Shown here: positions 1 to 64,000 of the stretch, piece by piece
Position numbering within the stretch: position 1 is the first letter of the stretch
Layout of the letters: every line of letters starts with the position of its first letter
Assembly (NCBI GenBank): GCA_937928595.1
Contig: CALGJV010000004.1
Location: forward strand, 1 to 64,000
Reading direction: 5' to 3'
Origin: an uncultured Phycisphaerae bacterium
GTDB lineage: Bacteria > Planctomycetota > Phycisphaerae > UBA1845 > Fen-1342
Length of the DNA stretch: 64,000 nt
Translations under genes and position numbers: made by a program
The notes under the pieces: generated by a model
Told to the model about the DNA's origin: nothing
Seen by the model: the letters and a program-made list of their open reading frames with translations, nothing else
Database searches by the model: none

Positions 1-21
1 CATCTTGAGCACGTTCGCCAT
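1..21 (-). CDS. istA: IS21-like transposase IstA, first 7 codons only
   Basis: Only MANVLKM is inside the window. The ATG at 21 has a purine-rich stretch (TGGAGG) a few bases upstream. The start lies about 115 bp inside the element's terminus, a normal leader for istA. The family's integrase-core transposase and its helper ATPase IstB would lie off the left edge. The identification depends on the terminal repeats and the N-terminal string, so it is tentative. Confidence 0.5.
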
Positions 22-137
22 GCCGCGCCTCCACCGGCGGACCACCCGCCAGACGCGGTGTACGGCGAACTCCTCCTTCCTCAAGGTGGCTGGTTTTCAG
101 GCGCCTCCAAGTGGCTGGGTTTGGGCGCCCCCGGACA
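1..137 (-). mobile_element. End of an IS21-like insertion sequence (partial)
   Basis: This is the left (istA-proximal) end of an element that continues off the window. Read on the minus strand, it begins with TGTCCGGGGGCGCCC at 137, a TGT-type terminus. Two imperfect 19-bp direct repeats follow at 104-122 and 79-97 (16 of 19 bases match, 25 bp apart). IS21-family ends carry repeated transposase-binding sites of this kind. An open frame starting MANVLKM opens at 21 behind the purine-rich stretch GTGGAGG, and the N-termini of many IS21-family IstA transposases read the same way. The inner boundary at 137 is where a membrane-protein reading frame stops making sense. The family assignment rests on this short end only. 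The rest of the element is not visible. Confidence 0.62.
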
Positions 138-337
138 CCGAGCAGTTGCCGCGCGGCGGTGTCGTAGTCCAGCGCGTCGATGATCGGCACCGCGAACGCG
201 GGGTAATCGCGGCTCTCGGCGAGGTAGATCAGCCGCAGGGCCAGCGCGACGGCGAAGATCCCCAGCGGAAAGCGCGCGGCCGCCCACCTCCCCACCCGGG
301 GCGCTGTAGAATCCGGCGCGGCGCCGCGGCGCGACAT
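138..337 (-). pseudogene. 5' fragment of a membrane glycosyltransferase-like gene cut by the IS element
   Basis: From the ATG at 337 the frame encodes about 66 residues. There is a basic N-terminus, a hydrophobic segment (FPLGIFAVALALRLIYL) and then PIIDALDYDTAARQLL. This resembles the start of GT39/PMT-type or TPR-glycosyltransferase membrane proteins, where an acidic loop follows the first membrane helix. At 137 the sequence passes into the IS terminus and the peptide becomes Arg/Pro-rich nonsense, although no stop occurs before the window edge. The remainder of the gene should lie beyond the element, off the window. The function is inferred from a short stretch and is uncertain. The interruption itself is the better supported point. 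Confidence 0.5.
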
Positions 338-471
338 GCGGTCACTCTAGTGGTCCGGCCCGCTGGCGCGTAGCAACCCGGCCGCGCACCGCCGGTCCCG
401 CCCGCGGCGCGGTCCGCCGCAGCGGCCGCCCGCAGCGGTGCGCCGCACAGCCTGAATGGAGGCCGCCGCCC

Positions 472-852
472 ATGGCCCGCCGCCCGGTCCCGTCGCTCGA
501 GACGTTCCCCAACCCCAGTCCGCGCCGCGACTACACCATCATCCACGTCGCGCCGGAGTTCACGAGCCGCTGCCCGGTCACCGGCCAGCCCGACTTCGGC
601 ACCGTCACCATCGAGTACGTCCCCGACCGCCTGTGCGTCGAGCTCAAGAGCCTCAAGCTCTATCTCCAAACCTTCCGCGACCAGGGCATCTTCTACGAGG
701 CCGTCACGAACCGCATCCTCGACGAGCTGGTCGCGGTGCTGCGGCCGCGCACGATGCGCGTCACGACCGACTGGAACCCGCGCGGCGGCATGCGCTCCCG
801 GATCGTGGCCGAGTATCCGGCCCCGCGCCGCCGCGCCGGCCGGCGGCGCTGA
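472..852 (+). CDS. queF: NADPH-dependent 7-cyano-7-deazaguanine reductase QueF
   Basis: QueF reduces preQ0 to preQ1 in the cytoplasm during queuosine biosynthesis, a four-electron NADPH-dependent nitrile reduction. At 126 residues it is the short, unimodular type. Cys34 in [10 protein letters not shown] is the expected thioimide-forming nucleophile and Asp41, seven residues on, is the expected acid. [16 protein letters not shown] corresponds to the family motif (usually E-S/T-K-S-x-K), with Leu replacing the usual Ser/Thr. The ATG is preceded by GGAGG at a good distance. No other queuosine gene is nearby, so this looks like a lone locus. The C-terminus ends in a short Arg-rich tail that is not part of the fold. 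Confidence 0.95.
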
Positions 853-991
853 CGGCCCGGCCAGCGCGGGACCGGAAGCCGGGGCATCGGCCCGTGGCGC
901 GATGCGGCGGGCCGCGGTACACTGCCAGTCCTGTCGGGCCGTCCGCGGGGGCGTCGCGGGCGGCCGCCGGCGAAGACAAGCGGAGACGCAC

Positions 992-3091
992 ATGTCGAGA
1001 CGAACCTCCCGGCGGGGCCGGGTACGCTGCACCGTATTCGGGGGCCGGCTGGCGCTGCTTCTGACGCCGCTTCTGGCGGCGGGGGCCGCCGCGGCCGCCG
1101 AGCTCCGGACCAGCGTGGCCACGCCGCCCACCGTGCCCGAGCCGGCGGAGATCGCGGCCCGCGTCAGGGCCGCGGGCGACGCGGCCCGCTGGAACGCGGA
1201 CGTCGTGGTGGTGCTGGACGCGACCGATGTGACGGTGCGGCCCAGCGGCATCGGCACCGCCGTGCGGCACAACGTCGTGAAGATCCTGCGGGATGCGGCC
1301 ATCCGCGGGCAGGCGGTGCAGCGTTTCCCGTTCGACCCGCACACGAACCGCCTCGACCTGCTCGCGATCCGCGTCTATCGCGCGGACGGGACGATCGAGG
1401 AGGTGCCGGTGGCCGCGGCGGTCGAGCAACCGCAGCCGGAGTGGGGCGTCTTCTGGGGCACCCGGCAGTACCTCGTGTCGGTGCCGCGGCTGGCGATCGG
1501 CGACGCGGTCGAGACGCGCAGCGCGATGACCGGCTTCAACGTCGCGTATCTCGCCACGGCCGGCGCCGTCCCCGGCGGAGGTCCGCCGGCGAACGGCGAG
1601 CGCAACGCGCGGGGCGAGGTGCTCCAGCCGCCGGTCCCCGGGCACTGGCACGACGAGGTGCACTTCTGGACCAGCGTGCCGGTGATCGAAAAGCGCTACA
1701 CGGTGCGCGTGCCGCGCGACAAGCCGCTCCAGTGCGAGGTGTACGGGGGCGAACTGCGCTCGAGCGTGCTGTTCGACGGCGACGAGCTGGTCTACAGCTT
1801 CGAGAAGCGCGACCTCGCGCCGTTCGTCGAGGAGCCCGCGATGGAGCCGGTGCCCAACGTCGCGACCAAGCTCCTGCTCGCGACGCTGCCGTCGTGGGAG
1901 GACAAGTCGCGCTGGCTCTACGCCGTCAGCGAGCCGCAGCTCACGGCCGACGACGCGATCCGCGCCAAGGTCGCCGAAATCACCCGCGGTCTGACGACCG
2001 ACGAGGAGAAGTGGACCGCGCTGAACCACTGGGTGGCCGAGAACATCCGCTACGCCGGCACGACCCGCGGCATGTGCGAGGGCTATACGATCCACGACAT
2101 CCGCGAGACCTTCCGCGACCGCGCGGGGGTGTGCAAGGACAAGGCCGGCATGCTCGCCGGCATGCTGCGCGTCGCGGGCTACGAATCGTACGTCGTGATG
2201 ACCATGGCCCGGCAGCGGGTGGACCGCGTCCCGGCCGACCAGTTCAACCACGCCGTGACGTGCGTGCGACGACCCGACGGCACGCTCGTCCTGCTCGACC
2301 CCACCTGGATGCCCAAGAGCCGCGACAACTGGTCCACGTTCGAGCCCGGTCAGCACGTCGTCTACGGCCTGCCCGAGGGCAAGGGCCTCTCGACCTCGCC
2401 CGAGTTCCCCCCCGAGGCCAACCACGCCCATTGGGTGCTCGAGTCGGCGCTCGACCCCGGCGGCGATCTGGCGACCGCCGTGCGCTTCAGCGCGACCGGC
2501 GCGCCGGAGACGCGCATGCGCCGCGCGCTCGCGGCCGTGCCGCCCGACGAGCGCCACCGGCTGGTCGAGGAGACCCTGCCGCGGCTCAGCCCCGCGGCCG
2601 AGCTGCGCGCCGCGACGCTGGGCGACCCGGTCGATTTCACCGAGCCGTGGCAGGGACGGTTCGAGGTCGCCGTGCCGGCCTACGCGCTGGCCGCCGGATC
2701 GCAACGCCTGTTCCGCCTCCCCGGGCTCCAGCTGCCGCTGGCCGAGCGCGTCGTGTCCGACCTCCTCGACAAAACCGGTCCGAAAGAGCGGAAGTACGGG
2801 CTCAAGCTCTCGGCCACGCGCCTCGCCCACATCACCGAGGACCTCGCGCTGCCGCCGGGCTGGCGCGTCCACGACCCCCCGGCCGACGTCAACCTCGACG
2901 GGCCGTCCGCTGGCCTGCGCTTCACGTTCACCGCCGAGCCCGGTCGCGTGCGCTACGAGTGCGTGCTGACGATCAAACGCTGGATCGTGCCGCCGGGCGA
3001 ATACGCGAACTTCAAGGAGGTCATGGACAAGCTGGCCGAGCTCAGCGCGCGGCCGTTGATCTGCGTGGTGGAGGACAGCCATGCGAACTAG
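992..3091 (+). CDS. Exported DUF3857 / transglutaminase-like protein with intact triad
   Basis: This is a 699-residue protein with a signal peptide (basic start, then LALLLTPLLAAGAAAAA). A DUF3857 beta-domain occupies roughly residues 50-230 and is followed by a transglutaminase-like cysteine-peptidase fold. Cys381 (GVCKDKA), His420 (FNHAV) and Asp436 (LLDPTW) form the expected triad. The C-terminal third is another beta-rich region. Family members are periplasmic or secreted with poorly known substrates. The ATG at 992 was chosen over an in-frame ATG at 902 because it has GGAG upstream and begins a proper signal peptide. A TACACT -10-like hexamer lies at 918-923. The stop overlaps the next gene's start by 11 bp, so the two are probably co-translated. 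Confidence 0.88.
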   Translation: MSRRTSRRGRVRCTVFGGRLALLLTPLLAAGAAAAAELRTSVATPPTVPEPAEIAARVRAAGDAARWNADVVVVLDATDVTVRPSGIGTAVRHNVVKILRDAAIRGQAVQRFPFDPHTNRLDLLAIRVYRADGTIEEVPVAAAVEQPQPEWGVFWGTRQYLVSVPRLAIGDAVETRSAMTGFNVAYLATAGAVPGGGPPANGERNARGEVLQPPVPGHWHDEVHFWTSVPVIEKRYTVRVPRDKPLQCEVYGGELRSSVLFDGDELVYSFEKRDLAPFVEEPAMEPVPNVATKLLLATLPSWEDKSRWLYAVSEPQLTADDAIRAKVAEITRGLTTDEEKWTALNHWVAENIRYAGTTRGMCEGYTIHDIRETFRDRAGVCKDKAGMLAGMLRVAGYESYVVMTMARQRVDRVPADQFNHAVTCVRRPDGTLVLLDPTWMPKSRDNWSTFEPGQHVVYGLPEGKGLSTSPEFPPEANHAHWVLESALDPGGDLATAVRFSATGAPETRMRRALAAVPPDERHRLVEETLPRLSPAAELRAATLGDPVDFTEPWQGRFEVAVPAYALAAGSQRLFRLPGLQLPLAERVVSDLLDKTGPKERKYGLKLSATRLAHITEDLALPPGWRVHDPPADVNLDGPSAGLRFTFTAEPGRVRYECVLTIKRWIVPPGEYANFKEVMDKLAELSARPLICVVEDSHAN

Positions 3092-5057
3092 CCGCCGCCT
3101 CACGCTCGCGCTCGCGAATCTCGTCCTCACACTCGCGGCCGTCGCCGCCGAGCCCGACGCCGTCCTCGAGCGCTGGGAGCAGGAGTGGACGCTCCAACCC
3201 GACGGCACCCAGGTCTACCACGAGCTCCGGCACGTGCGGATCAACGACGAGCGGGCCCACGGCGAGTTCGCCGATCCCCGCATCACCTACAACGCCGACA
3301 CCGACACCGTCGAGGTGCTCGTCGCCCGGACGCGCCGGCCGGACGGCACCTGCGTCGCGCTGCCGGACTACGCCGACCTCGAAGTCGGCCCGGATGCGAC
3401 CGCCGGGTGGCCGGCTTTCGCCGGCCTGCGTCAGCGGCTGCTTGTGATGAGCGGCCTGGAGCCCGGTTGCCTCGTCGAGCTCGAATACCGCGTGACGACG
3501 CGCGCCGGCGCGCGGCCGTTCCTCGCAGCCGACGTGCGGCTCGATCACCGCTACCCGGTGCGCGCGCGGGTGCTGCGGGTGAAGACCCCGCCGGACGTGC
3601 CGCTCTCGACTTTCGTCCGCCGTCCCGGCGTGCCGGCAGAGCACGAAAGCGATCCCCTGAGCCCGGGCGGCGGCGAGTGGACGTATCGCGATCTGCCCGC
3701 CGCGCCGGAGGAACCGCAGTCCCCGCCGTGGCAGGTGCGCTGCCCGCGCATTGCGTTCTCGACCGCGGGCTTCGGCACGCGGGCGTGGGAGCAGCAGCGG
3801 CTGGCCCGGCTCGAGGCGGCCGCGCAGCTCGACGGCGAGCTTCGCCGCGTCGCCCATGAGTGGACCGCGGGTCGCGACGGCGCGGAACGCTTGCGGGCGC
3901 TCCAGGAGAAGCTGGCGGCGACGCTGGCCGTGGTGGATTTCGACGCGCACTGGCGGCCCGAGACGCTCCGCCCCGCGCCCGAAGTGCTCCGCAGCAGCTA
4001 CAGCACGCCGGACGAGGCGACCGCGCTGCTGCTGGCGCTGGCCCGTGCGGCCGGGCTGCCGGTCCGGCCGGCGCTGATCGTGTCGGCGGATCCGTGGAGC
4101 GACTACGCACCGCAGGATGCGTGGGTGCTGTGCACGGCGGTGGGACTGGTGCCGGACACGATGGCGCCGTCGCCGGGCGAGGAGTCGAGCGGCCATCGGC
4201 GCGTCGCTTCCGCGTCGCCGGCTGCTCACGCGGCGCCGTCCGCGGAACAGCCGAGCTGGCACTTCGACGCCCGCAGCGAGCTGTGGGACGTTCGCTACGG
4301 ACGCCTGACGGGCCAGCCGCGCCTGATGCGGACGCACGTTCTGCCACGCGCCCCGACGGGGCGCGACGCGCCGGAGCCGCTGCCCGTCGACGTGCCGGTG
4401 GACTACACCGCGGCCACACAGCGCGGGCTGAAGCTCGACTTGGCCCTGCGCGAGGACGGCACCTTCAGCGGCGACGTCGCGCTGAGTGCCCGCGGCGCGT
4501 TGATCGCGACGGAGCCGTTGCGCACCGCCGACGCCCAGCGCGGCAAGGTGAGCGAGTGGGTCGGGCGCGTGCTGCCCGACGCGCAAGTGGACGGCGTGTC
4601 CGTCACGCGGCTGACCGACGGCGTCTTCGAGGCGACGGCGAAGATCCGCAGCAGCAAACCGTTGCGGAAACTCGGCGACACCTGGTGCCTGACGCTGGGC
4701 CCCGACGGCCCGACGCCCGCCGAAGTGCCGCTGCCGCTGGCGTACGGCCGGCGACTCGGGCCGGTGTGGCTCGCGGGGCCGTTCGTCGAGCAGCTCACGC
4801 TGACGGTGGAGTTGCCCACGGGCTGGGAGCCGGCGGGCACCCTGCCGGAGCTGCGCGCCGGCGGCGGCGATGCAGGGCCGTGGAGCGTCGAGCAGCGGGC
4901 GACGCGCGACGGGCCCAAGTGGACGCTCACCCGCCGCACGTCGATCGGCACGCACCAGCTCCCCGCGGGAGCCTGGGGCCCGCTGCGCGCGAGCCTTAAC
5001 ACGCTGCGGAGCGAGGCCGGCCGCACCCTCCTGGTCCGCCCGGCCCCCGCGCCCTGA
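3081..5057 (+). CDS. Exported DUF3857 protein with a degenerate transglutaminase domain
   Basis: This 658-residue protein is a diverged relative of its upstream neighbour. It has a signal peptide (LTLALANLVLTLAAVAA) and an N-terminal DUF3857-type region. In the middle is a helical segment that aligns with the neighbour's active-site helix. Where the neighbour reads GVCKDKA this protein reads YSTPDEA, so the nucleophile position is Thr309, and the histidine is replaced within the string QDAWVL. It is therefore predicted to be non-catalytic: a binding partner, inhibitor or scaffold of the active protein. The start lies inside the end of the upstream gene, which indicates a coupled two-gene operon. 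A run of ten C residues (5074-5083) lies just downstream. Confidence 0.8.
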   Translation: MRTSRRLTLALANLVLTLAAVAAEPDAVLERWEQEWTLQPDGTQVYHELRHVRINDERAHGEFADPRITYNADTDTVEVLVARTRRPDGTCVALPDYADLEVGPDATAGWPAFAGLRQRLLVMSGLEPGCLVELEYRVTTRAGARPFLAADVRLDHRYPVRARVLRVKTPPDVPLSTFVRRPGVPAEHESDPLSPGGGEWTYRDLPAAPEEPQSPPWQVRCPRIAFSTAGFGTRAWEQQRLARLEAAAQLDGELRRVAHEWTAGRDGAERLRALQEKLAATLAVVDFDAHWRPETLRPAPEVLRSSYSTPDEATALLLALARAAGLPVRPALIVSADPWSDYAPQDAWVLCTAVGLVPDTMAPSPGEESSGHRRVASASPAAHAAPSAEQPSWHFDARSELWDVRYGRLTGQPRLMRTHVLPRAPTGRDAPEPLPVDVPVDYTAATQRGLKLDLALREDGTFSGDVALSARGALIATEPLRTADAQRGKVSEWVGRVLPDAQVDGVSVTRLTDGVFEATAKIRSSKPLRKLGDTWCLTLGPDGPTPAEVPLPLAYGRRLGPVWLAGPFVEQLTLTVELPTGWEPAGTLPELRAGGGDAGPWSVEQRATRDGPKWTLTRRTSIGTHQLPAGAWGPLRASLNTLRSEAGRTLLVRPAPAP

Positions 5058-5106
5058 CGCCCCGACGCCGCCGCCCCCCCCCCGCCCGCGCCCGCCCCGC
5101 CGCCCC

Positions 5107-6159
5107 TCAGCCGCGCGGCGTGAACCGCCACACGCAGTCGAACAGCCGCGCGCCGATCCGCTCTGCGACGCGCACGTCCTTCAGCACCGCCGTCCGCAGC
5201 ACGTCGCAGTCGAACTCGGCCGGCCAGTTGCTCTCGATCGCACGCCCCATGCCGTGCAGCACCAGCAGGTCCGCCGTGCGGACCGTCGCGACGAACTCGT
5301 CCGCCAGCCGCGTCAGATCGATCAGCGGCGCCGCGTTGCCCGTCGCCGCGACCCGCAGCCGGCCGCCGTGCCACCCCGCCGCCAGCGTCGCGTCCAGCGC
5401 CGCGGCCCTTTCCACCAGCGGCCGCAGTTCCGCCGCCGTCACGTCGTTCAGCGCCGGCTCCGAGTTCGCCGCCAGCGTCACCCGGCTTCCGGCCGCCAGC
5501 ACCCACCGCACCAGCGGCAGACACCCCAGCACGATGTCGCTGCCCGCGTTGTCCACGAAGAACACGACGTGCGCATACGGCGGCCCCTCCTCCCACCGCC
5601 GCCACCACGCCTCCACGTCGTCCACCGCCCACGGCCGCCCCGGCTGCGTGGCCCGCGTCGTGTCGAAAGCCGTGAGTCCTTCGCGGTAACGCTGGATCGT
5701 CGCGCGGCTGCCGAGGTCGAAGATGTTCCCGGCCATCAGACCGGCGGCGATGAGCTCCCGCTGCGCGGCGGGCGCGGCGGCGTCGATCTCGGCCAGCACG
5801 CCCGGCAGCAGCGCCAGCGCCGCATCGGTCTCGCGCGCCTTCAACCCGCGGAACGGATCGCGGTAGCCGTAGCGCGCCTGCAACTCGGTCCGCAGCTCGT
5901 CGAACAGCAGGATGTCGATGCGCGGGTACGCCTCCGGGTGCGCCGCCACGTGCTCGAAGATCGCCAGGTAATCCGCCCGGAACGCCGCCCGCTCCGTCGC
6001 GCTCGCCTCCGGGTGCTCCGCCGCGATCAGCGGCAGCAGCACCTCCGCGTGCTCCCGGAAGTGGTGCAGCCAGTACGCCCGGCCGTCGGCGTCGGCCTTC
6101 AGGTCCCAGTCGCACGGCCGGTAGGCCGCGACGTTCCGCAGTTGCGCGAGCACCGCCAT
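5107..6159 (-). CDS. DUF89 / ARMT1-like damage-control phosphatase
   Basis: This 350-residue protein has the DUF89 signatures FFVDNAGSDIVLG (metal-binding Asp-Asn loop) and DLLVLHGMGRAIESNW near the C-terminus. Family members are metal-dependent phosphatases that remove damaged or excess phosphometabolites, such as phosphopantetheine derivatives or sugar phosphates. The true substrate here is unknown. The N-terminal half is helical, as in the family. The ATG at 6159 is the first in-frame ATG that gives a normal N-terminus, and the frame upstream lacks family similarity. It is divergent from nrnA, with about 54 bp between starts, so both promoters must share that short gap. Confidence 0.85.
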   Translation of the reverse strand: MAVLAQLRNVAAYRPCDWDLKADADGRAYWLHHFREHAEVLLPLIAAEHPEASATERAAFRADYLAIFEHVAAHPEAYPRIDILLFDELRTELQARYGYRDPFRGLKARETDAALALLPGVLAEIDAAAPAAQRELIAAGLMAGNIFDLGSRATIQRYREGLTAFDTTRATQPGRPWAVDDVEAWWRRWEEGPPYAHVVFFVDNAGSDIVLGCLPLVRWVLAAGSRVTLAANSEPALNDVTAAELRPLVERAAALDATLAAGWHGGRLRVAATGNAAPLIDLTRLADEFVATVRTADLLVLHGMGRAIESNWPAEFDCDVLRTAVLKDVRVAERIGARLFDCVWRFTPRG

Positions 6160-6198
6160 CCACGACTCCGCACGCTGCCGCCGGGTCGCCGCGGCGCG

Positions 6199-6204
6199 TA
6201 GAAT
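6199..6204 (+). promoter_or_regulatory. -10-like TAGAAT just upstream of nrnA
   Basis: TAGAAT ends 9 bases before the nrnA ATG. If used, transcription would start at or within a few bases of the start codon, giving a leaderless or nearly leaderless mRNA. No convincing -35 hexamer is seen at the usual distance. The same TAGAAT-short gap-start arrangement recurs at 50848. Confidence 0.35.
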
Positions 6205-6213
6205 CCCGGCATC

Positions 6214-7245
6214 ATGATCGCCCCGGAGCTGCTCCACAACGCCGCCGCTTGGCTGGGCGCGTGCCGCCGCCCCCTGCTCCTCACGCACCGCCGCCCCGAC
6301 GGCGACGCGCTCGGAGCGCTCAGCGCCCTGACCCACGCGTTGCGGCGGCGCGGCCTCGCGCCGCAACCGGCCCTCTACGAACCGCTGCCGGCGCGCTATG
6401 CCGGCATCCCGGGACTCGTCACCCCGCGCCGCTGGGACACCGAGGCCCCCGCGCTCGCGGCCGAGTGCGACGCGGTCGTCATCGTCGATACCTGTGCCTG
6501 GTCGCAGCTCGAGCCGGCCGCCGCGTTTCTCCGACAGGCCCCCCGCACCCTCGTCCTCGACCACCACCCGACCCGCGATGAAGTCGCGACGCGCCCGGGC
6601 GACCTGCGGCTCATCGACGACACCGCCGGCGCCGTCTGCCTGCTGGTCGCGGAGTTGCTGCCGGCGTTGGCCGTGCCGCTCGACCCCCTCCTGGCTAGCG
6701 CCCTCTTCCTCGGCACCGCCACCGACCTCGGCTGGTTCCGCTTCCCCAGCACCGACGCGCGGGCCCTGCGCATCGCGGCCGACCTCGTCGCGGCCGGCGC
6801 GGAATCGCACGCCCTCTACCGGGCCGTCCACGAGCGCGAACCGGCTGCCAAGCTGCGGCTCATCGGCCGCATGCTCGCGTCGCTCGAACTGCGCGCGGGC
6901 GGGCTGCTCGCCGTGCTCATGCTGCGGCGGGCGGATTTCGCCGCCGCGGGCGCGGACGGCTCGATGACCGAAGACCTCGTCAATGAGGCCACGCGCATCG
7001 ACGGCACGGAGGCGACCGTGCTGTTGACGGAGGAACCCGACGGCTCCATGCGCGTGAACCTGCGCAGCAAGACCTGGCTCGACGTCGCGCAGCTCGCACG
7101 CTCGCTCGGCGGTGGCGGACACGCGCGGGCCGCCGGCGCGCGGCCGCCGGGCCGCTGGGAGGAGGCGGTGCCGCGGGTGCTCGCGGCCGTCGAGGCGGCG
7201 CTGGCGTCCGGTGCGACGAGCGCGGCCCGCGACGCGGCGCCCTAG
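6214..7245 (+). CDS. nrnA: DHH/DHHA1 phosphoesterase, NrnA-like oligoribonuclease / pAp phosphatase
   Basis: This is a 343-residue cytoplasmic enzyme of the bifunctional nanoRNase/3'-phosphoadenosine-5'-phosphate phosphatase family. Metal ligands are visible: His25, Asp29 and Asp31 in HRRPDGD, Asp92 in VDTC, and Asp116-His117-His118 (the DHH motif). The third aspartate motif reads GTATDLGWF. The substrate-binding DHHA1 domain has its Gly-rich loop and histidine at 299-303 (GGGGH). The length fits the family. NrnA degrades 2-5-nt RNAs and recycles pAp from sulfate assimilation. It is divergent from the DUF89 gene and lies 184 bp upstream of parB, from which it is separated by a promoter-like sequence. 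Confidence 0.92.
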   Translation: MIAPELLHNAAAWLGACRRPLLLTHRRPDGDALGALSALTHALRRRGLAPQPALYEPLPARYAGIPGLVTPRRWDTEAPALAAECDAVVIVDTCAWSQLEPAAAFLRQAPRTLVLDHHPTRDEVATRPGDLRLIDDTAGAVCLLVAELLPALAVPLDPLLASALFLGTATDLGWFRFPSTDARALRIAADLVAAGAESHALYRAVHEREPAAKLRLIGRMLASLELRAGGLLAVLMLRRADFAAAGADGSMTEDLVNEATRIDGTEATVLLTEEPDGSMRVNLRSKTWLDVAQLARSLGGGGHARAAGARPPGRWEEAVPRVLAAVEAALASGATSAARDAAP

Positions 7246-7359
7246 GCGCGGGGGCCGTGGTGGAGATCGTACGGCGCGATGATTCCGGGGGGGCACTGCG
7301 CCGCCGATGCGTGGACTAGTATTGCTAGATTCTCAAGGAACGGCCGGCGGGCCCACCGG

Positions 7360-7387
7360 TTGACATCGCCGCGGCGCGCCGTACGCT
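7360..7387 (+). promoter_or_regulatory. Sigma-70-type promoter for parB
   Basis: TTGACA at 7360-7365 is followed by a 16-base spacer and TACGCT at 7382-7387. The -35 is a perfect consensus and the -10 matches 4 of 6. Transcription would start near 7394, about 35 bases before the chosen ParB start. This also argues against starting ParB at the in-frame GTG at 7394. Confidence 0.6.
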
Positions 7388-7429
7388 GCGCCCGTGGCGC
7401 CGCGCGCCATGGCTCTCGGAGTGCCGCTC

Positions 7430-8365
7430 ATGTCGAAATCCTCTGCTCCGCGCTTAGGCAAGGGGCTCGGTGCCCTGCTCGCTCACCGCGTCGCTCCCAT
7501 CGGTGACGAGGCCCATCCGGTCGCGCTGCCGGCCGATTCGGCGGCCTCCAGCGCCGATGCGGTCCGCCTGTTACCGCTCGACCACATCGATCCGAACCCG
7601 CGTCAGCCCCGAACCCATTTCGAAGAGACCCAGCTCCAGGAGCTGGCCGCGTCGCTCCGCTCCAGCGGCGTACTCCAGCCCATCATCGTTCGACCGAAGC
7701 CGGACGGACGCTTCGAGCTGGTGGCGGGCGAGCGCCGTTGGCGGGCAGCGGGCCTGGTCCCCTTGGCGGAAATCCCCGCGCTGGTGCGGGAGTACACCGA
7801 CGCTGAGGCGGTGGAGATCGCGCTGATCGAGAACCTTCAACGGGAGGACCTGACGCCCCTCGAGCGCGCGCGGGCGTACGAGCAGTACCTGACGACGTTC
7901 GGCGGCACACCCGAGAACCTGGCGGACCGCCTTGCGGAAAGCCGCTCGAACGTCGCTAACTATCTGCGATTGCTGCGCTTACCGGATGAGATCCGCCGCA
8001 TGCTTGATTCCGGGCAGCTCAGCATGGGGCACGCCCGAGCCATCGTCGGACTCGACGACGTGCAGCGGCAGGTGGCCATTGCCCGCCTCGCCGCCCGGCG
8101 CAATCTCTCGGTTCGCCAGGTCGAGGAACTGGCCCGTCGAGCCACGGCGGCGGTTCCAGTCGCCGCGCCGCGCGACGTCACACCACCGGCGGACGACCGA
8201 CACCGCAACAACGTCGAGGATACCCTCTCCCGTTCTCTCGGCCTCCGTGTCCGGCTGTACCCCGGCCGCAAGAAGAATTCCGGCCGGGTCGTGATCAGCT
8301 ACAGCAACCTGGAAGAGTTTGATCGTATCGCGCAGGCACTCGGGGGCAGCGCCGCGCTGGAGTGA
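7430..8365 (+). CDS. parB: Chromosome-partitioning protein ParB
   Basis: This 311-residue CTP-dependent DNA clamp binds parS and spreads along DNA to direct origin segregation with ParA. The N-terminus RLGKGLGALL is typical. It is followed by the ParB/sulfiredoxin-like domain with GERRWRA (CTP-binding/arginine box). IENLQREDLTPLE and a helix-turn-helix region (LADRLAESRSNVANYLRLL) then recognise parS, and a C-terminal dimerisation segment ends the protein. The ATG at 7430 has GGAG eight bases upstream; in-frame GTG 7394 and ATG 7409 lack this. No ParA gene is adjacent. Two matching parS sites lie 0.9 kb downstream, which supports a chromosomal role. Confidence 0.95.
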   Translation: MSKSSAPRLGKGLGALLAHRVAPIGDEAHPVALPADSAASSADAVRLLPLDHIDPNPRQPRTHFEETQLQELAASLRSSGVLQPIIVRPKPDGRFELVAGERRWRAAGLVPLAEIPALVREYTDAEAVEIALIENLQREDLTPLERARAYEQYLTTFGGTPENLADRLAESRSNVANYLRLLRLPDEIRRMLDSGQLSMGHARAIVGLDDVQRQVAIARLAARRNLSVRQVEELARRATAAVPVAAPRDVTPPADDRHRNNVEDTLSRSLGLRVRLYPGRKKNSGRVVISYSNLEEFDRIAQALGGSAALE

Positions 8366-8370
8366 TCCGC

Positions 8371-9231
8371 ATGCGGCTCGTTCGGCAGCCTGTCGTTGCT
8401 GGCCGCTTCTACCCAGGGGACCCGGTGTCGTGCCGGGCCGCGGTCGAGCAGCTTCTACCAAAGACCCCTGCCACGCCGGCGATTGGTGCGATCGTTCCGC
8501 ACGCGGGGTGGTTCTACAGCGGCGCGACTGCGGCTCTGGCTCTGGCCGCTGTTGCGGCAGCCGAGCCAGAAACGGTCATCTTCTTCGGCGCGGCACACAG
8601 CGTGTTCGAAGATGACGCGTGTATCTGGCCTCGCGGCGCGTGGTTGACGCCGCTCGGGCAGGTTCCGGTCGACGAGGACCTGGCTGGAGCGATCGTCGGG
8701 ACCACGCACGTTTCGGCCGGGACCCGGGCTCACGAGCACGAGCACTCGATCGAGGTGCAGCTTCCGATCCTCCAGGTCCTGCGCCCGGGGGTTCGCATCG
8801 TTCCAATCGTGGTCCAACCCAGGCTCCAGGCGGCGCGCATCGGGCGAGAGGTCGGGGCAGTGGTCAAGGCCGCTGCGGCTGCGGCCAGGCAGGTGGCCGT
8901 TGTTGGGTCGACGGACCTGACGCATTACGGGCCGGCTTACGGCTTCGAGCCTGCCGGGTTGGGGGCGGCCGGTATCCGCTGGGCGAAGGAGCAGAACGAC
9001 CGCCGGGTGATCCGACTGATTGAGCAACTGGCGGCGGACGAAATCGTGTCGGAGACCGCGGCCAATCACAACGCTTGCGGCGGGGGGGCCATTGCCGCGA
9101 CGGTCGCCGCTGCCGTCGAGTTGGGCTGTACGCGTTACGTTGAGCTGCGGCACACGACGAGCGCCGAAGTGGCCGGCGAACCAGATGCTCGGAACGCTGT
9201 CGGGTACGGGGCTGGAATCTTCGTTGCGTGA
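8371..9231 (+). CDS. MEMO1-family protein (AmmeMemoRadiSam system protein B type)
   Basis: This 286-residue protein has the MEMO1-like metal-site motifs PHAGWFYSG, HEHEHSIEVQLP, STDLTHYGP and the family cysteine in NACGGG. MEMO folds resemble class III extradiol dioxygenases. In bacteria they usually accompany an AMMECR1 protein and a radical SAM enzyme, and the reaction is not established. Neither partner is in this window. The ATG at 8371 was chosen because GGAG lies about 10 bases upstream; the earlier GTG at 8362 overlaps the parB stop. It lies 5 bp after parB and is probably co-transcribed with it, so this gene sits between parB and its parS sites. Confidence 0.88.
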   Translation: MRLVRQPVVAGRFYPGDPVSCRAAVEQLLPKTPATPAIGAIVPHAGWFYSGATAALALAAVAAAEPETVIFFGAAHSVFEDDACIWPRGAWLTPLGQVPVDEDLAGAIVGTTHVSAGTRAHEHEHSIEVQLPILQVLRPGVRIVPIVVQPRLQAARIGREVGAVVKAAAAAARQVAVVGSTDLTHYGPAYGFEPAGLGAAGIRWAKEQNDRRVIRLIEQLAADEIVSETAANHNACGGGAIAATVAAAVELGCTRYVELRHTTSAEVAGEPDARNAVGYGAGIFVA

Positions 9232-9245
9232 TCGGGGTGGCGGGG

Positions 9246-9261
9246 TGTTTCACGTGAAACA
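9246..9261. promoter_or_regulatory. parS centromere site 1
   Basis: TGTTTCACGTGAAACA is a perfect 16-bp palindrome, identical to the bacterial chromosomal parS consensus bound by ParB. It lies 880 bp downstream of parB. Confidence 0.95.
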
Positions 9262-9284
9262 GCGGGCGACCGCGGCTCCTATGT

Positions 9285-9300
9285 TGTTTCACGTGAAACG
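9285..9300. promoter_or_regulatory. parS centromere site 2
   Basis: TGTTTCACGTGAAACG differs from the consensus only at the last base. It is 39 bp from site 1 centre to centre, close to four helical turns, so the two sites probably face the same side of the DNA. Confidence 0.93.
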
Positions 9301-9568
9301 CGAATGGCCCAAGCCGGCACCCGTGCGGTCCCGCCCGCCCCGGAGCGGCGGCGGTGCCGGACACCAAGAAATGGAGGCGGGTCGGCGTCGCGGCGCCACG
9401 CCCTCCCGCTCCCCGAGACGGAGCGTCACCGACCGGTGTGCCGCTCCGACTTCGTATGTTTTCTACGATTACTAGAAAAGAGCGCGTCGCGCAGACCTGG
9501 CGCCGGCGGTCCGCGCGTCGCGATCCGCCGGTTATGAGCGCGGGCTGGCGCTGCGGGCTGGGCTGAAC

Positions 9569-9588
9569 GGCCGACGCGGAGGTCGGCC
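9569..9588. terminator. Hairpin between convergent genes
   Basis: A perfect 7-bp stem (GGCCGAC / GTCGGCC) with a 6-base loop lies 63 bp beyond the stop of the minus-strand gene ending at 9651 and downstream of the MEMO operon. No T-run follows on either strand, so it would be a weak or Rho-assisted terminator at best. Confidence 0.35.
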
Positions 9589-9650
9589 GGTCCAGGGGCG
9601 GCCGAGACGGTGGACCGGGAGGCCCGAGGCCCGGGGCTCTCAGCGAGCGG

Positions 9651-10838
9651 TCAGCCGTAACGCCCCCGCTCGCGCGCCGCGTCCGGCGCGAACAGCGGCG
9701 GCTGAAACGCCCCGATGTACCCGCGTTCCTGGAAGTGCGCGAGCAGCGCCGCCACGGACGGAAACACCCGCGTGGCCGTCTCCGTGATGAACGGCGACGG
9801 CTCCATCTTGGGCTTCCAGACGATGTAGACTTCCTTGGTTCCCTCGAAGGCGTGCTGGAGTTCGCGCTCCACCCCCGACGACAGCCCCGGGCGCCCGTCG
9901 GCCAGCTCCGGAATGAAGCTCACGATCATGTCCGACTGGTCGATCAGCTTGAAGTCCCGCGCGTAGATCTGCGCGTCGATGTCGCGCGCCACGCTCGTGA
10001 CCTCCGCCACGTCGAACTCCACCTCCCGCCCGTGCACCACCAGGCGGAACTTCGTCTGCCCCTGCTGCATCGCCGCCGCCGCTTCCGACAGCAGCCGCTT
10101 CTCGTCCATGTCCCCCGGGTCGAACGTGATGAAATGCTCGGCCATCACCGCCCGGAACGCGTCGATCTCGGCCAGCACCGCCGGCATGTTCATCACGTGC
10201 GTCATCGGGAACGACGGATAGACGCGCTTTGTCTCCGGCTTGAAAATCAGCCGGTACAGCGACTCGACCGTGTGATCCTCCAGCCCGCGGGCGAAGACGT
10301 AGAAGCAACCGTGCCCACGGACCGCGCTGGCCAGCACCTCCGTCGCGAGGATCTCCTCCTCGCGCCACACGAGAATGTCCTTGAGCGAATGCGGCACGTC
10401 GTGCTCGCGCGTCAGCCGCTCGTGCACCGCGTCCAGGTTGTCCACGAGGGTGACGTACACGTCGGCGTCCAGCGCGAGCATCTGGTCGTGGTCGAAGGCC
10501 GGGAAGAGCCCGTGCTTCCACCGGAACGAGGCGTGCGTGTTGACGATGACCGTCTCGTACTGGTTCACCTGGGCCAGGATGTCCTTGAACACCGAGCGCC
10601 GCAGCGCGTTCAGCCGGGCCAGCGGCAGGTCGAGGATTCGGCCTTTCCGCACGTCGGGCGCCTCGGCGTACATCATGTCGCCCACGTGAAACACCCGCAG
10701 CGGCTTCTGTCGCTGCTCCGCCAGCTGCGCCACCTTCTGCAAGAACGGCTTCTTATCGACCCCGACCTGGCCGGTGACCGCCACCCGGCGCCCGCGCCCG
10801 CGGCGGCCGAACAGCCCCGGTTGTGCAGCCTGCGTCAT
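9651..10838 (-). CDS. Adenylate-kinase-like P-loop protein with deoxyribosyltransferase-like C-terminus
   Basis: This is a 395-residue protein of unproven function. Residues 18-30 hold a P-loop-like sequence (VAVTGQVGVDKK) in which GxxGxGK[S/T] is altered to GQVGVDKK, followed by an AAA/adenylate-kinase-like core (VFHVGDMMY, YETVIVNTH, DADVYVTLVD). From about residue 285 a second domain (IYARDFKLIDQSDMIV, then ELQHAFEGTKEVYIVW) resembles nucleoside 2-deoxyribosyltransferase-like folds: a short Asp-containing strand, a segment exposing possible partners, then an Ala/Val strand. The ATG at 10838 was preferred to an in-frame TTG at 10853. No operon partner is visible; tRNA-Leu lies upstream on the other strand. 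The domain calls are inferences from pattern. Confidence 0.55.
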   Translation of the reverse strand: MTQAAQPGLFGRRGRGRRVAVTGQVGVDKKPFLQKVAQLAEQRQKPLRVFHVGDMMYAEAPDVRKGRILDLPLARLNALRRSVFKDILAQVNQYETVIVNTHASFRWKHGLFPAFDHDQMLALDADVYVTLVDNLDAVHERLTREHDVPHSLKDILVWREEEILATEVLASAVRGHGCFYVFARGLEDHTVESLYRLIFKPETKRVYPSFPMTHVMNMPAVLAEIDAFRAVMAEHFITFDPGDMDEKRLLSEAAAAMQQGQTKFRLVVHGREVEFDVAEVTSVARDIDAQIYARDFKLIDQSDMIVSFIPELADGRPGLSSGVERELQHAFEGTKEVYIVWKPKMEPSPFITETATRVFPSVAALLAHFQERGYIGAFQPPLFAPDAARERGRYG

Positions 10839-10946
10839 GTTCAACCTGCTCAAAGGACAACCGGCCCAGCGGCTTTGCGCGCCGCGACGCCGCGGGCGGC
10901 CGACGGCCGGCGCATGCCGCCCCGGACCGCCGGGCGGCGGTTCCGC

Positions 10947-10974
10947 TTGACGCCGGCGGGGGATTTCCTATCAT
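10947..10974 (+). promoter_or_regulatory. Sigma-70-type promoter for tRNA-Leu
   Basis: TTGACG (10947-10952), a 16-base spacer and TATCAT (10969-10974) match 5/6 and 5/6 of the consensus. Transcription would begin around 10981, giving a 5' leader of about 40 bases before the mature tRNA. Confidence 0.6.
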
Positions 10975-11019
10975 GGGCGGTTCGCGGCGGAATGGCAATG
11001 GCCGACCGTCGCGCCGCAA

Positions 11020-11103
11020 GCGGCTGTGGCGGAATTGGCAGACGCGCAAGGTTCAGGTCCTTGTGAGGGCAACCTCGTGCTGGTTCGACTCCAGTCAGCC
11101 GCA
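11020..11103 (+). tRNA. tRNA-Leu (anticodon CAG)
   Basis: The 84-base class II tRNA has a perfect 7-bp acceptor stem, GCGGCTG paired with CAGCCGC, discriminator A at 11103, and an anticodon arm CAAGG-TTCAGGT-CCTTG giving anticodon CAG. A variable arm follows (TGAGGGCAACCTCG), then a T arm with GGTTCGACTCC. The D arm contains AATTGGCAGACGC. The 3' CCA is not encoded. It decodes CUG, one of the most used codons in this GC-rich sequence. Confidence 0.95.
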
Positions 11104-11163
11104 TTCGGCCGGTCCCGTTAGACCTCGCAGGAAAGTCAGCGAACGGTCGTACGCCGCCGCAGC

Positions 11164-12288
11164 TCAGGTTCGCAGCGCGTCGGCCGCGATCGTCGCCGCC
11201 GCGTGCGGCCGGCCCGCGGTCTGCGCGGCCGCCCGCAGCGCCGCGAGGCGCGCCGGGTCGCTCAGCAGCGTCCCCACGCGGTAGCCGAGTAGCCGGGGGT
11301 GGTTCACTTTGATCGCCGCCCCATGCTCGAGCAGCCAGTCGCTGTTCCGCGTCTCCTGTCCCGGGATCGGGTTCATGATGACCAGCGGCAGCCCGCACGC
11401 GAGCGCCTCGGACGCCGTCAGTCCGCCGGGCTTGGTCACGACGAGGTCCGCCGCGAACATGAACTCGTGCATCCGGTCGGTGAAGCCGACGACTTTCACC
11501 GGCCGCCGGGTGCCCTGCGCGAGCTCGGCGAGACGGCGGCGCAGCGGCTCATTCCGCCCGGTGACCACGACCACCTGCCCGTGCGCGGGCATCCGCACGA
11601 GCTCGCGCAGCAGGTCCGCGACCGGCCCCACGCCGAATCCGCCGCACAGCAGCAGCACCAGCGGCAGACCCGGGTCCACGCCACAGCGGCGGCGCGCCTC
11701 CGCCTGCGGCAGCGGCGTCGCGAACGCGGGGCGCACGGGGATGCCGGTCACCTGGATGTCGGCCGCGGGCACGCCCCACGTCGTGAGATAAGCTTTGCCC
11801 ACATCGGTCGCGACGTAGTACCGCTCCGTCGGCGGGTTGGCCCAGAGCCGGTGCGTCTCGAAATCGGTGCAGACCGTGACCTGCCGCGTGTCGAGTCGTC
11901 CGGCCGTCCGGAGCGGCGCGATGATTTCCGCGGGCAGGAAGTGCGTGTTGACGACCAGCCGCGGCCGCTGCTCGAGCAGAAACCGGACGACCGGCCCGGA
12001 GAAGGCGTCTTGGATCCCCCGGCGCAGCCATTCGCTGAAGCGCTCGGGCGGCCGGTCCGTGGCGTCGTAGAGCCAGCCCATGCCGGTCGGGAAGTGTTTG
12101 ATGAGCGTGAGGTATCCGCCGCCGTACATCCGGCGGAACATGCCGCCGGTGAGCTGGAGCACGTCCACGCTGCGGACGTCGGCCGCCGGGGCGGCGGCGC
12201 GGAAGGCGTGCTCGAGCGCCTGGGCGGCGATGACGTGCCCCGCGCCCGCGGAAGCGGTGAGGATCAGGATGCGATCGGTGCCGGCCAT
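11164..12288 (-). CDS. GT28 / MGDG-synthase-family glycosyltransferase
   Basis: This 374-residue protein resembles monogalactosyldiacylglycerol synthase and processive diacylglycerol glucosyltransferases (UgtP). The N-terminal domain begins ILILTASAGAGHVIAAQAL, the lipid-acceptor-binding Gly-rich loop with His. The C-terminal GT-B donor domain contains LLLCGGFGVGP, VVVTGRN and KPGGLTASEALACGLP, the nucleotide-sugar-binding motif. It would act at the inner face of the cytoplasmic membrane to make a glycolipid; the sugar is not determinable. The ATG at 12288 has GAGGAG upstream, whereas the longer frame has no ribosome binding site. It is transcribed toward tRNA-Leu and is monocistronic as far as visible. 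Confidence 0.85.
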   Translation of the reverse strand: MAGTDRILILTASAGAGHVIAAQALEHAFRAAAPAADVRSVDVLQLTGGMFRRMYGGGYLTLIKHFPTGMGWLYDATDRPPERFSEWLRRGIQDAFSGPVVRFLLEQRPRLVVNTHFLPAEIIAPLRTAGRLDTRQVTVCTDFETHRLWANPPTERYYVATDVGKAYLTTWGVPAADIQVTGIPVRPAFATPLPQAEARRRCGVDPGLPLVLLLCGGFGVGPVADLLRELVRMPAHGQVVVVTGRNEPLRRRLAELAQGTRRPVKVVGFTDRMHEFMFAADLVVTKPGGLTASEALACGLPLVIMNPIPGQETRNSDWLLEHGAAIKVNHPRLLGYRVGTLLSDPARLAALRAAAQTAGRPHAAATIAADALRT

Positions 12289-12393
12289 GCGGGCTCCTCG
12301 GGCGGGCAGTGTAGCGGTGGTCCACCCGGTGGCCAGCCCAGGCCCTGATGCACGGCTCACGGTCGCGCCGTCAAGGTGCGGCGGCGGGCTCGG

Positions 12394-13590
12394 CTACCCC
12401 AGCACCGTCGTCAGCCGTTCCAGCGCCCAATCGAGCTCGTCCCGCGTGATGCACAGCGGCGGCGCCAGGCGGATCGTCTGCTCGTGCGTGTCCTTGCACA
12501 GCAGGCCGAGCTGCATGAGCTGCTCGCAGTACGGCCGGGCTCGGCCCGCCGACGGGTGCAGCTCGATGCCGACCCACAGTCCGCGCCCGCGGATCTCCTT
12601 GATCCTGCTGCTGCGCAGCGCCCGGAGCCGCTCGAAGAGGTAGTGGCCGAGCTCGGCCGCGTTGCGCTGGTACTTCTGCGTGCTCAGGATCTCGATGACC
12701 TTGCAGGCGACGGCGCAGGCCAGGGGGTTGCCGCCGAAGGTGCTACCGTGGTCGCCCGGCTTGAAGACGTCCATGATGTCCCAGCGCGTCACGATCGCGG
12801 AGATGGGGACGATCCCGCCGCCGAGCGCCTTGCCGAGGATGTAGATGTCCGGCTGCACGCCCTCGTGCTCGCACGCGAAGGTCTTGCCGGTGCGGCCGAG
12901 TCCGGACTGGATCTCGTCGCCGATCATCAGGATGCCGCGCTCGGTGCACAGCTCACGGACCTGCCGCAGGTAGCCGTCGGGGGGCACGATGATGCCGGCC
13001 TCGCCCTGGATCGGCTCGACGAGGAAGCCGACGGTGTGGGCGTCGACGGCCTTGCGCAGCGCGGCGATGTCGCCGTAGGGGATGATCTCGAAGCCCGGCG
13101 TGAACGGGGCGAAACCGTCGCGGCACTGGGGGTCGGTGCTGAAGCTGATGATGGTCGTCGTGCGGCCGTGGAAGTTCTCGGTGCAGCAGATGATCTTCGC
13201 CCGGTCGGCGGGGACGCCCTTCTTCAGGTAGCCCCACTTGCGGGCGGTCTTGATGGCCGTCTCGACGCCTTCGGCGCCGGTGTTCATCGGCAGCACCGCC
13301 TCCATGCGGCAGAGCTCGGCCAGGCCGCGGCAGAAGGGCCCGAGCTGGTCGTTGTAGAACGCCCGCGATGTGAGGGTGACCCGGTCGAGCTCGGCCTTCG
13401 CGGCCGCGACGAGGTCCGGGTGGCGGTGGCCGAAGTTCACGGCCGAGTAGGCCGCGAGGAGGTCCATGTAGCGGCGGCCGTCGGCGTCCTCGACCCAGAC
13501 ACCCTCGGCGCGGGTGACGACGACGGGGAGGGGCTTGTAGTTGTGGGCGCTGTATTTCTCGACCAGCTCGATGTGCTGCGCGGCGTTCAT
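12394..13590 (-). CDS. rocD: Ornithine--oxo-acid aminotransferase RocD
   Basis: This 398-residue PLP-dependent class III aminotransferase converts ornithine and 2-oxoglutarate to glutamate-5-semialdehyde and glutamate. Family sequences are clear: SAHNYKPLPVV near the N-terminus, NTGAEGVETAIKTAR around the cofactor-phosphate site, FHGRTTTIIS, the ornithine-aminotransferase-specific EPIQGEAGI, GDEIQSGLGRTGK, and ILGKALGGG with the Schiff-base lysine. AAGGAG precedes the ATG at 13590. No arginase or other arginine-catabolism gene is adjacent. The 5' end faces a 356-bp divergent gap with ribE that carries a hairpin repeat. Confidence 0.95.
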   Translation of the reverse strand: MNAAQHIELVEKYSAHNYKPLPVVVTRAEGVWVEDADGRRYMDLLAAYSAVNFGHRHPDLVAAAKAELDRVTLTSRAFYNDQLGPFCRGLAELCRMEAVLPMNTGAEGVETAIKTARKWGYLKKGVPADRAKIICCTENFHGRTTTIISFSTDPQCRDGFAPFTPGFEIIPYGDIAALRKAVDAHTVGFLVEPIQGEAGIIVPPDGYLRQVRELCTERGILMIGDEIQSGLGRTGKTFACEHEGVQPDIYILGKALGGGIVPISAIVTRWDIMDVFKPGDHGSTFGGNPLACAVACKVIEILSTQKYQRNAAELGHYLFERLRALRSSRIKEIRGRGLWVGIELHPSAGRARPYCEQLMQLGLLCKDTHEQTIRLAPPLCITRDELDWALERLTTVLG

Positions 13591-13686
13591 GGCGGCTCCT
13601 TGTCCCCGCCGACGACGACGGGAGCGCGGATTTTCGCCGCGGACGAGGCGGAAGACAACGGCGCGGCCGGCGCGGGGTGGGGCTGG

Positions 13687-13715
13687 CCCCGGGCTGGCGC
13701 CCGGGGCTCGGACGG
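13687..13715 (+). repeat. Intergenic hairpin repeat, copy A
   Basis: The stem CCCCGGGC / GCCCGGGG (8 bp) has a TGGC loop and is followed by the tail CTCGGACGG. It differs from the copy at 17672-17700 only by one loop base. It sits between divergent genes, so it cannot be a simple terminator for either. Confidence 0.75.
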
Positions 13716-13806
13716 CGGGCGGTGCGGCATCCGAGGGGGCGGTGCGACATCCGAGCTTGGAGCGCGAGCTCCGGGCTTCGGTGGACAGGGTTGAGCCCCC
13801 GGGCGG

Positions 13807-13835
13807 CCCCGGGTTGGCGGCCGGGGCTCGGACGG
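13807..13835 (+). repeat. Intergenic hairpin repeat, copy B (diverged)
   Basis: This shares the CCCCGGG start and the CCGGGGCTCGGACGG end with copy A, but the stem is shortened to CCCCGG/CCGGGG by changes in the middle. It lies exactly 120 bp from copy A in the same orientation. Confidence 0.65.
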
Positions 13836-13866
13836 GGGTTGGCGCGCGGCGGGCGGGGCGGCCGGG

Positions 13867-13872
13867 TACAAT
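13867..13872 (+). promoter_or_regulatory. -10-like TACAAT upstream of ribE-pdxA
   Basis: TACAAT matches 5 of 6 consensus bases and lies 74 bases before the ribE ATG. A clear -35 at 16-18 bases is not visible. Confidence 0.35.
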
Positions 13873-13946
13873 CACGGGATGCTCTGGGCGGCGCCGGCGA
13901 GAATGCCGGTGCGAGCTGGTGGCAGGCAGTCAGATCGGACCGTTGG

Positions 13947-14621
13947 ATGTTCGCCGGCATCATCGAGCACGTTGGCCACGTCGTCCGTGTCGCCGCCGCG
14001 CCGCAGCCGAGCGCAGCGGGCGGCACGGCGCACCGCCTCACGCTCGCGCTGGGCCCGCTGGCCGAGGGGTTGCCGACGGGGGCCAGTGTGGCGGTCAATG
14101 GGGCGTGCCTGACGCTGGCGGCCTTGCGGGGGAGGGACGGCGAGTTCGACGTGGTGCCGGAGACGTGGGAGCGGACCACGCTGCGGGTGCTGCGCCCGGG
14201 CGATCCCGTGAATCTGGAGCGGTCCCTGCGTCTCGGCGACCGGATCGACGGGCACTTCGTGCAGGGTCACATCGACGGCACGGCCACCGTCGAGGCCGTG
14301 GACCGGGCCGGCGGCGAGTGGCGGCTGCGATTGCGGACCGATCCGGCGCTCGCTCCGTATCTCGTGACGAAGGGGTCGATTGGCGTGGACGGCGTGAGCC
14401 TCACGATCGTCGACGCGGCGGAGGGCCGGTTTTCCGTCGCGCTCATCCCGACGACGCTCGAGCGGACGGTCCTGGGAAGGCGGCGGCCGGGCGAGCTGGT
14501 CAACATCGAGACGGACATCCTGGCGCGGTTGATCGTCCAGCGGCTCGAGCAGTTGCTCGCGGGGGGACAGGGCCGGGGGCTGACGGTCGAACGGCTGGCC
14601 GCCGCGGGGTTTCTCCGATGA
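13947..14621 (+). CDS. ribE: Riboflavin synthase alpha chain
   Basis: This 224-residue enzyme dismutates two 6,7-dimethyl-8-ribityllumazine molecules to riboflavin and a pyrimidinedione. The two tandem lumazine-binding barrels are visible. The first starts MFAGIIEHVG and includes VNGACLTL; the second contains FVQGHIDGTATV and VDGVSLTIVD. The length and the MF-GIIE N-terminus are canonical. The stop overlaps the pdxA start as ATGA, a translational coupling that pairs riboflavin and pyridoxal phosphate synthesis. Other riboflavin genes are not in the window. Longer upstream in-frame extensions have no family similarity. Confidence 0.95.
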   Translation: MFAGIIEHVGHVVRVAAAPQPSAAGGTAHRLTLALGPLAEGLPTGASVAVNGACLTLAALRGRDGEFDVVPETWERTTLRVLRPGDPVNLERSLRLGDRIDGHFVQGHIDGTATVEAVDRAGGEWRLRLRTDPALAPYLVTKGSIGVDGVSLTIVDAAEGRFSVALIPTTLERTVLGRRRPGELVNIETDILARLIVQRLEQLLAGGQGRGLTVERLAAAGFLR

Positions 14622-15679
14622 GCACGCCGCCGGCCAGCGCTGCGGTCCGCCCGCTCATCGGCATCACGATGGGCGATCCGCTCGGCATCGGTCCCGAAGT
14701 GATCGTCAAGGCGCTGGCCGACCCGGCGCTGCGCGCCCGCGCGCGGTTCGTCATCTTCGGCCTGCACGACGTCCTGGAAGTGGCGGCCGATCAGGCCGAG
14801 ATCAACCCGTTCTGGTGGCGGATGCCGCTCGAGCACGGGCCGCGGGTCAGCAGCGGGGTGCTGGTCGCGGACTTCGACGACCTGCCGCCCGTGCGGCCCA
14901 ACGGGCGGCACGAGCCGGACGCGGTGGCGGGGCACGCGTCGTTCTGCTTTGTGGATACGGGGATCCGGCACCTGCGGAACGGGGCGATCGACGCGCTGGT
15001 GACGGGGCCGATCAGCAAGCGTGCCTGGGCACTGGCGAACCATCGGTTCGTGGGGCACACGGATCTGCTGGCGCAGCGGCTGGAGGTCCGGCGGGTGAAC
15101 ATGCTGTTTGTGGCGGGGCGGCTGCGGGTCGCGCTGGCGTCGGACCACGTGCCGCTGTTCGAACTGCGGAATCGGTTCACCATCGGACTCGTACACCAGC
15201 CGATCGACCTGCTGGACCGGGCGCTGCGTGAGTGGTTTGGGGTGGAACGGCCCGAGATCGGCGTGTTGGGGCTGAACCCGCACGCGGGGGAGGAAGGGCT
15301 GCTGGGCGACGAAGAGCAGCGCATCATCGAGCCGGCGCTGACGCTCGCCCGCAACGCCGGCCTGCGCGTGACCGGCCCGCTGCCGCCGGACACGGCGTTC
15401 ACGCCCCGGGGGTTGGAGCGTTTCGACGGGCTGGTGGCCCTGTACCACGATCAGGGGCTGATTCCGGTCAAGGCGCTGGCATTCAACCGGGCGGTGCAGG
15501 TGACGCTGGGTCTGGACGTGATTCGGACAAGCCCGGACCACGGGACGGCGTTCGATCTGGCGGGGCGGGGGGTGGCGGACGCGGGGAGCATGGCGGCGGC
15601 GATCGAGCTGGCGAGCGAGCTGGCGAGCGTGCGGGCGAGGCGACGGGCGGCAACGGAGGATCCGGCTTCAGTCCGATAA
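14618..15679 (+). CDS. pdxA: 4-hydroxythreonine-4-phosphate dehydrogenase PdxA
   Basis: This 353-residue NAD-dependent metal enzyme of the DXP-dependent pyridoxal phosphate pathway oxidises 4-phosphohydroxy-L-threonine. Signature stretches are GITMGDPLGIGPEV at the N-terminus, GPISKRAW, GHTD with a metal-ligand His, LNPHAGEEGLLG, ALYHDQGLIPVKAL and SPDHGTAFDLAG, which carry the remaining His/Asp ligands. The start was set by the 4-bp ATGA overlap with ribE. A much longer frame extends upstream but is only the shadow of ribE. The last 20 residues are an Arg/Ala-rich tail beyond the usual end. Confidence 0.95.
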   Translation: MSTPPASAAVRPLIGITMGDPLGIGPEVIVKALADPALRARARFVIFGLHDVLEVAADQAEINPFWWRMPLEHGPRVSSGVLVADFDDLPPVRPNGRHEPDAVAGHASFCFVDTGIRHLRNGAIDALVTGPISKRAWALANHRFVGHTDLLAQRLEVRRVNMLFVAGRLRVALASDHVPLFELRNRFTIGLVHQPIDLLDRALREWFGVERPEIGVLGLNPHAGEEGLLGDEEQRIIEPALTLARNAGLRVTGPLPPDTAFTPRGLERFDGLVALYHDQGLIPVKALAFNRAVQVTLGLDVIRTSPDHGTAFDLAGRGVADAGSMAAAIELASELASVRARRRAATEDPASVR

Positions 15680-15786
15680 GCGCCGGGTTAGTGGCGGTTT
15701 GGGCGGCCGATGAGTCCGCGGCGGCAGCGCGGGCCGGAGATCCAGCGGATTGCGGGCAAATGAGCGCCGGGCTCGGGGGGGCGCGG

Positions 15787-15792
15787 TAAAAT
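15787..15792 (+). promoter_or_regulatory. -10-like TAAAAT upstream of the DUF1573 lipoprotein
   Basis: TAAAAT stands out in the GC-rich gap after pdxA and lies 107 bases before the ATG. No matching -35 is seen. Confidence 0.3.
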
Positions 15793-15898
15793 AGGGGGCA
15801 GCGCGTCCGGCCACCTCCCGATAGAGCCAAGGGTTGCAGGCGGAGTCGCCGTCCGCACGCCGTCCCGCGGCGCGCGGTGCGGCAATCAGGAGACCAAG

Positions 15899-17599
15899 AT
15901 GTTGTTATCATGTGAGAGGACGAGGCGGTGGACGGGGGTGGCCGCGAGCCTGCTCGGCGCGGTGCTGTTGGCCGGCTGCGCTCAGCCGCCGCGGTCGGGC
16001 GCGCCGTCAGCCGCAGCGCCGACGGGGAGCGGCGCGCGAGCGGCGGACACCGGGGGCGCGGGTCGGGCGGCGGGCGTGGGCGATTCCCAGCTCGCGCCTC
16101 TGGGTGAGGCGGAACGCGCAAAGCTGATCGAGCTCATTCGGCAGCGGGCGGAGGCTGAGTCGCGGGGACGTGCGGCGCGGCCCACGGCCGTTGCGGGCGG
16201 CGGGACGAGCATCAAGTCGTCCGAGCAGTCGCGGGGGCTGCTGGCAGCGGCGGGTCCGGAGGCGGCGTCCCCGGAGACGACGGTGGCGACGTCCAGTCGG
16301 GCGGGCGGCTCGTGCTGCGGGGCGCGACGCGCGCGAGGCGGGCAGGGTGGCGTCGCTCCGGGGGGTCCGTCGGAGAAGGTGGAGAAGGACGAACGCGGCG
16401 GTGCTGCGGCCGCCACGCCCGCGCCGACCGCCGCTCCGGTGCAGTCGCCCGAGCGGTCGCACGACCTGCTGGCGGCACAGAACCCGCGGACGCCCGAGCC
16501 CGCGGGCCCGGCCGCGCCGACGGTCGCGCCGACCGGCGAGCGACCCGCCGCGCCGTCGGATGCGCCTGCGGCGACCCCGGCCCCGCCCGCGAAGCCGATG
16601 GAGCTGGTGCCGCCGCTGGAGGGCACGCCGCAGCCCCGCGTGGTCAGCCGCACACCCGTCGTTCACCTTGACGACGTTTGGAAGGGTCAGCCGGCCGTGT
16701 TCCGCTTCGAGCTGGCCAACGAGGGCGAGGCCCCGCTGCTGATCCGCGTGAAGCCGTGCTGCGGCGCGAAGCTCACGGGGGCGGCCGACCGCACGATCCC
16801 CCCGGGCGAGTCGGACGTTGTGGAGATCGTGTTCCAGACGGTTCGGCGCGGGCCGATCGGGCGCAAAGTCATGGTGGCGACGAACGACCGCGCGGCCCCC
16901 GAGATCGCGCTGGAATGTGTCGCGAACGTGCGGACCGGCCTGAAGGTCGAGCCGTTCACCGCGGCGTTCGGCAACCTCGACCGCGGGGCGGGCCCGCAAG
17001 AGCGGACGCTCATGCTGACCCGCGGCGACGGTGGGCCGATCGCGCCACGCGTGGCCGCGACGGGGCATCCGAACGTGACGGCCCGGATCGAGGAGATCGC
17101 GCCGGGCGAGCGGTACGCGCTGCACGTGACGGTCGGGCCGCCCTGGCCGAACGGGCCGCTGAGCGGCGCGCTGGAGATCGAGACCGGCGTGCCGGAGGAC
17201 CCGCGGGAGAACATTCCGGTGTTTGCATCCGTTGCGCCGCGGCTGGCGGCGGTGCCGGCGCAGTTTCTGTTCGACGGCGAGCTGAAGGCGGATTCGGAGC
17301 AGACGCTGCGCCTGCGATGGGCAGGGGGTCCGCCGGGGCAGATCACGGGCGCGACGACGAACATCAAGGATGCGGAGGTGACGTTCACGCCGGCCGGGCC
17401 GGACGTCGAAGCGAGCGTGACGCTGCGGGTGCCCGCGGGTTATACGCCCGATGCGCGGGCGGCGTACTTCGTCACGATCCGCACGGACGACCCGGAAGCG
17501 CCGCAGATTCAGGTGCCGGTGGCGTTTCGGCGTGTGACGGTGGTGCCGCCGGGGACGGCGGAGCGCATCCCCGGCGGCAAGCCGCCGCGGCCGCGCTGA
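15899..17599 (+). CDS. DUF1573 lipoprotein with a long Ala/Pro-rich linker
   Basis: This 566-residue protein has a lipoprotein signal ending LLAGC with the lipidated Cys27. Residues 28-240 are low-complexity Ala/Pro/Gly. They contain two related strings, SSEQSRGLLAA and SPERSHDLLAA, that look like a duplicated short motif. From about 250 an Ig-like DUF1573 domain follows (VFRFELANEGEAPLLI, then the family cysteine pair CCGA), with further beta-domains to the end. DUF1573 proteins are common in planctomycetes and Bacteroidetes, are thought to be envelope proteins, and have no known activity. AGGAG precedes the ATG. It stands alone and is followed by a strong hairpin. Confidence 0.8.
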   Translation: MLLSCERTRRWTGVAASLLGAVLLAGCAQPPRSGAPSAAAPTGSGARAADTGGAGRAAGVGDSQLAPLGEAERAKLIELIRQRAEAESRGRAARPTAVAGGGTSIKSSEQSRGLLAAAGPEAASPETTVATSSRAGGSCCGARRARGGQGGVAPGGPSEKVEKDERGGAAAATPAPTAAPVQSPERSHDLLAAQNPRTPEPAGPAAPTVAPTGERPAAPSDAPAATPAPPAKPMELVPPLEGTPQPRVVSRTPVVHLDDVWKGQPAVFRFELANEGEAPLLIRVKPCCGAKLTGAADRTIPPGESDVVEIVFQTVRRGPIGRKVMVATNDRAAPEIALECVANVRTGLKVEPFTAAFGNLDRGAGPQERTLMLTRGDGGPIAPRVAATGHPNVTARIEEIAPGERYALHVTVGPPWPNGPLSGALEIETGVPEDPRENIPVFASVAPRLAAVPAQFLFDGELKADSEQTLRLRWAGGPPGQITGATTNIKDAEVTFTPAGPDVEASVTLRVPAGYTPDARAAYFVTIRTDDPEAPQIQVPVAFRRVTVVPPGTAERIPGGKPPRPR

Positions 17600-17623
17600 C
17601 CCGCCGCGGGCCCGCGCGTCGTG

Positions 17624-17646
17624 GCGGCCGATAGGGGGTCGGCCGC
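17624..17646 (+). terminator. Hairpin after the DUF1573 lipoprotein gene
   Basis: A perfect 8-bp stem GCGGCCGA / TCGGCCGC with a 7-base loop lies 24 bp after the stop and before the convergent UVR gene. No T-run follows. Stem strength and position suggest transcription termination. Confidence 0.45.
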
Positions 17647-17671
17647 GGAGGGCTGGGGCGGTGCGGGAAAA

Positions 17672-17700
17672 CCCCGGGCTTGCGCCCGGGGCTCGGACGG
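17672..17700 (+). repeat. Intergenic hairpin repeat, copy C
   Basis: The stem CCCCGGGC / GCCCGGGG has a TTGC loop and the tail CTCGGACGG. It is identical to copy A (13687-13715) except for one loop base, and lies 4 kb away in the same orientation. Confidence 0.75.
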
Positions 17701-17742
17701 GGATGAAGGGGCGGGCGGCCATGGGCGCGGCGCGCGTGTGTG

Positions 17743-18510
17743 TCAAGCGTCGCGTTGGCGGGAGTTGCGAGGGTCGGCGAGCGTCTCCAGCCGGTCGCGC
17801 AGCCGCGCCGCGCGCTCGTAGTCCTCGACCATCAGGGCCTCGTGCAATTCGTGCTCCAGCCGGGCGGGCGCGTCGGCCGGCAGCCGCGCGAGGACTTCCC
17901 CGCGCAACTGGATCAGCGTGTCCAGCTCGCGCGCGGCGACGGATTCGTCGCGGCCCGCCGCGGCCCGCACACGGGCCAGGCCGTCCTCCACCGCCGCGAG
18001 CGCGTCTTCCGGCCGCCCATCCTCGAGCGCCAGGTACGTCTGCGCGCGGGCGTGCATCATCGTGACGTAGCAGCGCTGGCTGCGCAGGGCCTTGCGGTCG
18101 GCTGCGCGGGCGGCGTACCGCTCGCAGAACTCGATTGCGCGCAGGTTGCGGGCCGTGTCGCGTTCAACCGCGGCGTACTCCTCGAGGACGAAGGAGGAGA
18201 GGTAGCGCTGGTAGTACAAGTAGGCCTCGTGGCGCAGCTCGCGGCAGTCCTCCGGGCCGACGACGAAGTCCTCGTCGTCGCCATGCGTCGCCACGTGCTC
18301 CCGCAGCCGGTGCTCGTGGTAGTCCAGCAGCGATTCGAACCCGTGCGGCCGCTGGCCGTCCGGGCGCCCGTGGCACTCGAGCTGGAGCACCCCGAGGTCG
18401 ATCCGCGTCTGGATCTTCTCGCGGCCGTCGCGGCCGACGATCTTGCGGACCGAGATTTTGCCCGGCTCGAATTCCCAGCCTTCGAGGATCGTGCGCAGGT
18501 CGCGTATCAT
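17743..18510 (-). CDS. UVR-motif (UvrB/UvrC motif) protein
   Basis: This 255-residue soluble protein begins MIRDLRTILEGWEFEPGK. Its N-terminal part (KISVRKIVGRDGREKIQTRI) looks like a conserved beta-rich domain, followed by a helical, TPR-like middle (residues ~90-200, rich in Ala/Arg/Leu). The C-terminal UVR motif is LEHELHEALMVEDYERAARLRDRL. In UvrB/UvrC this motif is a protein-protein interaction coiled coil; in stand-alone proteins such as McsA it mediates partner binding. There is no nuclease or helicase domain. It is divergent from rsmD across about 70 bp. The function is unknown. Confidence 0.7.
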   Translation of the reverse strand: MIRDLRTILEGWEFEPGKISVRKIVGRDGREKIQTRIDLGVLQLECHGRPDGQRPHGFESLLDYHEHRLREHVATHGDDEDFVVGPEDCRELRHEAYLYYQRYLSSFVLEEYAAVERDTARNLRAIEFCERYAARAADRKALRSQRCYVTMMHARAQTYLALEDGRPEDALAAVEDGLARVRAAAGRDESVAARELDTLIQLRGEVLARLPADAPARLEHELHEALMVEDYERAARLRDRLETLADPRNSRQRDA

Positions 18511-18580
18511 GACACGGTTCGTATCGGCCGCGGCGGGCGGCGGCATCAGCCGTCCGGGCGGCTTCGAGGGCCGGCGGTCC

Positions 18581-19240
18581 ATGCGTGTCATTGGCGGAAG
18601 TTTTCGGGGACGTGCGCTGCTGGGTCCGGACGGGATGGAAACGCGCCCGATCACGGACCGCGTGAAAGAGACGCTGTTCAACATTCTCGGCGTGCGGCTG
18701 GGCACGCTCGGGGCGATTCCGCCCGTCGAGGTGCTCGACGTGTTCGCGGGGACGGGCAGCCTCGGGATCGAAGCCGTGTCGCGCGGCGCGCGGCGTTGCG
18801 TGTTCATCGAGCGGAACCGGCGGGCGCTGCGGGCGCTGCGGGCGAACCTCGCCATGCTGGGATTGGCCGAATTCTGCGCCATCGTGACCGATAATGCCTG
18901 GGCGATGCGGCCGCCGGCCGGTGCCGGGGGCTTCGGTCTGATCTTCGTCGATCCGCCGTACGCCGACGCGGCTGATACCGCGCGGGTCCGCGATCTGCTC
19001 GAGCGGCTCGCGGCCGGCCTCGCGCGGGACGGTCTGCTGGTGTTCCGGCACGAGGCGCACCAGGACTTCCCGGCCGGGTGTGTCGCAGGGCTGCGCTGCG
19101 CGGACGATCGGTCGTACGGGCGGATGCGGCTGCTGTTCTACGTGCGGGCCGACGCACCGACGGATGCGTTTGGTGACGACGGCGGGGCGGCGACGGCATC
19201 GGCGTCGGAGGCCGGCGTGCCGCCGGACGGCGGCGCCTGA
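18581..19240 (+). CDS. rsmD: 16S rRNA (guanine(966)-N(2))-methyltransferase RsmD
   Basis: This 219-residue SAM-dependent methyltransferase modifies G966 of 16S rRNA. MRVIGGSFRGRAL is the canonical N-terminus, TRPITDRVKETLFNIL the RNA-binding segment, VLDVFAGTGSLGIEAVSRGA the SAM-binding motif I, and FVDPPYA the catalytic NPPY-type motif IV. The C-terminal ~25 residues are an Asp/Ala-rich extension. The ATG at 18581 begins the family's conserved region; the 46 extra in-frame codons upstream do not fit. It is divergent from the UVR-motif gene. Confidence 0.93.
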   Translation: MRVIGGSFRGRALLGPDGMETRPITDRVKETLFNILGVRLGTLGAIPPVEVLDVFAGTGSLGIEAVSRGARRCVFIERNRRALRALRANLAMLGLAEFCAIVTDNAWAMRPPAGAGGFGLIFVDPPYADAADTARVRDLLERLAAGLARDGLLVFRHEAHQDFPAGCVAGLRCADDRSYGRMRLLFYVRADAPTDAFGDDGGAATASASEAGVPPDGGA

Positions 19241-19247
19241 GGCGGCG

Positions 19248-20252
19248 TCAGCGGCGCACGGCGCCGTGGAGCACGTCGCGCGTGGCCAACAAGTAGAAGA
19301 AGAACGCCGCGCCGAGGATGTTCGTGACCACGCCCACGGGCAGCTCGATCGGTCGCACGGCCCGCGCCACCCCGTCACACAGCGCGAGGAACGCGGCTCC
19401 GCAGAGGGTGGCGGCGATCAGCAGCGGGCCGGTCCGCACACCCACGAGGGCGCGGGCCATGTGCGGAACCATGAGTCCCACGAACCCGATCGGCCCGCAG
19501 TGGGCCACGATGACGGCCGTCAGAAGCCCGACCAGCACGAACGCTCCCCAGCGCGTGCGACCCACCGCGACGCCGCGCGTGGCCGCCAACTCGTCGCCGA
19601 AATGCAGCAGATCCAGCGCGCGATGCCCGGCCAGGAGGAGTGCCAGCGTCGGAACCAGCACGAGCGCGACCTGACCGGCCGGCTGCGGCTCCAGGGCCAC
19701 GAGCGAGCCCATCATCCACCGCACGATGTCGTTGGTGACGGCGCGATTCGCGAGGAATGTGACCAGCAGGACGCCGGCTGACGACAGGTAGGCCACGCAC
19801 ACGCCAGCCAGCAGCAACCGGGCCGGGTCGCGATCCGCGCGGAGCCGGCTGAGCAGGAACACGACCAGCATGGCCGCCGCAGCCCCGGTGAACGCGAGGG
19901 CGGCCAGCGGCACGCGGCCGAGCGGGCCGGCGCTGCCGACGAGGAATCCGATGGCGGCCGCGAGTGACGCGCCGCTGGCGATTCCGAGCGTGTAGGGCTC
20001 GGCCAGCGGGTTGCGGAACAACGCCTGGAAGACGACGCCGCCGACGGCGAGGCCCGCGCCGGCGGCGGCGGCCAGCAGGGTGCGCGGCACGCGAAAGCGC
20101 CAGAAGATGCTGTCGCTCGCGTCGGTGCGCCAGCCGGCCGCGATGTCGTCCCAGCGCAGCGGCGTCGGTCCGAGCAGGAGAGAGCCCGCGACGAGGAGGA
20201 TGGCCACGCCGCTCAGCAGGGCGAGCCGGGCAGCCGGGGAGCGGGCGGGCAT
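19248..20252 (-). CDS. FecCD/BtuC-family ABC transporter permease
   Basis: This 334-residue integral membrane protein has about 9-10 hydrophobic segments. FecCD signatures are RVPRTLLAAAAGAGLAVGG near helix 2, FRNPLAEPYTLGIASGA, LLLAGVCVAYL, and GPIGFVGLMVPHMAR, the loop contacting the ATPase. Family members import iron-siderophore, haem, cobalamin or metal chelates. No ATPase or substrate-binding protein gene is visible nearby. It is instead the third gene of an operon behind two related lipoproteins, starting 3 bp after the second. Either the rest of the importer lies elsewhere or the lipoproteins serve it. Confidence 0.88.
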   Translation of the reverse strand: MPARSPAARLALLSGVAILLVAGSLLLGPTPLRWDDIAAGWRTDASDSIFWRFRVPRTLLAAAAGAGLAVGGVVFQALFRNPLAEPYTLGIASGASLAAAIGFLVGSAGPLGRVPLAALAFTGAAAAMLVVFLLSRLRADRDPARLLLAGVCVAYLSSAGVLLVTFLANRAVTNDIVRWMMGSLVALEPQPAGQVALVLVPTLALLLAGHRALDLLHFGDELAATRGVAVGRTRWGAFVLVGLLTAVIVAHCGPIGFVGLMVPHMARALVGVRTGPLLIAATLCGAAFLALCDGVARAVRPIELPVGVVTNILGAAFFFYLLATRDVLHGAVRR

Positions 20253-20255
20253 GGG

Positions 20256-20912
20256 TCAGGGTTCCCGGGGCGGCTTTTCTTCGAGATTGAGGTCGTAGAA
20301 CGGCATGGCGACCTGGAAGGCCACCTCGCGCCCGAACGCGGCGGCCTCAGAGTCGAGCAGCGTGGCGTCGGAGGCTTCGCGCGGCGGGCGCCGGGCTTCG
20401 ACGAGCCGCCCCTCGCGCTCCTCCTTCGGCGGCCAACGCCGCGCCTCGCGCTCGTCGCCATGCACGGCGATCAGTTTCATGCGCAGCCGGACCTGGGGCT
20501 CGATCAGGGGATGGTCGGGGGTCGGCCGGATGACGAGCTGCTCAATGCGGATGTAGAGCACTTCCTCGGCCGCCAGCTCGCGCCCGATGCGGGCGACGCT
20601 CCACCGGCCGAAGTCGGGGTTGTCCTGGCGCAGCCGCGCGAGCTCGGTGAGCGGGACGATCTGGGAGGGGACCTTGTTCGTCCGCAGGATCTCGGTCAGC
20701 TTGTCGTGCAGTGCGCTCAGGAACACCGGGTTTTCCTGGTCGGGGCGGGCGGTCTCGGCGAGGATCAGCAGCCGGCCGCTGGTCAGCTTGACTTCGGCCT
20801 TCTGGATCTGCCGCGGGGCGAACAGGATCGCCAGCGGGGCGAGGTTGCAGCCGCCGGCCGGTAGCAGACCGGCCAGCAGCAGGAACCCAGCGACGCGACC
20901 GCGGGCCCTCAT
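20256..20912 (-). CDS. Lipoprotein of unknown function (paralogue of the upstream gene)
   Basis: This 218-residue protein has a lipoprotein signal (FLLLAGLLPAGGC, lipidated Cys22). The mature part is predicted alpha/beta. It includes LTEILRTNKVPSQIVPLTEL, AAEEVLYIRIEQLVI and a C-terminal EAAAFGREVAFQVAMPFYDL. The pattern of a short helix, then a strand opening with Glu-Glu/Asp-Arg, then a final amphipathic helix also occurs in the gene just upstream, so the two look like diverged tandem duplicates. The start overlaps the upstream stop as ATGA. The next gene starts 3 bp after its stop. It is not recognisable as a solute-binding protein. Confidence 0.65.
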   Translation of the reverse strand: MRARGRVAGFLLLAGLLPAGGCNLAPLAILFAPRQIQKAEVKLTSGRLLILAETARPDQENPVFLSALHDKLTEILRTNKVPSQIVPLTELARLRQDNPDFGRWSVARIGRELAAEEVLYIRIEQLVIRPTPDHPLIEPQVRLRMKLIAVHGDEREARRWPPKEEREGRLVEARRPPREASDATLLDSEAAAFGREVAFQVAMPFYDLNLEEKPPREP

Positions 20913-21556
20913 TTCGCCTTGACCTTGCGCTCGTAGAACTTGCCGGCCACCTCGGCGGCGAAGGCCTCCATGCCCCCGCGCCGGATCGCGGCATCCGACA
21001 GCCCGTGCTCGCCCTCCTGCGGCGGGTAGGCGACGCGGACTTCGGTGCTGTAGGCCGGCGCCGAGTTTGGGTATTCGGTGTTGTAAACGTTGATGACCGC
21101 GGCGATGTGGGCCCGCTGGACGTAGGGGCTCTCGGGGTCGCGGGTGGTGTACTGCGTCAGGTTGATCTCGATCAGGCGGTCGGCGTCGAACTTGCGGCCG
21201 AGCCGGGGCGGATCCTCCTTGTCCCAGTCCGGCTCGCGCCGCTGGTATTCGGCGATTTTGCGGGCTTCGATCGTCTTGACGCCGCGGACGTTGTTTTCCA
21301 GCGCGACCGTGACGTGGTCCGCGACCTCCCATTGCACGTGCGGAAACTCGAACAGCACGCCCACGTCCGCCCGCACGATAACGCCGACGCGCTTGCCCGC
21401 CAGGTAGGGGTAATCGGCGGGTACGGTCTTGCTCGGCGGCTCGCCCCAGAGGAGCCACGGGAGCGCCACGGCCCGGCAGCCCAGCACAAGGGCGGCAACG
21501 CTCAACCCCACCGCGGCCGAGAGGATGCGTCCGCGGCCGTACGCGAATGCGGTCAT
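20909..21556 (-). CDS. Lipoprotein of unknown function, first gene of operon
   Basis: This 215-residue protein has a signal peptide ending AALVLGC. The mature part begins with WLLWGEPPSKTVPADYPYLAGKR and continues with VGVIVRADVG, a helix (WEVADHVTVALENNVRG), FDADRLIEINLTQY and a C-terminal helix (GGMEAFAAEVAGKFYERK). It resembles outer-membrane-associated lipoproteins that combine a Rossmann-like strand-helix pattern, but no named family can be assigned. GGAG lies 9 bases before the ATG at 21556. Its stop overlaps the next gene's start as ATGA, so it heads a three-gene operon ending in a FecCD permease. Confidence 0.65.
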   Translation of the reverse strand: MTAFAYGRGRILSAAVGLSVAALVLGCRAVALPWLLWGEPPSKTVPADYPYLAGKRVGVIVRADVGVLFEFPHVQWEVADHVTVALENNVRGVKTIEARKIAEYQRREPDWDKEDPPRLGRKFDADRLIEINLTQYTTRDPESPYVQRAHIAAVINVYNTEYPNSAPAYSTEVRVAYPPQEGEHGLSDAAIRRGGMEAFAAEVAGKFYERKVKAK

Positions 21557-21686
21557 GCGACGAAGCTCCTGCATCAGTGAGCACGATACCACGCGGTTGC
21601 GGAGGTGGGTAGGCGGGCCGGCGGATCGCCCCGGGCGGCGGCGCGGCGGTAAGATGACCGCCGGACCGCCAGGGGCCGCGAGCCGC

Positions 21687-22442
21687 ATGACCGCGCCGTC
21701 CGTGCTGGATGATCGGTTCCCCGTCTTGTGTCCGCACTGCGGACAAGCGGTGCGAGCCCGCCGGGACTGGACGGGCCGCGACGTGCAGTGCGCCCACTGC
21801 GGCGGCGTCCTGCGGGTGCCCGAGGCGCCGCCGGACGGGCGTCCCGTGGAGGGACTGCGGCCGCTCGCGGCCCGGCGCGAGCGGTTCAACTTCGCGTGCC
21901 CCCGCTGCGACTCGCTGCTCGAGAGCCATACCGGCATGAGCGGGCAGTCGGGCCGCTGCCCGACCTGCAACGTGCGGCTGATCATCCCGTTTCTGGACCG
22001 GTCACACGGACGCGTGGACGCGGCCCCGGTGCTCGACACGGACGCGCAGGACCCCACGCCGCTGCACGCGTACGCCGCGAGCGGCGCCCGGGCGCCGCGG
22101 ATTCAGCGTTTGCCCGACGGCGCCTGCGAAATCGAGTGCCCACGGTGCGCGGCGCGGGCCGAGATCACGGCGAACGCCTGCGGCCGCTGCGGGTTGCCGT
22201 TCACGCTCGAGGGAATGGCGACCGGCGGACCACCCGCCGGCGCGACGGCGGGCACCGGGGCGCTGGTGCTGGGCATCCTGGCGCTGCCGGCGTCCGTCCT
22301 CTTTGTTCCGGGGTTGTGCGCCGTGGCTCTCGGCCTGCTCGCCCTATTCCAATGGCGCCGACCGGGGGTCCATGTGCGGGCGTTGATTGGGCTGGGGCTG
22401 GGACTGCTCTCGCTGCCGCTGGGGTGGCTGTTGCTCCGGTAG
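21687..22442 (+). CDS. Zinc-ribbon membrane protein
   Basis: This 251-residue protein has three CxxC-type zinc ribbons in its first ~170 residues (CPHCG...CAHCG; CPRCD...CPTC; CPRC...CGRCG), which probably bind zinc. Two closely spaced hydrophobic hairpins follow (TGALVLGILALPASVLF, then VHVRALIGLGLGLLSL). Such DUF4190-like tails after zinc ribbons are common in planctomycetes; the function is unknown. An alternative start is ATG 21654. That ATG overlaps a TAAGAT -10-like sequence, which argues for 21687. It ends 163 bp before a convergent secreted-protein gene with a strong terminator between. Confidence 0.7.
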   Translation: MTAPSVLDDRFPVLCPHCGQAVRARRDWTGRDVQCAHCGGVLRVPEAPPDGRPVEGLRPLAARRERFNFACPRCDSLLESHTGMSGQSGRCPTCNVRLIIPFLDRSHGRVDAAPVLDTDAQDPTPLHAYAASGARAPRIQRLPDGACEIECPRCAARAEITANACGRCGLPFTLEGMATGGPPAGATAGTGALVLGILALPASVLFVPGLCAVALGLLALFQWRRPGVHVRALIGLGLGLLSLPLGWLLLR

Positions 22443-22516
22443 CAATCGGGTGAGGAAACGCCGCCAAGCCCCGGGGGTGGTGCCCACTGCCTGCTGAACG
22501 CGGAGCCGAAAAACGG

Positions 22517-22550
22517 CCGCCGGCCGACAGCGTGGGCTGCCGGCCGGCGG
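22517..22550. terminator. Strong bidirectional hairpin
   Basis: A perfect 10-bp stem CCGCCGGCCG / CGGCCGGCGG is extended inward, past one mismatch, by CAGC/GCTG with a four-base loop. It lies between the stops of convergent genes at 22442 and 22605, as expected for a shared terminator, although no T-run follows. Confidence 0.6.
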
Positions 22551-22604
22551 GGAGACTGTCCGGTGCCCGGCCGGGCGGTCACCCGGCCGGACTACTGGAA
22601 GCAC

Positions 22605-24941
22605 CTAGTCGCAGGTCGCGCCGATGCGTGCGACGAAGGCATCGATGTCGTCGAAGTTGACGTTGCCATCGCCGTTGCAGTCGCCGTTGAGCCACGGGCA
22701 CGGATGCGGCCAGCCGCTGCCACCCGGATAGCCGAGCGCTTCGACGAGCAGGTCGATATCGTCGAAGTCGACCTGGCCGTTGCAGTCCATGTCACCGGGG
22801 CACAGCGCCGGGGCCGCCCACTGGAGCGCCACGAGCTTGCCGTTGTCGTTGCGGAAGTAGTACACCTTGCCGTCCGGCCCCATCAGCGGGCCGCCGCGCT
22901 GGAGCCGCTGATGGTTACCGATTACGCCCGTCACGTAGATCGCCACGGGGGTGACCTCGGTGATGCCGGTGTCGTTCACCGGCGGGGTCGGGTGCATGAT
23001 GAACGTCCACGAGCTGAGCGGAGCGCCATCGAACGCCTCGGCGTCGCCGGGGGCGGGGGTGCCGTTGTACGTCAGGGTGTAGGTTGAGAGGAGCGGGTCG
23101 AAGGTGTAGACGAGCTCGACGTCCTCCCAGACGCCCGCGGTCATCGCCGCGTTCTGCGCCCAGCCGACGGAGGTGCGGATGCGGCCGTCGCCGTCCCACT
23201 CGAACACGCCGCGGTCGGAGTACAGGCTGCCGTCCAGCGGATCGACCATCGCCGGGTAGCCGGCGTAGATGTTGTCCTTCAGATCCGTGCGGAACTGACG
23301 GAACCGCACGACGACCGTGGTGTCACTGCCCACCGGCGCGGTCACGGGCAGCGCGACTTCGGCGCCCTGGCCCTGCGCGGGCAGGAACTGGTTGCCGAAC
23401 GGATCCAGCTTCAGGACGTTGCCGTTGCCGCCACCGGTCGGATCGGCGACGACGAGCGGCGGACCCGAAGCCAGCGGCCGGCTCACATCGGCCCAGCCGG
23501 TCTTCTGCGCGACGGGGCCGGGCACGGTCGGGAAGCCGGTCTCGAAGTCCTCGGAGAACACGAGGCCGTTGTTGATCGCGTCGTTGTAATCGGTGCCCGA
23601 GTAGATCCGCAGGTTGTCGAAATACGCCGGGCCGTCATCCGTGTTCGGGATCTGCGCGTCCGCGAGGTCCACGAGCACGATGCGGGCGGAGTACGACGGA
23701 TCGAGATCGCTGCGGCTGTTGGTGCCGGTCAGCAGGTACGGGCCGCCGTTCGCGTCGGCCGGGAAGAGCTGGCCGTAGATGCGCGGCTCGCCGTACCAGG
23801 ATGTGAGGGGAGCAAGCTTTTCGACGTCGATGATGCCGTCGCCGTCGTTGTCGGTGTAGATCACGACGCCGCCGTCGTTGCCGCCCACGACCACCGACTT
23901 GTCGTCCCAGTACAGGCAGCCCACGTCATAAAAGCCGGCGTTGCTGTTGACGGCCTTGGCCGTGTCGACGGCCGCGCCCGTCAGCGGGTTGTAAACCGCG
24001 AAGCTCTGCCCGCCGGTCCCCGGAACGAACTCGTAGTCCTGCCACGTATGCGCGTAGAGCAGGTTGGTCACCGGGCTGTAGATCAGGTGCGCACGATTGC
24101 GCTTGCCACCCGGAACCGACCAGACCTTGTACGCGCCCGCGCTGCCGCCGCTGCGGACGATGCGGATACCCCAGACGTCCTGCTCGGTCGGCGCCCCGGT
24201 GCTGTTATTGATGTTGAAGAACAGCCCGTCATCACCGCTGAAGATTCCCGGCACGTACGTCGCGCACCCTTCGGTGTTGAGCCCGACGCCCGAATCGACG
24301 ATCGAGTGCCAGTCGAGATTGCCCGTGGCCGCATCCAGCTGCGTCACGGCCAGGCCGTAGCTTGAGCCGATCGTGATCACATACAGCTTGCCGTTGGCCA
24401 GCACCGGCGAGATGCCGCCGGGCGCGTTCGTGTTGAAGCCGACCGGGTCGATGTCCGTCTGCCAGATCACCGCGCCGGTCGCCTTGTTGTACGCGCCGGC
24501 CTGCATGCCGGGGCGACCGTCGCCGTCGTAGTCGTACGGTGCGCCGCCGGAGATGGCATACACGGCGTTCGCGCCGACGACGGGCGAGGTCTGGTTGTCG
24601 CCCGGAGCCGCGGCCGGCTGAATCGTCACCGCCCACCGCAGCGTGCCCGTCGGCGTCGCCGAGCAGAGCTTGCGGTTCGACGACACCCAATACGTGTTCC
24701 CGCTCTCGTCAAACGTGAGGGACGAGTTGTAGAACGTGCGGCCGGCGCCCGCCGCAACGGTGTCCAGTTCCCACGCCAGTTCCCAGCCCTGCGTCCAGTT
24801 GCCGACGGGCATGGTGACCCGCGCCCGGCGGAAGTTGTCGCCGTTCTGCGTACCGTAGTGCGCGACCGGATTGTCCTGCGCGAGCACGGCGGTCGTGCAA
24901 GCGGCGACTAGTACACACGCGCTCAACCTTCCAACTCTCAT
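22605..24941 (-). CDS. Secreted beta-propeller-like protein with dockerin-type C-terminus
   Basis: This 778-residue protein has a signal peptide (LSACVLVAACTTAVLAQ). Repeated strand patterns with W-x-D/Q and Asn/Gly turns suggest a PQQ-like beta-propeller. Examples are NTYWVSSNRKLCS, VVGANAVYAIS, TGAVIWQTDI and NGKLYVITIG, where repeated blades compare stored values. A jelly-roll-like domain follows (FDNLRIYSG...SEDFETG). The C-terminus carries two EF-hand/dockerin-like calcium loops, DMDCNGQVDFDDIDLL and DCNGDGNVNFDDIDAF, the usual end of Phycisphaerae secreted proteins. GGAGGT lies 7 bases before the ATG at 24941. A LacI-type palindrome lies about 100 bp upstream. No catalytic residues can be assigned. 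Confidence 0.75.
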   Translation of the reverse strand: MRVGRLSACVLVAACTTAVLAQDNPVAHYGTQNGDNFRRARVTMPVGNWTQGWELAWELDTVAAGAGRTFYNSSLTFDESGNTYWVSSNRKLCSATPTGTLRWAVTIQPAAAPGDNQTSPVVGANAVYAISGGAPYDYDGDGRPGMQAGAYNKATGAVIWQTDIDPVGFNTNAPGGISPVLANGKLYVITIGSSYGLAVTQLDAATGNLDWHSIVDSGVGLNTEGCATYVPGIFSGDDGLFFNINNSTGAPTEQDVWGIRIVRSGGSAGAYKVWSVPGGKRNRAHLIYSPVTNLLYAHTWQDYEFVPGTGGQSFAVYNPLTGAAVDTAKAVNSNAGFYDVGCLYWDDKSVVVGGNDGGVVIYTDNDGDGIIDVEKLAPLTSWYGEPRIYGQLFPADANGGPYLLTGTNSRSDLDPSYSARIVLVDLADAQIPNTDDGPAYFDNLRIYSGTDYNDAINNGLVFSEDFETGFPTVPGPVAQKTGWADVSRPLASGPPLVVADPTGGGNGNVLKLDPFGNQFLPAQGQGAEVALPVTAPVGSDTTVVVRFRQFRTDLKDNIYAGYPAMVDPLDGSLYSDRGVFEWDGDGRIRTSVGWAQNAAMTAGVWEDVELVYTFDPLLSTYTLTYNGTPAPGDAEAFDGAPLSSWTFIMHPTPPVNDTGITEVTPVAIYVTGVIGNHQRLQRGGPLMGPDGKVYYFRNDNGKLVALQWAAPALCPGDMDCNGQVDFDDIDLLVEALGYPGGSGWPHPCPWLNGDCNGDGNVNFDDIDAFVARIGATCD

Positions 24942-25360
24942 CTCTGCGACCTCCATAGTCCCCCGACCACCTGAGACTGAACATTCGCCCAACAAGGAAA
25001 CACGATGGAAATGTGAGAGGACTTGCAAAAGCGCGGACCTGAAACGTTTCGGGCCCGCGATGCACTGCGAGGGGCCTGGACCGTACGAGTTGCATACTGC
25101 CTCAATCGGCGGACTGACCGCCGCTTGCGCCGGTTCTCAGCGGGGTCGCGGTTCTTCCGGACGGGGCGCGCAAACCGATGCCCCCTCGGCGACACAGGTT
25201 CGCCCTTTCACCCGCGAAGCTTCCTTTCTCCCTGACCTGGCGCGCACTGCGTTACTCCGCGAGCACACCGTTGGACGTGCAGCCTGAGTATACCCACACC
25301 ACGCGGCCGGACGCAACCGTGAACCGCCGCCAGAGGCCCGGCGCCCGGCCCGGCGGCCCG
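24942..25360. other. Intergenic region with a LacI-type operator
   Basis: This 419-base gap lies upstream of the secreted propeller gene and downstream of the beta-phosphoglucomutase-like gene, both on the minus strand. It contains the palindrome at 25040-25051 and a weak minus-strand -10-like TATGCA at 25091-25096. No gene is supported; the short frames lack ribosome binding sites and known motifs. Confidence 0.6.
25040..25051. promoter_or_regulatory. LacI/GalR-type operator candidate 1
   Basis: TGAAACGTTTCG with flanking CC/GG gives a near-perfect 16-base palindrome centred on CG, the architecture bound by LacI-family regulators. It lies 99 bp upstream of the secreted propeller gene start. 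The same 12-mer recurs at 26167-26178. No LacI-family gene is visible in the window. Confidence 0.55.
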
Positions 25361-26026
25361 TCAGGCCCGATCCCCGCGGGCGGGCAGCTCCAAGAGCCGC
25401 CGGCAATCGACCGCCGCCAGGTTCTCCGCCCACAGGTCAGCCGCCAGGCCCCGCACGGCCGGACCGAGCGCCACGACCCGCATCCCGGCCCGCCGGGCGG
25501 CTTCCAGGCCGGCCTCCGCGTCCTCGACGACGACGCAGTCGGCCGGCGGCAGCCCCAGCCGGGCCGCGGCAGTGAGGAAGACCTCGGGGTCGGGCTTGGA
25601 ATGACGGATGTCGTTGCCGTCGACAACGGCATCGAGCAGGTGGCCGATCTGGAGCCGCTCGATGATGTAGCGGGTGTTCTTGCTGGACGAGCCGATGGCG
25701 ATGCGAACGCCGGCGTGGCGCAGGTCGTGTATGAGGGGCAGGGCTCCGGGGAGGGCGTCGCCGGGGCCGAGGCGGTTGAGAAGATTCCGATAAATCTCGT
25801 TCTTGCGTTCGGCCAGCGTTTGTTTCTCAGCGTCGGTGTATTGGCGGGGGGATCGCTCTAGCACGATTTCCAGGCTGATCATGCGGCTGACGCCCCGGAG
25901 GCGGTGGTTGATCTCGCGGTCGAAGTAGATGCCTTCGGCGTCGGCGACCTGTTTCCACGAGAGGTAGTGGAACTCGTCCGTGGTCACCAGCACGCCGTCC
26001 AAGTCGAAGATGACGCCTCGCACCAT
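25361..26026 (-). CDS. pgmB: HAD-family beta-phosphoglucomutase-like enzyme
   Basis: This 221-residue HAD hydrolase has motif I FDLDGVL with Asp8 and Asp10 at the same positions as in characterised beta-phosphoglucomutases. A small helical cap contains the substrate-gating LRGVSR. Motif II is IGSSSKN, motif III includes KPDPEVFL, and motif IV is VVVEDAEAG. It would interconvert beta-glucose-1-phosphate and glucose-6-phosphate, the partner step to inverting disaccharide phosphorylases such as the GH65 enzyme encoded 1.6 kb away. GGGAG precedes the ATG at 26026. It is divergent from the large HAD gene, and an operator-like palindrome lies in that shared start region. Confidence 0.88.
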   Translation of the reverse strand: MVRGVIFDLDGVLVTTDEFHYLSWKQVADAEGIYFDREINHRLRGVSRMISLEIVLERSPRQYTDAEKQTLAERKNEIYRNLLNRLGPGDALPGALPLIHDLRHAGVRIAIGSSSKNTRYIIERLQIGHLLDAVVDGNDIRHSKPDPEVFLTAAARLGLPPADCVVVEDAEAGLEAARRAGMRVVALGPAVRGLAADLWAENLAAVDCRRLLELPARGDRA

Positions 26027-26107
26027 CGGCTGCTCCCAACACTCGCGGATTCCGTGCCGCGGACTGTATAGCATCTCGGGCCCGTCGGCGACACGTGGCC
26101 GACACCC

Positions 26108-27592
26108 TTGCGTCCGCCGCCTGTGACGGTCAGACTGCCAGTCAGGTCCCCGGAGCGTGTCGGGGATGAAACGTTTCGGTTCGGGAGTGTGCCGTTGGCG
26201 GACAGGATCGCCGAGTACTTGAGCGCGGAACAGGCGGCCGCCCAGATCGGGGAGCTGGCGCGGCTGACCGGCGCGACCGAGTTCGCACGGGTCCGCAACC
26301 TGGACTACGTGCTCGCGCCATTCGACCTGTACCCGCTCGCTCCCCGCGTGGTGCCGCCGCTGGAGCGGATCGCGGCGTTCGCGGTGGACATGGACGGGAC
26401 CAGCACCACCACCGAGCCGCTGGCGCTGCACGCGCTGGAATACATGGTCCGGCGGGTCACGAACCGCCGCACCCCGGCCGAATGGGCCGGGTTGGACGAG
26501 CGGCTCGACCACCCGTACGTGATCGGCAACAGCAACTTCCGCCACGCCGAGTTCCTCCTGACGCGCTATCGCGCGCAGGTGGACCGCGCGGCGTTCGCGG
26601 GGGCGTTCATCGAGGCGGCGGCGTGGACGCTGGCGTGCATGACGGATGCGCAACGACGCCGCGATGTGGCGCTCAGCGCGCGGAACTGCGGGCTCGCCGA
26701 CCTGCTGGCGGATGCGGACTTCCGCCGGCTCGTGGAGGGCGGGACGCTGGACGCCGATAACTCGGAGCGGCTCGTTGCGCCGCTGATCGCCCGCCACGGC
26801 GCCGCGTTCCGGCCGGCGCACCTGAGCGAGGAGGTCGCGGCCGCTCTCGACATCTACTACATGCGGTATCACGGCATTCTGCGGCGGATCGAGCAGGGCG
26901 AGGGCGGGCGGCTCGCGCACGCGCTGCTCGGCGACAGCGGGCGGCGGCTGGTCGAGCCGATGCCGGGTTATGACGTGTTCGTGCCGCTGATCAAAGGCTG
27001 GCTCGGGCCGGAGGCCGACGCGCTTTACGAGCCGCTCCGCGCAGAGCTGCTCCGGCATTCGGAACTCGGCCACACGCCGGCGGAGCTCGACGGCTGCCGC
27101 CCGCGGCTGGCGCGCCTGGCCGAGCGCTTCCGCCGGGCGCCGGCGAAGCTGGCGCTGGTCACGGCCTCGATCGCCTACGAGACGCACGCGTGCATGCGGG
27201 AGGTCATCGCCGTGATGGCCGAGCGGGTGCGCGACTGGCCGGTGCCGGCCGCGACGCGCGACCGGCTGGCCGAGCGCTTGGCGGATTACCGCGCGGTGTT
27301 CGACGGCTTCGTGTGTGCGACCGACGCCTGGGAGGCGCGGTTGAAGCCGCACCGCGACCTGTACAGCCTGGCGCTGTTTCAGATGTCGCTGCCGAAGCAC
27401 GAGTACGCCGCGTGCGTCGGGCTCGAGGATACGGAGCCGGGGATCATCGCGTTGCGGGCGGCCGGCATCGGCTGCGCCGTGGCCTTACCGAACCATGACA
27501 CGCGACGGCAGGACTACACCGCGGCGACGCAGGTCGTGCGGGGCGGCTTGCCGGAGCTGTTGCTCGTGCGCAACCTGCTGCTGAAGGACTAG
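26108..27592 (+). CDS. Large HAD-superfamily phosphatase-like protein
   Basis: With the TTG start at 26108 this is 494 residues. All HAD motifs are present: I AVDMDGTSTT (Asp94/Asp96), II LVTASIAY, III RLKPHRDLY and IV VGLEDTEPG. Between motifs I and II lies an unusually large cap of about 250 residues, mostly helical. HAD proteins of this size with such a cap are not a characterised family to me; a sugar-phosphate phosphatase or mutase is a reasonable guess from context. The start is uncertain: GTG 26123 and GTG 26189 are in frame. The operator-like palindrome at 26167 falls before 26189, which would favour that later start. GH65 follows 45 bp downstream, probably in the same operon. Confidence 0.7.
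   Translation: MRPPPVTVRLPVRSPERVGDETFRFGSVPLADRIAEYLSAEQAAAQIGELARLTGATEFARVRNLDYVLAPFDLYPLAPRVVPPLERIAAFAVDMDGTSTTTEPLALHALEYMVRRVTNRRTPAEWAGLDERLDHPYVIGNSNFRHAEFLLTRYRAQVDRAAFAGAFIEAAAWTLACMTDAQRRRDVALSARNCGLADLLADADFRRLVEGGTLDADNSERLVAPLIARHGAAFRPAHLSEEVAAALDIYYMRYHGILRRIEQGEGGRLAHALLGDSGRRLVEPMPGYDVFVPLIKGWLGPEADALYEPLRAELLRHSELGHTPAELDGCRPRLARLAERFRRAPAKLALVTASIAYETHACMREVIAVMAERVRDWPVPAATRDRLAERLADYRAVFDGFVCATDAWEARLKPHRDLYSLALFQMSLPKHEYAACVGLEDTEPGIIALRAAGIGCAVALPNHDTRRQDYTAATQVVRGGLPELLLVRNLLLKD
26167..26178. promoter_or_regulatory. LacI/GalR-type operator candidate 2
   Basis: TGAAACGTTTCG is identical to the site at 25040-25051 and shares one further 3' G. It lies 22 bp before an in-frame GTG of the HAD/GH65 operon and 141 bp from the divergent pgmB start, so one bound repressor could affect both directions. 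Confidence 0.5.
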
Positions 27593-27637
27593 GGGACGGC
27601 GGGGCGGCCGCCGGGCCGCTCCCCGACCGGAGATGCC

Positions 27638-29950
27638 ATGGCGGACAACACCTGGATCGTGACGAACACGAAGGCCGACGCCCACACGCTGGGGCAGTGG
27701 AACAGCGTGGGCACGGTGTCCAACGGCTACCTCGGCCTGAAGGGCAACGTGGCCGCGCAGCGCGACGGCTATTCGCCCGTGACGCTCATCAACGGCGTGT
27801 ACGACGAGCTGGACATGTTCAGCCTGATCCGGGCGTCGAACGAGGAGCGCCGCTATCTCGACCCGCGGTATTTCGACACGGCCGGGAAGAGCCCGGCGGT
27901 GGCGAACCTGCCGAGCCCGCTGCTGCTGCGGGTCTTCGTCGACGAGCGCGAGCTGTCGCTGACGCGCGGCGACCTGCTGAGTTTCGAGCAGGCCCTGGAC
28001 CTGCGGACGGGGGTGTACTCGTACCGGTACGAGCTGCGGGCGGGCGGCCGGACGACGCGGGTGGAGATGCAGCGCTTCGCGAGCCTGCGGCACGCGCACC
28101 GCGTCTTCGTGCGCTACACGTTCACGCCGGTGGACTACGACGCGCCGCTGCGGATCCAGGCGGGCCTCACCGGCGAGACGCGCTCGAACACCACCGGGGA
28201 ACGGCAGTACCGGGTGACGGAGCTGTGGACCGACCCGGCCGAGTGCTGCCGCCTGACGGCGCATCTGCCGGCGCGGCAGATCGACGTGCGGCTGGGCTGC
28301 GTGAACCGGCTGACGGGCGAGGCGGCGGGCGCGGCGGTGGCCGGCGTGATGGAGCACGACGCCGTGTACACCCGGTATGTCCTGCCGGGGCGACGGGGTG
28401 TGGGCGTCACGCTGGAGCGCTGCCTGGTTCTGACGTCGTCGGAGGATGTGCGGCACGGCGTCGGCGTCGACTTCGAACGCGAGCTGGACGCCGCGGCGGC
28501 GCAGGGGTTCGCGGCCGCGCTGGCGGAACAGGCGGAGACCTGGGCATCGCTGTGGGAGCGGTGCGACGTGCAGATCGAGGGGGACGATCTCGCGCAGCGA
28601 TACTTGCGGTTCTGCCTGTTTCATCTGCTCCAGGCGGCGCCGCGGTTCAGCGACAAGCTGTCGGTGCCGGTGAAGCTGCTGACGGGGGAGTATTACCAGG
28701 GGAACACGTTTTACGACACGGACACGTACATCGTGCCGTTTTACACGTTCACGCAGCCGGAGCTGGCGCGGACGTGCCTGAACTGGCGGTACGAGGGGCT
28801 GCGGCCGGGGCGCGAGATCGCCCGCGCGCTGGGCTACGCCGGGGCGAAGTTCGCGTGGCAGGCGGGGCCGTACGGCGAGGAATGCCTCGGGCGCTGGTGG
28901 CGGTTCACGCACACCAACATCCATATCAACGCGGACGTGGCATACGCGTTGATGCAGTACGCCTGGGCCACGGGGGACGAGGCGTTTCTGCGGGAACGCG
29001 GGCTGGAGCTGCTGGTCGAGACGGCCCGGTTCTACGCGTCGCGGGCCGTGTACGACCCGGCGCGGGACCGCTACGACCTGCGCGACGTGGCCGGACCGGA
29101 CGAGGGGCACTGCGAGAGCACCAACAACTTCTACACGAACTATCTGGCCCTGCGGAACCTGCGGTGGGCGGCCGACGAGCTCGACCGCCTGCGCGCGACG
29201 GACGCGGCGGCGCATGCGGCGCTGGCCCGCCGCCTGGGGCTCAAGCCCGAGGAGCCGACGGAGTGGCGGCGCGTGGCCGATCGCCTCACGCTGCTGTTCG
29301 ACCCGCAGACGAAGATTTACGAGCAATGCGAGGGCTTCTACCGGCTGAAGCCGATTCCGGCCGATTTGCTGGACCAGCGCAAGGTGTGGTTCGTCACGGT
29401 CTTTCCGTACCAGGCCCTGAACCAGCCCGACGTGGTCATGGCGCTGGTGCTGTTCCGGGACGACTTCCCGGCCGACGTGCGGCGCGCGAACTGGCGGTTT
29501 TACAAAGACAAGAGCATGAACTTTTCGTCCATGAGTTTCGTGCTCAACGCGATCATGGCCGCCGACATGGGCGAGCTGGAGGACGCCCACCGGAACTTCC
29601 TCATCTCGGCCGGGGAAGATGTGGACGAAGCGCTGACCGGGCGGAAGGACACGTACGCCGGGTTGCACGGCACCGCCAGCGGCGGGGCATGGATGGCGGC
29701 CGTGTTCGGCTTCGGCGGCGTGCACCTCTCCGAGCGCGGGCTGCGCATCCGGCCCAACCTGCCGCCGCAGTGGGCGGCGCTGCGGTTCAACCTCGTGCTG
29801 CGCGGCACGGTGGTCCGGGTGGCACTGGACCGGCGGCAGGTCGTGCTGACCGTGGCGCCGACGCCGGCGCTGAGCCTGCCGGTCGAGGTGGCCGGGCAGC
29901 AGCTGACGCTGCGCAGCGGCGAAACGTACACCGTGCGGTACGGGGCGTAG
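27638..29950 (+). CDS. GH65 disaccharide phosphorylase
   Basis: This 770-residue protein has the typical maltose/trehalose/kojibiose phosphorylase architecture: an N-terminal super-beta-sandwich (GTVSNGYLGLKGN), an (alpha/alpha)6 barrel from about residue 320 (TGEYYQGNTFYDTDTYIVP) and a small C-terminal beta-domain. The catalytic acid Glu489 lies in DVAGPDEGH, followed by NNFYTNYLALR. The phosphate-binding loop is HGTASGGAW. The enzyme phosphorolyses an alpha-glucoside to beta-glucose-1-phosphate plus a sugar. Substrate preference cannot be told from sequence. No signal peptide is seen, so it is cytoplasmic. It follows the large HAD gene, and a beta-phosphoglucomutase lies next door. Confidence 0.92.
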   Translation: MADNTWIVTNTKADAHTLGQWNSVGTVSNGYLGLKGNVAAQRDGYSPVTLINGVYDELDMFSLIRASNEERRYLDPRYFDTAGKSPAVANLPSPLLLRVFVDERELSLTRGDLLSFEQALDLRTGVYSYRYELRAGGRTTRVEMQRFASLRHAHRVFVRYTFTPVDYDAPLRIQAGLTGETRSNTTGERQYRVTELWTDPAECCRLTAHLPARQIDVRLGCVNRLTGEAAGAAVAGVMEHDAVYTRYVLPGRRGVGVTLERCLVLTSSEDVRHGVGVDFERELDAAAAQGFAAALAEQAETWASLWERCDVQIEGDDLAQRYLRFCLFHLLQAAPRFSDKLSVPVKLLTGEYYQGNTFYDTDTYIVPFYTFTQPELARTCLNWRYEGLRPGREIARALGYAGAKFAWQAGPYGEECLGRWWRFTHTNIHINADVAYALMQYAWATGDEAFLRERGLELLVETARFYASRAVYDPARDRYDLRDVAGPDEGHCESTNNFYTNYLALRNLRWAADELDRLRATDAAAHAALARRLGLKPEEPTEWRRVADRLTLLFDPQTKIYEQCEGFYRLKPIPADLLDQRKVWFVTVFPYQALNQPDVVMALVLFRDDFPADVRRANWRFYKDKSMNFSSMSFVLNAIMAADMGELEDAHRNFLISAGEDVDEALTGRKDTYAGLHGTASGGAWMAAVFGFGGVHLSERGLRIRPNLPPQWAALRFNLVLRGTVVRVALDRRQVVLTVAPTPALSLPVEVAGQQLTLRSGETYTVRYGA

Positions 29951-30094
29951 GAGGCCCGGCACGACGGCCGGCAGTCCCGGGAGACACCGCCGCCGGAGAC
30001 GGGGGCAGCGTCCGCCCCCCGCGGGGGACGATCCTGGCAAACGCCGGGGCGGTTGCGCGGCGCGCCGCGGTTCAACGTTGCGGCCGCTCGGCGG

Positions 30095-32812
30095 TTACGC
30101 TTCGTCGGCCTGCGTCACCGCCACGGTCACGATCTTCCGGGGCGGCAGCGTCAGCGTGATGCGGCCGTCGCGGTCGACCGGCACGGTCCCCAGCCTGTTC
30201 CGATCGAAGTCCACTCGTTCCGCGGCCGACGCCGCCGGGCGGAGGGTGAGGATCTCCGTGAGGGGTTCGTCGCCGGGATTGAACAACCGGACCTCGAGCG
30301 TGTCGGTTCCGGGCGTCCGCCGGAACGACGTCAGGACCGCCCGGCCCGGGGTCAGCGTGAGCTGACCGAACGTGGGCGGCAGCGTGCGCCGGGCGGCCGG
30401 GGCCTGGTCGCGCGGGAGCACCTGCACGGCGCGAATGCCGCCGGCCAGGGTCTGGGCGATTTGGGCGAGCCGGGCGGGGCAGGGCGGGCCGGCCAGCGGC
30501 ACGATGCGGTAGTGGAACTCGAGCGGGCCGAGGCTCTGACCGCCCTCCTCGCCGTCGGTGAAGATGGTGCGGCGGAAGCCGCGGAAGAGCGTCAGGGCGA
30601 TGGTCCGCTCGGGGACGTCGAGGACGGCGCTTTCGGGCTGGTGCGGGGCGACGATCGCCAGGCCGCGGCGGGCGTCGTGGACGGCGGTCCAGGTCGCCTG
30701 GGGGCCGGTTTCGAGCGCCAGTTCCTTGTAGGTGTGGTTGTCCGGGGGCAGCGCGATCGGCCGGGCGACGACGTCGAAGGCCGAGTCGAACAGGCCGTGC
30801 GACGCCTCGGCGCCGGAGTCGAACAGCACGCGCACGCGGTGGTCGCGGACCTGGTTGTCGAGCGTGGTGCGGATCTCGACGTGGTCGGCGCCGGCCCGCA
30901 GCGTCACGTAGCTGTCGAGCACCAGCGGCACGCGCCGCGGGCTGCGGTGCATCTTCGTCGGGTCGAACTCGAAGCGCTCGGGCACGTCCATGCGGGTTGA
31001 GATGCGCAGCGTAGCGGCCTGGGCGCCGGCGGCCACGACCGCGACGTCGGCGGCGCCGGCGGTGGAGGTGAAGATCTCGTCGTTGACGGCCACGCCGTGG
31101 TACCAGCCGTCGCCGATGTCGGCCCGCTCCTCGAAGACGTTGAGCCGCGTGTAGGTCTGGCCGGTGCGCTTGTCGTGCAGCGTCAGCGAGCCGTCGCAGG
31201 CCACCTGAACGCGGAGGTGCTCGTTCTCGAGCGTGCGGGCGTTGACGCACAGCTTGCCGGCGGGGTGCCGCGTGACGGCGGCCTCGGGCTTGACGAGCAG
31301 GGTCGTGTAGCCCAGCGCCGGGATGCGCAGGGGCACCGTCGCGTGCACGACGATGCACTCCTGGCCGACCGGGACCTTGCCCCAGGGCCGGTGGAAGCGG
31401 CGGCGCTGCGGCTCCCAGCGGACGTAGTCGTAGGGCAGCTCGCGGCCGTCGGCGTCGTAGAGGCGGAAGCCGACCTTCCACTCGTACTTGAAGAACTCAC
31501 CGAAGAGGCTGGGCGTTTTCTGGTCGAACCACAGCTCGAGGTCGACCGGACCGTTGAGCTCGGCCTGGGTGGGGTTGAAGACCACCAGCGCGAACTGCTC
31601 GCCCGCGAGGTCGGGCAGCCGCACGCGGTGCGCGACGGCCCGCAGCTCCGCGTCGATGACCTTTCGGTTGATGAGGCGGGCCTGGTCGAAGCGGTACTCC
31701 ATGTCCTTATGGACCTGGTCCGGGCTGCACCCGCAGATCGAGTCGTGGGCGTGGTTCTGGAGCAGGTAGCGCCACGCGAGGCGCAGGTAGCTGTGGGGGT
31801 ACGGGTGTCCGGCGAGCCGCGCCGCCAGGTGGCCGAAGGGCTCGGCCCACTGGCAGAGCTCGGCCTCGCGGCGGCGGTTGTCCTGCTTGAGGCGGATGCG
31901 GCTGCTGTAGACGCCGGGAATGACCCAGGTGCCGTCCCAGTGGAGGCGGCCGGGGTGCCGCTGCTCGCCGACGAACCGCCGCGCGATCCGGTCGCGGGCG
32001 GCGACGAGCGCCGCCGAGTACTCGTCGAGCCCGGTGAAGCGCACCTCGATCTCGGACTGCAACTCGTGGAAGCGCGCCAGCATGTCGGGCGTGCGCGGCT
32101 CGATGGTCATGTGGTCGCCGCCGTCGAACAGCAGCACGGCGCTGGCGACGCCGACGCGGTCGCGTTGCAGGCGGACGTAATCGGCGAGGCGGGCGGCGAC
32201 TTCGGCGGGTTCGAACTGCGCGTCCGCCTTCCAGGCGCCGCGGACCTGCGCGCCGTAGTCGAAGTAGCCCTCGCGCGGGCCGAAGCGGTGCGCGACGACC
32301 TCGCTGCCGTCGGGCGCCTGCCAGCGGTACGCCCCGCCGTGCGTGTCCTCGTTGCCGCCGCGGAACGTGTACGCCGTCTCGATGCCGAAGCCGCAGAAGA
32401 TCTGCGGCAGCTGCGAGACGTGGCCGAACAGATCGCAGACGAAGCCGGAGCGCGACAGGTTGCCCAGCTCGCGCGCGACGCGGATACCCTCTTCGAGGTT
32501 CCGGATCAGCGACTCCGGGCCGACGATGAACTCGTCCGGCAGCGTGTACCACGGGCCGAGCCGCAAACGGCCGGCGGCCGCGAACCGGCGGGTCTGTTCG
32601 GCACGCTCGGGGCGGATCTCGAGATAGTCCTCGATCGGGATGACCTGGCCGTCGACCTGGAAGCACGCGAAGCGCGGGTCGCGCTCGAGCGTGTCGTAGA
32701 GCTCGTCGAAGATCTCGACGAGGTAGTACCGGAACCCCTGGAACGTTTCGTACCACTCGCGGTCCCAGTGCGTGCTGGCGACGTAGTAGGCGGTGATCGG
32801 ACGCTGACTCAT
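30095..32812 (-). CDS. GH38 alpha-mannosidase
   Basis: This 905-residue enzyme begins YYVASTHWDREW, where His15 and Asp17 are zinc ligands. Asp127 in GFVCDLFGHVSQLP is the nucleophile and also a zinc ligand, and HNH...DS near NHAHDSICGC provides a further ligand. The beta-rich C-terminal half is as in family GH38 and MngB-like enzymes. It hydrolyses alpha-mannosides. No signal peptide is seen, so it acts on imported oligosaccharides. A strong AAGGAAGG precedes the ATG. It is divergent from a sodium/solute symporter and near two GH2 enzymes, which points to mannan or N-glycan breakdown. It is convergent with GH65 across 144 bp. Confidence 0.93.
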   Translation of the reverse strand: MSQRPITAYYVASTHWDREWYETFQGFRYYLVEIFDELYDTLERDPRFACFQVDGQVIPIEDYLEIRPERAEQTRRFAAAGRLRLGPWYTLPDEFIVGPESLIRNLEEGIRVARELGNLSRSGFVCDLFGHVSQLPQIFCGFGIETAYTFRGGNEDTHGGAYRWQAPDGSEVVAHRFGPREGYFDYGAQVRGAWKADAQFEPAEVAARLADYVRLQRDRVGVASAVLLFDGGDHMTIEPRTPDMLARFHELQSEIEVRFTGLDEYSAALVAARDRIARRFVGEQRHPGRLHWDGTWVIPGVYSSRIRLKQDNRRREAELCQWAEPFGHLAARLAGHPYPHSYLRLAWRYLLQNHAHDSICGCSPDQVHKDMEYRFDQARLINRKVIDAELRAVAHRVRLPDLAGEQFALVVFNPTQAELNGPVDLELWFDQKTPSLFGEFFKYEWKVGFRLYDADGRELPYDYVRWEPQRRRFHRPWGKVPVGQECIVVHATVPLRIPALGYTTLLVKPEAAVTRHPAGKLCVNARTLENEHLRVQVACDGSLTLHDKRTGQTYTRLNVFEERADIGDGWYHGVAVNDEIFTSTAGAADVAVVAAGAQAATLRISTRMDVPERFEFDPTKMHRSPRRVPLVLDSYVTLRAGADHVEIRTTLDNQVRDHRVRVLFDSGAEASHGLFDSAFDVVARPIALPPDNHTYKELALETGPQATWTAVHDARRGLAIVAPHQPESAVLDVPERTIALTLFRGFRRTIFTDGEEGGQSLGPLEFHYRIVPLAGPPCPARLAQIAQTLAGGIRAVQVLPRDQAPAARRTLPPTFGQLTLTPGRAVLTSFRRTPGTDTLEVRLFNPGDEPLTEILTLRPAASAAERVDFDRNRLGTVPVDRDGRITLTLPPRKIVTVAVTQADEA

Positions 32813-32922
32813 TGCCTTCCTTCCAATCGTGGAGCGGCACGCGGCAGGCGGGGTGCCGGGGCACGGCCGGCCGGGCGCGGAAGACCTAGTGTAGCGGGTC
32901 GACGGGGCGGCGGCGAAGCGGC

Positions 32923-32936
32923 TTTGCTAGCGCAAA
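32923..32936. promoter_or_regulatory. Palindromic operator candidate between GH38 and the symporter
   Basis: TTTGCTAGCGCAAA has 5-bp inverted arms TTTGC/GCAAA around TAGC. It sits between the two divergent promoter-like sequences, a place where one regulator could control both. It is unlike the GAAACGTTTC sites. Confidence 0.45.
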
Positions 32937-32982
32937 CTCCGACGGCGGCGCGGACGAAATGCCGCCGGCCGTGCCGCAGTGC

Positions 32983-33012
32983 TTGCCGCGTGGGACGGCG
33001 GCTTGCTATGCT
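32983..33012 (+). promoter_or_regulatory. Promoter candidate for the symporter-GH2 operon
   Basis: TTGCCG (4/6) lies 18 bases before TATGCT (4/6). A transcript would carry a leader of about 130 bases. Confidence 0.4.
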
Positions 33013-33151
33013 GCGACCAATCGACCACAAGGTCGTTTGTGGCCACGGCGCGGCGCGGGGGACAGCGGCGCCGCGGGCCGCGGACCTCGGCGCGCGGCCC
33101 GGTCGCCGTCCGGCGGGACGGGGTGGCGCAACACGAGCAGAGCGAGGCGTC

Positions 33152-35230
33152 ATGCACGCACTCCACGCCGTCGACTACACGATCCTGGCCGCGTACTTCG
33201 GCCTGAGCCTGGTGGTGGGGCTGCTGATGACGCGGCGGGCGTCGGCGAGCCTCGATCACTATTTCCTCGGGGGGCGGACGCTGCCGTGGTGGCTGCTCGG
33301 CATCGCGGGCATGACCGGCTGGTTCGACCTGACGGGCACGATGATCATCACGTCGTTCCTGTTCATGCTCGGGCCGCGCGGCCTGTTCATCGAGTTTCGC
33401 GGCGGGGCGGTGCTGATCCTGGCGTTCATGCTCGTGTACGCGGGCAAGTGGCACCGCCGCAGCGGGTGCATGACCGGCGCGGAATGGATGCGCTACCGCT
33501 TCGGCGCGGGGCCGGAGGCCAACCTCGTGCGCGTGCTGACCGCGGCCGTCGGCCTGATCTGGACGGTCGGGGCGCTGGGCTACCTGATTCGGGGCACGAC
33601 GCTGTTCATGGCCATGATGTTCCCGTTCGACCCGCGGTGGACCACGGCGGGCATCCTGCTCATCTCGGCGGTCTACACCGTGGCCGCCGGCTTCTACGGC
33701 GTCGTGCTGACGGACCTGTTGCAGGGCATCATCATCGTGATCTCGTGCGTCGTGGTGTCGCTCATGGCGTGGCTGCACGTGCCCGACGCGGCCGCGCTGG
33801 GAGCGGTCGCGGAGCAGGTGACCGGGAACAGCCAATGGCTGTCGTCGGTGCCGCACTGGACCACGCCCATGCCGCGGGGCTACGAGGAGTACAGCTTCCT
33901 GTTCATGTTCGCGGCGTTCTATCTGCTGCGCAACGTGCTGGGCGGCATGGGCGCCGGCGGCGAGAACCGCTACTTCGGCGCCCGCAGCGACCGCGACTGC
34001 GGTCTCCAGAGCCTGCTCCAGGGCGTCACGGTCGCGTTCCGCTGGCCGCTCATGATGGCGTTCGCGGTGCTCGGCGTTTACCTCGTGGCGGACCTGTTCC
34101 CGGATCGGGCGCTCGTCGCGCAGGCCGTCGAGCTGATCCGCGCGGCGTTGCCCAACGTCACCGAGGCCCAGTGGGCCGAGCGCATGAACGACCTGGCCCA
34201 CCACCCCGAGCGCTACGGCGAGCTGGCGGCCCAGCTGCAAGCGCTGCTCGGCCGCGGCTGGGCCGACCGCGTGCTGATGCTCGGCTACAACAGCACGGTG
34301 AACCCGGAGCAGGTGCTGCCGGCGGTGATGCTGAACCGGCTGCCGCTGGGGCTGAAGGGGTTCCTGCTGGTCGCGATGTTCGCCGCGCTGATGTCCACGT
34401 TCACCGGCACCGTGAACGGCGCGAGCGCGTTGTTCGTCAAGGACATCTACCAGAACCTGATCCGCCCGACGGCCGCGCGGCGCGAACTGCTGCTCGTCTC
34501 GTACCTCGCGACCATCGGCGTGGTTGTGGGCGGGTTCCTGATGGGGGCGGCGGCCGAGAACATTAACGACATCTGGAGCTGGCTGATCATGGGGCTCGGC
34601 TCGGGCGGGCTGGCCGGCATCCTGCGGCTGTACTGGTGGCGCTGCAACGCCTGGGGCATGGTCGCGGGGACGATCGTGGGCGGGGTGGGCGCCGTGCTCC
34701 AGCGGGCCTGGTTGCCGAACATGCTGCAATGGGACAAGCTCGCACCGGCGACGCGGGAGTGGCTCGGGGCACATCTGCCCGCGTGGCTGGTGAGCGCGCT
34801 GCACATGCCGGGTGAGTGGCAGGCGTTCCTCGTGATCGGCTCGACATCGCTGGCCGGTCTCGTCATCGTCTCGTGGCTCACGCCGCCGACCGACCGCGCC
34901 GTGCTGACGCATTTCTACCGCACGACGCGTCCCTTCGGCTGGTGGGGGCCGATCCGCGCGAGCATCGAGGCTCCGCTGAGGGAGCGCATCAACCGCGAGA
35001 ATCGCCGCGACATCGCGGCCATCCCGTTCGCGCTGCTCGCGCAGATCACGCTCTTCCTCCTGCCGATGCAGCTCGTCATCAAGGAATACGGTTCGTTCCT
35101 GCGCACGCTGCCGCTGTTCCTGTTCAGCTGCGCCGGGCTGTACTGGTTCTGGTATCGCCACCTGGGGTCGATCGACGCGCCGGAACTCGACAACCGGCCG
35201 GTCCGCGAGCCGGTCGCCGCGGGAGGGTGA
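33152..35230 (+). CDS. Sodium/solute symporter (SSS family)
   Basis: This 692-residue inner-membrane protein has about 14-15 hydrophobic segments. It begins YTILAAYFGLSLVVGLLM, followed by DHYFLGGRTLPWWLLGIAGMTG, a typical SSS helix-1/2 region, and later GFYGVVLTDLLQGIIIV and MFAALMSTFTGTVNGAS, the family's sodium-binding helix 8-like stretch. The loop with QWAERMNDLAHHPERY is a soluble insertion of about 70 residues. Related members import sugars, sialic acid, amino acids or vitamins; the genomic setting suggests a mannose-containing sugar. GAGG precedes the ATG. It is the first gene of a three-gene operon with two GH2 enzymes. Confidence 0.88.
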   Translation: MHALHAVDYTILAAYFGLSLVVGLLMTRRASASLDHYFLGGRTLPWWLLGIAGMTGWFDLTGTMIITSFLFMLGPRGLFIEFRGGAVLILAFMLVYAGKWHRRSGCMTGAEWMRYRFGAGPEANLVRVLTAAVGLIWTVGALGYLIRGTTLFMAMMFPFDPRWTTAGILLISAVYTVAAGFYGVVLTDLLQGIIIVISCVVVSLMAWLHVPDAAALGAVAEQVTGNSQWLSSVPHWTTPMPRGYEEYSFLFMFAAFYLLRNVLGGMGAGGENRYFGARSDRDCGLQSLLQGVTVAFRWPLMMAFAVLGVYLVADLFPDRALVAQAVELIRAALPNVTEAQWAERMNDLAHHPERYGELAAQLQALLGRGWADRVLMLGYNSTVNPEQVLPAVMLNRLPLGLKGFLLVAMFAALMSTFTGTVNGASALFVKDIYQNLIRPTAARRELLLVSYLATIGVVVGGFLMGAAAENINDIWSWLIMGLGSGGLAGILRLYWWRCNAWGMVAGTIVGGVGAVLQRAWLPNMLQWDKLAPATREWLGAHLPAWLVSALHMPGEWQAFLVIGSTSLAGLVIVSWLTPPTDRAVLTHFYRTTRPFGWWGPIRASIEAPLRERINRENRRDIAAIPFALLAQITLFLLPMQLVIKEYGSFLRTLPLFLFSCAGLYWFWYRHLGSIDAPELDNRPVREPVAAGG

Positions 35231-35249
35231 CCGCGGCCGCGGGAGTGCC

Positions 35250-38200
35250 ATGCGTACCCGACAATCGCTGGATGGTCTCTGGGAGTTTCTGCCGCTGGCG
35301 GCGGCGCACGACGCGCCGCCGACCGCAGCCGACATCCCGCGCGGCGGCTTCGCGGCCGAGCGCATCCGCGTCCCGGGCTACTGGCGGACGTTTCCGCCCG
35401 ACGTCGGCGGCGACTGGGGCGCATACGACCACTACCGCTACCCGCCCGCGTGGCAGGACGCGCCGGCGGCCTGGTACCGCCTGCGGTTCCGACCGGATGG
35501 AGCGTTCGCCGACTCATCCGGCCGCGTCCGCCTCGGGCTCGACGCGGTCGCCGGCCACAGCACGGTGTTTCTGAACGGGCGACGCCTCGGCGAGAACGCC
35601 GATAGCTTCCTCCCGTTCGCGTTCGATGTGACGGACGTGCTGCGGCCGGACGCGGACAACGAGTTGTGCGTCCACGTCGCGCCGCCGCGGACGCGCGACG
35701 GGTTGTGGCTTCAGCCGTGCGGGTCGTGGGTCGGCTGGCACATGCGCGGGATCTGGCAGCCGGTGTGGCTGGAAAGCAGCCCGGTCCCGGCCGTGGCCGA
35801 CGTCTTCGTGCAGCCGTCGGTTCGGCGGCAACGGCTCGTGGTGGACGTGACGCTCGAAGCGGCGGGACGCGCGGCCGATGCGACCGTGCGGGTCACGGTC
35901 CGCGAGGGCGACCGCGTCGCCCTCGATCTCGGCGCGCAGCAGGCGACCCCGGCGGGCGAGAGCGTCCTGCGGTTCGAGCGACCCTGGCCGGACGCGCGGC
36001 TTTGGTCGCCGGACGATCCGCACCTGTACCACGCCGAGGTCGAGCTGTGCGTGGGCGGGCGCGTGCGCGACGCGCGGACGGTGCGGTTCGGCTTCCGGGA
36101 GTTCTGGATCGACGGCACGCGTTTCCTGCTGAACGGGCGGCCGCTGCGGCTGTTCGGCGATTCGTGGCACTACATGGGCGTCGCGCAGCAGAACCCGGCC
36201 TATGCGCGCACGTGGTTCGCGTTCGCACGGCAGGTGGGCGTCAACGCGATCCGCACGCACGCGATGCCGTATCCGCCGTGCTATTTCGACGTAGCCGACG
36301 AAGTGGGGATGCTGCTGATCGACGAGACCGCGATCTACGGGTCGGCCGGTACGCTGGCCTTCGACGCGCCGGAGTTCTGGGAGGCCTGTCGCGACCACGT
36401 GCGGCGGCTCGTGCGGCGCGACCGCAACCATCCGTCGGTGATCTTCTGGAGTGCGGTGAACGAAACGGTCTGGAAAGGCGGCGAGCGCATCTTTCCCGGG
36501 CTCGTGTCGCTCCTGGAAACCGCCCGGGCGCTCGACCCGACCCGCTTCGTCAGCTTCGACGAGAACGACTGCCACGTCGGCGGGGCGGCCGTCACGCACG
36601 CCGGGCACTACGGCACCGCGCAGCATTGGGAGCGGTCGTGGCGGCGCGATCGCCCGCTGACGGTGCACGAGTTCTCCGCCCTGTACCACGGCGGCCCGGA
36701 GAACTGCTGCGGCTGGGGCGACGAGGCCGTGTACGCCGACTTCGACGCCCGGCTGCGCGCGACCGGCAAGGACGCGGCGGACATGTTTTTCCGCCTGCGG
36801 GCGCTCGGGGCCGCCAGCATCACGCCGTGGAACCTGAACTGGTACTGCCTGACGCCCGGTCCGGCCGAGCCGGTGGAGCCGGTGCCGCCGGAGGCGACGG
36901 CCGGCGGGCCGACGTTCGACCGCATCGGCGCGTACGCGCTAACGCTCAACTACGGCTATCGGCCGGACGCGCCGCCGTGGGAGCCGAACGCGGCGCTGGC
37001 GCCGCTGGCGCGGTGCTACGCGCGGCGGCAGGTGTTTCTGCCGCACCGGCCGCGGCAGGGCTTCGGCGGACGGACGGTGCGGGTGCGGGGCCGCCTCTGG
37101 AACGACACGGACGCCCCGCTGACGGGCACGGCGACGCTGCGCCTCGCGACGGATGCTCTGACGCCCGCGAGCACAACGCCCGTGCGGCTGGCGCCGCAGT
37201 CGGACGGGACGCTCGAGCTGGCGCTGCGCCTACCGACGGTCGCGGAGGCGCGCCGCCATGAGTGCGAGCTGGTCGTGGCCGACGAGTCGGGGCAAGCGGT
37301 CTGTGCGGAGCGGTGGGCGGTGCACGTGCACCCGGCCGAGCCCGCGACCGCGACCCCCACGCGTCCCGCATACGTCTGGTGCGCCGGTGAATCGGCCACC
37401 GTCCTGCTCACGGCCGGGCTCACGCCGGTTACGGACGCGGACCTGCCCCACGTGTGGGCGCAGCCGGGCGCGTCGCTGGTGCTGGGGGGGCCGGACGGCG
37501 GGCGGACGCTCGCGGCGTGGCTGGCCCGGCCGGAGGTCGATGCCTGGCTGCGGGCGGGCGGGCGGCTGGTGGTGCTGCCGGGGGGTGTGGCCGACGACGC
37601 CTGTGCGCGGCTTGCGCCCGTACGGCGGGCGTACGGGCGTGTGTACCCGCGCGCTGCCGGCCGGGTGGCGGAGGCGGCGCTGCTGCACGGACTGACGGCG
37701 GAACACTTTTGCGACTGGGGCGAGGACGGGGTCGTGGCGCGCGAGGTTTACGAGCGGCCCACGACCGGGCCGGCGATCGCGCCGCTTGACGTGGGCGACG
37801 CGGCGGCCGGCCTGCTGTACGCGCCGCTGGTGCTGGTCGGGCACGGGCGTGGGTATGTGGCGCTGGTCGGTCTCGACCTGGCCCCGCGCGTGGCCGACAC
37901 GCCCGCCGCGACGATCCTGCTGCACCGCCTGGTGCAGTGCGAACCGGCACCGCTGTCGCTGGCGTGGGACGGCGCGGTGGCGGTGCTGGGACCGGAAGAG
38001 TTTCGGCGAGCTCCCCTCTTCGCGAACGTTGGGATGGTGAGCGGCGGGCCGGCCGCCGATCCGGCGGTGCTGCTGTGCGACGGCGCGTCGGCCGAGACAT
38101 TGGCGGACCCGCGCTTGGCACCGGAACGGATCGCCGCCCTGCTGGACTCGGGGGGGACGCTGCTGGTGTGCGGGCTGACGCCGGAAACGGCGCCCGCCTG

Positions 38201-39245
38201 GGCGGCGCGGCTGGGGCTGCGGCTGCGGCTCGGCGCGGATGAGCGCTACAACGTGGCGCGCTGCGTGGCGTCGGATGGGGCCGCCGATTCGCCGCTGCTG
38301 GGCGGGCTGAACAACTACGACCTGTGCTGGGTGAACCGTGACGAGAAGCAGCCGATCGTGCGCCACACGCTCGACCCGGACTGCGGCGACGCCGCGGCGC
38401 GGGTGCTGGTGCAGAGCGTCGCGACCCGCTGGGAGGACTATCAGACCGCCCACGAGCAGCACAAGGTCGCGCTCATGCTCCGCCGCATCCGCGCGTTCGG
38501 CGGCCCCCGCGCGGCGGTGGTCGAGGTTCCTCGCGGCCGCGGCCGGATCGTGCTGAGCCAGCTCGAACTGACGGCCGCGCGGGGCTCGTTCCGGTCGCGG
38601 GCCGAGCGCATCCTGTCGCGCTGGCTCGACGCCTGCGGCGCGGCGCGCCGGGCGGAGGTGAGCCCGCTCGTGCCCCGGGCGGCGGCGGCCATGCGGCCGG
38701 ACGGCTACATCGCCGAGTGGCTCGTGCTCGGGCCGTTCGACCCGGAGAGCGCGGGAGCGCCGGCCGCGGCGCACCCGCTGGACTTCCCGTACGTCGAAGA
38801 GGCCGCGCTGAGCCCGCGTGAAGGCGCGTCCGTGGCCGGGCGCACCTGGCGGCGGGTTGCGTCGGCGTTGCCGCACGTCGATGTGGGGGCGGCGTTGGGG
38901 CCGCTGCCGCAGCGCGAGCGCGTGGCGTACGCGGCGGCGTTCGTGTATGCGGCGCAGGATCGTTCGGTGCTGCTCGACGCCCCGGACATGGTCGCGCTGC
39001 TGCTCGGATCGGACGGCGGCAGCAAGGTGTGGCTCAACGGCACGCTGCTGGGCCGGTTCGACTTCGTGCGCGAGCTGGTGCTCGACAACGACCGTGTGGC
39101 GGGCGTGCCGCTGCGTCGCGGCTGGAACACGCTGATCGTCAAGCTGCACAACCCGTCCGGCGCGTGGCGCTTCGCCGCGCGCTTCCTGAGCAGCGCCGGC
39201 GAGCCGGTCGGCGAGCTCCGCTGCCAGGTCGATCTCCCGACGTAA
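35250..39245 (+). CDS. GH2-family glycoside hydrolase with C-terminal carbohydrate-binding-like domain
   Basis: This 1331-residue protein has an N-terminal GH2 sugar-binding domain (RTRQSLDGLWEF; GLDAVAGHSTVFLNGRRLG), an Ig-like domain, and a TIM barrel from about residue 290. Glu405 (WSAVNETVW) is the acid/base and Glu474 (LTVHEFSALYHGG) the probable nucleophile. About 600 further residues follow: a DxxG-rich ThuA/GATase-like central part (LRAGGRLVVLPGG) and a C-terminal module with AEWLVLGPFD and KVWLNGTLLGRFD, a pattern found in carbohydrate-binding tails of planctomycete hydrolases. The enzyme is beta-galactosidase, glucuronidase or mannosidase-like; specificity is unresolved. No signal peptide is seen. 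It starts 19 bp after the symporter. Confidence 0.85.
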   Translation: MRTRQSLDGLWEFLPLAAAHDAPPTAADIPRGGFAAERIRVPGYWRTFPPDVGGDWGAYDHYRYPPAWQDAPAAWYRLRFRPDGAFADSSGRVRLGLDAVAGHSTVFLNGRRLGENADSFLPFAFDVTDVLRPDADNELCVHVAPPRTRDGLWLQPCGSWVGWHMRGIWQPVWLESSPVPAVADVFVQPSVRRQRLVVDVTLEAAGRAADATVRVTVREGDRVALDLGAQQATPAGESVLRFERPWPDARLWSPDDPHLYHAEVELCVGGRVRDARTVRFGFREFWIDGTRFLLNGRPLRLFGDSWHYMGVAQQNPAYARTWFAFARQVGVNAIRTHAMPYPPCYFDVADEVGMLLIDETAIYGSAGTLAFDAPEFWEACRDHVRRLVRRDRNHPSVIFWSAVNETVWKGGERIFPGLVSLLETARALDPTRFVSFDENDCHVGGAAVTHAGHYGTAQHWERSWRRDRPLTVHEFSALYHGGPENCCGWGDEAVYADFDARLRATGKDAADMFFRLRALGAASITPWNLNWYCLTPGPAEPVEPVPPEATAGGPTFDRIGAYALTLNYGYRPDAPPWEPNAALAPLARCYARRQVFLPHRPRQGFGGRTVRVRGRLWNDTDAPLTGTATLRLATDALTPASTTPVRLAPQSDGTLELALRLPTVAEARRHECELVVADESGQAVCAERWAVHVHPAEPATATPTRPAYVWCAGESATVLLTAGLTPVTDADLPHVWAQPGASLVLGGPDGGRTLAAWLARPEVDAWLRAGGRLVVLPGGVADDACARLAPVRRAYGRVYPRAAGRVAEAALLHGLTAEHFCDWGEDGVVAREVYERPTTGPAIAPLDVGDAAAGLLYAPLVLVGHGRGYVALVGLDLAPRVADTPAATILLHRLVQCEPAPLSLAWDGAVAVLGPEEFRRAPLFANVGMVSGGPAADPAVLLCDGASAETLADPRLAPERIAALLDSGGTLLVCGLTPETAPAWAARLGLRLRLGADERYNVARCVASDGAADSPLLGGLNNYDLCWVNRDEKQPIVRHTLDPDCGDAAARVLVQSVATRWEDYQTAHEQHKVALMLRRIRAFGGPRAAVVEVPRGRGRIVLSQLELTAARGSFRSRAERILSRWLDACGAARRAEVSPLVPRAAAAMRPDGYIAEWLVLGPFDPESAGAPAAAHPLDFPYVEEAALSPREGASVAGRTWRRVASALPHVDVGAALGPLPQRERVAYAAAFVYAAQDRSVLLDAPDMVALLLGSDGGSKVWLNGTLLGRFDFVRELVLDNDRVAGVPLRRGWNTLIVKLHNPSGAWRFAARFLSSAGEPVGELRCQVDLPT

Positions 39246-39267
39246 ACCCTGCCGAGTCCGAACCGCC

Positions 39268-41823
39268 ATGACGACGCCCCTGACGCTCGACCTGAACGGC
39301 CGCTGGGAACTCGCGGGCTTCGACGGCTACGGCCAGACGCTGGGCGACACGGCCCTGCCCGCGGGCCTGCCGAACCTGCTCTGGATCGACGCCGAGGTCC
39401 CGGGCTCCGTGCACCGCGACCTGATGCGGGCGGGCTGGCTGCCGGAACTGTACGCCGACTGCCACACGCTGGCCGCGCGCTGGGTCGAGGACGACTACTG
39501 GTTCTATCGCCGCCGCTTCGACGTGCCGGAGCCGCCCGGTGACCGCCGCGCGTACCTCGTGCTCGAGGGTCTGGACCTCGACGCGGTCGTGTACCTCAAC
39601 GGCGCGGTCGTGGGCGAGCATCACAACGTGTTCCGCCCGCTGCGCATCGACGTCACCGGCCGCCTCCGGCCGCGCGACAACGAGCTCATCGTCCGGCTCG
39701 ACAGCGGCAAGCTGCTGGCATCCGACCGGCGCGGCGGGGACTACAACCTCGAACTGACGGCGGCGGCTACGAAGCGCGCCTGGTTGCGCAAGCCGCAGTA
39801 CGGGTGCCGGTGGGACTGGTCGCCGCGGCTGATGAACGTAGGGCTCGGTGGCGGCGTGCGACTGGAGCTGTGCGCGACGGCCCGGCTGGACGCGGTCGTG
39901 GTGACGCCGGAGCTGAGCGGTGACCGGTCCCGCGGCGCGTTCCGCGTGCGGGCGCTGGTGGAGAACGTCACCGGCCGGGCCCGGCCGCTGACGCTGCGCG
40001 TCCGCCGCACCGACGACGGGCCGGAAATCCAGACCACCGCGGTCATGCCGCCGGGGGCGGGCGAGCTGCGCGCGACGCTTCCGGTGGAGAGCCCGCAGCT
40101 CTGGTGGCCCCGCGGCCATGGCGCGCCGCACCTGTACGAGTTGGAGATCGAGTTACGGGCCGACGCGACGTCGCTGGCGGTGGTGCGACGGACGACGGGT
40201 CTGCGGCGCGTCGAGGTGCGGCAGCCGCCGGCGGCCGACGGCGGCACGCTGCTGCACCTGGTCGTCAACGACGAGCCGGTTTTCTGCAAGGGCGCGAACT
40301 GGGTGCCGGCGGACCTGCTCTATCCGACCGTGACGCCGGCGGACTACGAGCAACTGGTCGGGCTGGCGGTCGAGTGCGGCTGCAATCTGCTGCGCGTGTG
40401 GGGCGGGGGGCACTACGCCACGCCGGATTTCCTGGCCGCCTGCGACCGCGCCGGCGTGCTCGTCTGGCACGACCTGATCTTCGCCTGCTCGAAGTACCCG
40501 GGCGACGATCCGGCCTTCGTCTCGGAGGTCGAGGCCGAGGTCCGCCATCAGGTGCGGGCGCTGGCGCACCACCCGAGCCTGGCGGTCTGGTGCGGCAACA
40601 ACGAGGTCGACCTCGGCATCCACGACGGGTGGATCACCTCGTACGACCCCGCGACCCGGCCGTGCCACGACCTGTTTCACCGCCGCTTCGCCGAGCTGAT
40701 GCGGGCGGAGGACGGTTCGCGGCCGTACTGGCCGACCTCGCCGTGGTCGCCGGACGGGCGGCCGCCGAACGACCCGGCCAGCGGCGACCAGCACCCGTGG
40801 ACGGTGTCGCTCGGCGCGGCCAAGGGCGACTACTGGCACTATCGCACGGATGCGAGCCGCTTCCCGAACGAGGGCGGCATGCTCGGCCCGAGCACGCCGA
40901 AAACGTTGCGGGCGATGCTGCCCGAGCCGGAGCGCCGCGTCGGCAGCCGCACGTGGCTGCACCACGACAACAGCCAGAACACCTGGCGCGGCGAGCCGCT
41001 GCTGGACCACCTGCTGCGGCTGAATCTGGGCGTTCGGCCACAAGCGCTGAGCTTCGACGACTACGTGCACTACGCCGGCATCCTGCACGGCGAGGCGCTC
41101 GAGACCGCGATCGACAACTGGCACCGCCGCAAGTGGGACAGCGCGTCCGCCGTCTTCTGGATGTTCAACGACACCTGGCCGGCGACGACGAGCTGGACGC
41201 CGATCGACTACTACCGGCGGCGCAAACCGGCGTTCTGGTACGTCAAGCGGGCGTTCGCCGACCGGCGCGCGATCGCGGTGGGGCTGGAGCGGGAACTCGC
41301 GGTGTTCGTCGTCAACGACCTGCGGACGCCGCAGCGGTTCACGCTGCGCTGGGGTCTGTTCGCGCTGGCCGGCGGGCGGCCGGTGGACGAGACGGTGACG
41401 GTCGAGTGTCCGGCGAACGCGGCCGTGGTGGCGGCGCGGCGGCCGCTGGCGGATTGGGACCGGCTGGGCGTCGCGACGCACGGGGCGTTCGCGGTGCTGA
41501 GCGACGAGCGCGGCACGCTGCTCAGCATGCAGCGCCTGTTCCGCCGGCGTTTCGGTGAGCTGGCCTGGGCCCCGGCCGACGTATGCATCGAGCGTTTGCG
41601 CGGCCAGGGGCCGGGCGGGCCGACGGGCGCCGACCTGCTGCGGCTGACCTGCCCCACCTTCGCGTGGGCCGTGACACTCGACGTGGACGGCGAGCGGCCG
41701 CTGGCGGACAACTGGTTCGATCTGCTGCCCGGTGTACCGCACACGCTGCCGTGGGCGGGCGACTGGCCCACGCCGACGCCGCGCGCGGCCAACCCGCCGG
41801 ACGGGTGGCCCGGCCGCGCGTAG
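39268..41823 (+). CDS. GH2 beta-mannosidase
   Basis: This 851-residue enzyme shows beta-mannosidase features: the N-terminal RWELAGFDGYGQ, VPGSVHRDLMRAG and DDYWFYRRRFDVP strings, RKPQYGCRWDWSPRL, and a TIM barrel with ANWVPADLLYP. Glu446 in WCGNNEVDLG is the acid/base. Glu535 in FPNEGGMLG corresponds to the nucleophile, although the family usually reads SEFG there. It would remove non-reducing beta-linked mannose from oligosaccharides imported by the upstream symporter. No signal peptide, so cytoplasmic. It lies 22 bp after the preceding GH2 gene and is the last gene of the operon. Confidence 0.92.
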   Translation: MTTPLTLDLNGRWELAGFDGYGQTLGDTALPAGLPNLLWIDAEVPGSVHRDLMRAGWLPELYADCHTLAARWVEDDYWFYRRRFDVPEPPGDRRAYLVLEGLDLDAVVYLNGAVVGEHHNVFRPLRIDVTGRLRPRDNELIVRLDSGKLLASDRRGGDYNLELTAAATKRAWLRKPQYGCRWDWSPRLMNVGLGGGVRLELCATARLDAVVVTPELSGDRSRGAFRVRALVENVTGRARPLTLRVRRTDDGPEIQTTAVMPPGAGELRATLPVESPQLWWPRGHGAPHLYELEIELRADATSLAVVRRTTGLRRVEVRQPPAADGGTLLHLVVNDEPVFCKGANWVPADLLYPTVTPADYEQLVGLAVECGCNLLRVWGGGHYATPDFLAACDRAGVLVWHDLIFACSKYPGDDPAFVSEVEAEVRHQVRALAHHPSLAVWCGNNEVDLGIHDGWITSYDPATRPCHDLFHRRFAELMRAEDGSRPYWPTSPWSPDGRPPNDPASGDQHPWTVSLGAAKGDYWHYRTDASRFPNEGGMLGPSTPKTLRAMLPEPERRVGSRTWLHHDNSQNTWRGEPLLDHLLRLNLGVRPQALSFDDYVHYAGILHGEALETAIDNWHRRKWDSASAVFWMFNDTWPATTSWTPIDYYRRRKPAFWYVKRAFADRRAIAVGLERELAVFVVNDLRTPQRFTLRWGLFALAGGRPVDETVTVECPANAAVVAARRPLADWDRLGVATHGAFAVLSDERGTLLSMQRLFRRRFGELAWAPADVCIERLRGQGPGGPTGADLLRLTCPTFAWAVTLDVDGERPLADNWFDLLPGVPHTLPWAGDWPTPTPRAANPPDGWPGRA

Positions 41824-41885
41824 CGCCGGACACCCCCCGGCCGACCGGCCCGCGGGGTCCGCGCGGAAGGTGACGCCGCCGGGGG

Positions 41886-44800
41886 CTAGGGCCCGGTGAA
41901 CAGCCGCTGGAACGCGGCGAAATCGCCCAGATCGACGTCGCCGTCGGCATCGGCCAGATCGCTCCGCGCGAACCATTCGCCCGGCACGCCGCCGGGCGGC
42001 GCGGTGACGCCGGGCCCGACGAGGCACCGCCCCAGCGCGTCGAAGTCACGCACGTCCACGTCGCCGTCGCGGTCGATGTCGCCCGGCCGGTCGGCCAGAC
42101 CGAAGAGCACGGCGGTGTCCGACGCGAGATCGACGACCGGCAGGAGCAGCCGTCCGTCGGCCGTGGTGGTCAGGAGTTGCTCGGTGGTCCAGACGCCCGC
42201 GGCCGTGTCGAACCAGCGGACGCGGTAGGTCGCGGCGGCCGGGAGGCCGGGGACGGTAACCGTGGCGGTCACGGGCGTGATGGGGACGCCGTCCACGACG
42301 CTGCGCCAGGTGTACTGGCGGTTCTGGATCCACAGGTGGCCGCGGCGGCTCTGCGTGCTCACCTGCCCGACGACGCGGAGGGCGGGCACGGTCGTGGCCT
42401 GCGCGTCGACGCACGCGCCGCCGCCCGGGTCCGCCTCGGCGACGAACGTGCGGAACGCGCGGTACACGTGGTAGAGGGGGCCGTGGTTGCCCGCGACGCC
42501 GCGGATGTTGTCGGTCCACCAGTAGAGTTCGTAAAGGACGGCGGCGTCGAGCTGGGCCCAGGTGATGTGGCGCAGCCAGACGCCCTGGGTGTCAAGCGTC
42601 AGCGCGGGATGGTCGTTGCCGTTGGGCCCGCCGAGGCCGGTTTCGCCGCGGATGATCGGTTTGCCGACGCTCAGCGTTGCGAGCTGGCGGGCCAGCGACA
42701 GGTGCGCCAGGGCCGAATCGCTGTTCTCGGGCGTGCCGTAGGCCACGTACTCGTGCACGTCCGCCGGGCTGACCGTGGGATACGCCGGGTTTGCCCAGAA
42801 CGGCGCGGGGAACGTGGCCCACAGGGAGGTGGACGCCATGTGGCGGTGCGGGTCGTTTGCGGCCATCCACGCGGCCAGCCGCTCGGCGTGTTCGTACACG
42901 TCGGTGCTGAAGGGGTTCTGCTCGTTGGCCAGTTCCCAGGAGTGGACGCTCCGCTCGGCGCCCCAGCGGGCGGTGAGATAGCGCCACCAGTACTGCTGGA
43001 GGCGGTTCGACGGGTGCCCGGCCGGCGCGTTGAAGTTCGCGTCGTCGCTGTTGCGCTCCATGAAACCGGCGGAGCCCAGACGGGTCAGGATGTAGTCCTG
43101 CTTCTCGGTGATGACCAGGCGGTAGTAGTGGCCCGCGAGGCTCGACTGCCGGAGGGCGTAGTCGTACTGGAAGGACGCGAGCGGGTCGAAGTACAGGTGG
43201 TAGTTCGCGTTCGGGCGCCGCAGCAGCTCGGGGCCGAGCTGACCGCCGGAGCGCACCTCGCGGAGCGAGATCTCGTCCACGAAGGCGGCCCCGCCGGTCG
43301 TGTTCTCGAGCATCACGCACAGGTTGCCGAGGAAGTTGGCGTCGGCGACGAAGCCGCCTTCGTAGACGCACCAGCCGCGCGAGCCGTTCACGTGGGGCAC
43401 GAGCGCGGCGTACTGCGGCAGGAAGTCCGGCGGGTCGGGCCAGCCGGTCCGCTTGAGCGTCAGGCCGTAGGGGTAGCCCGACCGCGCCGGGCCGGTCACG
43501 CCGACGAGCTTGGCCCGGATGCGCAGGCGGTACGTGCGACCGGGCTCCAGCGCGCGGTCGCCGCCCTGGAAGCCGGCGAACATGAGCGGGTTGGTCGCGT
43601 CGAGCCGGGTCGTGACGCAGCCGTCGCCGTACGCCTGGGCGGCCGACAGCCCGGTGGCGGGGACGGTGCCCTCGTAGCTCAGCGTGCGGGAGCTCCAGGG
43701 GATCCAGGCCGATCCGTAGATGTTCGCGCCGCTGAGCCACAGCCGGAAGAAGTCGGCCGAGTCCGAGCCGACCAGCGCGATGGTCTCGTCGACTCCGCGC
43801 ATGACCTCGTCGCCGAAGCCGCCGCCGTGGCCGACGCCCGCGAAGTGCGTGCCGTCCTCGAAGCGGAAGTAGCGCGGGTCCAGCGGGTTGACGCGGACGA
43901 AGCCGTGGTTGTTCGGGTCGGCGGGCGGTGTCACGAAGAAGGCGGTCGCGGGGCTGAGCGCGGTCCCGCCCGCATCGACCGCCCGCAGCCGCACCTGCCA
44001 CGGCCCGATGCGTGGCGGCGCGAAGCGCACCATCCAGGTCCGTTCGTCGCTGGGATACAGCCACTCGGCCCCATCGCGTTGCTGGGCCGTGTAGCCGCGA
44101 TAGTAGAAGGCGGGCTGCGTCAGCACCGTCGTGAAGCCGTCGTCGCTGAACTCGGCATCGACGGAGATGCCGATGCCCGCGGGCACGCCGGGCGGGGGGG
44201 CCGGGTCATACGGGAAGTCGAAGGTGGTCGCCCGCGTGTTCTGCACGTCGAACGAGATGACCAGCGGCTCCCAGCGCTCCACCGTCGGCGGATGCTGAAC
44301 GCCAACGATTGTGAGCGGTCCCGGCGGGTGATACCAGACGACCCGCTCCGCGAGCGTCAGCTTGCCCGCGGCGGACAGCGCATTGACGAGAATCCGATTG
44401 CGGCCCGGGTGCAGCGGAACCGTGGCCGCGAACGCGGGCAGCCCCGGGGCGACGCCCGCCTCCCCCCGGTCCGTGGACCAGCGGACCTCGGCCGCGCCGG
44501 CGGCCGTGCCGCCGAGCGCGACCGTGGGCGTGGTCGCGATGAAGCTCTCCGGCGGCGTCGTGAGGGTCAACGTGGGGTAGGTCGGGTCGGACACGGTGAC
44601 GACCGTCGAGGCCAGCGCGACGGCGTCCCGGTCGTCCTGGGCGTAGGCCCGGACCGTGTAGGTGCCGGGAGCGACGTAGGTGTACGAGCCGGCGGCGTCG
44701 AGGGCGTGTCCGCCGTCGCCGAAGTCCCAGGAGATGTGCTCGATGGCGCCGTCGAGATCGTCGCCGAGCAACGCGTACTGCACCGTGGCGGGGAGCGTGG

Positions 44801-45359
44801 TGCTTTGGGCGGGGGTCACCACGGCGCTGATCTGCGGGGGCAGGTTCGTGCCGTCGTCGGGCAGCAGCACCGCGTCGTCCACGTAGAACTCGATGTGCGA
44901 GGCGGGGTTGGCGAACTTGTTGAAATCGAATCGCGCCAGGCCGTCGAGCGCGGTGAACTGCAAGGCCACCTTGAACCACTGCCCGGTCGGGTGCGTACTC
45001 GCGAGCAGCTCGACGCCGTCGAGAAAGGTCCAGTTGCCGGCGGTCACGCCGATGCCGATGTAGCCCCAGTCCACGATGTCGGTGCGGACGATGTAGACCC
45101 AGACGGTCGCGCGATACGCCTGCCCCGGCTGGACGGGCACGGCCTGGCGGATTTGTGCGCCCTGCCCGGGCGGACCGCTCAGGCGGCAGGCGTACGTGCC
45201 GCTGTGAATCGGCGACGTGACGATCGTCGCGCCCACGGGCTCCGACCAGCCCGCGAGCGTGCCGGTCTCGAAGCCGCCGTTGACGAACAGATTCTGAGCC
45301 CCGGCCGTTGCCATCGGCAGCAGAACCACGACCAGCGCAGGAATCCACGGGGTGCGCAT
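41886..45359 (-). CDS. Large secreted glycoside hydrolase-like protein with dockerin-type tail
   Basis: This 1157-residue protein has a signal peptide (IPALVVVLLPMATAGAQ), then a carbohydrate-binding jelly-roll (FVNGGFETGTLAGWS...FDFNKFANPASHIEFYVDD), a PKD domain (ISWDFGDGGHALD), a beta-domain resembling DUF5060 (PTVERWEPLVISFDVQNT), and a TIM-barrel catalytic region. Glu813 in WELANEQNPF and Glu906 in IIRGETGLGG are plausible acid/base and nucleophile of a clan GH-A enzyme. Two calcium-loop motifs (DRDGDVDVRDFDAL and DADGDVDLGDFAAF) end the protein. It probably acts outside the cell on a polysaccharide. GGGAGG precedes the ATG. The next gene upstream is nfnB, also on the minus strand. Confidence 0.78.
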   Translation of the reverse strand: MRTPWIPALVVVLLPMATAGAQNLFVNGGFETGTLAGWSEPVGATIVTSPIHSGTYACRLSGPPGQGAQIRQAVPVQPGQAYRATVWVYIVRTDIVDWGYIGIGVTAGNWTFLDGVELLASTHPTGQWFKVALQFTALDGLARFDFNKFANPASHIEFYVDDAVLLPDDGTNLPPQISAVVTPAQSTTLPATVQYALLGDDLDGAIEHISWDFGDGGHALDAAGSYTYVAPGTYTVRAYAQDDRDAVALASTVVTVSDPTYPTLTLTTPPESFIATTPTVALGGTAAGAAEVRWSTDRGEAGVAPGLPAFAATVPLHPGRNRILVNALSAAGKLTLAERVVWYHPPGPLTIVGVQHPPTVERWEPLVISFDVQNTRATTFDFPYDPAPPPGVPAGIGISVDAEFSDDGFTTVLTQPAFYYRGYTAQQRDGAEWLYPSDERTWMVRFAPPRIGPWQVRLRAVDAGGTALSPATAFFVTPPADPNNHGFVRVNPLDPRYFRFEDGTHFAGVGHGGGFGDEVMRGVDETIALVGSDSADFFRLWLSGANIYGSAWIPWSSRTLSYEGTVPATGLSAAQAYGDGCVTTRLDATNPLMFAGFQGGDRALEPGRTYRLRIRAKLVGVTGPARSGYPYGLTLKRTGWPDPPDFLPQYAALVPHVNGSRGWCVYEGGFVADANFLGNLCVMLENTTGGAAFVDEISLREVRSGGQLGPELLRRPNANYHLYFDPLASFQYDYALRQSSLAGHYYRLVITEKQDYILTRLGSAGFMERNSDDANFNAPAGHPSNRLQQYWWRYLTARWGAERSVHSWELANEQNPFSTDVYEHAERLAAWMAANDPHRHMASTSLWATFPAPFWANPAYPTVSPADVHEYVAYGTPENSDSALAHLSLARQLATLSVGKPIIRGETGLGGPNGNDHPALTLDTQGVWLRHITWAQLDAAVLYELYWWTDNIRGVAGNHGPLYHVYRAFRTFVAEADPGGGACVDAQATTVPALRVVGQVSTQSRRGHLWIQNRQYTWRSVVDGVPITPVTATVTVPGLPAAATYRVRWFDTAAGVWTTEQLLTTTADGRLLLPVVDLASDTAVLFGLADRPGDIDRDGDVDVRDFDALGRCLVGPGVTAPPGGVPGEWFARSDLADADGDVDLGDFAAFQRLFTGP

Positions 45360-45515
45360 GTGACCTCCCGTTGCACGCAGCGACTTGCGGAGACAACCGA
45401 GGGGCGTCCGCTTCCTTCCGCCGTTTCCGGAGGCGGTGGGGCACCGCGGTCCCGGTCGGTTGACGCCGTTCCGCCGCGACCGGCGCGCGACCGCCTCTGT
45501 TTTCCGCCAGCCGGT

Positions 45516-45546
45516 AGCATACTGCGCGGCAGCGCGGCGGCGTCAA
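45516..45546 (-). promoter_or_regulatory. Promoter candidate for the secreted hydrolase
   Basis: On the minus strand, TTGACG (45541-45546) is followed 19 bases later by TATGCT (45516-45521). The spacer is longer than ideal. Its position about 160 bases before the start fits. Confidence 0.35.
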
Positions 45547-45586
45547 GCAAGAAGTGCCCCGCCGACGCCTAGGCCGCGCGACGGAG

Positions 45587-47059
45587 TCAGCCCTGGCAGG
45601 CCGGTTTGAGGCCCGACCCCGGTGCCTCCGGCAGCGGCGGCAGGCCGTGCTTGCTGCGCACGTACCGATCGATTGCCGCGGCCGACTTCTTGCCGTCGCC
45701 CATCGCCAGGATGACCGTGGCGGAGCCGCGGACGATATCGCCGCCGGCGAACACGCCCGGCTTGCTCGTCCGGCCATGCTCGTCGGCCTCGATGTACCCC
45801 CACTGGTTGAGCTTCAGGTCGGGCGTGGCCTGCGTGAGCAGCGGGTTGGCGCGCGTGCCGATGGCGGGGATCACGAGGTCGCAGTCGATCACGAACTCGG
45901 AGCCCTTCACCGGCACCGGCCGGCGTCGCCCGCTGTCGTCTGGCGCGCCGAGCTCCATGCGGACGCACTCGATGCCGCGGACCCAGCCGTCGGGCGTGCC
46001 GAGCACGCGGGTCGGGTTGCATAGGAACTTGAAGATGATGCCCTCCTGCTCGGCGTGGTGCACTTCCTCGACGCGGGCCGGCATTTCCGCGCGGCTGCGG
46101 CGGTACACGAGGATCGCCTCGCGCGCGCCGAGCCGCTTGGCGGTGCGGACGGCATCCATCGCCACGTTGCCGCCGCCCACGACGACGACGCGTTCGCCGC
46201 GGATGATCGGCGTGTCGAAGTTCGGGAACTCGTAGGCCCGCATCAGGTTCGAGCGGGTCAGGTACTCGTTGGCGGAGTAGACGCCCTTCAAGTTCTCACC
46301 GGGTACGTTCATGAAGATCGGCAGCCCGGCCCCGTTGGCCACGAAGACCGCCGAGAACCCCTCCTCGCCGAGCAGCTCGTCGATCGTGAACGTCCAACCG
46401 ATCACGACGTTGCAGACGATCTTCACGCCCATCTGCCGCAGCCGATCGACCTCGGCGTCGATGATCTTGTTCGGCAGACGGAACTCGGGGATGCCGTACG
46501 TCAGCACGCCGCCCGGCTGGTGCAGGGCCTCGAAGATCGTCACGTTGTGGCCCTTCTTCGCCAGCTCGCCCGCGCACGTCAGCCCGGCCGGACCGGAGCC
46601 GACGACCGCGACCTTGATGCCGGTCGGCGGCGCCAGCAGCGTTTTCAGCTCGAGGTTCTCGCGGGCCCAGTCGGCCACATAGCGCTCGAGGTGGCCCACC
46701 GCGACGGGTCGGCCGTTCTTGCCCTTCGCGCGGATGCACACCTGCTCGCACTGCTCCTCCTGCGGGCAGACGCGGCCGGTGATGCCGGGCAGCGCGTTGG
46801 CCGACAGCAGCAGCTCGGCCGCGCCCTTCAGGTCGCCGGCCGAAACGCGCTCGAGGAAGCCCGGGATGTCGATGCCGACCGGGCAGCCGTACGTGCACTT
46901 GCCGTCCTTGCACTGGAGGCAGCGGTTGGCCTCCAGGGCGGCCAGGGATTCGCCGTAGCCGAGGTTGACCTCGTTGAAATCGCGGTTGCGCTCCTGCGGA
47001 TCGCGTTCCGGCATCTGCTGCCGGTCGATGGCCATACGCTCTTTGGGGGTCAGGGGCAT
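45587..47059 (-). CDS. nfnB: NfnB-type (GltD-like) large subunit of ferredoxin:NADP+ oxidoreductase
   Basis: This 490-residue flavoprotein has an N-terminal Fe-S domain (CLQCKDGKCTYGCPVGIDIP and RVCPQEEQCEQVC), an FAD Rossmann motif (VAVVGSGPAGLTCAGELAKKG) and an NAD(P) motif (VVVVGGGNVAMDAVRTA). In isolation it resembles the glutamate synthase small subunit GltD. The gene immediately upstream encodes the matching NfnA-like subunit and no large gltB is present. The pair is therefore more likely the electron-bifurcating NADH-dependent reduced ferredoxin:NADP+ oxidoreductase or its sulfide-dehydrogenase relative. It acts in the cytoplasm. It starts 67 bp after nfnA. Confidence 0.85.
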   Translation of the reverse strand: MPLTPKERMAIDRQQMPERDPQERNRDFNEVNLGYGESLAALEANRCLQCKDGKCTYGCPVGIDIPGFLERVSAGDLKGAAELLLSANALPGITGRVCPQEEQCEQVCIRAKGKNGRPVAVGHLERYVADWARENLELKTLLAPPTGIKVAVVGSGPAGLTCAGELAKKGHNVTIFEALHQPGGVLTYGIPEFRLPNKIIDAEVDRLRQMGVKIVCNVVIGWTFTIDELLGEEGFSAVFVANGAGLPIFMNVPGENLKGVYSANEYLTRSNLMRAYEFPNFDTPIIRGERVVVVGGGNVAMDAVRTAKRLGAREAILVYRRSRAEMPARVEEVHHAEQEGIIFKFLCNPTRVLGTPDGWVRGIECVRMELGAPDDSGRRRPVPVKGSEFVIDCDLVIPAIGTRANPLLTQATPDLKLNQWGYIEADEHGRTSKPGVFAGGDIVRGSATVILAMGDGKKSAAAIDRYVRSKHGLPPLPEAPGSGLKPACQG

Positions 47060-47126
47060 GGGCTACCTCGAGACGGCCGACCGTCCGGCCGGGTGAAAAC
47101 ACGCCGCGGTCAGCGGGCGCCGCGGG

Positions 47127-47975
47127 CTACGATCGCAGACCGATGCGGCACTCGTGCTCCATCCGCTCCAGGGCCGTTTTCTCCTGGGCCCGGTACGCGG
47201 TCAGGCGGTCCGAGAGCTCGGCGTAATCGACCTGGTGGCCGTCGAACTCCGGCCCGTCCACACACGCGAACTGCGTCCTGCCGCCGACGGTCACGCGGCA
47301 GCCGCCGCACATGCCGGTGCCGTCGACCATGATGGGGTTGAGCGAAACGATCGTGGGGATCTGCAGCGGGCGGGTCAGCTCCGCGATGGCCCGCATCATC
47401 GGCACCGGCCCGGCGCAGTAGACCACGCCGATCGGCCGGCTCGGGTCCGCGATGAGCTCCCGCAGCTTGTCCGCGACCGTGCCCTGGAAGCCGTAGCTGC
47501 CGTCGTCGGTCGTCGCGTACACGGCGTCGCAGACCTTGCGCAGCTCGTCTTCGAGCACGACGAGGTCTTTCGTCCGGCCGCCGGTGATCGCGCTGACGAA
47601 CGCGCCGTGGGCCCGCAGCGCCTTGGCGAGCGGGTAGATGACGGCCGTGCCGACGCCGCCGCCGACCAGCACGGCGTGGTCGGCCTTGTGGATGTCCGTG
47701 GGACGACCGAGCGGCCCCATCACGTCGCGGATCGTGTCGCCGGGGCCCTTGCTGCACAACAGCCGGGTGGTCTTGCCGATGGCCTTGACGATCAGCTCGA
47801 TGGTGCCGGTGTGGGGGTCGGCGTCGGCCATCGTGAGCGGGATGCGCTCGCCGTTCTCGGTCACGCGGAGGATGACGAACTGGCCGGGCTGGCGGTGCCG
47901 CGCGACGAGCGGGGCCTCGATCTGGAACCACTTGACATCGCTGGCGAGCTGCCGCGTGGCGAGGATTCGGAACAT
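47127..47975 (-). CDS. nfnA: NfnA-type small subunit (ferredoxin-NAD(P)+ reductase-like)
   Basis: This 282-residue protein has an FAD-binding barrel (VKWFQIEAPLVARHRQPGQF, RIPLTMADAD), an NAD-binding domain with VLVGGGVGTAVIYPLAKAL and VVYCAGPVPMMRA, and a C-terminal [2Fe-2S] binding region MCGGCRV...FACVDGPEFDG. This matches the small subunit of Nfn/sulfide dehydrogenase and dihydroorotate dehydrogenase electron-transfer subunits. The adjacent NfnB supports Nfn; pyrD is absent. The complex would balance NADH, NADPH and ferredoxin pools. It is divergent from a thioesterase gene over about 196 bp. Confidence 0.85.
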   Translation of the reverse strand: MFRILATRQLASDVKWFQIEAPLVARHRQPGQFVILRVTENGERIPLTMADADPHTGTIELIVKAIGKTTRLLCSKGPGDTIRDVMGPLGRPTDIHKADHAVLVGGGVGTAVIYPLAKALRAHGAFVSAITGGRTKDLVVLEDELRKVCDAVYATTDDGSYGFQGTVADKLRELIADPSRPIGVVYCAGPVPMMRAIAELTRPLQIPTIVSLNPIMVDGTGMCGGCRVTVGGRTQFACVDGPEFDGHQVDYAELSDRLTAYRAQEKTALERMEHECRIGLRS

Positions 47976-48019
47976 GCGTCACTCGCTGGAGGACGTGGGG
48001 ACCGGGTTACCGAGATGAC

Positions 48020-48050
48020 ATTATCGCGGTCGGGCGAGTGAAAGGCAAAC
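48020..48050 (-). promoter_or_regulatory. Promoter candidate for nfnAB
   Basis: On the minus strand, GATAAT (48020-48025) is preceded by TTGCCT with a 17-base spacer. The -10 matches 5 of 6 and the -35 matches 4 of 6. The leader would be about 40 bases. Confidence 0.4.
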
Positions 48051-48171
48051 GCGGCCGGCGGCGGGGCTTGGCGGCGGTAAGTGCAGCATCCAGAGTATTT
48101 TGGCGACGCGCCGCCCCCTTCGCCGCGGGCCGGGCGTTGCCCGGACGGATCGGCGGGCAGACAATCCCGGC

Positions 48172-48555
48172 ATGTCGTCCGGCCACCCCAATTGCTGCCC
48201 GGCGCTGCGGGTCGTGATGATGCCGCGCGACACGAACCCGAACGGGACGATCTTCGGCGGCGTACTGCTCAGCTACATCGACCAGGCCGGCGCGATCGAG
48301 GCCCGCAAGCACGCTCCGCGACGGGTGGTGACGGTCGCGATCGACCGCGTGGAGTTCAAGCAGCCGGTCCACGTGGGCGACGTGCTGAGCTTCTTCACGA
48401 CGCTGGTCAAACGCGGGCGGACTTCGCTCACGGTACACGTCGAAGTCGAGGCCGAGCGCTTCGTCCCGCCGCGGGAGACGGTGCCGGTGACGACGGCCAC
48501 ACTCGTGTTCGTGTCGGTGGACGAGGAAGGCCGGCCACTGCCGGTTCCGCCCTGA
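48172..48555 (+). CDS. Hotdog-fold acyl-CoA thioesterase (YciA/BACH type)
   Basis: This 127-residue single hotdog domain has [21 protein letters not shown], the family's active-site helix with the catalytic Asp. [15 protein letters not shown] is the second conserved strand. Such enzymes hydrolyse acyl-CoA in the cytoplasm and usually form hexamers. The ATG at 48172 begins close to the domain; in-frame codons upstream to 48100 are not supported. It is divergent from nfnAB and convergent with the MazG-like gene. Confidence 0.88.
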
Positions 48556-48567
48556 GCACCCGGGGCG

Positions 48568-48864
48568 CTACGTCAGCTTGGCGTCGCAGCGGCAGACGAG
48601 CTCGCCGCAGCCCGGGCAGCCGCCCGTGAATTTGCGGATGGCTTCCTCGAGGTCCACCCCTTCAACGTTCGCGAGCGTCACCAGCCAGGCGAGCACGTCC
48701 GCGAACTCCTCCTTCAGATTCTCGCGATCCCGGCCGGAGGCGATCGCGCTGGCCAGCTCGCCGACCTCCTCCGCGAACCACAGAAACGTCTTGGCCGACC
48801 CGCGGGCGCGGTCCTTGTCCGAGTACATGCGGTTGATCAGTTCCTGGAACGCGCGGATTTCCAC
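48568..48864 (-). CDS. MazG-like nucleotide pyrophosphohydrolase
   Basis: This protein is about 98 residues long, a single MazG-type helical domain. WFAEEVGELASAI and LKEEFADVLAWL supply the EExxE and ExxD magnesium-binding residues. It probably hydrolyses a nucleoside triphosphate to its monophosphate. The C-terminus ends in CPGCGELVCRC, an unusual cysteine cluster that could bind a metal. The start is a GTG at 48864 with CGGAG seven bases upstream; another GTG at 48870 is possible. It ends 12 bp from the convergent thioesterase stop. Confidence 0.82.
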   Translation of the reverse strand: MEIRAFQELINRMYSDKDRARGSAKTFLWFAEEVGELASAIASGRDRENLKEEFADVLAWLVTLANVEGVDLEEAIRKFTGGCPGCGELVCRCDAKLT

Positions 48865-49029
48865 ACGCACTCTCCGATGCGGACCGGCCGGGCCGCTATT
48901 CTCACGGATTGCGCCGGGCGATACAAACGCGGCTCGGAGCCGTCTTTGGCCGGAGCGGAACCCGCTGCGGGGCAACGGCCGCCCGGGCCGCGAGACTATC
49001 GGGCCGGCCCGGCCGCCGCAGCAGCCGGC

Positions 49030-49044
49030 GCAAATTCTATTTGC
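49030..49044. promoter_or_regulatory. Inverted repeat upstream of the Flp pilin gene
   Basis: GCAAAT-TCT-ATTTGC is a perfect 6-bp inverted repeat with a 3-base centre, AT-rich against a GC-rich background, 65 bp before the pilin start. It is a possible operator; no bound protein is known. Confidence 0.35.
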
Positions 49045-49108
49045 CCGAGCTCAACCGGTTTCGCATCCTTCTATCAGGGACCGACGTCGGAGGAGAAGGA
49101 GGCCGGTC

Positions 49109-49306
49109 GTGCGTGGTGCAAGAATGCTCGAGTCGCTCGACCGCCGCCTGCTGCGCGACGAGACGGCGGCGACCGCCACCGAATATGCCGTGATGCTCGC
49201 GCTCGTGCTGATGGTCATTCTCAGCACGGTGTCGCTGTTCGGACAATCCGTCTCCAACATGTTCACCAACATCCAAACGGAGATCGCCGGCAGCGTGCAG
49301 CAGTAG
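49109..49306 (+). CDS. Flp-family type IVb pilin
   Basis: This 65-residue protein has a short basic leader, then DETAATATEYAVMLALVLMVILS, which matches Flp pilins: an acidic residue and E-Y at the start of the hydrophobic helix after prepilin cleavage. It would be processed by a TadV-type peptidase and assembled by the Tad secretion system. The GTG start at 49109 has a perfect AAGGAGG six bases upstream, which rules out the much longer in-frame reading upstream. No tad genes adjoin it, though a CpaE/TadZ-like ATPase is encoded 9 kb downstream. Confidence 0.85.
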   Translation: MRGARMLESLDRRLLRDETAATATEYAVMLALVLMVILSTVSLFGQSVSNMFTNIQTEIAGSVQQ

Positions 49307-49472
49307 TCCGCGCGGGTCGCTGCGTTTTTCCACTCCAACCCCCGGCGGCCGGGCCCACGCTCGGCCGTCGTTGCTTAACCACGCCGTGCGCATGGGCACG
49401 CGGGGGCGGCCGCTACCCGGAACGCAGGCCCCGGCGTATGATCCCGCTCCGGCTTCCGGAGAGACCGGCCCC

Positions 49473-50204
49473 ATGACCGTCGTCCAGCCCCCGTACCGTC
49501 GCGTGCTCCTCAAGATCAGCGGCGAGGCGTTTTGCCCGCCCGGCGGGTTCGGTCTCCAGCGCGAGCCGCTGGACCGCATCGCGGGCGAGATCGCGGAAAC
49601 GGCCGCGCTGGGCGTGCAGATCGCGGTCGTCTGCGGCGGCGGCAACTACCTGCGCGGCGCGAACTTCGCCGACGAGCTGGGCCTCGACCGCGCGACCGCC
49701 GACTACATGGGCATGCTCGCGACGGTCCTGAACTCGCTCGCGCTCCAGGAGGCGCTCGAACGGCACGGCCGCGAGGCGCGCGTGCAGAGCGCGTTGCCCA
49801 TCAGCCGTATCGGTGAACCGTTCGACCGCCGCCGCAGCCTCCGGCACCTCGCGAAGGGGCGGGTCGTCCTGCTCGCGGCCGGCACCGGCAACCCGCACGT
49901 CACGACGGACTCCTGCGCGGCCCTGCGGGCGGCCGAGCTGCGGGCCGAGCTGCTGCTCAAGGCGACCAAGGTGGACGGCGTGTACGACGCCGACCCCGCC
50001 CGCAACCCGCACGCGCAGATGTACGCGCACGTCACCTACGACGAGGTGATCGATCGGCGCTTGCGCGTCATGGACATCAGCGCCACGGAACTCTGCCAGC
50101 AGTACGCGATCCCCGTCGTCGTCTTCAACCTCTTCCGGCCGGGCGTGCTGAAGCGGGTCGTGCTCGGCGAGCCGCTCGGTACGCGCGTCGGTCCGGCGAA
50201 ATGA
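49473..50204 (+). CDS. pyrH: UMP kinase PyrH
   Basis: This 243-residue amino-acid-kinase-fold enzyme phosphorylates UMP to UDP. RVLLKISGEAF is the N-terminal phosphate-binding lysine loop, followed by AVVCGGGNYLRG and the UMP-binding DYMGMLATVLNSLALQ. GTGNPHVTTDSCAALRA corresponds to the usual GNPFFTTD region, and KVDGVYDADP is the lid. The ATG at 49473 starts shortly before the domain. Its stop overlaps the following phosphatase-like gene as ATGA. No rpsB, tsf or frr is adjacent, unlike the common bacterial arrangement. Confidence 0.95.
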   Translation: MTVVQPPYRRVLLKISGEAFCPPGGFGLQREPLDRIAGEIAETAALGVQIAVVCGGGNYLRGANFADELGLDRATADYMGMLATVLNSLALQEALERHGREARVQSALPISRIGEPFDRRRSLRHLAKGRVVLLAAGTGNPHVTTDSCAALRAAELRAELLLKATKVDGVYDADPARNPHAQMYAHVTYDEVIDRRLRVMDISATELCQQYAIPVVVFNLFRPGVLKRVVLGEPLGTRVGPAK

Positions 50205-50776
50205 CCGCCCCCGGCCCGCGGCCGCAGAGCGGGCTGCGCAGTCCGCACCAGTGGCGGCTGTGGCTCGCGGGCCTGGTCGGCAGCCGCTACGACGGTCTCA
50301 CCCACTTCCACGTTGTCGCACCCGGCATCCTGCTGCGCAGCGGGCAGCCGCGAACCCGCGACCTGGACTGGATCCTCGAAACCCACGGCTTGCGGACGAT
50401 CGTCTGCGCGCGCGGCGGCACGCGCCACCCGCTCCGCGGGCGGTGGTTCCGGAAGGAACGCGCCTGGGCCGCGGCCCAGGGCGTCGCGCTCGAGCACATG
50501 CCGTTCTCGGATGCGGCCACGCCGCCGGCCGACGTGTTTGAGCGCTTTCTGGCGCTGGTGGCGCGGCCGGAGCGGCGGCCCGTGCTGGTGCACTGCGAGC
50601 AGGGTTTCCACCGGACCGGGATTCTGTGCGCGGCGTACCGGGTGCGAGCGGAGGGCTGGTCGCTGGCGCGGGCGGTCGCGGAACTGGAGGCCCTGGGATT
50701 CGAGACGGGGCGTGCGAAGCGCCGCCCGCTGCTGGAGGCACTGACGGCGTGGGCCGGCAGGAACTTAGAGACGTGA
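50201..50776 (+). CDS. Dual-specificity / tyrosine phosphatase-like protein
   Basis: This 191-residue protein has the Cx5R active-site loop VHCEQGFHRTG with nucleophile Cys132 and Arg138, and a candidate general acid Asp in FSDAATPP. HFHVVAPGILLRSGQP is the typical substrate-loop lead-in of bacterial DSP-like phosphatases. It could dephosphorylate protein tyrosine/serine, phosphoinositides or small molecules. It is translationally coupled to pyrH by a 4-bp overlap, which is an unusual partner. Confidence 0.85.
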   Translation: MTAPGPRPQSGLRSPHQWRLWLAGLVGSRYDGLTHFHVVAPGILLRSGQPRTRDLDWILETHGLRTIVCARGGTRHPLRGRWFRKERAWAAAQGVALEHMPFSDAATPPADVFERFLALVARPERRPVLVHCEQGFHRTGILCAAYRVRAEGWSLARAVAELEALGFETGRAKRRPLLEALTAWAGRNLET

Positions 50777-50824
50777 GCACTCGTGCGGGCCGCTGCGGCA
50801 CGGCCGCGGCGTTTGATGCGGCCG

Positions 50825-50853
50825 TTGTTCGACCCGCTCCGCGTTCGTAGAAT
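50825..50853 (+). promoter_or_regulatory. Promoter candidate for the GT87 pair
   Basis: TTGTTC (50825-50830), a 17-base spacer and TAGAAT (50848-50853). The next gene's GTG is only 11 bases after the -10, so the transcript would have little or no leader, as at 6199. Confidence 0.5.
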
Positions 50854-50864
50854 CGCCGGCCGCT

Positions 50865-52265
50865 GTGAATCAACCGCTTTCATACGCGGCCGCACCGCAC
50901 CGGCGTCCGGCGCCGCCGGTACTGCGTTGGGTCGGCCTGGCGTTGCTGGTCCTCGTGCTCGTGCTGCTGGGCGTTCTCGGCGGGCGGTGGATCGACCGTC
51001 AGGAACGCGACTTCAAGTACTTCTACTGCGGCGGGCAGTGGCTCTGGGAGCGCGGCACGCTGGACCCCGGCTACGACGTCGGGCCCGCGGGCGTGACACC
51101 CCGCGGCCGGCTGGACTGGTACTGGCCGTGCGTCGCGCGCTTCATGACGCTGCTGGGCTGGCTGCCGTTCAAGCCGGCGGGGTACATCTGGCTGGGGCTC
51201 AACCTGGCGGCGCTGACGGCCACGCTGCGGCTGCTCGGCCGGCACTTCTCCGGCCTGCACCCGCGCGACTGGCCGGTGACCCAGATGCTGCCGCTCGTGC
51301 TCCTGGCGCTGTACTGGCGGTGGGAGTTCCGGCTGAACCAGATCGACAACTTCACGCTCCTGCTGCTGGTCGGCAGCTTCGCGACGTGGCAGCTCGGGCG
51401 CCGGGGCGTGGCGGGGTTCTGGCTCGGGCTGGCGGTGCTGCTGAAGCTCACGCCGCTGCTGCTGGTGCTGTGGTTCGCGCTGAAGCGCCAGTGGCGCACC
51501 GTGGGCGTAGCGCTGCTGACCGTCGTGCTGGCCGGGCCGGTCTCCGATGTCATCGCCCTGCGGCCCGACCTCGCGCTCGATGCCTACCGGGGCTGGCTGC
51601 GCAACGCCGTGACCGAGGGCTCGGCCCGGGCGCTGATCCTCGCGCAGCGCGAGCGCGACTGGCGCAATCAGGGGCTGGGCGCGGTGCTGGCCCGCTGGTT
51701 GCACCCCACCAACTACAACACGCACTTCGACAACGACCCGGTGTCGCAGGCGCTGGTGACCTCGCACGAGGTCCTTACGCTGAACATCGCCGACCTGTCG
51801 CGCCCCGTCGTCGCGAACCTCGCGCTGGCCGTCTCGGCCGCCAGCGGGCTGGCGCTGTGCTGGATCGCACGGCGGCCCGCCCGCGGGCTGTCGGCCTGGC
51901 AGCTCCGCTGCGAGTGGGCGCTGTTCCTGCTCGGCATGCTGTGGCTCATGCCCGTGCTGCGCCGCTACCACCTGATCGCGCTCATGCCGGCCGTGTCGCT
52001 GCTCGGAGCGCTCGCGTGCCACGCCGGGTGGCGGTCGCGCTTCGCCGGGCTCGCCCTGGGCGCCGTCGCGGCCGCCGCGCTCGCGCAGTTCTCCGTGCTG
52101 TCGATGCGGGTCGAGGCAGCGGGCCTGATCCTCGCGTCGATCGCCGTGCTCGCCGTCCCGCTGATCGTGGCGATCCGCCGACTGGCCCGCGACCCGGCCG
52201 CCTTTCCGCCGCCGCCGGCGCCGCCCGGAGCGCCGGTCCCGACCGGGGTGGCCGGCCATGACTGA
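50865..52265 (+). CDS. GT87-like (DUF2029) membrane mannosyltransferase-type protein
   Basis: This 466-residue polytopic membrane protein has about 10-12 hydrophobic segments. The first is followed by ERDFKYFYCGGQWLWERG, the conserved acidic-aromatic loop of the polyprenol-phosphate-mannose-dependent alpha-mannosyltransferase family GT87. GLAVLLKLTPLLLVLWFALKR is the characteristic KxxP(L) helix. It would add sugar to an exported or lipid-linked acceptor on the outer face of the membrane. The GTG start is only 11 bases after a -10-like TAGAAT. It overlaps the next gene by 8 bp. The C-terminus is Pro-rich. Confidence 0.75.
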   Translation: MNQPLSYAAAPHRRPAPPVLRWVGLALLVLVLVLLGVLGGRWIDRQERDFKYFYCGGQWLWERGTLDPGYDVGPAGVTPRGRLDWYWPCVARFMTLLGWLPFKPAGYIWLGLNLAALTATLRLLGRHFSGLHPRDWPVTQMLPLVLLALYWRWEFRLNQIDNFTLLLLVGSFATWQLGRRGVAGFWLGLAVLLKLTPLLLVLWFALKRQWRTVGVALLTVVLAGPVSDVIALRPDLALDAYRGWLRNAVTEGSARALILAQRERDWRNQGLGAVLARWLHPTNYNTHFDNDPVSQALVTSHEVLTLNIADLSRPVVANLALAVSAASGLALCWIARRPARGLSAWQLRCEWALFLLGMLWLMPVLRRYHLIALMPAVSLLGALACHAGWRSRFAGLALGAVAAAALAQFSVLSMRVEAAGLILASIAVLAVPLIVAIRRLARDPAAFPPPPAPPGAPVPTGVAGHD

Positions 52266-53544
52266 CGCGCGCCGCCTCAACCGGGCCGTGGCGCTCGGCC
52301 TGGTCGTGCTGCTCACGGGGCTCGGGCTGCTTTCCTTCGACCGCGCGCGGCGCTTGCGCTACGACTTCGCGCATTTCTACCGCGACGCCCGCTACGTCTG
52401 GGAGAACCGCGCGCTGAACCCGCAAATCACGCGCGACGCCCCGACCGAAGAGGAGCGGCAGCTCCCGTTCTACGTGCCCGCCGTGCCGGTGCTGCTCGCG
52501 CCGCTGGCGGCGTTCGGCCCGTCGGCGGGTGCGCTGCTCTGGGCCGCGGCGCAGGTGGCTGCGCTCGGGGCCGTGCTGCGGGTGCTGCGGCGCTGGGCCT
52601 GCCCGCCGGGGCCCGCGCCTCCGGGCGATCTGGTCTTCGCGCTCGCGCTGCTGCTGGCGCTGCCCGCGCTCATCGAGGCCGCCCGCTTCAACCAGGTGAG
52701 CTTTTTCGTGCTGGCGCTGGTCGTCGGCGGCGTGCACGCGCTCGAGCAACGCCGCCCGTGGCCGGCGGGCGCGGCCTTCGCTGTCGCCGCCGTGCTCAAG
52801 CTGCTTCCGGTGCTGTTCCTTCCGTGGCTGCTGCTCAAGCGGCAGTGGTCCGCGGCCGCCGCGATGGCGGTCGCGGGGGCGGTCGTGGCCGTGGCGCCGC
52901 CGCTCGTCTGTTTCGGGCCGGAGCGAACGGCGGCGTATTACCGCGAATGGGCGGCGTACAACACCGAGTCGGCCCGGGGCATGCTCGACCCGCACCTGCC
53001 CGAGCACTTCCTCAACCACCGCAACCAGTCGATCACGCAGGTGCTCGCCCGGCTCGCGTGGGCCGATCACCCGTATCCGCTGCCGCTGCCGCACCGCCCC
53101 CGGCTCGAGCCGCACACGATCGAGCGGCTGGGGCGGGCGATCGCGGGCGGGCTGCTGACGGTCCTGCTCTGGAGCACGCGCCGGCCGTGGGCCGCGCGGT
53201 CGGGTCTGCGCCGCCGGGCCGAGGCGGCCGTGTACGCGCTTGCGCTGATCGTCCTCTCGCCGCTGGTGCGGCAGTACTACCTCGTCTGGGCGCTGCCGGC
53301 GGTGGTGCTGCTGGCCCGCACCGCGGCCGCGGGGCGTGGCGCCGCCGGCGAGTACGCCGAGGAGCCGCGGCATCCGTGGCCGGGGCGCATCGGGCTGGCG
53401 GTGTGGACGGCGGGCATGGCGTTGTGGCTGTGGCCGACGGCCCGGCTGTGGGGCGCGCACCTGGTCATGCTGATCGCGCTCGGAGGGCTGCTGCTGGCGG
53501 CCACGCGCAGCCCGCGCGCCGCGCGCCGCGCCGGCGAGCGCTGA
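52258..53544 (+). CDS. Second GT87-like (DUF2029) membrane protein
   Basis: This 428-residue multi-pass protein is related to its upstream neighbour: an acidic-aromatic loop after the first helix (YDFAHFYRDARYVWENR), a helix with AAVLKLLPVLFLPWLLLKR, and a conserved LSPLVRQYYLVWALPA segment near the end. The two are tandem duplicates and probably co-translated (8-bp overlap). They may act on the same glycan in succession. No acceptor-synthesis genes are nearby. Confidence 0.73.
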   Translation: MTDARRLNRAVALGLVVLLTGLGLLSFDRARRLRYDFAHFYRDARYVWENRALNPQITRDAPTEEERQLPFYVPAVPVLLAPLAAFGPSAGALLWAAAQVAALGAVLRVLRRWACPPGPAPPGDLVFALALLLALPALIEAARFNQVSFFVLALVVGGVHALEQRRPWPAGAAFAVAAVLKLLPVLFLPWLLLKRQWSAAAAMAVAGAVVAVAPPLVCFGPERTAAYYREWAAYNTESARGMLDPHLPEHFLNHRNQSITQVLARLAWADHPYPLPLPHRPRLEPHTIERLGRAIAGGLLTVLLWSTRRPWAARSGLRRRAEAAVYALALIVLSPLVRQYYLVWALPAVVLLARTAAAGRGAAGEYAEEPRHPWPGRIGLAVWTAGMALWLWPTARLWGAHLVMLIALGGLLLAATRSPRAARRAGER

Positions 53545-53665
53545 CGCCGCGACGATCGCGGTCCGTCCGACGAGCGCGGCGGAGCGGACGCCGCTGCGCG
53601 GGCCCGGACACGCGGCCCTCAGCGACCGTTGGCAGGGATGCGCGGCCCGACCTATCGTACGCCCG

Positions 53666-54466
53666 ATGGCCGCCGATCTGAGCACCGAGCGCCGCTGTCC
53701 GCGTTGCACCTACGATCTGCGGGGGCAGCTCGATCCGCGGTGCCCGGAATGCGGTCTCACGTTCCCGCCCGCGCAGTGGCAGGCCGGCATCCTCCGGGAG
53801 CACCGCCCCACGCGTCTCGACCGCGTCGACCCCTGGCAGCCGCACCAGGTGCTGTGGGCCGGGCTGTGCGACCTGCTGCACGCGCTGGCGGCTCCGCACT
53901 GGGTGCTGCGCCAGATCGCGCACGACGGCCCGCCCCACGCGGCCCCCCTCGCCCTCCTGTCCGGCCTGTTGTGGCTCGTAGTCGCCTGCACCGGGCTGCT
54001 GACGTGGGCGACGTGCCGCGCGGCCGAGGTCAGCCCCTACGCCGGCCTGACGGCGGCACTGCGGTACCACGTCCCGCGGCTGCTGGCGCCCGGGGTGCTG
54101 ACGGGCGTCGGGCTGCTGGTGCTCGTCGCCCGTCCGCGTGTGAGCCGCGTGTCGCCGATTCGCGCGCGGCATGTGCTGCGTCTGGCGGGCTGGTGGGTGC
54201 CGGCGGCGGCCGGGGTGACGGTGGCGCCGTTTGTTCTGGTGGCGGCGTTCTGGCCGGATCTGGGCCCGGCCGTGGGCGGCGCGGGGCCCGCCGTGGCGGC
54301 GGTGGTGAGCCTGCGCGGGGGGTGGGTCCTGCGGGGCGGAGAAGGGCCGCGGACCGGTGTGCGGCGCGCGGACGTGCTGGGCGGGCTGATTCTGCTGGTC
54401 GCCGCGGCCCTGGCGCAGATTCTGCTTCCGCGCACGCTGGAACCGCCGCTGCCAACGTACCTGTGA
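53666..54466 (+). CDS. Zinc-ribbon membrane protein (CPRC...CPECG type)
   Basis: This 266-residue protein opens with a zinc ribbon (CPRCTYDLRGQ, CPECG) found at the N-terminus of many planctomycete membrane proteins. Four or five hydrophobic segments follow (LLSGLLWLVVACTGLLTW; GVTVAPFVLVAAFW; LGGLILLVAAALAQILL). It has no recognisable enzymatic motif. The start is shortly after a TACGCC stretch, possibly another short-leader promoter. It lies between the GT87 pair and the transporter operon without clear linkage to either. Confidence 0.65.
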   Translation: MAADLSTERRCPRCTYDLRGQLDPRCPECGLTFPPAQWQAGILREHRPTRLDRVDPWQPHQVLWAGLCDLLHALAAPHWVLRQIAHDGPPHAAPLALLSGLLWLVVACTGLLTWATCRAAEVSPYAGLTAALRYHVPRLLAPGVLTGVGLLVLVARPRVSRVSPIRARHVLRLAGWWVPAAAGVTVAPFVLVAAFWPDLGPAVGGAGPAVAAVVSLRGGWVLRGGEGPRTGVRRADVLGGLILLVAAALAQILLPRTLEPPLPTYL

Positions 54467-54527
54467 CGGTCGCGGGGGCCGTCGCACTGGCCAGGGCGTG
54501 GCCGGCGCCCAATAATGCCGCCGCCGC

Positions 54528-56411
54528 ATGACGCTGACGATCGGACTGCTGCTGCTGGTCGTGTTCCTGGGCTTCGCGGCCGCGATGTTCCTCGAACGGC
54601 TTTCGGCGCTGCTGGCGCTGCCGCTGATGGCGGTGGCGTTCCTGAGCGTGGCACTCGTGGGGGACCTGCTGCAACCCGAGACGGTGACGGAGCCGGCGGC
54701 GCCGGACGCCCGCGCGGCGAGGACGCGGTCGGGGACGCCGGCGGAGCGGACGGGGCCGTCGCGTTTTGCGCAGTGGCAGGCCTTCCGCTGGCAGCGCGCG
54801 GCGTACCTGGCCGAGCTGGCGCGGACGTATCGCGGCTTGGTGCTGGCGTTGCAGGTCGAGCTGCGGGGGAGCGATTCCGTCCCCGCCGTCGCGAGCATGG
54901 ATGCGTTGGGCGGCCTCCGTGGGCGGTTGCTCGGGGTGCTGGACCGGTACGCCGAGCGGGACGAAGCGCTCCGGCGGGCCGCTCTGGAGCGCGCCGCGCT
55001 CGTCGAGGCGCAGTTCGCCCGGCCGCCGCACGTGCCGGGTCCGCGGGCGACGCTGGAGGACGAGCTGAAGGCGATAGCGTTCGCGACGCTTGCGGCCGAC
55101 GTGCGGCAGGTCGTGCAGTCGGCGCCGGATGAGGAGGCCGCGGCGGCGGCGCTGGCGTTGGTGCTGGACCGCGCGCAGGGCGCCCTGCTCGCGATGCAGG
55201 GTCGGTATCCCGACGCCCCGCCGCGGGACGGCTGGTTCACTGCTCGCGGCGTGGCGAGCTACGTCGCGGCGCACTTCCTGCTGCTGTTCCGCGCGGGCAG
55301 CCTCCAGCTCTACGCGACGATCATCGCCACGATCTTCGGCGGCATGTTCGCGATGTACGTGCGGCACCTGAAGATCGCCGAGCGGCTGGTGTACTGGACG
55401 GCTGAGTTCGCGGGGGAGCGCCCGTTCCTGATCGCGCTGAACGTGTTCATTGTCACGGCGGTCGTGTTCACGTCGGTCGGCGGGCTGGGCACGGTGATCA
55501 TGCTGGGGACGATCATCCTGCCGATTCTGCGGTCGGTCGGGCTCGGGCCGATCGCGGCGGCGGGCACGTTCCTGATCGCGATCGCGCTGGGCGGCACGCT
55601 GAACCCCGTCGCGCGGCGGTTGTGGCTGGACTTCTACGGCCTGCGACCCGACGAACTCGACCGCATCCTGTGGATCATGGTCGGGCTCTACGCGGTGTGC
55701 GGCGTCGCATGGATCGCCTGGGGCACGCGTCGGCGGCTGCTCAGCAGCTTCGACGCCGTCGCGGCCGATGGGCCGCGGCCGGCGGCCGAGGTGCCCGCGC
55801 GGCTGCTGCTGGCGCCGCTGGTGCCGGTCGCCCTGGTGTACTTCGCCCGGATCGAGGAGATCAGCGCGTTCCTGGTCACGCTGGCGTACATGTACCTGTG
55901 CGTGTGTCTGCGGCCGGGCGCGACGCGCCAGTTGTCGCGGGCGCTGATCGAGGGGGCCCAGGCGGTCATGCCGCCGGCGCTGCTGATGATCGGCATCGGG
56001 CTGCTGGTGACGGCGCTGGGCACGGCGCCCGTGCAGGCCTACCTGCGGCCGCTGCTGGCGGCGGCGGTGCCCGCCTCGCAGGCGGGCTACATCGCGCTCT
56101 TCGCGCTGGCGGCGCCGCTGGCGCTGTACCGCGGGCCGCTGAACGTGTGGGGCATGGGGCTGGCGGTGTCGGCGACGCTGCTGGCGACGTCGCCGCTGCC
56201 GCCGACGGCGATTCTCGGGGCGATACTGGCCGCGGGCATGCTGCAGGGCGTGTGCGACCCGACCAACACGGCCAACGTCTGGATCGCGGGCTTCCAGGGT
56301 GTCGGCGTGAACCAGATTCTGCGGTATACGCTGCTGCCGGTGTGGCTGGCGGCGGCGGCGGCGGTGGTGATCTTCGGCGTCCTGTTCGTCGGGCCCGGGG
56401 GCGCGCTGTGA
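54528..56411 (+). CDS. Ion-transporter-superfamily permease with a cytoplasmic insertion
   Basis: This 627-residue protein has an N-terminal pair of hydrophobic segments. A long soluble, Ala/Arg-rich helical insert follows (about residues 55-240; TLEDELKAIAFATLAADVRQVVQ). Then come about ten membrane helices with features of the citrate/C4-dicarboxylate/gluconate-type ion transporter superfamily: GGLGTVIMLGTIILPIL, RVxxSV-like loops, and LQGVCDPTNTANVWIAG. The insert probably folds in the cytoplasm. It is translationally coupled (GTGA) to a HyuA-like hydantoinase subunit. It may import the substrate of that enzyme, such as a cyclic amide or acid. Confidence 0.65.
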   Translation: MTLTIGLLLLVVFLGFAAAMFLERLSALLALPLMAVAFLSVALVGDLLQPETVTEPAAPDARAARTRSGTPAERTGPSRFAQWQAFRWQRAAYLAELARTYRGLVLALQVELRGSDSVPAVASMDALGGLRGRLLGVLDRYAERDEALRRAALERAALVEAQFARPPHVPGPRATLEDELKAIAFATLAADVRQVVQSAPDEEAAAAALALVLDRAQGALLAMQGRYPDAPPRDGWFTARGVASYVAAHFLLLFRAGSLQLYATIIATIFGGMFAMYVRHLKIAERLVYWTAEFAGERPFLIALNVFIVTAVVFTSVGGLGTVIMLGTIILPILRSVGLGPIAAAGTFLIAIALGGTLNPVARRLWLDFYGLRPDELDRILWIMVGLYAVCGVAWIAWGTRRRLLSSFDAVAADGPRPAAEVPARLLLAPLVPVALVYFARIEEISAFLVTLAYMYLCVCLRPGATRQLSRALIEGAQAVMPPALLMIGIGLLVTALGTAPVQAYLRPLLAAAVPASQAGYIALFALAAPLALYRGPLNVWGMGLAVSATLLATSPLPPTAILGAILAAGMLQGVCDPTNTANVWIAGFQGVGVNQILRYTLLPVWLAAAAAVVIFGVLFVGPGGAL

Positions 56412-58549
56412 AGGCGCCGCAGCGGGTCCGCATCGGCATCGACGTCGGCGGCACGTTCACCCATGCCGTCGCGATCGACGCGGACACGCTGGCGCTGGTC
56501 GGCAAGGTGAAGGTCCCCACCACGCACCAGGCCGATGAGGGCGTCGCGCGGGGCGTCGTCGAGAGCCTGCTGCGGCTGCTGGACCGGTGCGGACTGGCTC
56601 CCGGGCAGGTCGTGTTCATTGCGCACTCGACGACGCAGGCGACGAACGCCCTGCTGGAGGGGGACGTCGCCCCCGTCGGCATCGTGGGGCTGGGGCGCGG
56701 CGGCGGGGCCTGGCTGGCCCGGCGTCAGACCGCGCTGGCGCCGATCCGTCTGGCGCCCGGCCGCACGCTGGCGATCCACCACCGCTTTCTGCGGTCGGAG
56801 CGGGCGACGCCGGAGGCGATCGACGCCGCGCTCGCGCAGCTTTGCGAGGCGGGGGCCCAGGTCATCGTGGCGGCCGAGGCGTTCAGCGTCGACGACCCCA
56901 CGCTGGAGCGGCTCGTGTGCGAGCGGGCGGCCCTGCGCGGCGTGCCCGCGACCGGCACGCACCAGGTCAGCCGGCTGCACGGGCTGGGCGTCCGCACGCG
57001 CACCGCGGTCATCAACGCCTGCATGCTGCCGCGCATGCTGAGCACGGCGAACCTGACCGAGCAGGCCGTGCGCCAGGCGGGCATCACTGCTCCGCTCATG
57101 ATCATGCGCAGCGACGGCGGCGTCATGGACATCGCCGAGATGCGCCGCCGGCCGATCCTGACGATGCTGTCGGGCCCCGCCGCCGGCGTGGCGGCCGCGC
57201 TGCTGTACGCCCGCGTCTCCGACGGCCTGTTCCTCGAGGTCGGCGGCACGAGCACGGACATCAGCATCATCCGAAACGGGCGCTGTCCGGTGCGCAGCGC
57301 CGAGGTCGGCGGCCAGAAGCTGCACGTCAGCACGCTCGACGTGCGGACCGTCGGCGTCGCCGGGGGCTCGCTCGTCTACCTGCGCGGCGGCCGGGTGGCG
57401 CAGGTGGGGCCGCGCAGCAGCCACATCGCCGGGCTGCCGTACCTGAGCTTCACGGAGCACGGGCCGGCGGACCTGCGGGGCGCGACGCACGCGCTGGAGA
57501 GCGACGAATTCCTGGTCGTCGCCGCCGGCAGCGCGCGGCTGGCCGTCACGACGACGTGCGCGGCCAACCGCCTGGGGCTGGTACCGGCGGGCGATCCGGC
57601 GGAGGGCCGCGCCGACGTCATCGCGGCGGGGCTGGACGCGGCCGCGGCGGTCTGCGGGGAGAAGGACGGGGCGGCGCTGGCGGAGACGATCCTGCGGACG
57701 GCGGCGCCGCGGGTCGGCGCGCTGGTCGCGGGGCTGATCCGCGATTACAAGCTCGACCGGGGCGTGCTGCGGCTGATCGGCGGGGGCGGCGGGGCGGCCG
57801 CGATCGTGCCGTACGTGGCCCGGGTGCTGGGGCTGCCGCACGAGGCGGTGGAGAACGCGGACGTGATCAGCGCAATCGGCGTGGCGCTGGCGCTGGTGCG
57901 CGACACGGTCGAGCGGACGGTGATTACGCCGAGCGAGGAGGACATCCGGCGCATCCGCACCGAAGCGCTGGAGCGCGTGCTCCGCATGGGCGCCGCGCCG
58001 GACACGGTCAACGTGATCGTCGAGGTGGACGGCCGGCGCAACCTGCTGCGCGCGACGGCGGAGGGCGCGACCGAGATCCGCACGCCGGAGCGGCGCGGCC
58101 GGGAGCTGAGCGAGGCCGAGCGGGCGGAGCTGGTCGCGGCGAGTTGCGGGCGCACGGCGGCACCGCCGGAGTGCCGCGCGCGGGCCGCGGGCTTCGAGCT
58201 GTGGACGGCTCCGCGCGTGGTGCGGCGGCTGGGCGGACTGGTGCGCGAGTCGCGGCAGGCGGTGCGCGTCCTGGACCGGGCGGGCACGATCCGCTGGGCG
58301 TCGAACCGCGCGGACTGGCGGGCGAGCACCGCGGCCGCGGCCGAGGCGGACCTGGCGGCGCTGGCGGAGCAGCACACGCGCTACAGCGACGCGGGGGCGA
58401 CGATTCCGCGCTGTTTCGTGCTGCTCGAGAGCCGGATCATCGACCTGTCGGGCCTGGCGGAGATGAAGCAGGTGCGGGAGGTCCTGCGGATCGAGCTCCA
58501 GCGGGCGGGCGGGAGCGCGGAATGCCTGCTGCTGGCGGACCGGGGGTAG
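56408..58549 (+). CDS. HyuA-type hydantoinase / 5-oxoprolinase subunit
   Basis: This 713-residue protein begins RIGIDVGGTFTHAVAID, the ASKHA-type ATP-binding phosphate-1 loop of HyuA/oxoprolinase. AHSTTQATNALLEGD, MRSDGGVMD, LSGPAAGVAAALLYA and VGGTSTDISII follow, with a C-terminal LIGGGGGAAAIVPYV. It would hydrolyse a cyclic amide (hydantoin, oxoproline or a ketone carboxylation substrate) with ATP. The HyuB subunit is absent here, and the last ~130 residues may substitute or be a fused region. The start is a GTG whose GTGA overlaps the transporter stop. Confidence 0.85.
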   Translation: MKAPQRVRIGIDVGGTFTHAVAIDADTLALVGKVKVPTTHQADEGVARGVVESLLRLLDRCGLAPGQVVFIAHSTTQATNALLEGDVAPVGIVGLGRGGGAWLARRQTALAPIRLAPGRTLAIHHRFLRSERATPEAIDAALAQLCEAGAQVIVAAEAFSVDDPTLERLVCERAALRGVPATGTHQVSRLHGLGVRTRTAVINACMLPRMLSTANLTEQAVRQAGITAPLMIMRSDGGVMDIAEMRRRPILTMLSGPAAGVAAALLYARVSDGLFLEVGGTSTDISIIRNGRCPVRSAEVGGQKLHVSTLDVRTVGVAGGSLVYLRGGRVAQVGPRSSHIAGLPYLSFTEHGPADLRGATHALESDEFLVVAAGSARLAVTTTCAANRLGLVPAGDPAEGRADVIAAGLDAAAAVCGEKDGAALAETILRTAAPRVGALVAGLIRDYKLDRGVLRLIGGGGGAAAIVPYVARVLGLPHEAVENADVISAIGVALALVRDTVERTVITPSEEDIRRIRTEALERVLRMGAAPDTVNVIVEVDGRRNLLRATAEGATEIRTPERRGRELSEAERAELVAASCGRTAAPPECRARAAGFELWTAPRVVRRLGGLVRESRQAVRVLDRAGTIRWASNRADWRASTAAAAEADLAALAEQHTRYSDAGATIPRCFVLLESRIIDLSGLAEMKQVREVLRIELQRAGGSAECLLLADRG

Positions 58550-58561
58550 ACGGCCGGCGGC

Positions 58562-59692
58562 TCAGCGCGCCAGGCCGAGTTTGGCGCGCCATCCGTTGCG
58601 CGGTGCGGCCGCGTCGGGCGCGTCGCCGACGATCTTCTGCGCGATCGCCTGGATGGCGGCGCGGACCGGGTTGCGGTCGGCCAGCGGCCGCCCCGTGTCG
58701 AGCGCCTGGTGCACGGCGCGGAAGTCGCTCGGCACGACGCCGAAGGCCGGGCGGCCGAGCTCCTGCTCGACGGTCGCGACGGTCAGCAGGTGCAGGCTGC
58801 GCCGGTAGCGGTTGACGACGAACTCGAGCCGCTCGCGGGGGACGCCTTCGCGCTGGAGCGCGCCGAAGAGCCGCCGGGCGTTGCGCACGCTGGGGACGGT
58901 CAGTTGCACGACGAGGATCAGCTTGTCCGCGAGTTCGAGGGCGGCGCCGACGAGGGGCGTCAGTTGTCGTGGCAGGTCCAGCACGCTGACCGGGTAGAGC
59001 CCGCGCATCGCGTGCAGGACGGGCAGTACGAGGGCGGCGTCGATGGCGCGCGCGTCGTCGAGCTCCGGCGGCGGGGTCAGCAGGCGCACGCCGTTGGGCA
59101 GGGCCAGCGCGGCCCGCTCGATCAGCGCGGCGTCGATGACGCCCGCGCGGGCCACGTCGGCGAGGGTGAAGTTCGGCGCGCTGTCGAAGGCGCCGGCGAC
59201 GCCGCCGAACTCCAGGTCGAGGTCGACGAGGGCCACCGGCTGCTGCGTGGTCGCCGCGCACTCCACCGCGAGGTGGCACGCGAGGGTCGTGGTGCCCGCT
59301 CCGCCGATCGTCCCGAACAGCGCCACCGTCTGCCCGCCCGCGGTCGTCCCGGCGGGCGCGCTGGCGCGCTCCAGGGCCGTGCAGACGTCTTCCTGACTCA
59401 GCGGGCGCAGCGTCACCTCCGTGCAGCCGGCCCGCAGCGCGGTGAGCACGAGCGCGCCGTCGGAGCGGTCCGCGACGCCGACGATCCCCAGGGCCGGTTG
59501 CGTCTCGACAATCTGCGTGATCGTCGTCAGCGTGTGCGGATCGTTCAGGTTCAGGACGACGGCCGCCACGCCGCCCGCGGTCACCGCGGCCAGCAATTCC
59601 TGCGTGGTGCGGGTGCGCAGGGCGATTCGGAAGCCCGGCGCGAGGGTCGGCTCGAAATCGGGCAGATTGTGAACCAGGATCGGTCGCGACAC
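58562..59692 (-). CDS. CpaE/TadZ-like receiver-MinD ATPase
   Basis: This 376-residue protein has an N-terminal pseudo-receiver domain (LAAVTAGGVAAVVLNLNDP ... LGIVGVADRSDGALVLTAL) and a C-terminal ParA/MinD ATPase with a deviant Walker A (FGTIGGAGTTTLACHLA) that lacks the usual first lysine. CpaE/TadZ places Tad pilus machinery. VALVDLDLEFGGVA is the switch region, followed by SVLDLP. The GTG at 59692 has GGGAG six bases upstream; the longer in-frame ATG at 59764 lacks this. It could serve the Flp pilin encoded at 49109. It is divergent from a PilZ gene. Confidence 0.8.
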   Translation of the reverse strand: MSRPILVHNLPDFEPTLAPGFRIALRTRTTQELLAAVTAGGVAAVVLNLNDPHTLTTITQIVETQPALGIVGVADRSDGALVLTALRAGCTEVTLRPLSQEDVCTALERASAPAGTTAGGQTVALFGTIGGAGTTTLACHLAVECAATTQQPVALVDLDLEFGGVAGAFDSAPNFTLADVARAGVIDAALIERAALALPNGVRLLTPPPELDDARAIDAALVLPVLHAMRGLYPVSVLDLPRQLTPLVGAALELADKLILVVQLTVPSVRNARRLFGALQREGVPRERLEFVVNRYRRSLHLLTVATVEQELGRPAFGVVPSDFRAVHQALDTGRPLADRNPVRAAIQAIAQKIVGDAPDAAAPRNGWRAKLGLAR

Positions 59693-59890
59693 GGCGCGCT
59701 CCCGGGCGGGTACACGGTGGCCCGACCCGTAGCCACGCGGCGGCGGGGCGGCTGCCCTGCGCATCGGACGGATGAGGGTCGGGTTTCAGTTGGAACGCCA
59801 TGGGGCCGATAAAGCTCGGCGACCGCCACCCCGGGCCGCACGCTGAACCGCGAAGCCGATTCGGCCGATGCATCCGTTGTCGTCGGAACG

Positions 59891-60283
59891 ATGCTCGAAG
59901 GCGCTGTGCCGATGGTCAGACTCAACGCGCGCGCCGCCCAGCCGATGCGGCGCGACGACTGGCTCAAGCTGCTCGCGGGGCTCGTGGGGTCGGAGTTCGA
60001 GCCGCCCGTGCGGCGGCGGACCCGACGCTACCCCCTCAAGGTCGCCGGCTGCCGGCTGCTGCACCACAACAAGCACGGGCGTGCGACCGCGACGCGGGCC
60101 TGGCTCATGCAGGTGTCCGCCGGCGGCGTGATGATCCTGTGCGAAGCCGAAGTGCCGCGCGGCGCGCCGGTCCTCCTCGAGTGTCCGTTGCCGCGAGGCC
60201 CGATCGTGCTGACCGGCCAGGTCGTGCACTGCACGAGCACGGTCGGTGGCAACAAGATCGGCATCCAGCTCGCGCTCGACTGA
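59891..60283 (+). CDS. PilZ-domain c-di-GMP receptor-like protein
   Basis: This 130-residue soluble protein contains RRRTRRYPL (the RxxxR c-di-GMP motif) near residue 45 and MQVSAGGVMI, corresponding to the [D/N]xSxxG motif with Gln replacing the Asp/Asn. The beta-barrel strands that follow (VLLECPLPRGPIVLTGQV) are typical. It may sense c-di-GMP to control surface structures, which fits a neighbouring Tad-type ATPase. The altered motif could weaken binding. Confidence 0.75.
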   Translation: MLEGAVPMVRLNARAAQPMRRDDWLKLLAGLVGSEFEPPVRRRTRRYPLKVAGCRLLHHNKHGRATATRAWLMQVSAGGVMILCEAEVPRGAPVLLECPLPRGPIVLTGQVVHCTSTVGGNKIGIQLALD

Positions 60284-60373
60284 CCGCCGGCGCGGCGAAC
60301 GCGGCGCCCGCCCCCCGTGTCGGACGTTACGGGAAGACGCCGAGGCACGCGCGCCGGACTTGCGGGTCCGGCG

Positions 60374-61570
60374 TCACCGCTTTCCGGCAGGCTGCGCGCG
60401 GCGGGCCCGCAGCGCCGCCACCGCCGCGCCCAGCGCCGGGGCGGCCCGCAGCCGCGACGCGACCACCAGCCCCGGCCGCAATTCCTCGTTCTCCCCCAGG
60501 TAGGCCCGCGCCAGGGCCGGGTCCGGCCCGTCCGCCAGCAGCGCGGCCAGGTGTCGGTCCAGCCGCGCGGCGAACAGGGCGTGATACTGCGGGTCCGCGT
60601 ACAGCAGGCCGATCCGCTGCCCGATGATCACCCGCTCCAGCACCAGCCCGCGATACGGATGGTCGACCGCCAGCTTCGCATACGCCTCGCCGCGATGCGG
60701 CGCGGCCGCCCGGCCGCCGTAGATCGTCGCCAGCCGTTCGTGGATCAGCTCGGCCAGCACGAGGGCCGCCGTATCGAGCCACGTCGCCGCGGCCGGGTGC
60801 CCGTTGCGCGCGGCGACTTCCGGGAAACGCCGCGCGGCCGCCGCATCGTCCGCGGGGCCGCAGAGCCCGGCCCAGACGCGGTTCAGCGCGGCGGCGGATA
60901 CGAGCTTTTCGAAGGTCGCGCCGAGTGCGCTGGGAATCTGCCAGGCCTTCAGCAGCCACGCTTTGGTCTGGTCGAGAGGCACCAGCGCGCCTTTCAGCTT
61001 CAGCGCGTCGGCGATGCCCGTGCCGCCGCCCAGGTAGTAGGCGCTCGACACGTCGCGAAACAGTCCGTCCGCGGCGTACTCCTCGCCGAGGCCGCAGTAG
61101 TCCGCGTCGCTGCCGAGCGCCGCGATCGGCGATGCCAGCTCGAGCCCGGCCGCGGCCAGCCCGCGCTCGAGCTGCGCGAGATAGTCCGGGATGCGCGGGC
61201 CGTTGTTGATCACGTTGATCCCGCGCCCGTCGGGCGTCTTCAGCCCCGGCATCCCGACGCCGACGAGCACCCGGCGAGCGCCGGCCGCGCGCGCCACCTC
61301 GGCGACCGCTTCCACCGCGGCCGCGATCCACAATGCGCCCTGCTCCTGTTCCGCGGCCGGCAGTCGCAGCGGGCCCGCGTCGCGTTCCGCCAGTTGCTCG
61401 GGGACGGGGCGCGGGGCGAAGTCCGGGCGGCGCGGATACACGCGCGACGCGGTCTCCGGCCGCAGCGCCAAGCCCGTCAGCCGGTCGAAATCGGTGCACG
61501 CCACGGCGTGCGCCTTGACCTCGGTGGCCCCCCCGTCCACGCCGATCAGCAGGACATCATTCGGAGACAC
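60374..61570 (-). CDS. BadF/BadG/BcrA-type ASKHA kinase-like protein
   Basis: This 398-residue protein begins LLIGVDGGATEVKAHAV, the ATP-binding DxGGT-like loop, and has INVINNGPRIPDY, GSDADYCGLGE and YYLGGGTGIADALKLKG in line with N-acetylglucosamine-kinase/BcrAD-type ATPases. The length suits a sugar kinase (hexosamine or similar) better than a benzoyl-CoA reductase activator; no such reductase is here. The GTG at 61570 has AGGAG six bases upstream. The start overlaps the end of the upstream VKOR-DsbA gene by 14 bp. Confidence 0.75.
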   Translation of the reverse strand: MSPNDVLLIGVDGGATEVKAHAVACTDFDRLTGLALRPETASRVYPRRPDFAPRPVPEQLAERDAGPLRLPAAEQEQGALWIAAAVEAVAEVARAAGARRVLVGVGMPGLKTPDGRGINVINNGPRIPDYLAQLERGLAAAGLELASPIAALGSDADYCGLGEEYAADGLFRDVSSAYYLGGGTGIADALKLKGALVPLDQTKAWLLKAWQIPSALGATFEKLVSAAALNRVWAGLCGPADDAAAARRFPEVAARNGHPAAATWLDTAALVLAELIHERLATIYGGRAAAPHRGEAYAKLAVDHPYRGLVLERVIIGQRIGLLYADPQYHALFAARLDRHLAALLADGPDPALARAYLGENEELRPGLVVASRLRAAPALGAAVAALRARRAQPAGKR

Positions 61571-62966
61571 GGTCAACTCCTGCGGCCGGGCGCGCGCCGG
61601 TTCCGGCCGGCGCGGGTTCGTCGCCAATGGGCTCCCGGGATGCGAGCAGTGCGTTCCAGACGGCCGGCTCGCGCCAGCCGCGCACGCGGCGGCCGTCGAG
61701 GTACACCATCGGCGTGCCGGTGATCTGCAACCGCCGCGCGAGCAGGACGTCGGCCGCGATGCGCGCGGCGACGGCGTCCGATTCGAGCGCCGCCTCGAAC
61801 GCGGCGCGGTCGAGGCCGACCTCGCCCGCCCAGCGGACGACGAGCGCGCGCTGGTCGGCGGTCTGGCGGCTGGGCGGCTCGACCGGCAGGGCGCGCTGGC
61901 GCTCGTAGATGAGAGCCCGGAGGCGCGCCGCGGCCGCGGGTCCGCCCACGAGTCCCGCGGCTTCCACGGCCCGCGCGGCGCGGCAGGCGTAGAAGTGCCC
62001 GCCGATGCGAAAGCGCGGGTCCGAATTGCAGTCCGGGTCCTCCGGGTAGTGGCGGTACGCGACGCGGACGCGGCCGGCATGCTGCGCGAGCACGTTCGTC
62101 AGCACCCGGTGCAGCTCGGCGCAGGGGCCGCATTGCAAGTCGGAGAAGACGACGACGGTATGCGGCGCGGCGGGATCGCCCTCGTAGAGCAGGTCGTCGG
62201 ACAGGAGCAGCTCGTCGACCACCGGCTGTCGTCGCACGTCCCATGCGATGAATTCCGGGTCGCGCAGCACGCGTTCGTACTCCACCTGCTGGGTCCGCAC
62301 CACGCCCCCAAGGATCGCCAGGTACACGACCAGGAGCGTCAGCGCGCCGCCGAGAACGCCGGCCGTGGCCGTGCTGAGGGCCAGGCGCGGGGTCGGGTGC
62401 GGCGCCTCGGGCGTCCGCGGCGTGCGCCACGGCCAGGCCCCGGCGGTCAGCGCGAGCAGTCCGCCGTTGAGCGCGTGCACCGCGAGGCAGCCGCCGCACC
62501 AGCGGTGCAGCTCCTGATGCATGATGAGGATGTATCCGACCGACTGCCACGCTCCCGCGAGCACCAGCAGCAGGAGCGGCAGGTGCCACAACCGCCGGGA
62601 GCGCGACGGCGGCCCGACAAACAGGTACCACAGACCCACCATCAGGAAGTAGGCCAATCCCAGCGCCGAGACCGGCAACTTGAGCGCCCCGACCTCGCGA
62701 CCGAGCCGCACGTACGCCTGCGGCGACGTGAGCACGCTGCCGCAATCGCCCTCGGCCGTCAGCCCGCCCTTTCCGCCGCACAGCAGCTCGACCAGCGGGT
62801 TGTTGCGTTGCGGCGCGGCCGAGTACAGCAACAACTGGTACGAGAGCACCGCGCCCGCCGCGGCCAGCGCGACGCCGAGCCAGCGCACGACGGGCTTCGG
62901 TTGATGGAAGCTCGGCGGAGCGGGCCCCGCGGTTCCCGAAAAGCTTGATTCGGGCATTCCGGGCAT
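61557..62966 (-). CDS. VKOR-DsbA fusion thiol oxidase
   Basis: This 469-residue membrane protein joins a vitamin-K-epoxide-reductase-like domain to a thioredoxin-fold domain. The VKOR domain has four or five helices, loop cysteines Cys63 and Cys75 and the quinone-reducing CxxC Cys157-Cys160 in WCGGC. The DsbA-like domain has its active site Cys279-Cys282 (QCGPC) and cis-Pro in ITGTPMVYLDG. The fusion makes disulfides in exported proteins and passes electrons to quinone. The ATG at 62966 has GGAGG upstream. The overlap with the BadF-type gene suggests co-translation. Confidence 0.92.
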   Translation of the reverse strand: MPGMPESSFSGTAGPAPPSFHQPKPVVRWLGVALAAAGAVLSYQLLLYSAAPQRNNPLVELLCGGKGGLTAEGDCGSVLTSPQAYVRLGREVGALKLPVSALGLAYFLMVGLWYLFVGPPSRSRRLWHLPLLLLVLAGAWQSVGYILIMHQELHRWCGGCLAVHALNGGLLALTAGAWPWRTPRTPEAPHPTPRLALSTATAGVLGGALTLLVVYLAILGGVVRTQQVEYERVLRDPEFIAWDVRRQPVVDELLLSDDLLYEGDPAAPHTVVVFSDLQCGPCAELHRVLTNVLAQHAGRVRVAYRHYPEDPDCNSDPRFRIGGHFYACRAARAVEAAGLVGGPAAAARLRALIYERQRALPVEPPSRQTADQRALVVRWAGEVGLDRAAFEAALESDAVAARIAADVLLARRLQITGTPMVYLDGRRVRGWREPAVWNALLASREPIGDEPAPAGTGARPAAGVDRVSE

Positions 62967-63134
62967 CGTGTCCTCCCGCCGGCGCCGGGCGCCGGGCGCA
63001 ACAGCGGCGAGCAGTATAGGGCCGGGAGGCTTGCAGGGGCACCGGCGCGGCCCGCGCGCGGCGCGACGCCGGTCGCTGTTTCCGGACCTCGCCCGCCGGT
63101 GGAGAACCCCCCGCGGCCGGTCGATGCGAACCCT

Positions 63135-63656
63135 ATGCAGAGCGCACCGCACGAAGACTTCCCCGCGGCCGGAGCGCCCGTGGCACTGGCCGAGCGGTCG
63201 GTCACGGAGGCACCGCCGCCGCCCGACCGGCGCGCCGTCGGTTCGTCGGCGCCCCGCGCCGGCCGGCCCGCGCCGCCGGGGCGACGGGCATGGTTCGGGC
63301 GGGCGCTCACGCGTCCGCGCCGCGTGCTGCTGGCGCTGGCGGCGGTGTGGGTGGTCAGTACGTTCGACCTGTATTTCACGCTCCAGGAGCGGGCTGCGAC
63401 GCACTTCGTCGAGCTGAACCCGTTGGCGGGCGTGCTGCTGGACCAGCCGCCGCTGGCGGTCGCAACGTTCAAGTTCGCGCTCCTGGCGTTCGGCTCGGTG
63501 ATCCTGGTCACGCTGCGGCGGCACTCGGTCACCGAGCTGGCCGCCTGGTTCCTGCTGACGGTAAAGATCTACGTGGCGGTCCGGTGGTTCGCCTACTTTG
63601 ACAGTCTGGTGACGAGCAAGGTCGATCCGTTCATCACGTGGCCGCCGGGCGGCTGA
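63135..63656 (+). CDS. Small membrane protein of unknown function
   Basis: This is 173 residues from the ATG at 63135 (an in-frame GTG at 63099 is possible; neither has a clear ribosome binding site). A Pro/Arg-rich N-terminal segment of about 55 residues precedes a membrane domain with three hydrophobic stretches: VLLALAAVWVVSTFDLYFTL, AVATFKFALLAFGSVILV and LAAWFLLTVKIYVAVRWFAYF. The string TFDLYFTLQE...FVELNPLAG resembles small DUF5658-type proteins. It is convergent with rpoN. The function is unknown. Confidence 0.6.
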   Translation: MQSAPHEDFPAAGAPVALAERSVTEAPPPPDRRAVGSSAPRAGRPAPPGRRAWFGRALTRPRRVLLALAAVWVVSTFDLYFTLQERAATHFVELNPLAGVLLDQPPLAVATFKFALLAFGSVILVTLRRHSVTELAAWFLLTVKIYVAVRWFAYFDSLVTSKVDPFITWPPGG

Positions 63657-63672
63657 GGGGGAAGGGCCGGGG

Positions 63673-64000
63673 TCAGTACCGGACGCGCTGGCGGGCCGGG
63701 GGGATGCCGAGCTGGGCCCGGTACTTCGCGACGGTGCGGCGTTTGATGTCGATGCCCTCCGCGCGGAGCCGGGCCACGATCTCGTCGTCGTTGAGGGGGT
63801 TGTGCTTGTCCTCGCGGGCGATGATCTCCTGCACCTTGGCCTTGATGCTCGCCCAGCCGAGGGCGTCGCCGTCGTCGGTTTCGGCGCCGCCGGTGAAGAA
63901 ATAGCGCAGCGGGTAGATGCCGCGCGGCGTCTGCATGTACTTCTCGTCCACCGTGCGGCTGATTGTGGACGGGTCGCAGCCGAAGCGGGCCGCCAGGTCG
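63673..64000 (-). CDS. rpoN: RNA polymerase sigma-54 factor RpoN, C-terminal part
   Basis: Only the last ~109 residues are in the window; the 5' part runs off the right edge. The helix-turn-helix (LAARFGCDPSTISRT), the conserved KYMQTPRGIYPLRYFF and the RpoN box RRTVAKYRAQLG, which contacts the -24 promoter element, are all present. The stop leaves a short tail. The gene's presence implies enhancer-dependent promoters, but none of the promoters seen here has a clear -24/-12 signature. Confidence 0.95.
   Translation of the reverse strand, partial: DLAARFGCDPSTISRTVDEKYMQTPRGIYPLRYFFTGGAETDDGDALGWASIKAKVQEIIAREDKHNPLNDDEIVARLRAEGIDIKRRTVAKYRAQLGIPPARQRVRY

Follow-up and report, generated by a model that had tools for sequence, protein, structure and literature searches.

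A carrier gene overlapping a HyuA-type gene

The window, a 64,000-nucleotide stretch of DNA from an uncultured Phycisphaerae bacterium, carries two adjoining genes on its forward strand. The first (54528..56411, + strand; a 627-aa ORF) encodes a carrier, T, that appears to be a distant relative of the ion-transporter superfamily (DcuC/GntP/CitMHS/NhaC-like). The second (56408..58549, + strand; a 713-aa ORF with a GTG start) encodes H, a HyuA-type ASKHA protein belonging to a HyuB-independent clade. As the initial annotation reported, the two ORFs overlap by GTGA (56408..56411, + strand), where the stop of T meets the start of H; this is read directly from the sequence. In other pairs, the T-H spacing ranges from -11 to +153 nt, and the GTGA overlap is not conserved; unlike the overlap, adjacency and shared strand are. 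A chance GTGA overlap as the sole link between T and H was therefore rejected.

T of the window aligns with its Phycisphaerae homologues over the full length at 50-63% identity and has no significant match in Pfam or NCBIfam. Its family placement comes from short orthologues that match superfamily profiles: a haloarchaeal orthologue matches DcuC at 34.8 bits (cut-off 23.1), and 3 of 14 T homologues weakly match CitMHS. The Pfam names of these matched families indicate carboxylate transport for the relatives of T. The structure predictions for T and H were built on alignments of only 3 and 4 rows, and the T model is poor (mean pLDDT 58). Its top Foldseek matches are the TRAP transporters SiaQM/IseQM (E 3e-3 and above), with VcINDY ranked eighth. 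Since the models are poor, this resemblance to superfamily structures (VcINDY and the TRAP M subunits), and with it an elevator fold of two inverted repeats in T, is a hint only. Unlike the known carriers of the superfamily, T of the window lacks a Pfam match and contains an insert of ~190 aa, and its gene is linked to one of the HyuA type.

The pair is conserved and does without HyuB

In every well-matched case found, T adjoins H on the same strand. When sought in other genomes, the pair proved to be conserved across Planctomycetota, Bacillota, Actinomycetota, and Haloarchaea (Phycisphaerae, other Planctomycetota, Selenomonas, Streptomyces, and three haloarchaeal genera) and was also present in bacterial DNA inside record OR848123, with the breadth beyond Planctomycetota consisting of plasmid records and this one contaminated phage record. 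A scan of a bacterial and archaeal genome collection gave three loci for T, and a search of viral contigs found no relative. Among the 392 genomes of the phylum that were scanned, strong T and strong H matches occur in the same genomes, and a local juxtaposition of unrelated genes was rejected on this co-occurrence. The carrier and the HyuB-less HyuA, initially proposed as a coupled unit from this one locus, are thus a genuine conserved unit and no local oddity. Our literature search for HyuA without HyuB, for the pair, and for its neighbours found no description of such a system.

The absence of HyuB, which had been noted for the window, extends to the whole 3.69-Mb genome (98% complete), where the HyuB profile (PF02538) found no match; as a control, the same profile matched in 6 of 14 genomes. 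HyuB is not uniformly missing: 8 of the 12 pair-bearing planctomycete genomes, including that of the window and the single-contig genome G023, lack it, and the remaining 4 encode one elsewhere, with none found adjoining the pair. An always co-occurring HyuB elsewhere, which would have spoken against the proposed unit, was not found. Given the eight genomes that lack it, HyuB as an obligate partner encoded elsewhere was rejected, and the data support the dispensability of HyuB to the T-H unit.

H contains both HyuA domains, PF05378 (Hydant_A_N; 8.5e-25) and PF01968 (Hydantoinase_A; 1.5e-53). In the tree, it falls outside the HyuB-type clade and within a monophyletic, carrier-linked clade of its own (support 100/100), whose full-length profile scores lie well above those of other HyuA proteins. 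The two phosphate-binding loops (DxGGT and D-M/V-GGT) and the adenosine motif GxxPGP were defined in a study of CapA (PMC8453981). The phosphate-1 loop of H, DVGGTFTH (residues 12-19; 56441..56464, + strand), preserves DVGGT, as do all 19 of the 19 clade members. The phosphate-2 loop, EVGGTSTD (residues 277-284; 57236..57259, + strand), starts with Glu where Asp is usual, and the clade keeps this loop as [E/D]xGGT. The equivalent residue of CapA is Asp295, and the D295A variant is much less active (PMC8453981).

At the site where hydrolysing HyuA proteins carry GPxSAGAxPGPACY, H reads VGPRSSHIAGLPY (residues 333-345; 57404..57442, + strand). GxxPGP occurs in 8/8 classical HyuA proteins and in 0/19 members of the H clade; likewise, PGPACY is kept in all 8 classical proteins and similarly replaced in all 19 clade members. 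The loss of GxxPGP, together with the Asp-to-Glu change, could mean that the ATP chemistry of H is altered or lost. The N-terminal half of H matches the solved structures 7hk5 and 6yra, with the match ending near residue 338, and the H model itself is poor (mean pLDDT 48).

With the ATP-dependent amidohydrolases CapAB caprolactamase, 5-oxoprolinase, and HyuAB, H has in common the two HyuA domains and the two loops that bind phosphate; it differs from them in having no HyuB, in replacing GxxPGP with SHIAGLP, and in forming a separate clade. HyuA-type genes annotated without an adjoining HyuB also lie beside DUF917 genes (Lactiplantibacillus, Pediococcus, and Roseibium plasmids). In those cases, however, HyuA is paired with a soluble protein, DUF917, rather than with a carrier, and the DUF917-linked HyuA shares only 28-30% identity with the Deinococcus member of the H clade over the first ~350 residues. 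The pair lacks HyuB, the metal-bearing hydrolytic subunit, and H has lost the adenosine motif that hydrolysing HyuA proteins carry, so the hydrolysis originally attributed to the pair is unsupported.

Co-inheritance with putative glycan-degrading enzymes

Five further proteins are inherited together with the pair: a small HExxH protein, an FAD oxidoreductase (PF12831), and proteins of the GHL10, GH20, and DUF4434 types. This association is new here and makes the pair part of a larger set rather than the compact system first envisaged. We counted co-inheritance in 27 genomes of the window's family, 6 with the pair and 21 without. The FAD oxidoreductase is present in 6/6 genomes with the pair and 0/21 others (P 3e-6), the HExxH protein in 5/6, including the genome of the window, and 0/21 (P 7e-5), and DUF4434 in 6/6 and 2/21 (P 9e-5), with related genomes treated as independent in all three tests. 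GH20 follows the DUF4434 pattern (6/6 and 2/21), down to the identical two genomes among those without the pair. One genome retains the intact order DUF4434, GHL10, GH20, HExxH, T, H, and the genome of the window encodes all members of the set, scattered over several contigs other than that of the pair.

The GHL10 proteins of this module carry golvesin domains, which sets them apart from DigH, likewise a GHL10 protein. In E. coli, DigH is a hydrolase of denuded peptidoglycan glycans (PMC12288456). A related cluster in genome G033 also includes GH20, a GlcNAc 2-epimerase, and an LD-carboxypeptidase. Neighbour sets vary by phylum: some Planctomycetota have a 2-hydroxyacid dehydrogenase and a DHDPS-family aldolase near the pair, and no hydrolases of the glycan module were found among its neighbours in Selenomonas or Haloarchaea. 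Since the neighbour sets differ between phyla, a single substrate for all pairs is unlikely, and the glycan link may be restricted to Planctomycetota.

A candidate import-and-activation system

Our preferred reading, which we hold tentatively and rate somewhat short of an even chance, is that T and H import an anionic glycan-breakdown product and activate it with ATP by a HyuB-independent ASKHA enzyme. T would act as a secondary carrier for a small, anionic, probably carboxylate-bearing product; H, a stand-alone enzyme, would then activate this product in the cytoplasm, most likely by phosphorylation. In the window's family, the two would form the import-and-activation arm of a glycan-degradation set comprising the GHL10-golvesin, GH20-like, and DUF4434 hydrolases, the FAD oxidoreductase, and the small HExxH protein. 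Against this reading stand the neighbour sets that vary by phylum, the altered ATP-site motifs of H, and a Deinococcus clade member whose gene is linked to an FTR1 permease gene rather than to T.

An unlikely alternative keeps H as an ATP-dependent hydrolase of a lactam, imide, or cyclic amide, with the HExxH protein replacing HyuB as the metal-bearing hydrolytic component. Beyond its co-inheritance with the pair, the HExxH gene shares a 4-nt overlap with T in Phycisphaerae (5/5 cases). In three haloarchaea it comes after H, the two genes overlapping by ATGA, and it is a neighbour of H in OR848123 and in two more Planctomycetota; the HExxH profiles are weakly alike across lineages. However, a search around the pair turned up no HExxH protein in Selenomonas, Streptomyces, Deinococcus, or several other Planctomycetota; G023 and the genome of the window carry the gene unlinked to the pair; and HExxH zincins are mostly peptidases. 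Still more doubtful is the extended claim that T, the HyuB-free HyuA, and the zincin in place of HyuB constitute a new ATP-dependent import-and-cleave system in bacteria and archaea.

It is more improbable again that H is an ASKHA ATPase acting on a protein, either reactivating an enzyme or gating or energising the carrier as ArsA does for ArsB. H always adjoins a membrane carrier, has no catalytic partner common to all cases, and has an altered adenosine motif, all of which would fit such a role, as would the Deinococcus clade member, whose gene has a GTGA overlap with an FTR1 permease gene and is not linked to T. Yet T is already a complete secondary carrier, and the link to FTR1 was seen only once, in a clade member that sits on a long branch.

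The insert of T (residues 47-240; 54666..55247, + strand), a predicted helical bundle between predicted TM2 and TM3, had been read as a cytoplasmic scaffold that docks HyuA in a compact import-and-hydrolyse machine. The insert, initially put at ~185 residues, is real relative to homologues: among 14 aligned carriers, it spans 148-195 residues in the seven Phycisphaerae-type homologues, all read full length, and 2-3 residues in the seven others. Its size would suit a scaffold, and it is predicted to be helical, with helices mostly at pLDDT 60-86 in the otherwise poor model. Nevertheless, beyond a single Phycisphaerae family none of the homologous pairs has it, an outcome that the initial annotation had named as refuting, and it is the least conserved part of T (mean pairwise identity 24%, versus 66-72% for the membrane core). 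In addition, since it lies on the side of T with fewer K+R residues, positive-inside counts predict that it probably faces outside the cytoplasm, away from the enzyme it was supposed to contact. We therefore consider the scaffold very improbable; under the preferred import-and-activation reading, the insert would be a lineage-specific helical domain, probably extracytoplasmic and outside the core mechanism. Scarcely credible, finally, is a classical HyuAB enzyme with HyuB merely encoded elsewhere: the four genomes with a distant HyuB would suit it, but the eight without one, the position of H outside the HyuB-type clade, and its lack of PGPACY speak against it, and for the window's genome it is refuted, short of a HyuB gene in the 2% that the assembly lacks.

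HyuA proteins are habitually annotated as hydantoinases or oxoprolinases, labels that are probably wrong for the H clade because it has a dedicated carrier and no hydrolytic subunit. The pairing across Planctomycetota, Bacillota, Actinomycetota, and Haloarchaea suggests a basic uncharacterised reaction, and the enzymes co-inherited with the pair in Phycisphaerae provide a first testable guess at the substrate class.

The carrier-HyuA pair and its distribution

In the window, a gene for a 627-aa membrane carrier (54528-56411, forward strand) is followed by a gene for a 713-aa HyuA-type ASKHA protein (56408-58549, forward strand), and the two overlap by GTGA as the initial annotation described, with the bases that close the carrier also supplying the GTG start of HyuA. 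A domain-model search identified both Hydant_A_N and Hydantoinase_A in this HyuA, and the carrier gave no significant match to Pfam and NCBIfam models. Two GT87 glycosyltransferases and a zinc-ribbon protein upstream look unrelated to the pair.

The pair is conserved in other genomes. Specifically, the carrier occurs in six genomes among 61 relatives and is adjoined by HyuA in all six, with the same adjacency in two further planctomycete assemblies (loci L001 and L002). Within the phylum (392 genomes), genomes with a strong match to one of the two proteins also have a strong match to the other, and the two genes adjoin each other at the loci read from this set. They also lie side by side in plasmid records from Selenomonas ruminantium, Streptomyces (in reversed order), Haladaptatus, Halocatena and Halostagnicola. 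The carrier is present in seven of the eight plasmid records holding this HyuA (E < 1e-30); the eighth, Deinococcus taeanensis plasmid NZ_CP083457.1 (L061:4793-8058), has an FTR1-family permease instead, with a GTGA overlap with HyuA. Carrier-HyuA distances span -11 to +153 nt, which makes the four-base overlap an incidental feature, unlike the adjacency.

Another pair was found in OR848123.1 (L091), which is titled Listeria phage LM 4-14-1 and contains bacterial genes (by reading of translations, mevalonate-kinase-like, infC- and rplT-like, carrier-HyuA-HExxH and xanthine-permease-like); it looks like a phage record contaminated with bacterial DNA. In genome G301, the carrier-adjoining HyuA (L055:6552-8529) is broken into two frames by an in-frame TAG and a shift, which makes it a pseudogene unless the assembly is at fault.

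HyuB (PF02538), the usual hydrolytic partner, is indeed missing from the window's whole genome, which is 98% complete. Eight of 12 pair genomes lack HyuB; the other four have one, and there it was not found beside the pair. In G005, where the pair lies on a short contig, the 2.9 kb visible downstream of HyuA gave no HyuB match. No gene recognisable as HyuA lies within about 5-7 kb of the HyuB genes of G443, G301 and G371 (L085, L086 and L087), and these genomes bear the pair elsewhere.

A separate kind of HyuA

In a tree of 38 sequences, the carrier-linked HyuA proteins form a single clade (support 100/100), and the classical HyuAB type and a third planctomycete type each occupy a separate one. 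When a profile of the carrier-linked clade was run against HyuA proteins, intact members scored 858-1144 bits over their whole length and one split gene scored 396 and 336 bits in two pieces; other planctomycete HyuA proteins scored < 190 bits, aligning only to about residue 340. Both phosphate loops are retained (DVGGT and [E/D]xGGT). However, GxxPGP, the adenosine motif of caprolactamase (PMC8453981), is replaced by a SHIAGLP-like sequence in 19/19 clade members, whereas PGPACY is retained in 8/8 classical sequences. Judged by sequence, the carrier-linked protein is a separate kind of HyuA. A second planctomycete type (DAGGTYTD, GLGGDS, GIGAP; L019, L020, L069-L071, L073-L075, L077, L078 and L080) likewise has no PGPACY motif.

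The carrier insert

The insert (carrier residues 47-240) was described in the initial annotation as cytoplasmic and was suggested to contact HyuA. It comprises 148-195 residues in seven Phycisphaerae-type carriers, among which mean identity is 24% in the insert and 66-72% in the core, and only two or three residues occupy the site in seven other carriers (Selenomonas, Haloarchaea, other Planctomycetota). Its helices have a pLDDT of mostly 60-86 in a structure model that is poor overall. Averaged hydropathy and K+R counts show that the loops opposite the insert side are richer in positive charge in 14/14 homologues. This pattern points to an extracytoplasmic insert, although differences in loop length and the manual placement of segment borders weaken the prediction. 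Near-absence from half of the 14 carriers, low identity where present and the predicted location together indicate that the insert is not a conserved dock for HyuA.

Co-inherited enzymes and a proposed function

A PF12831 FAD oxidoreductase adjoins the pair in Selenomonas, Streptomyces, Haloarchaea, G443, G371 and G013. Among 27 genomes of the window's family, its orthologues occur in 6/6 pair genomes and 0/21 others, and DUF4434 and GH20-like proteins in 6/6 pair genomes plus two others of one genus. The Phycisphaerae-type HExxH protein occurs in 5/6 versus 0/21; in the sixth pair genome, the contig ends inside the carrier. Hypergeometric P values for co-inheritance are 3e-6 to 9e-5, ignoring relatedness of the genomes.

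This small HExxH protein is encoded directly upstream of the carrier, with a four-base overlap, at five Phycisphaerae-type loci. One follows HyuA with an ATGA overlap in three haloarchaea, and one also follows HyuA in two other Planctomycetota and OR848123. By profile comparison, similarity between HExxH groups of different lineages is weak, and among the proteins scanned only that of Halocatena reached the Zincin_1 cut-off, barely.

Gene order in G001 is DUF4434, GHL10, GH20, HExxH, carrier, HyuA. In G023, the DUF4434, GHL10, GH20 and HExxH genes are found together at 2.34 Mb, 132 kb from the pair, which is at 2.47 Mb beside a transposase-like ORF (L038:5125-6531, upstream of the pair and IS4-like by reading). 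The window's genome has DUF4434 and GHL10 together on contig C25, GH20 on C30, the FAD gene on C31 and HExxH on C33. A G033 cluster without the pair (L120:7286-17372, contig C1) contains LD-carboxypeptidase (S66), GH20, GHL10, GlcNAc 2-epimerase, DUF4434 and FAD oxidoreductase genes, and may serve to scavenge amino sugars or peptidoglycan.

The carrier's relatives (DcuC, GntP, CitMHS and NhaC, with Pfam matches among its homologues) are transporters that mostly move carboxylates with cations. We propose that a sugar product freed by the hydrolases would enter the cell through the carrier in an anionic form and would then be activated by HyuA with ATP. The likelier reaction is phosphorylation: small-molecule kinases are numerous among ASKHA enzymes, and the pairs have no hydrolytic partner in common. 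The epimerase and LD-carboxypeptidase of the G033 cluster hint at a substrate linked to amino sugars or peptidoglycan, which we regard as a lead only. Given the 2-hydroxyacid dehydrogenase beside the pair in G321 and G240, and the DHDPS-family aldolase also there in G321, substrates may differ between lineages. Altogether, the pair, of which we found no description in the literature searched, links a carrier to a HyuA-type enzyme that lacks HyuB.
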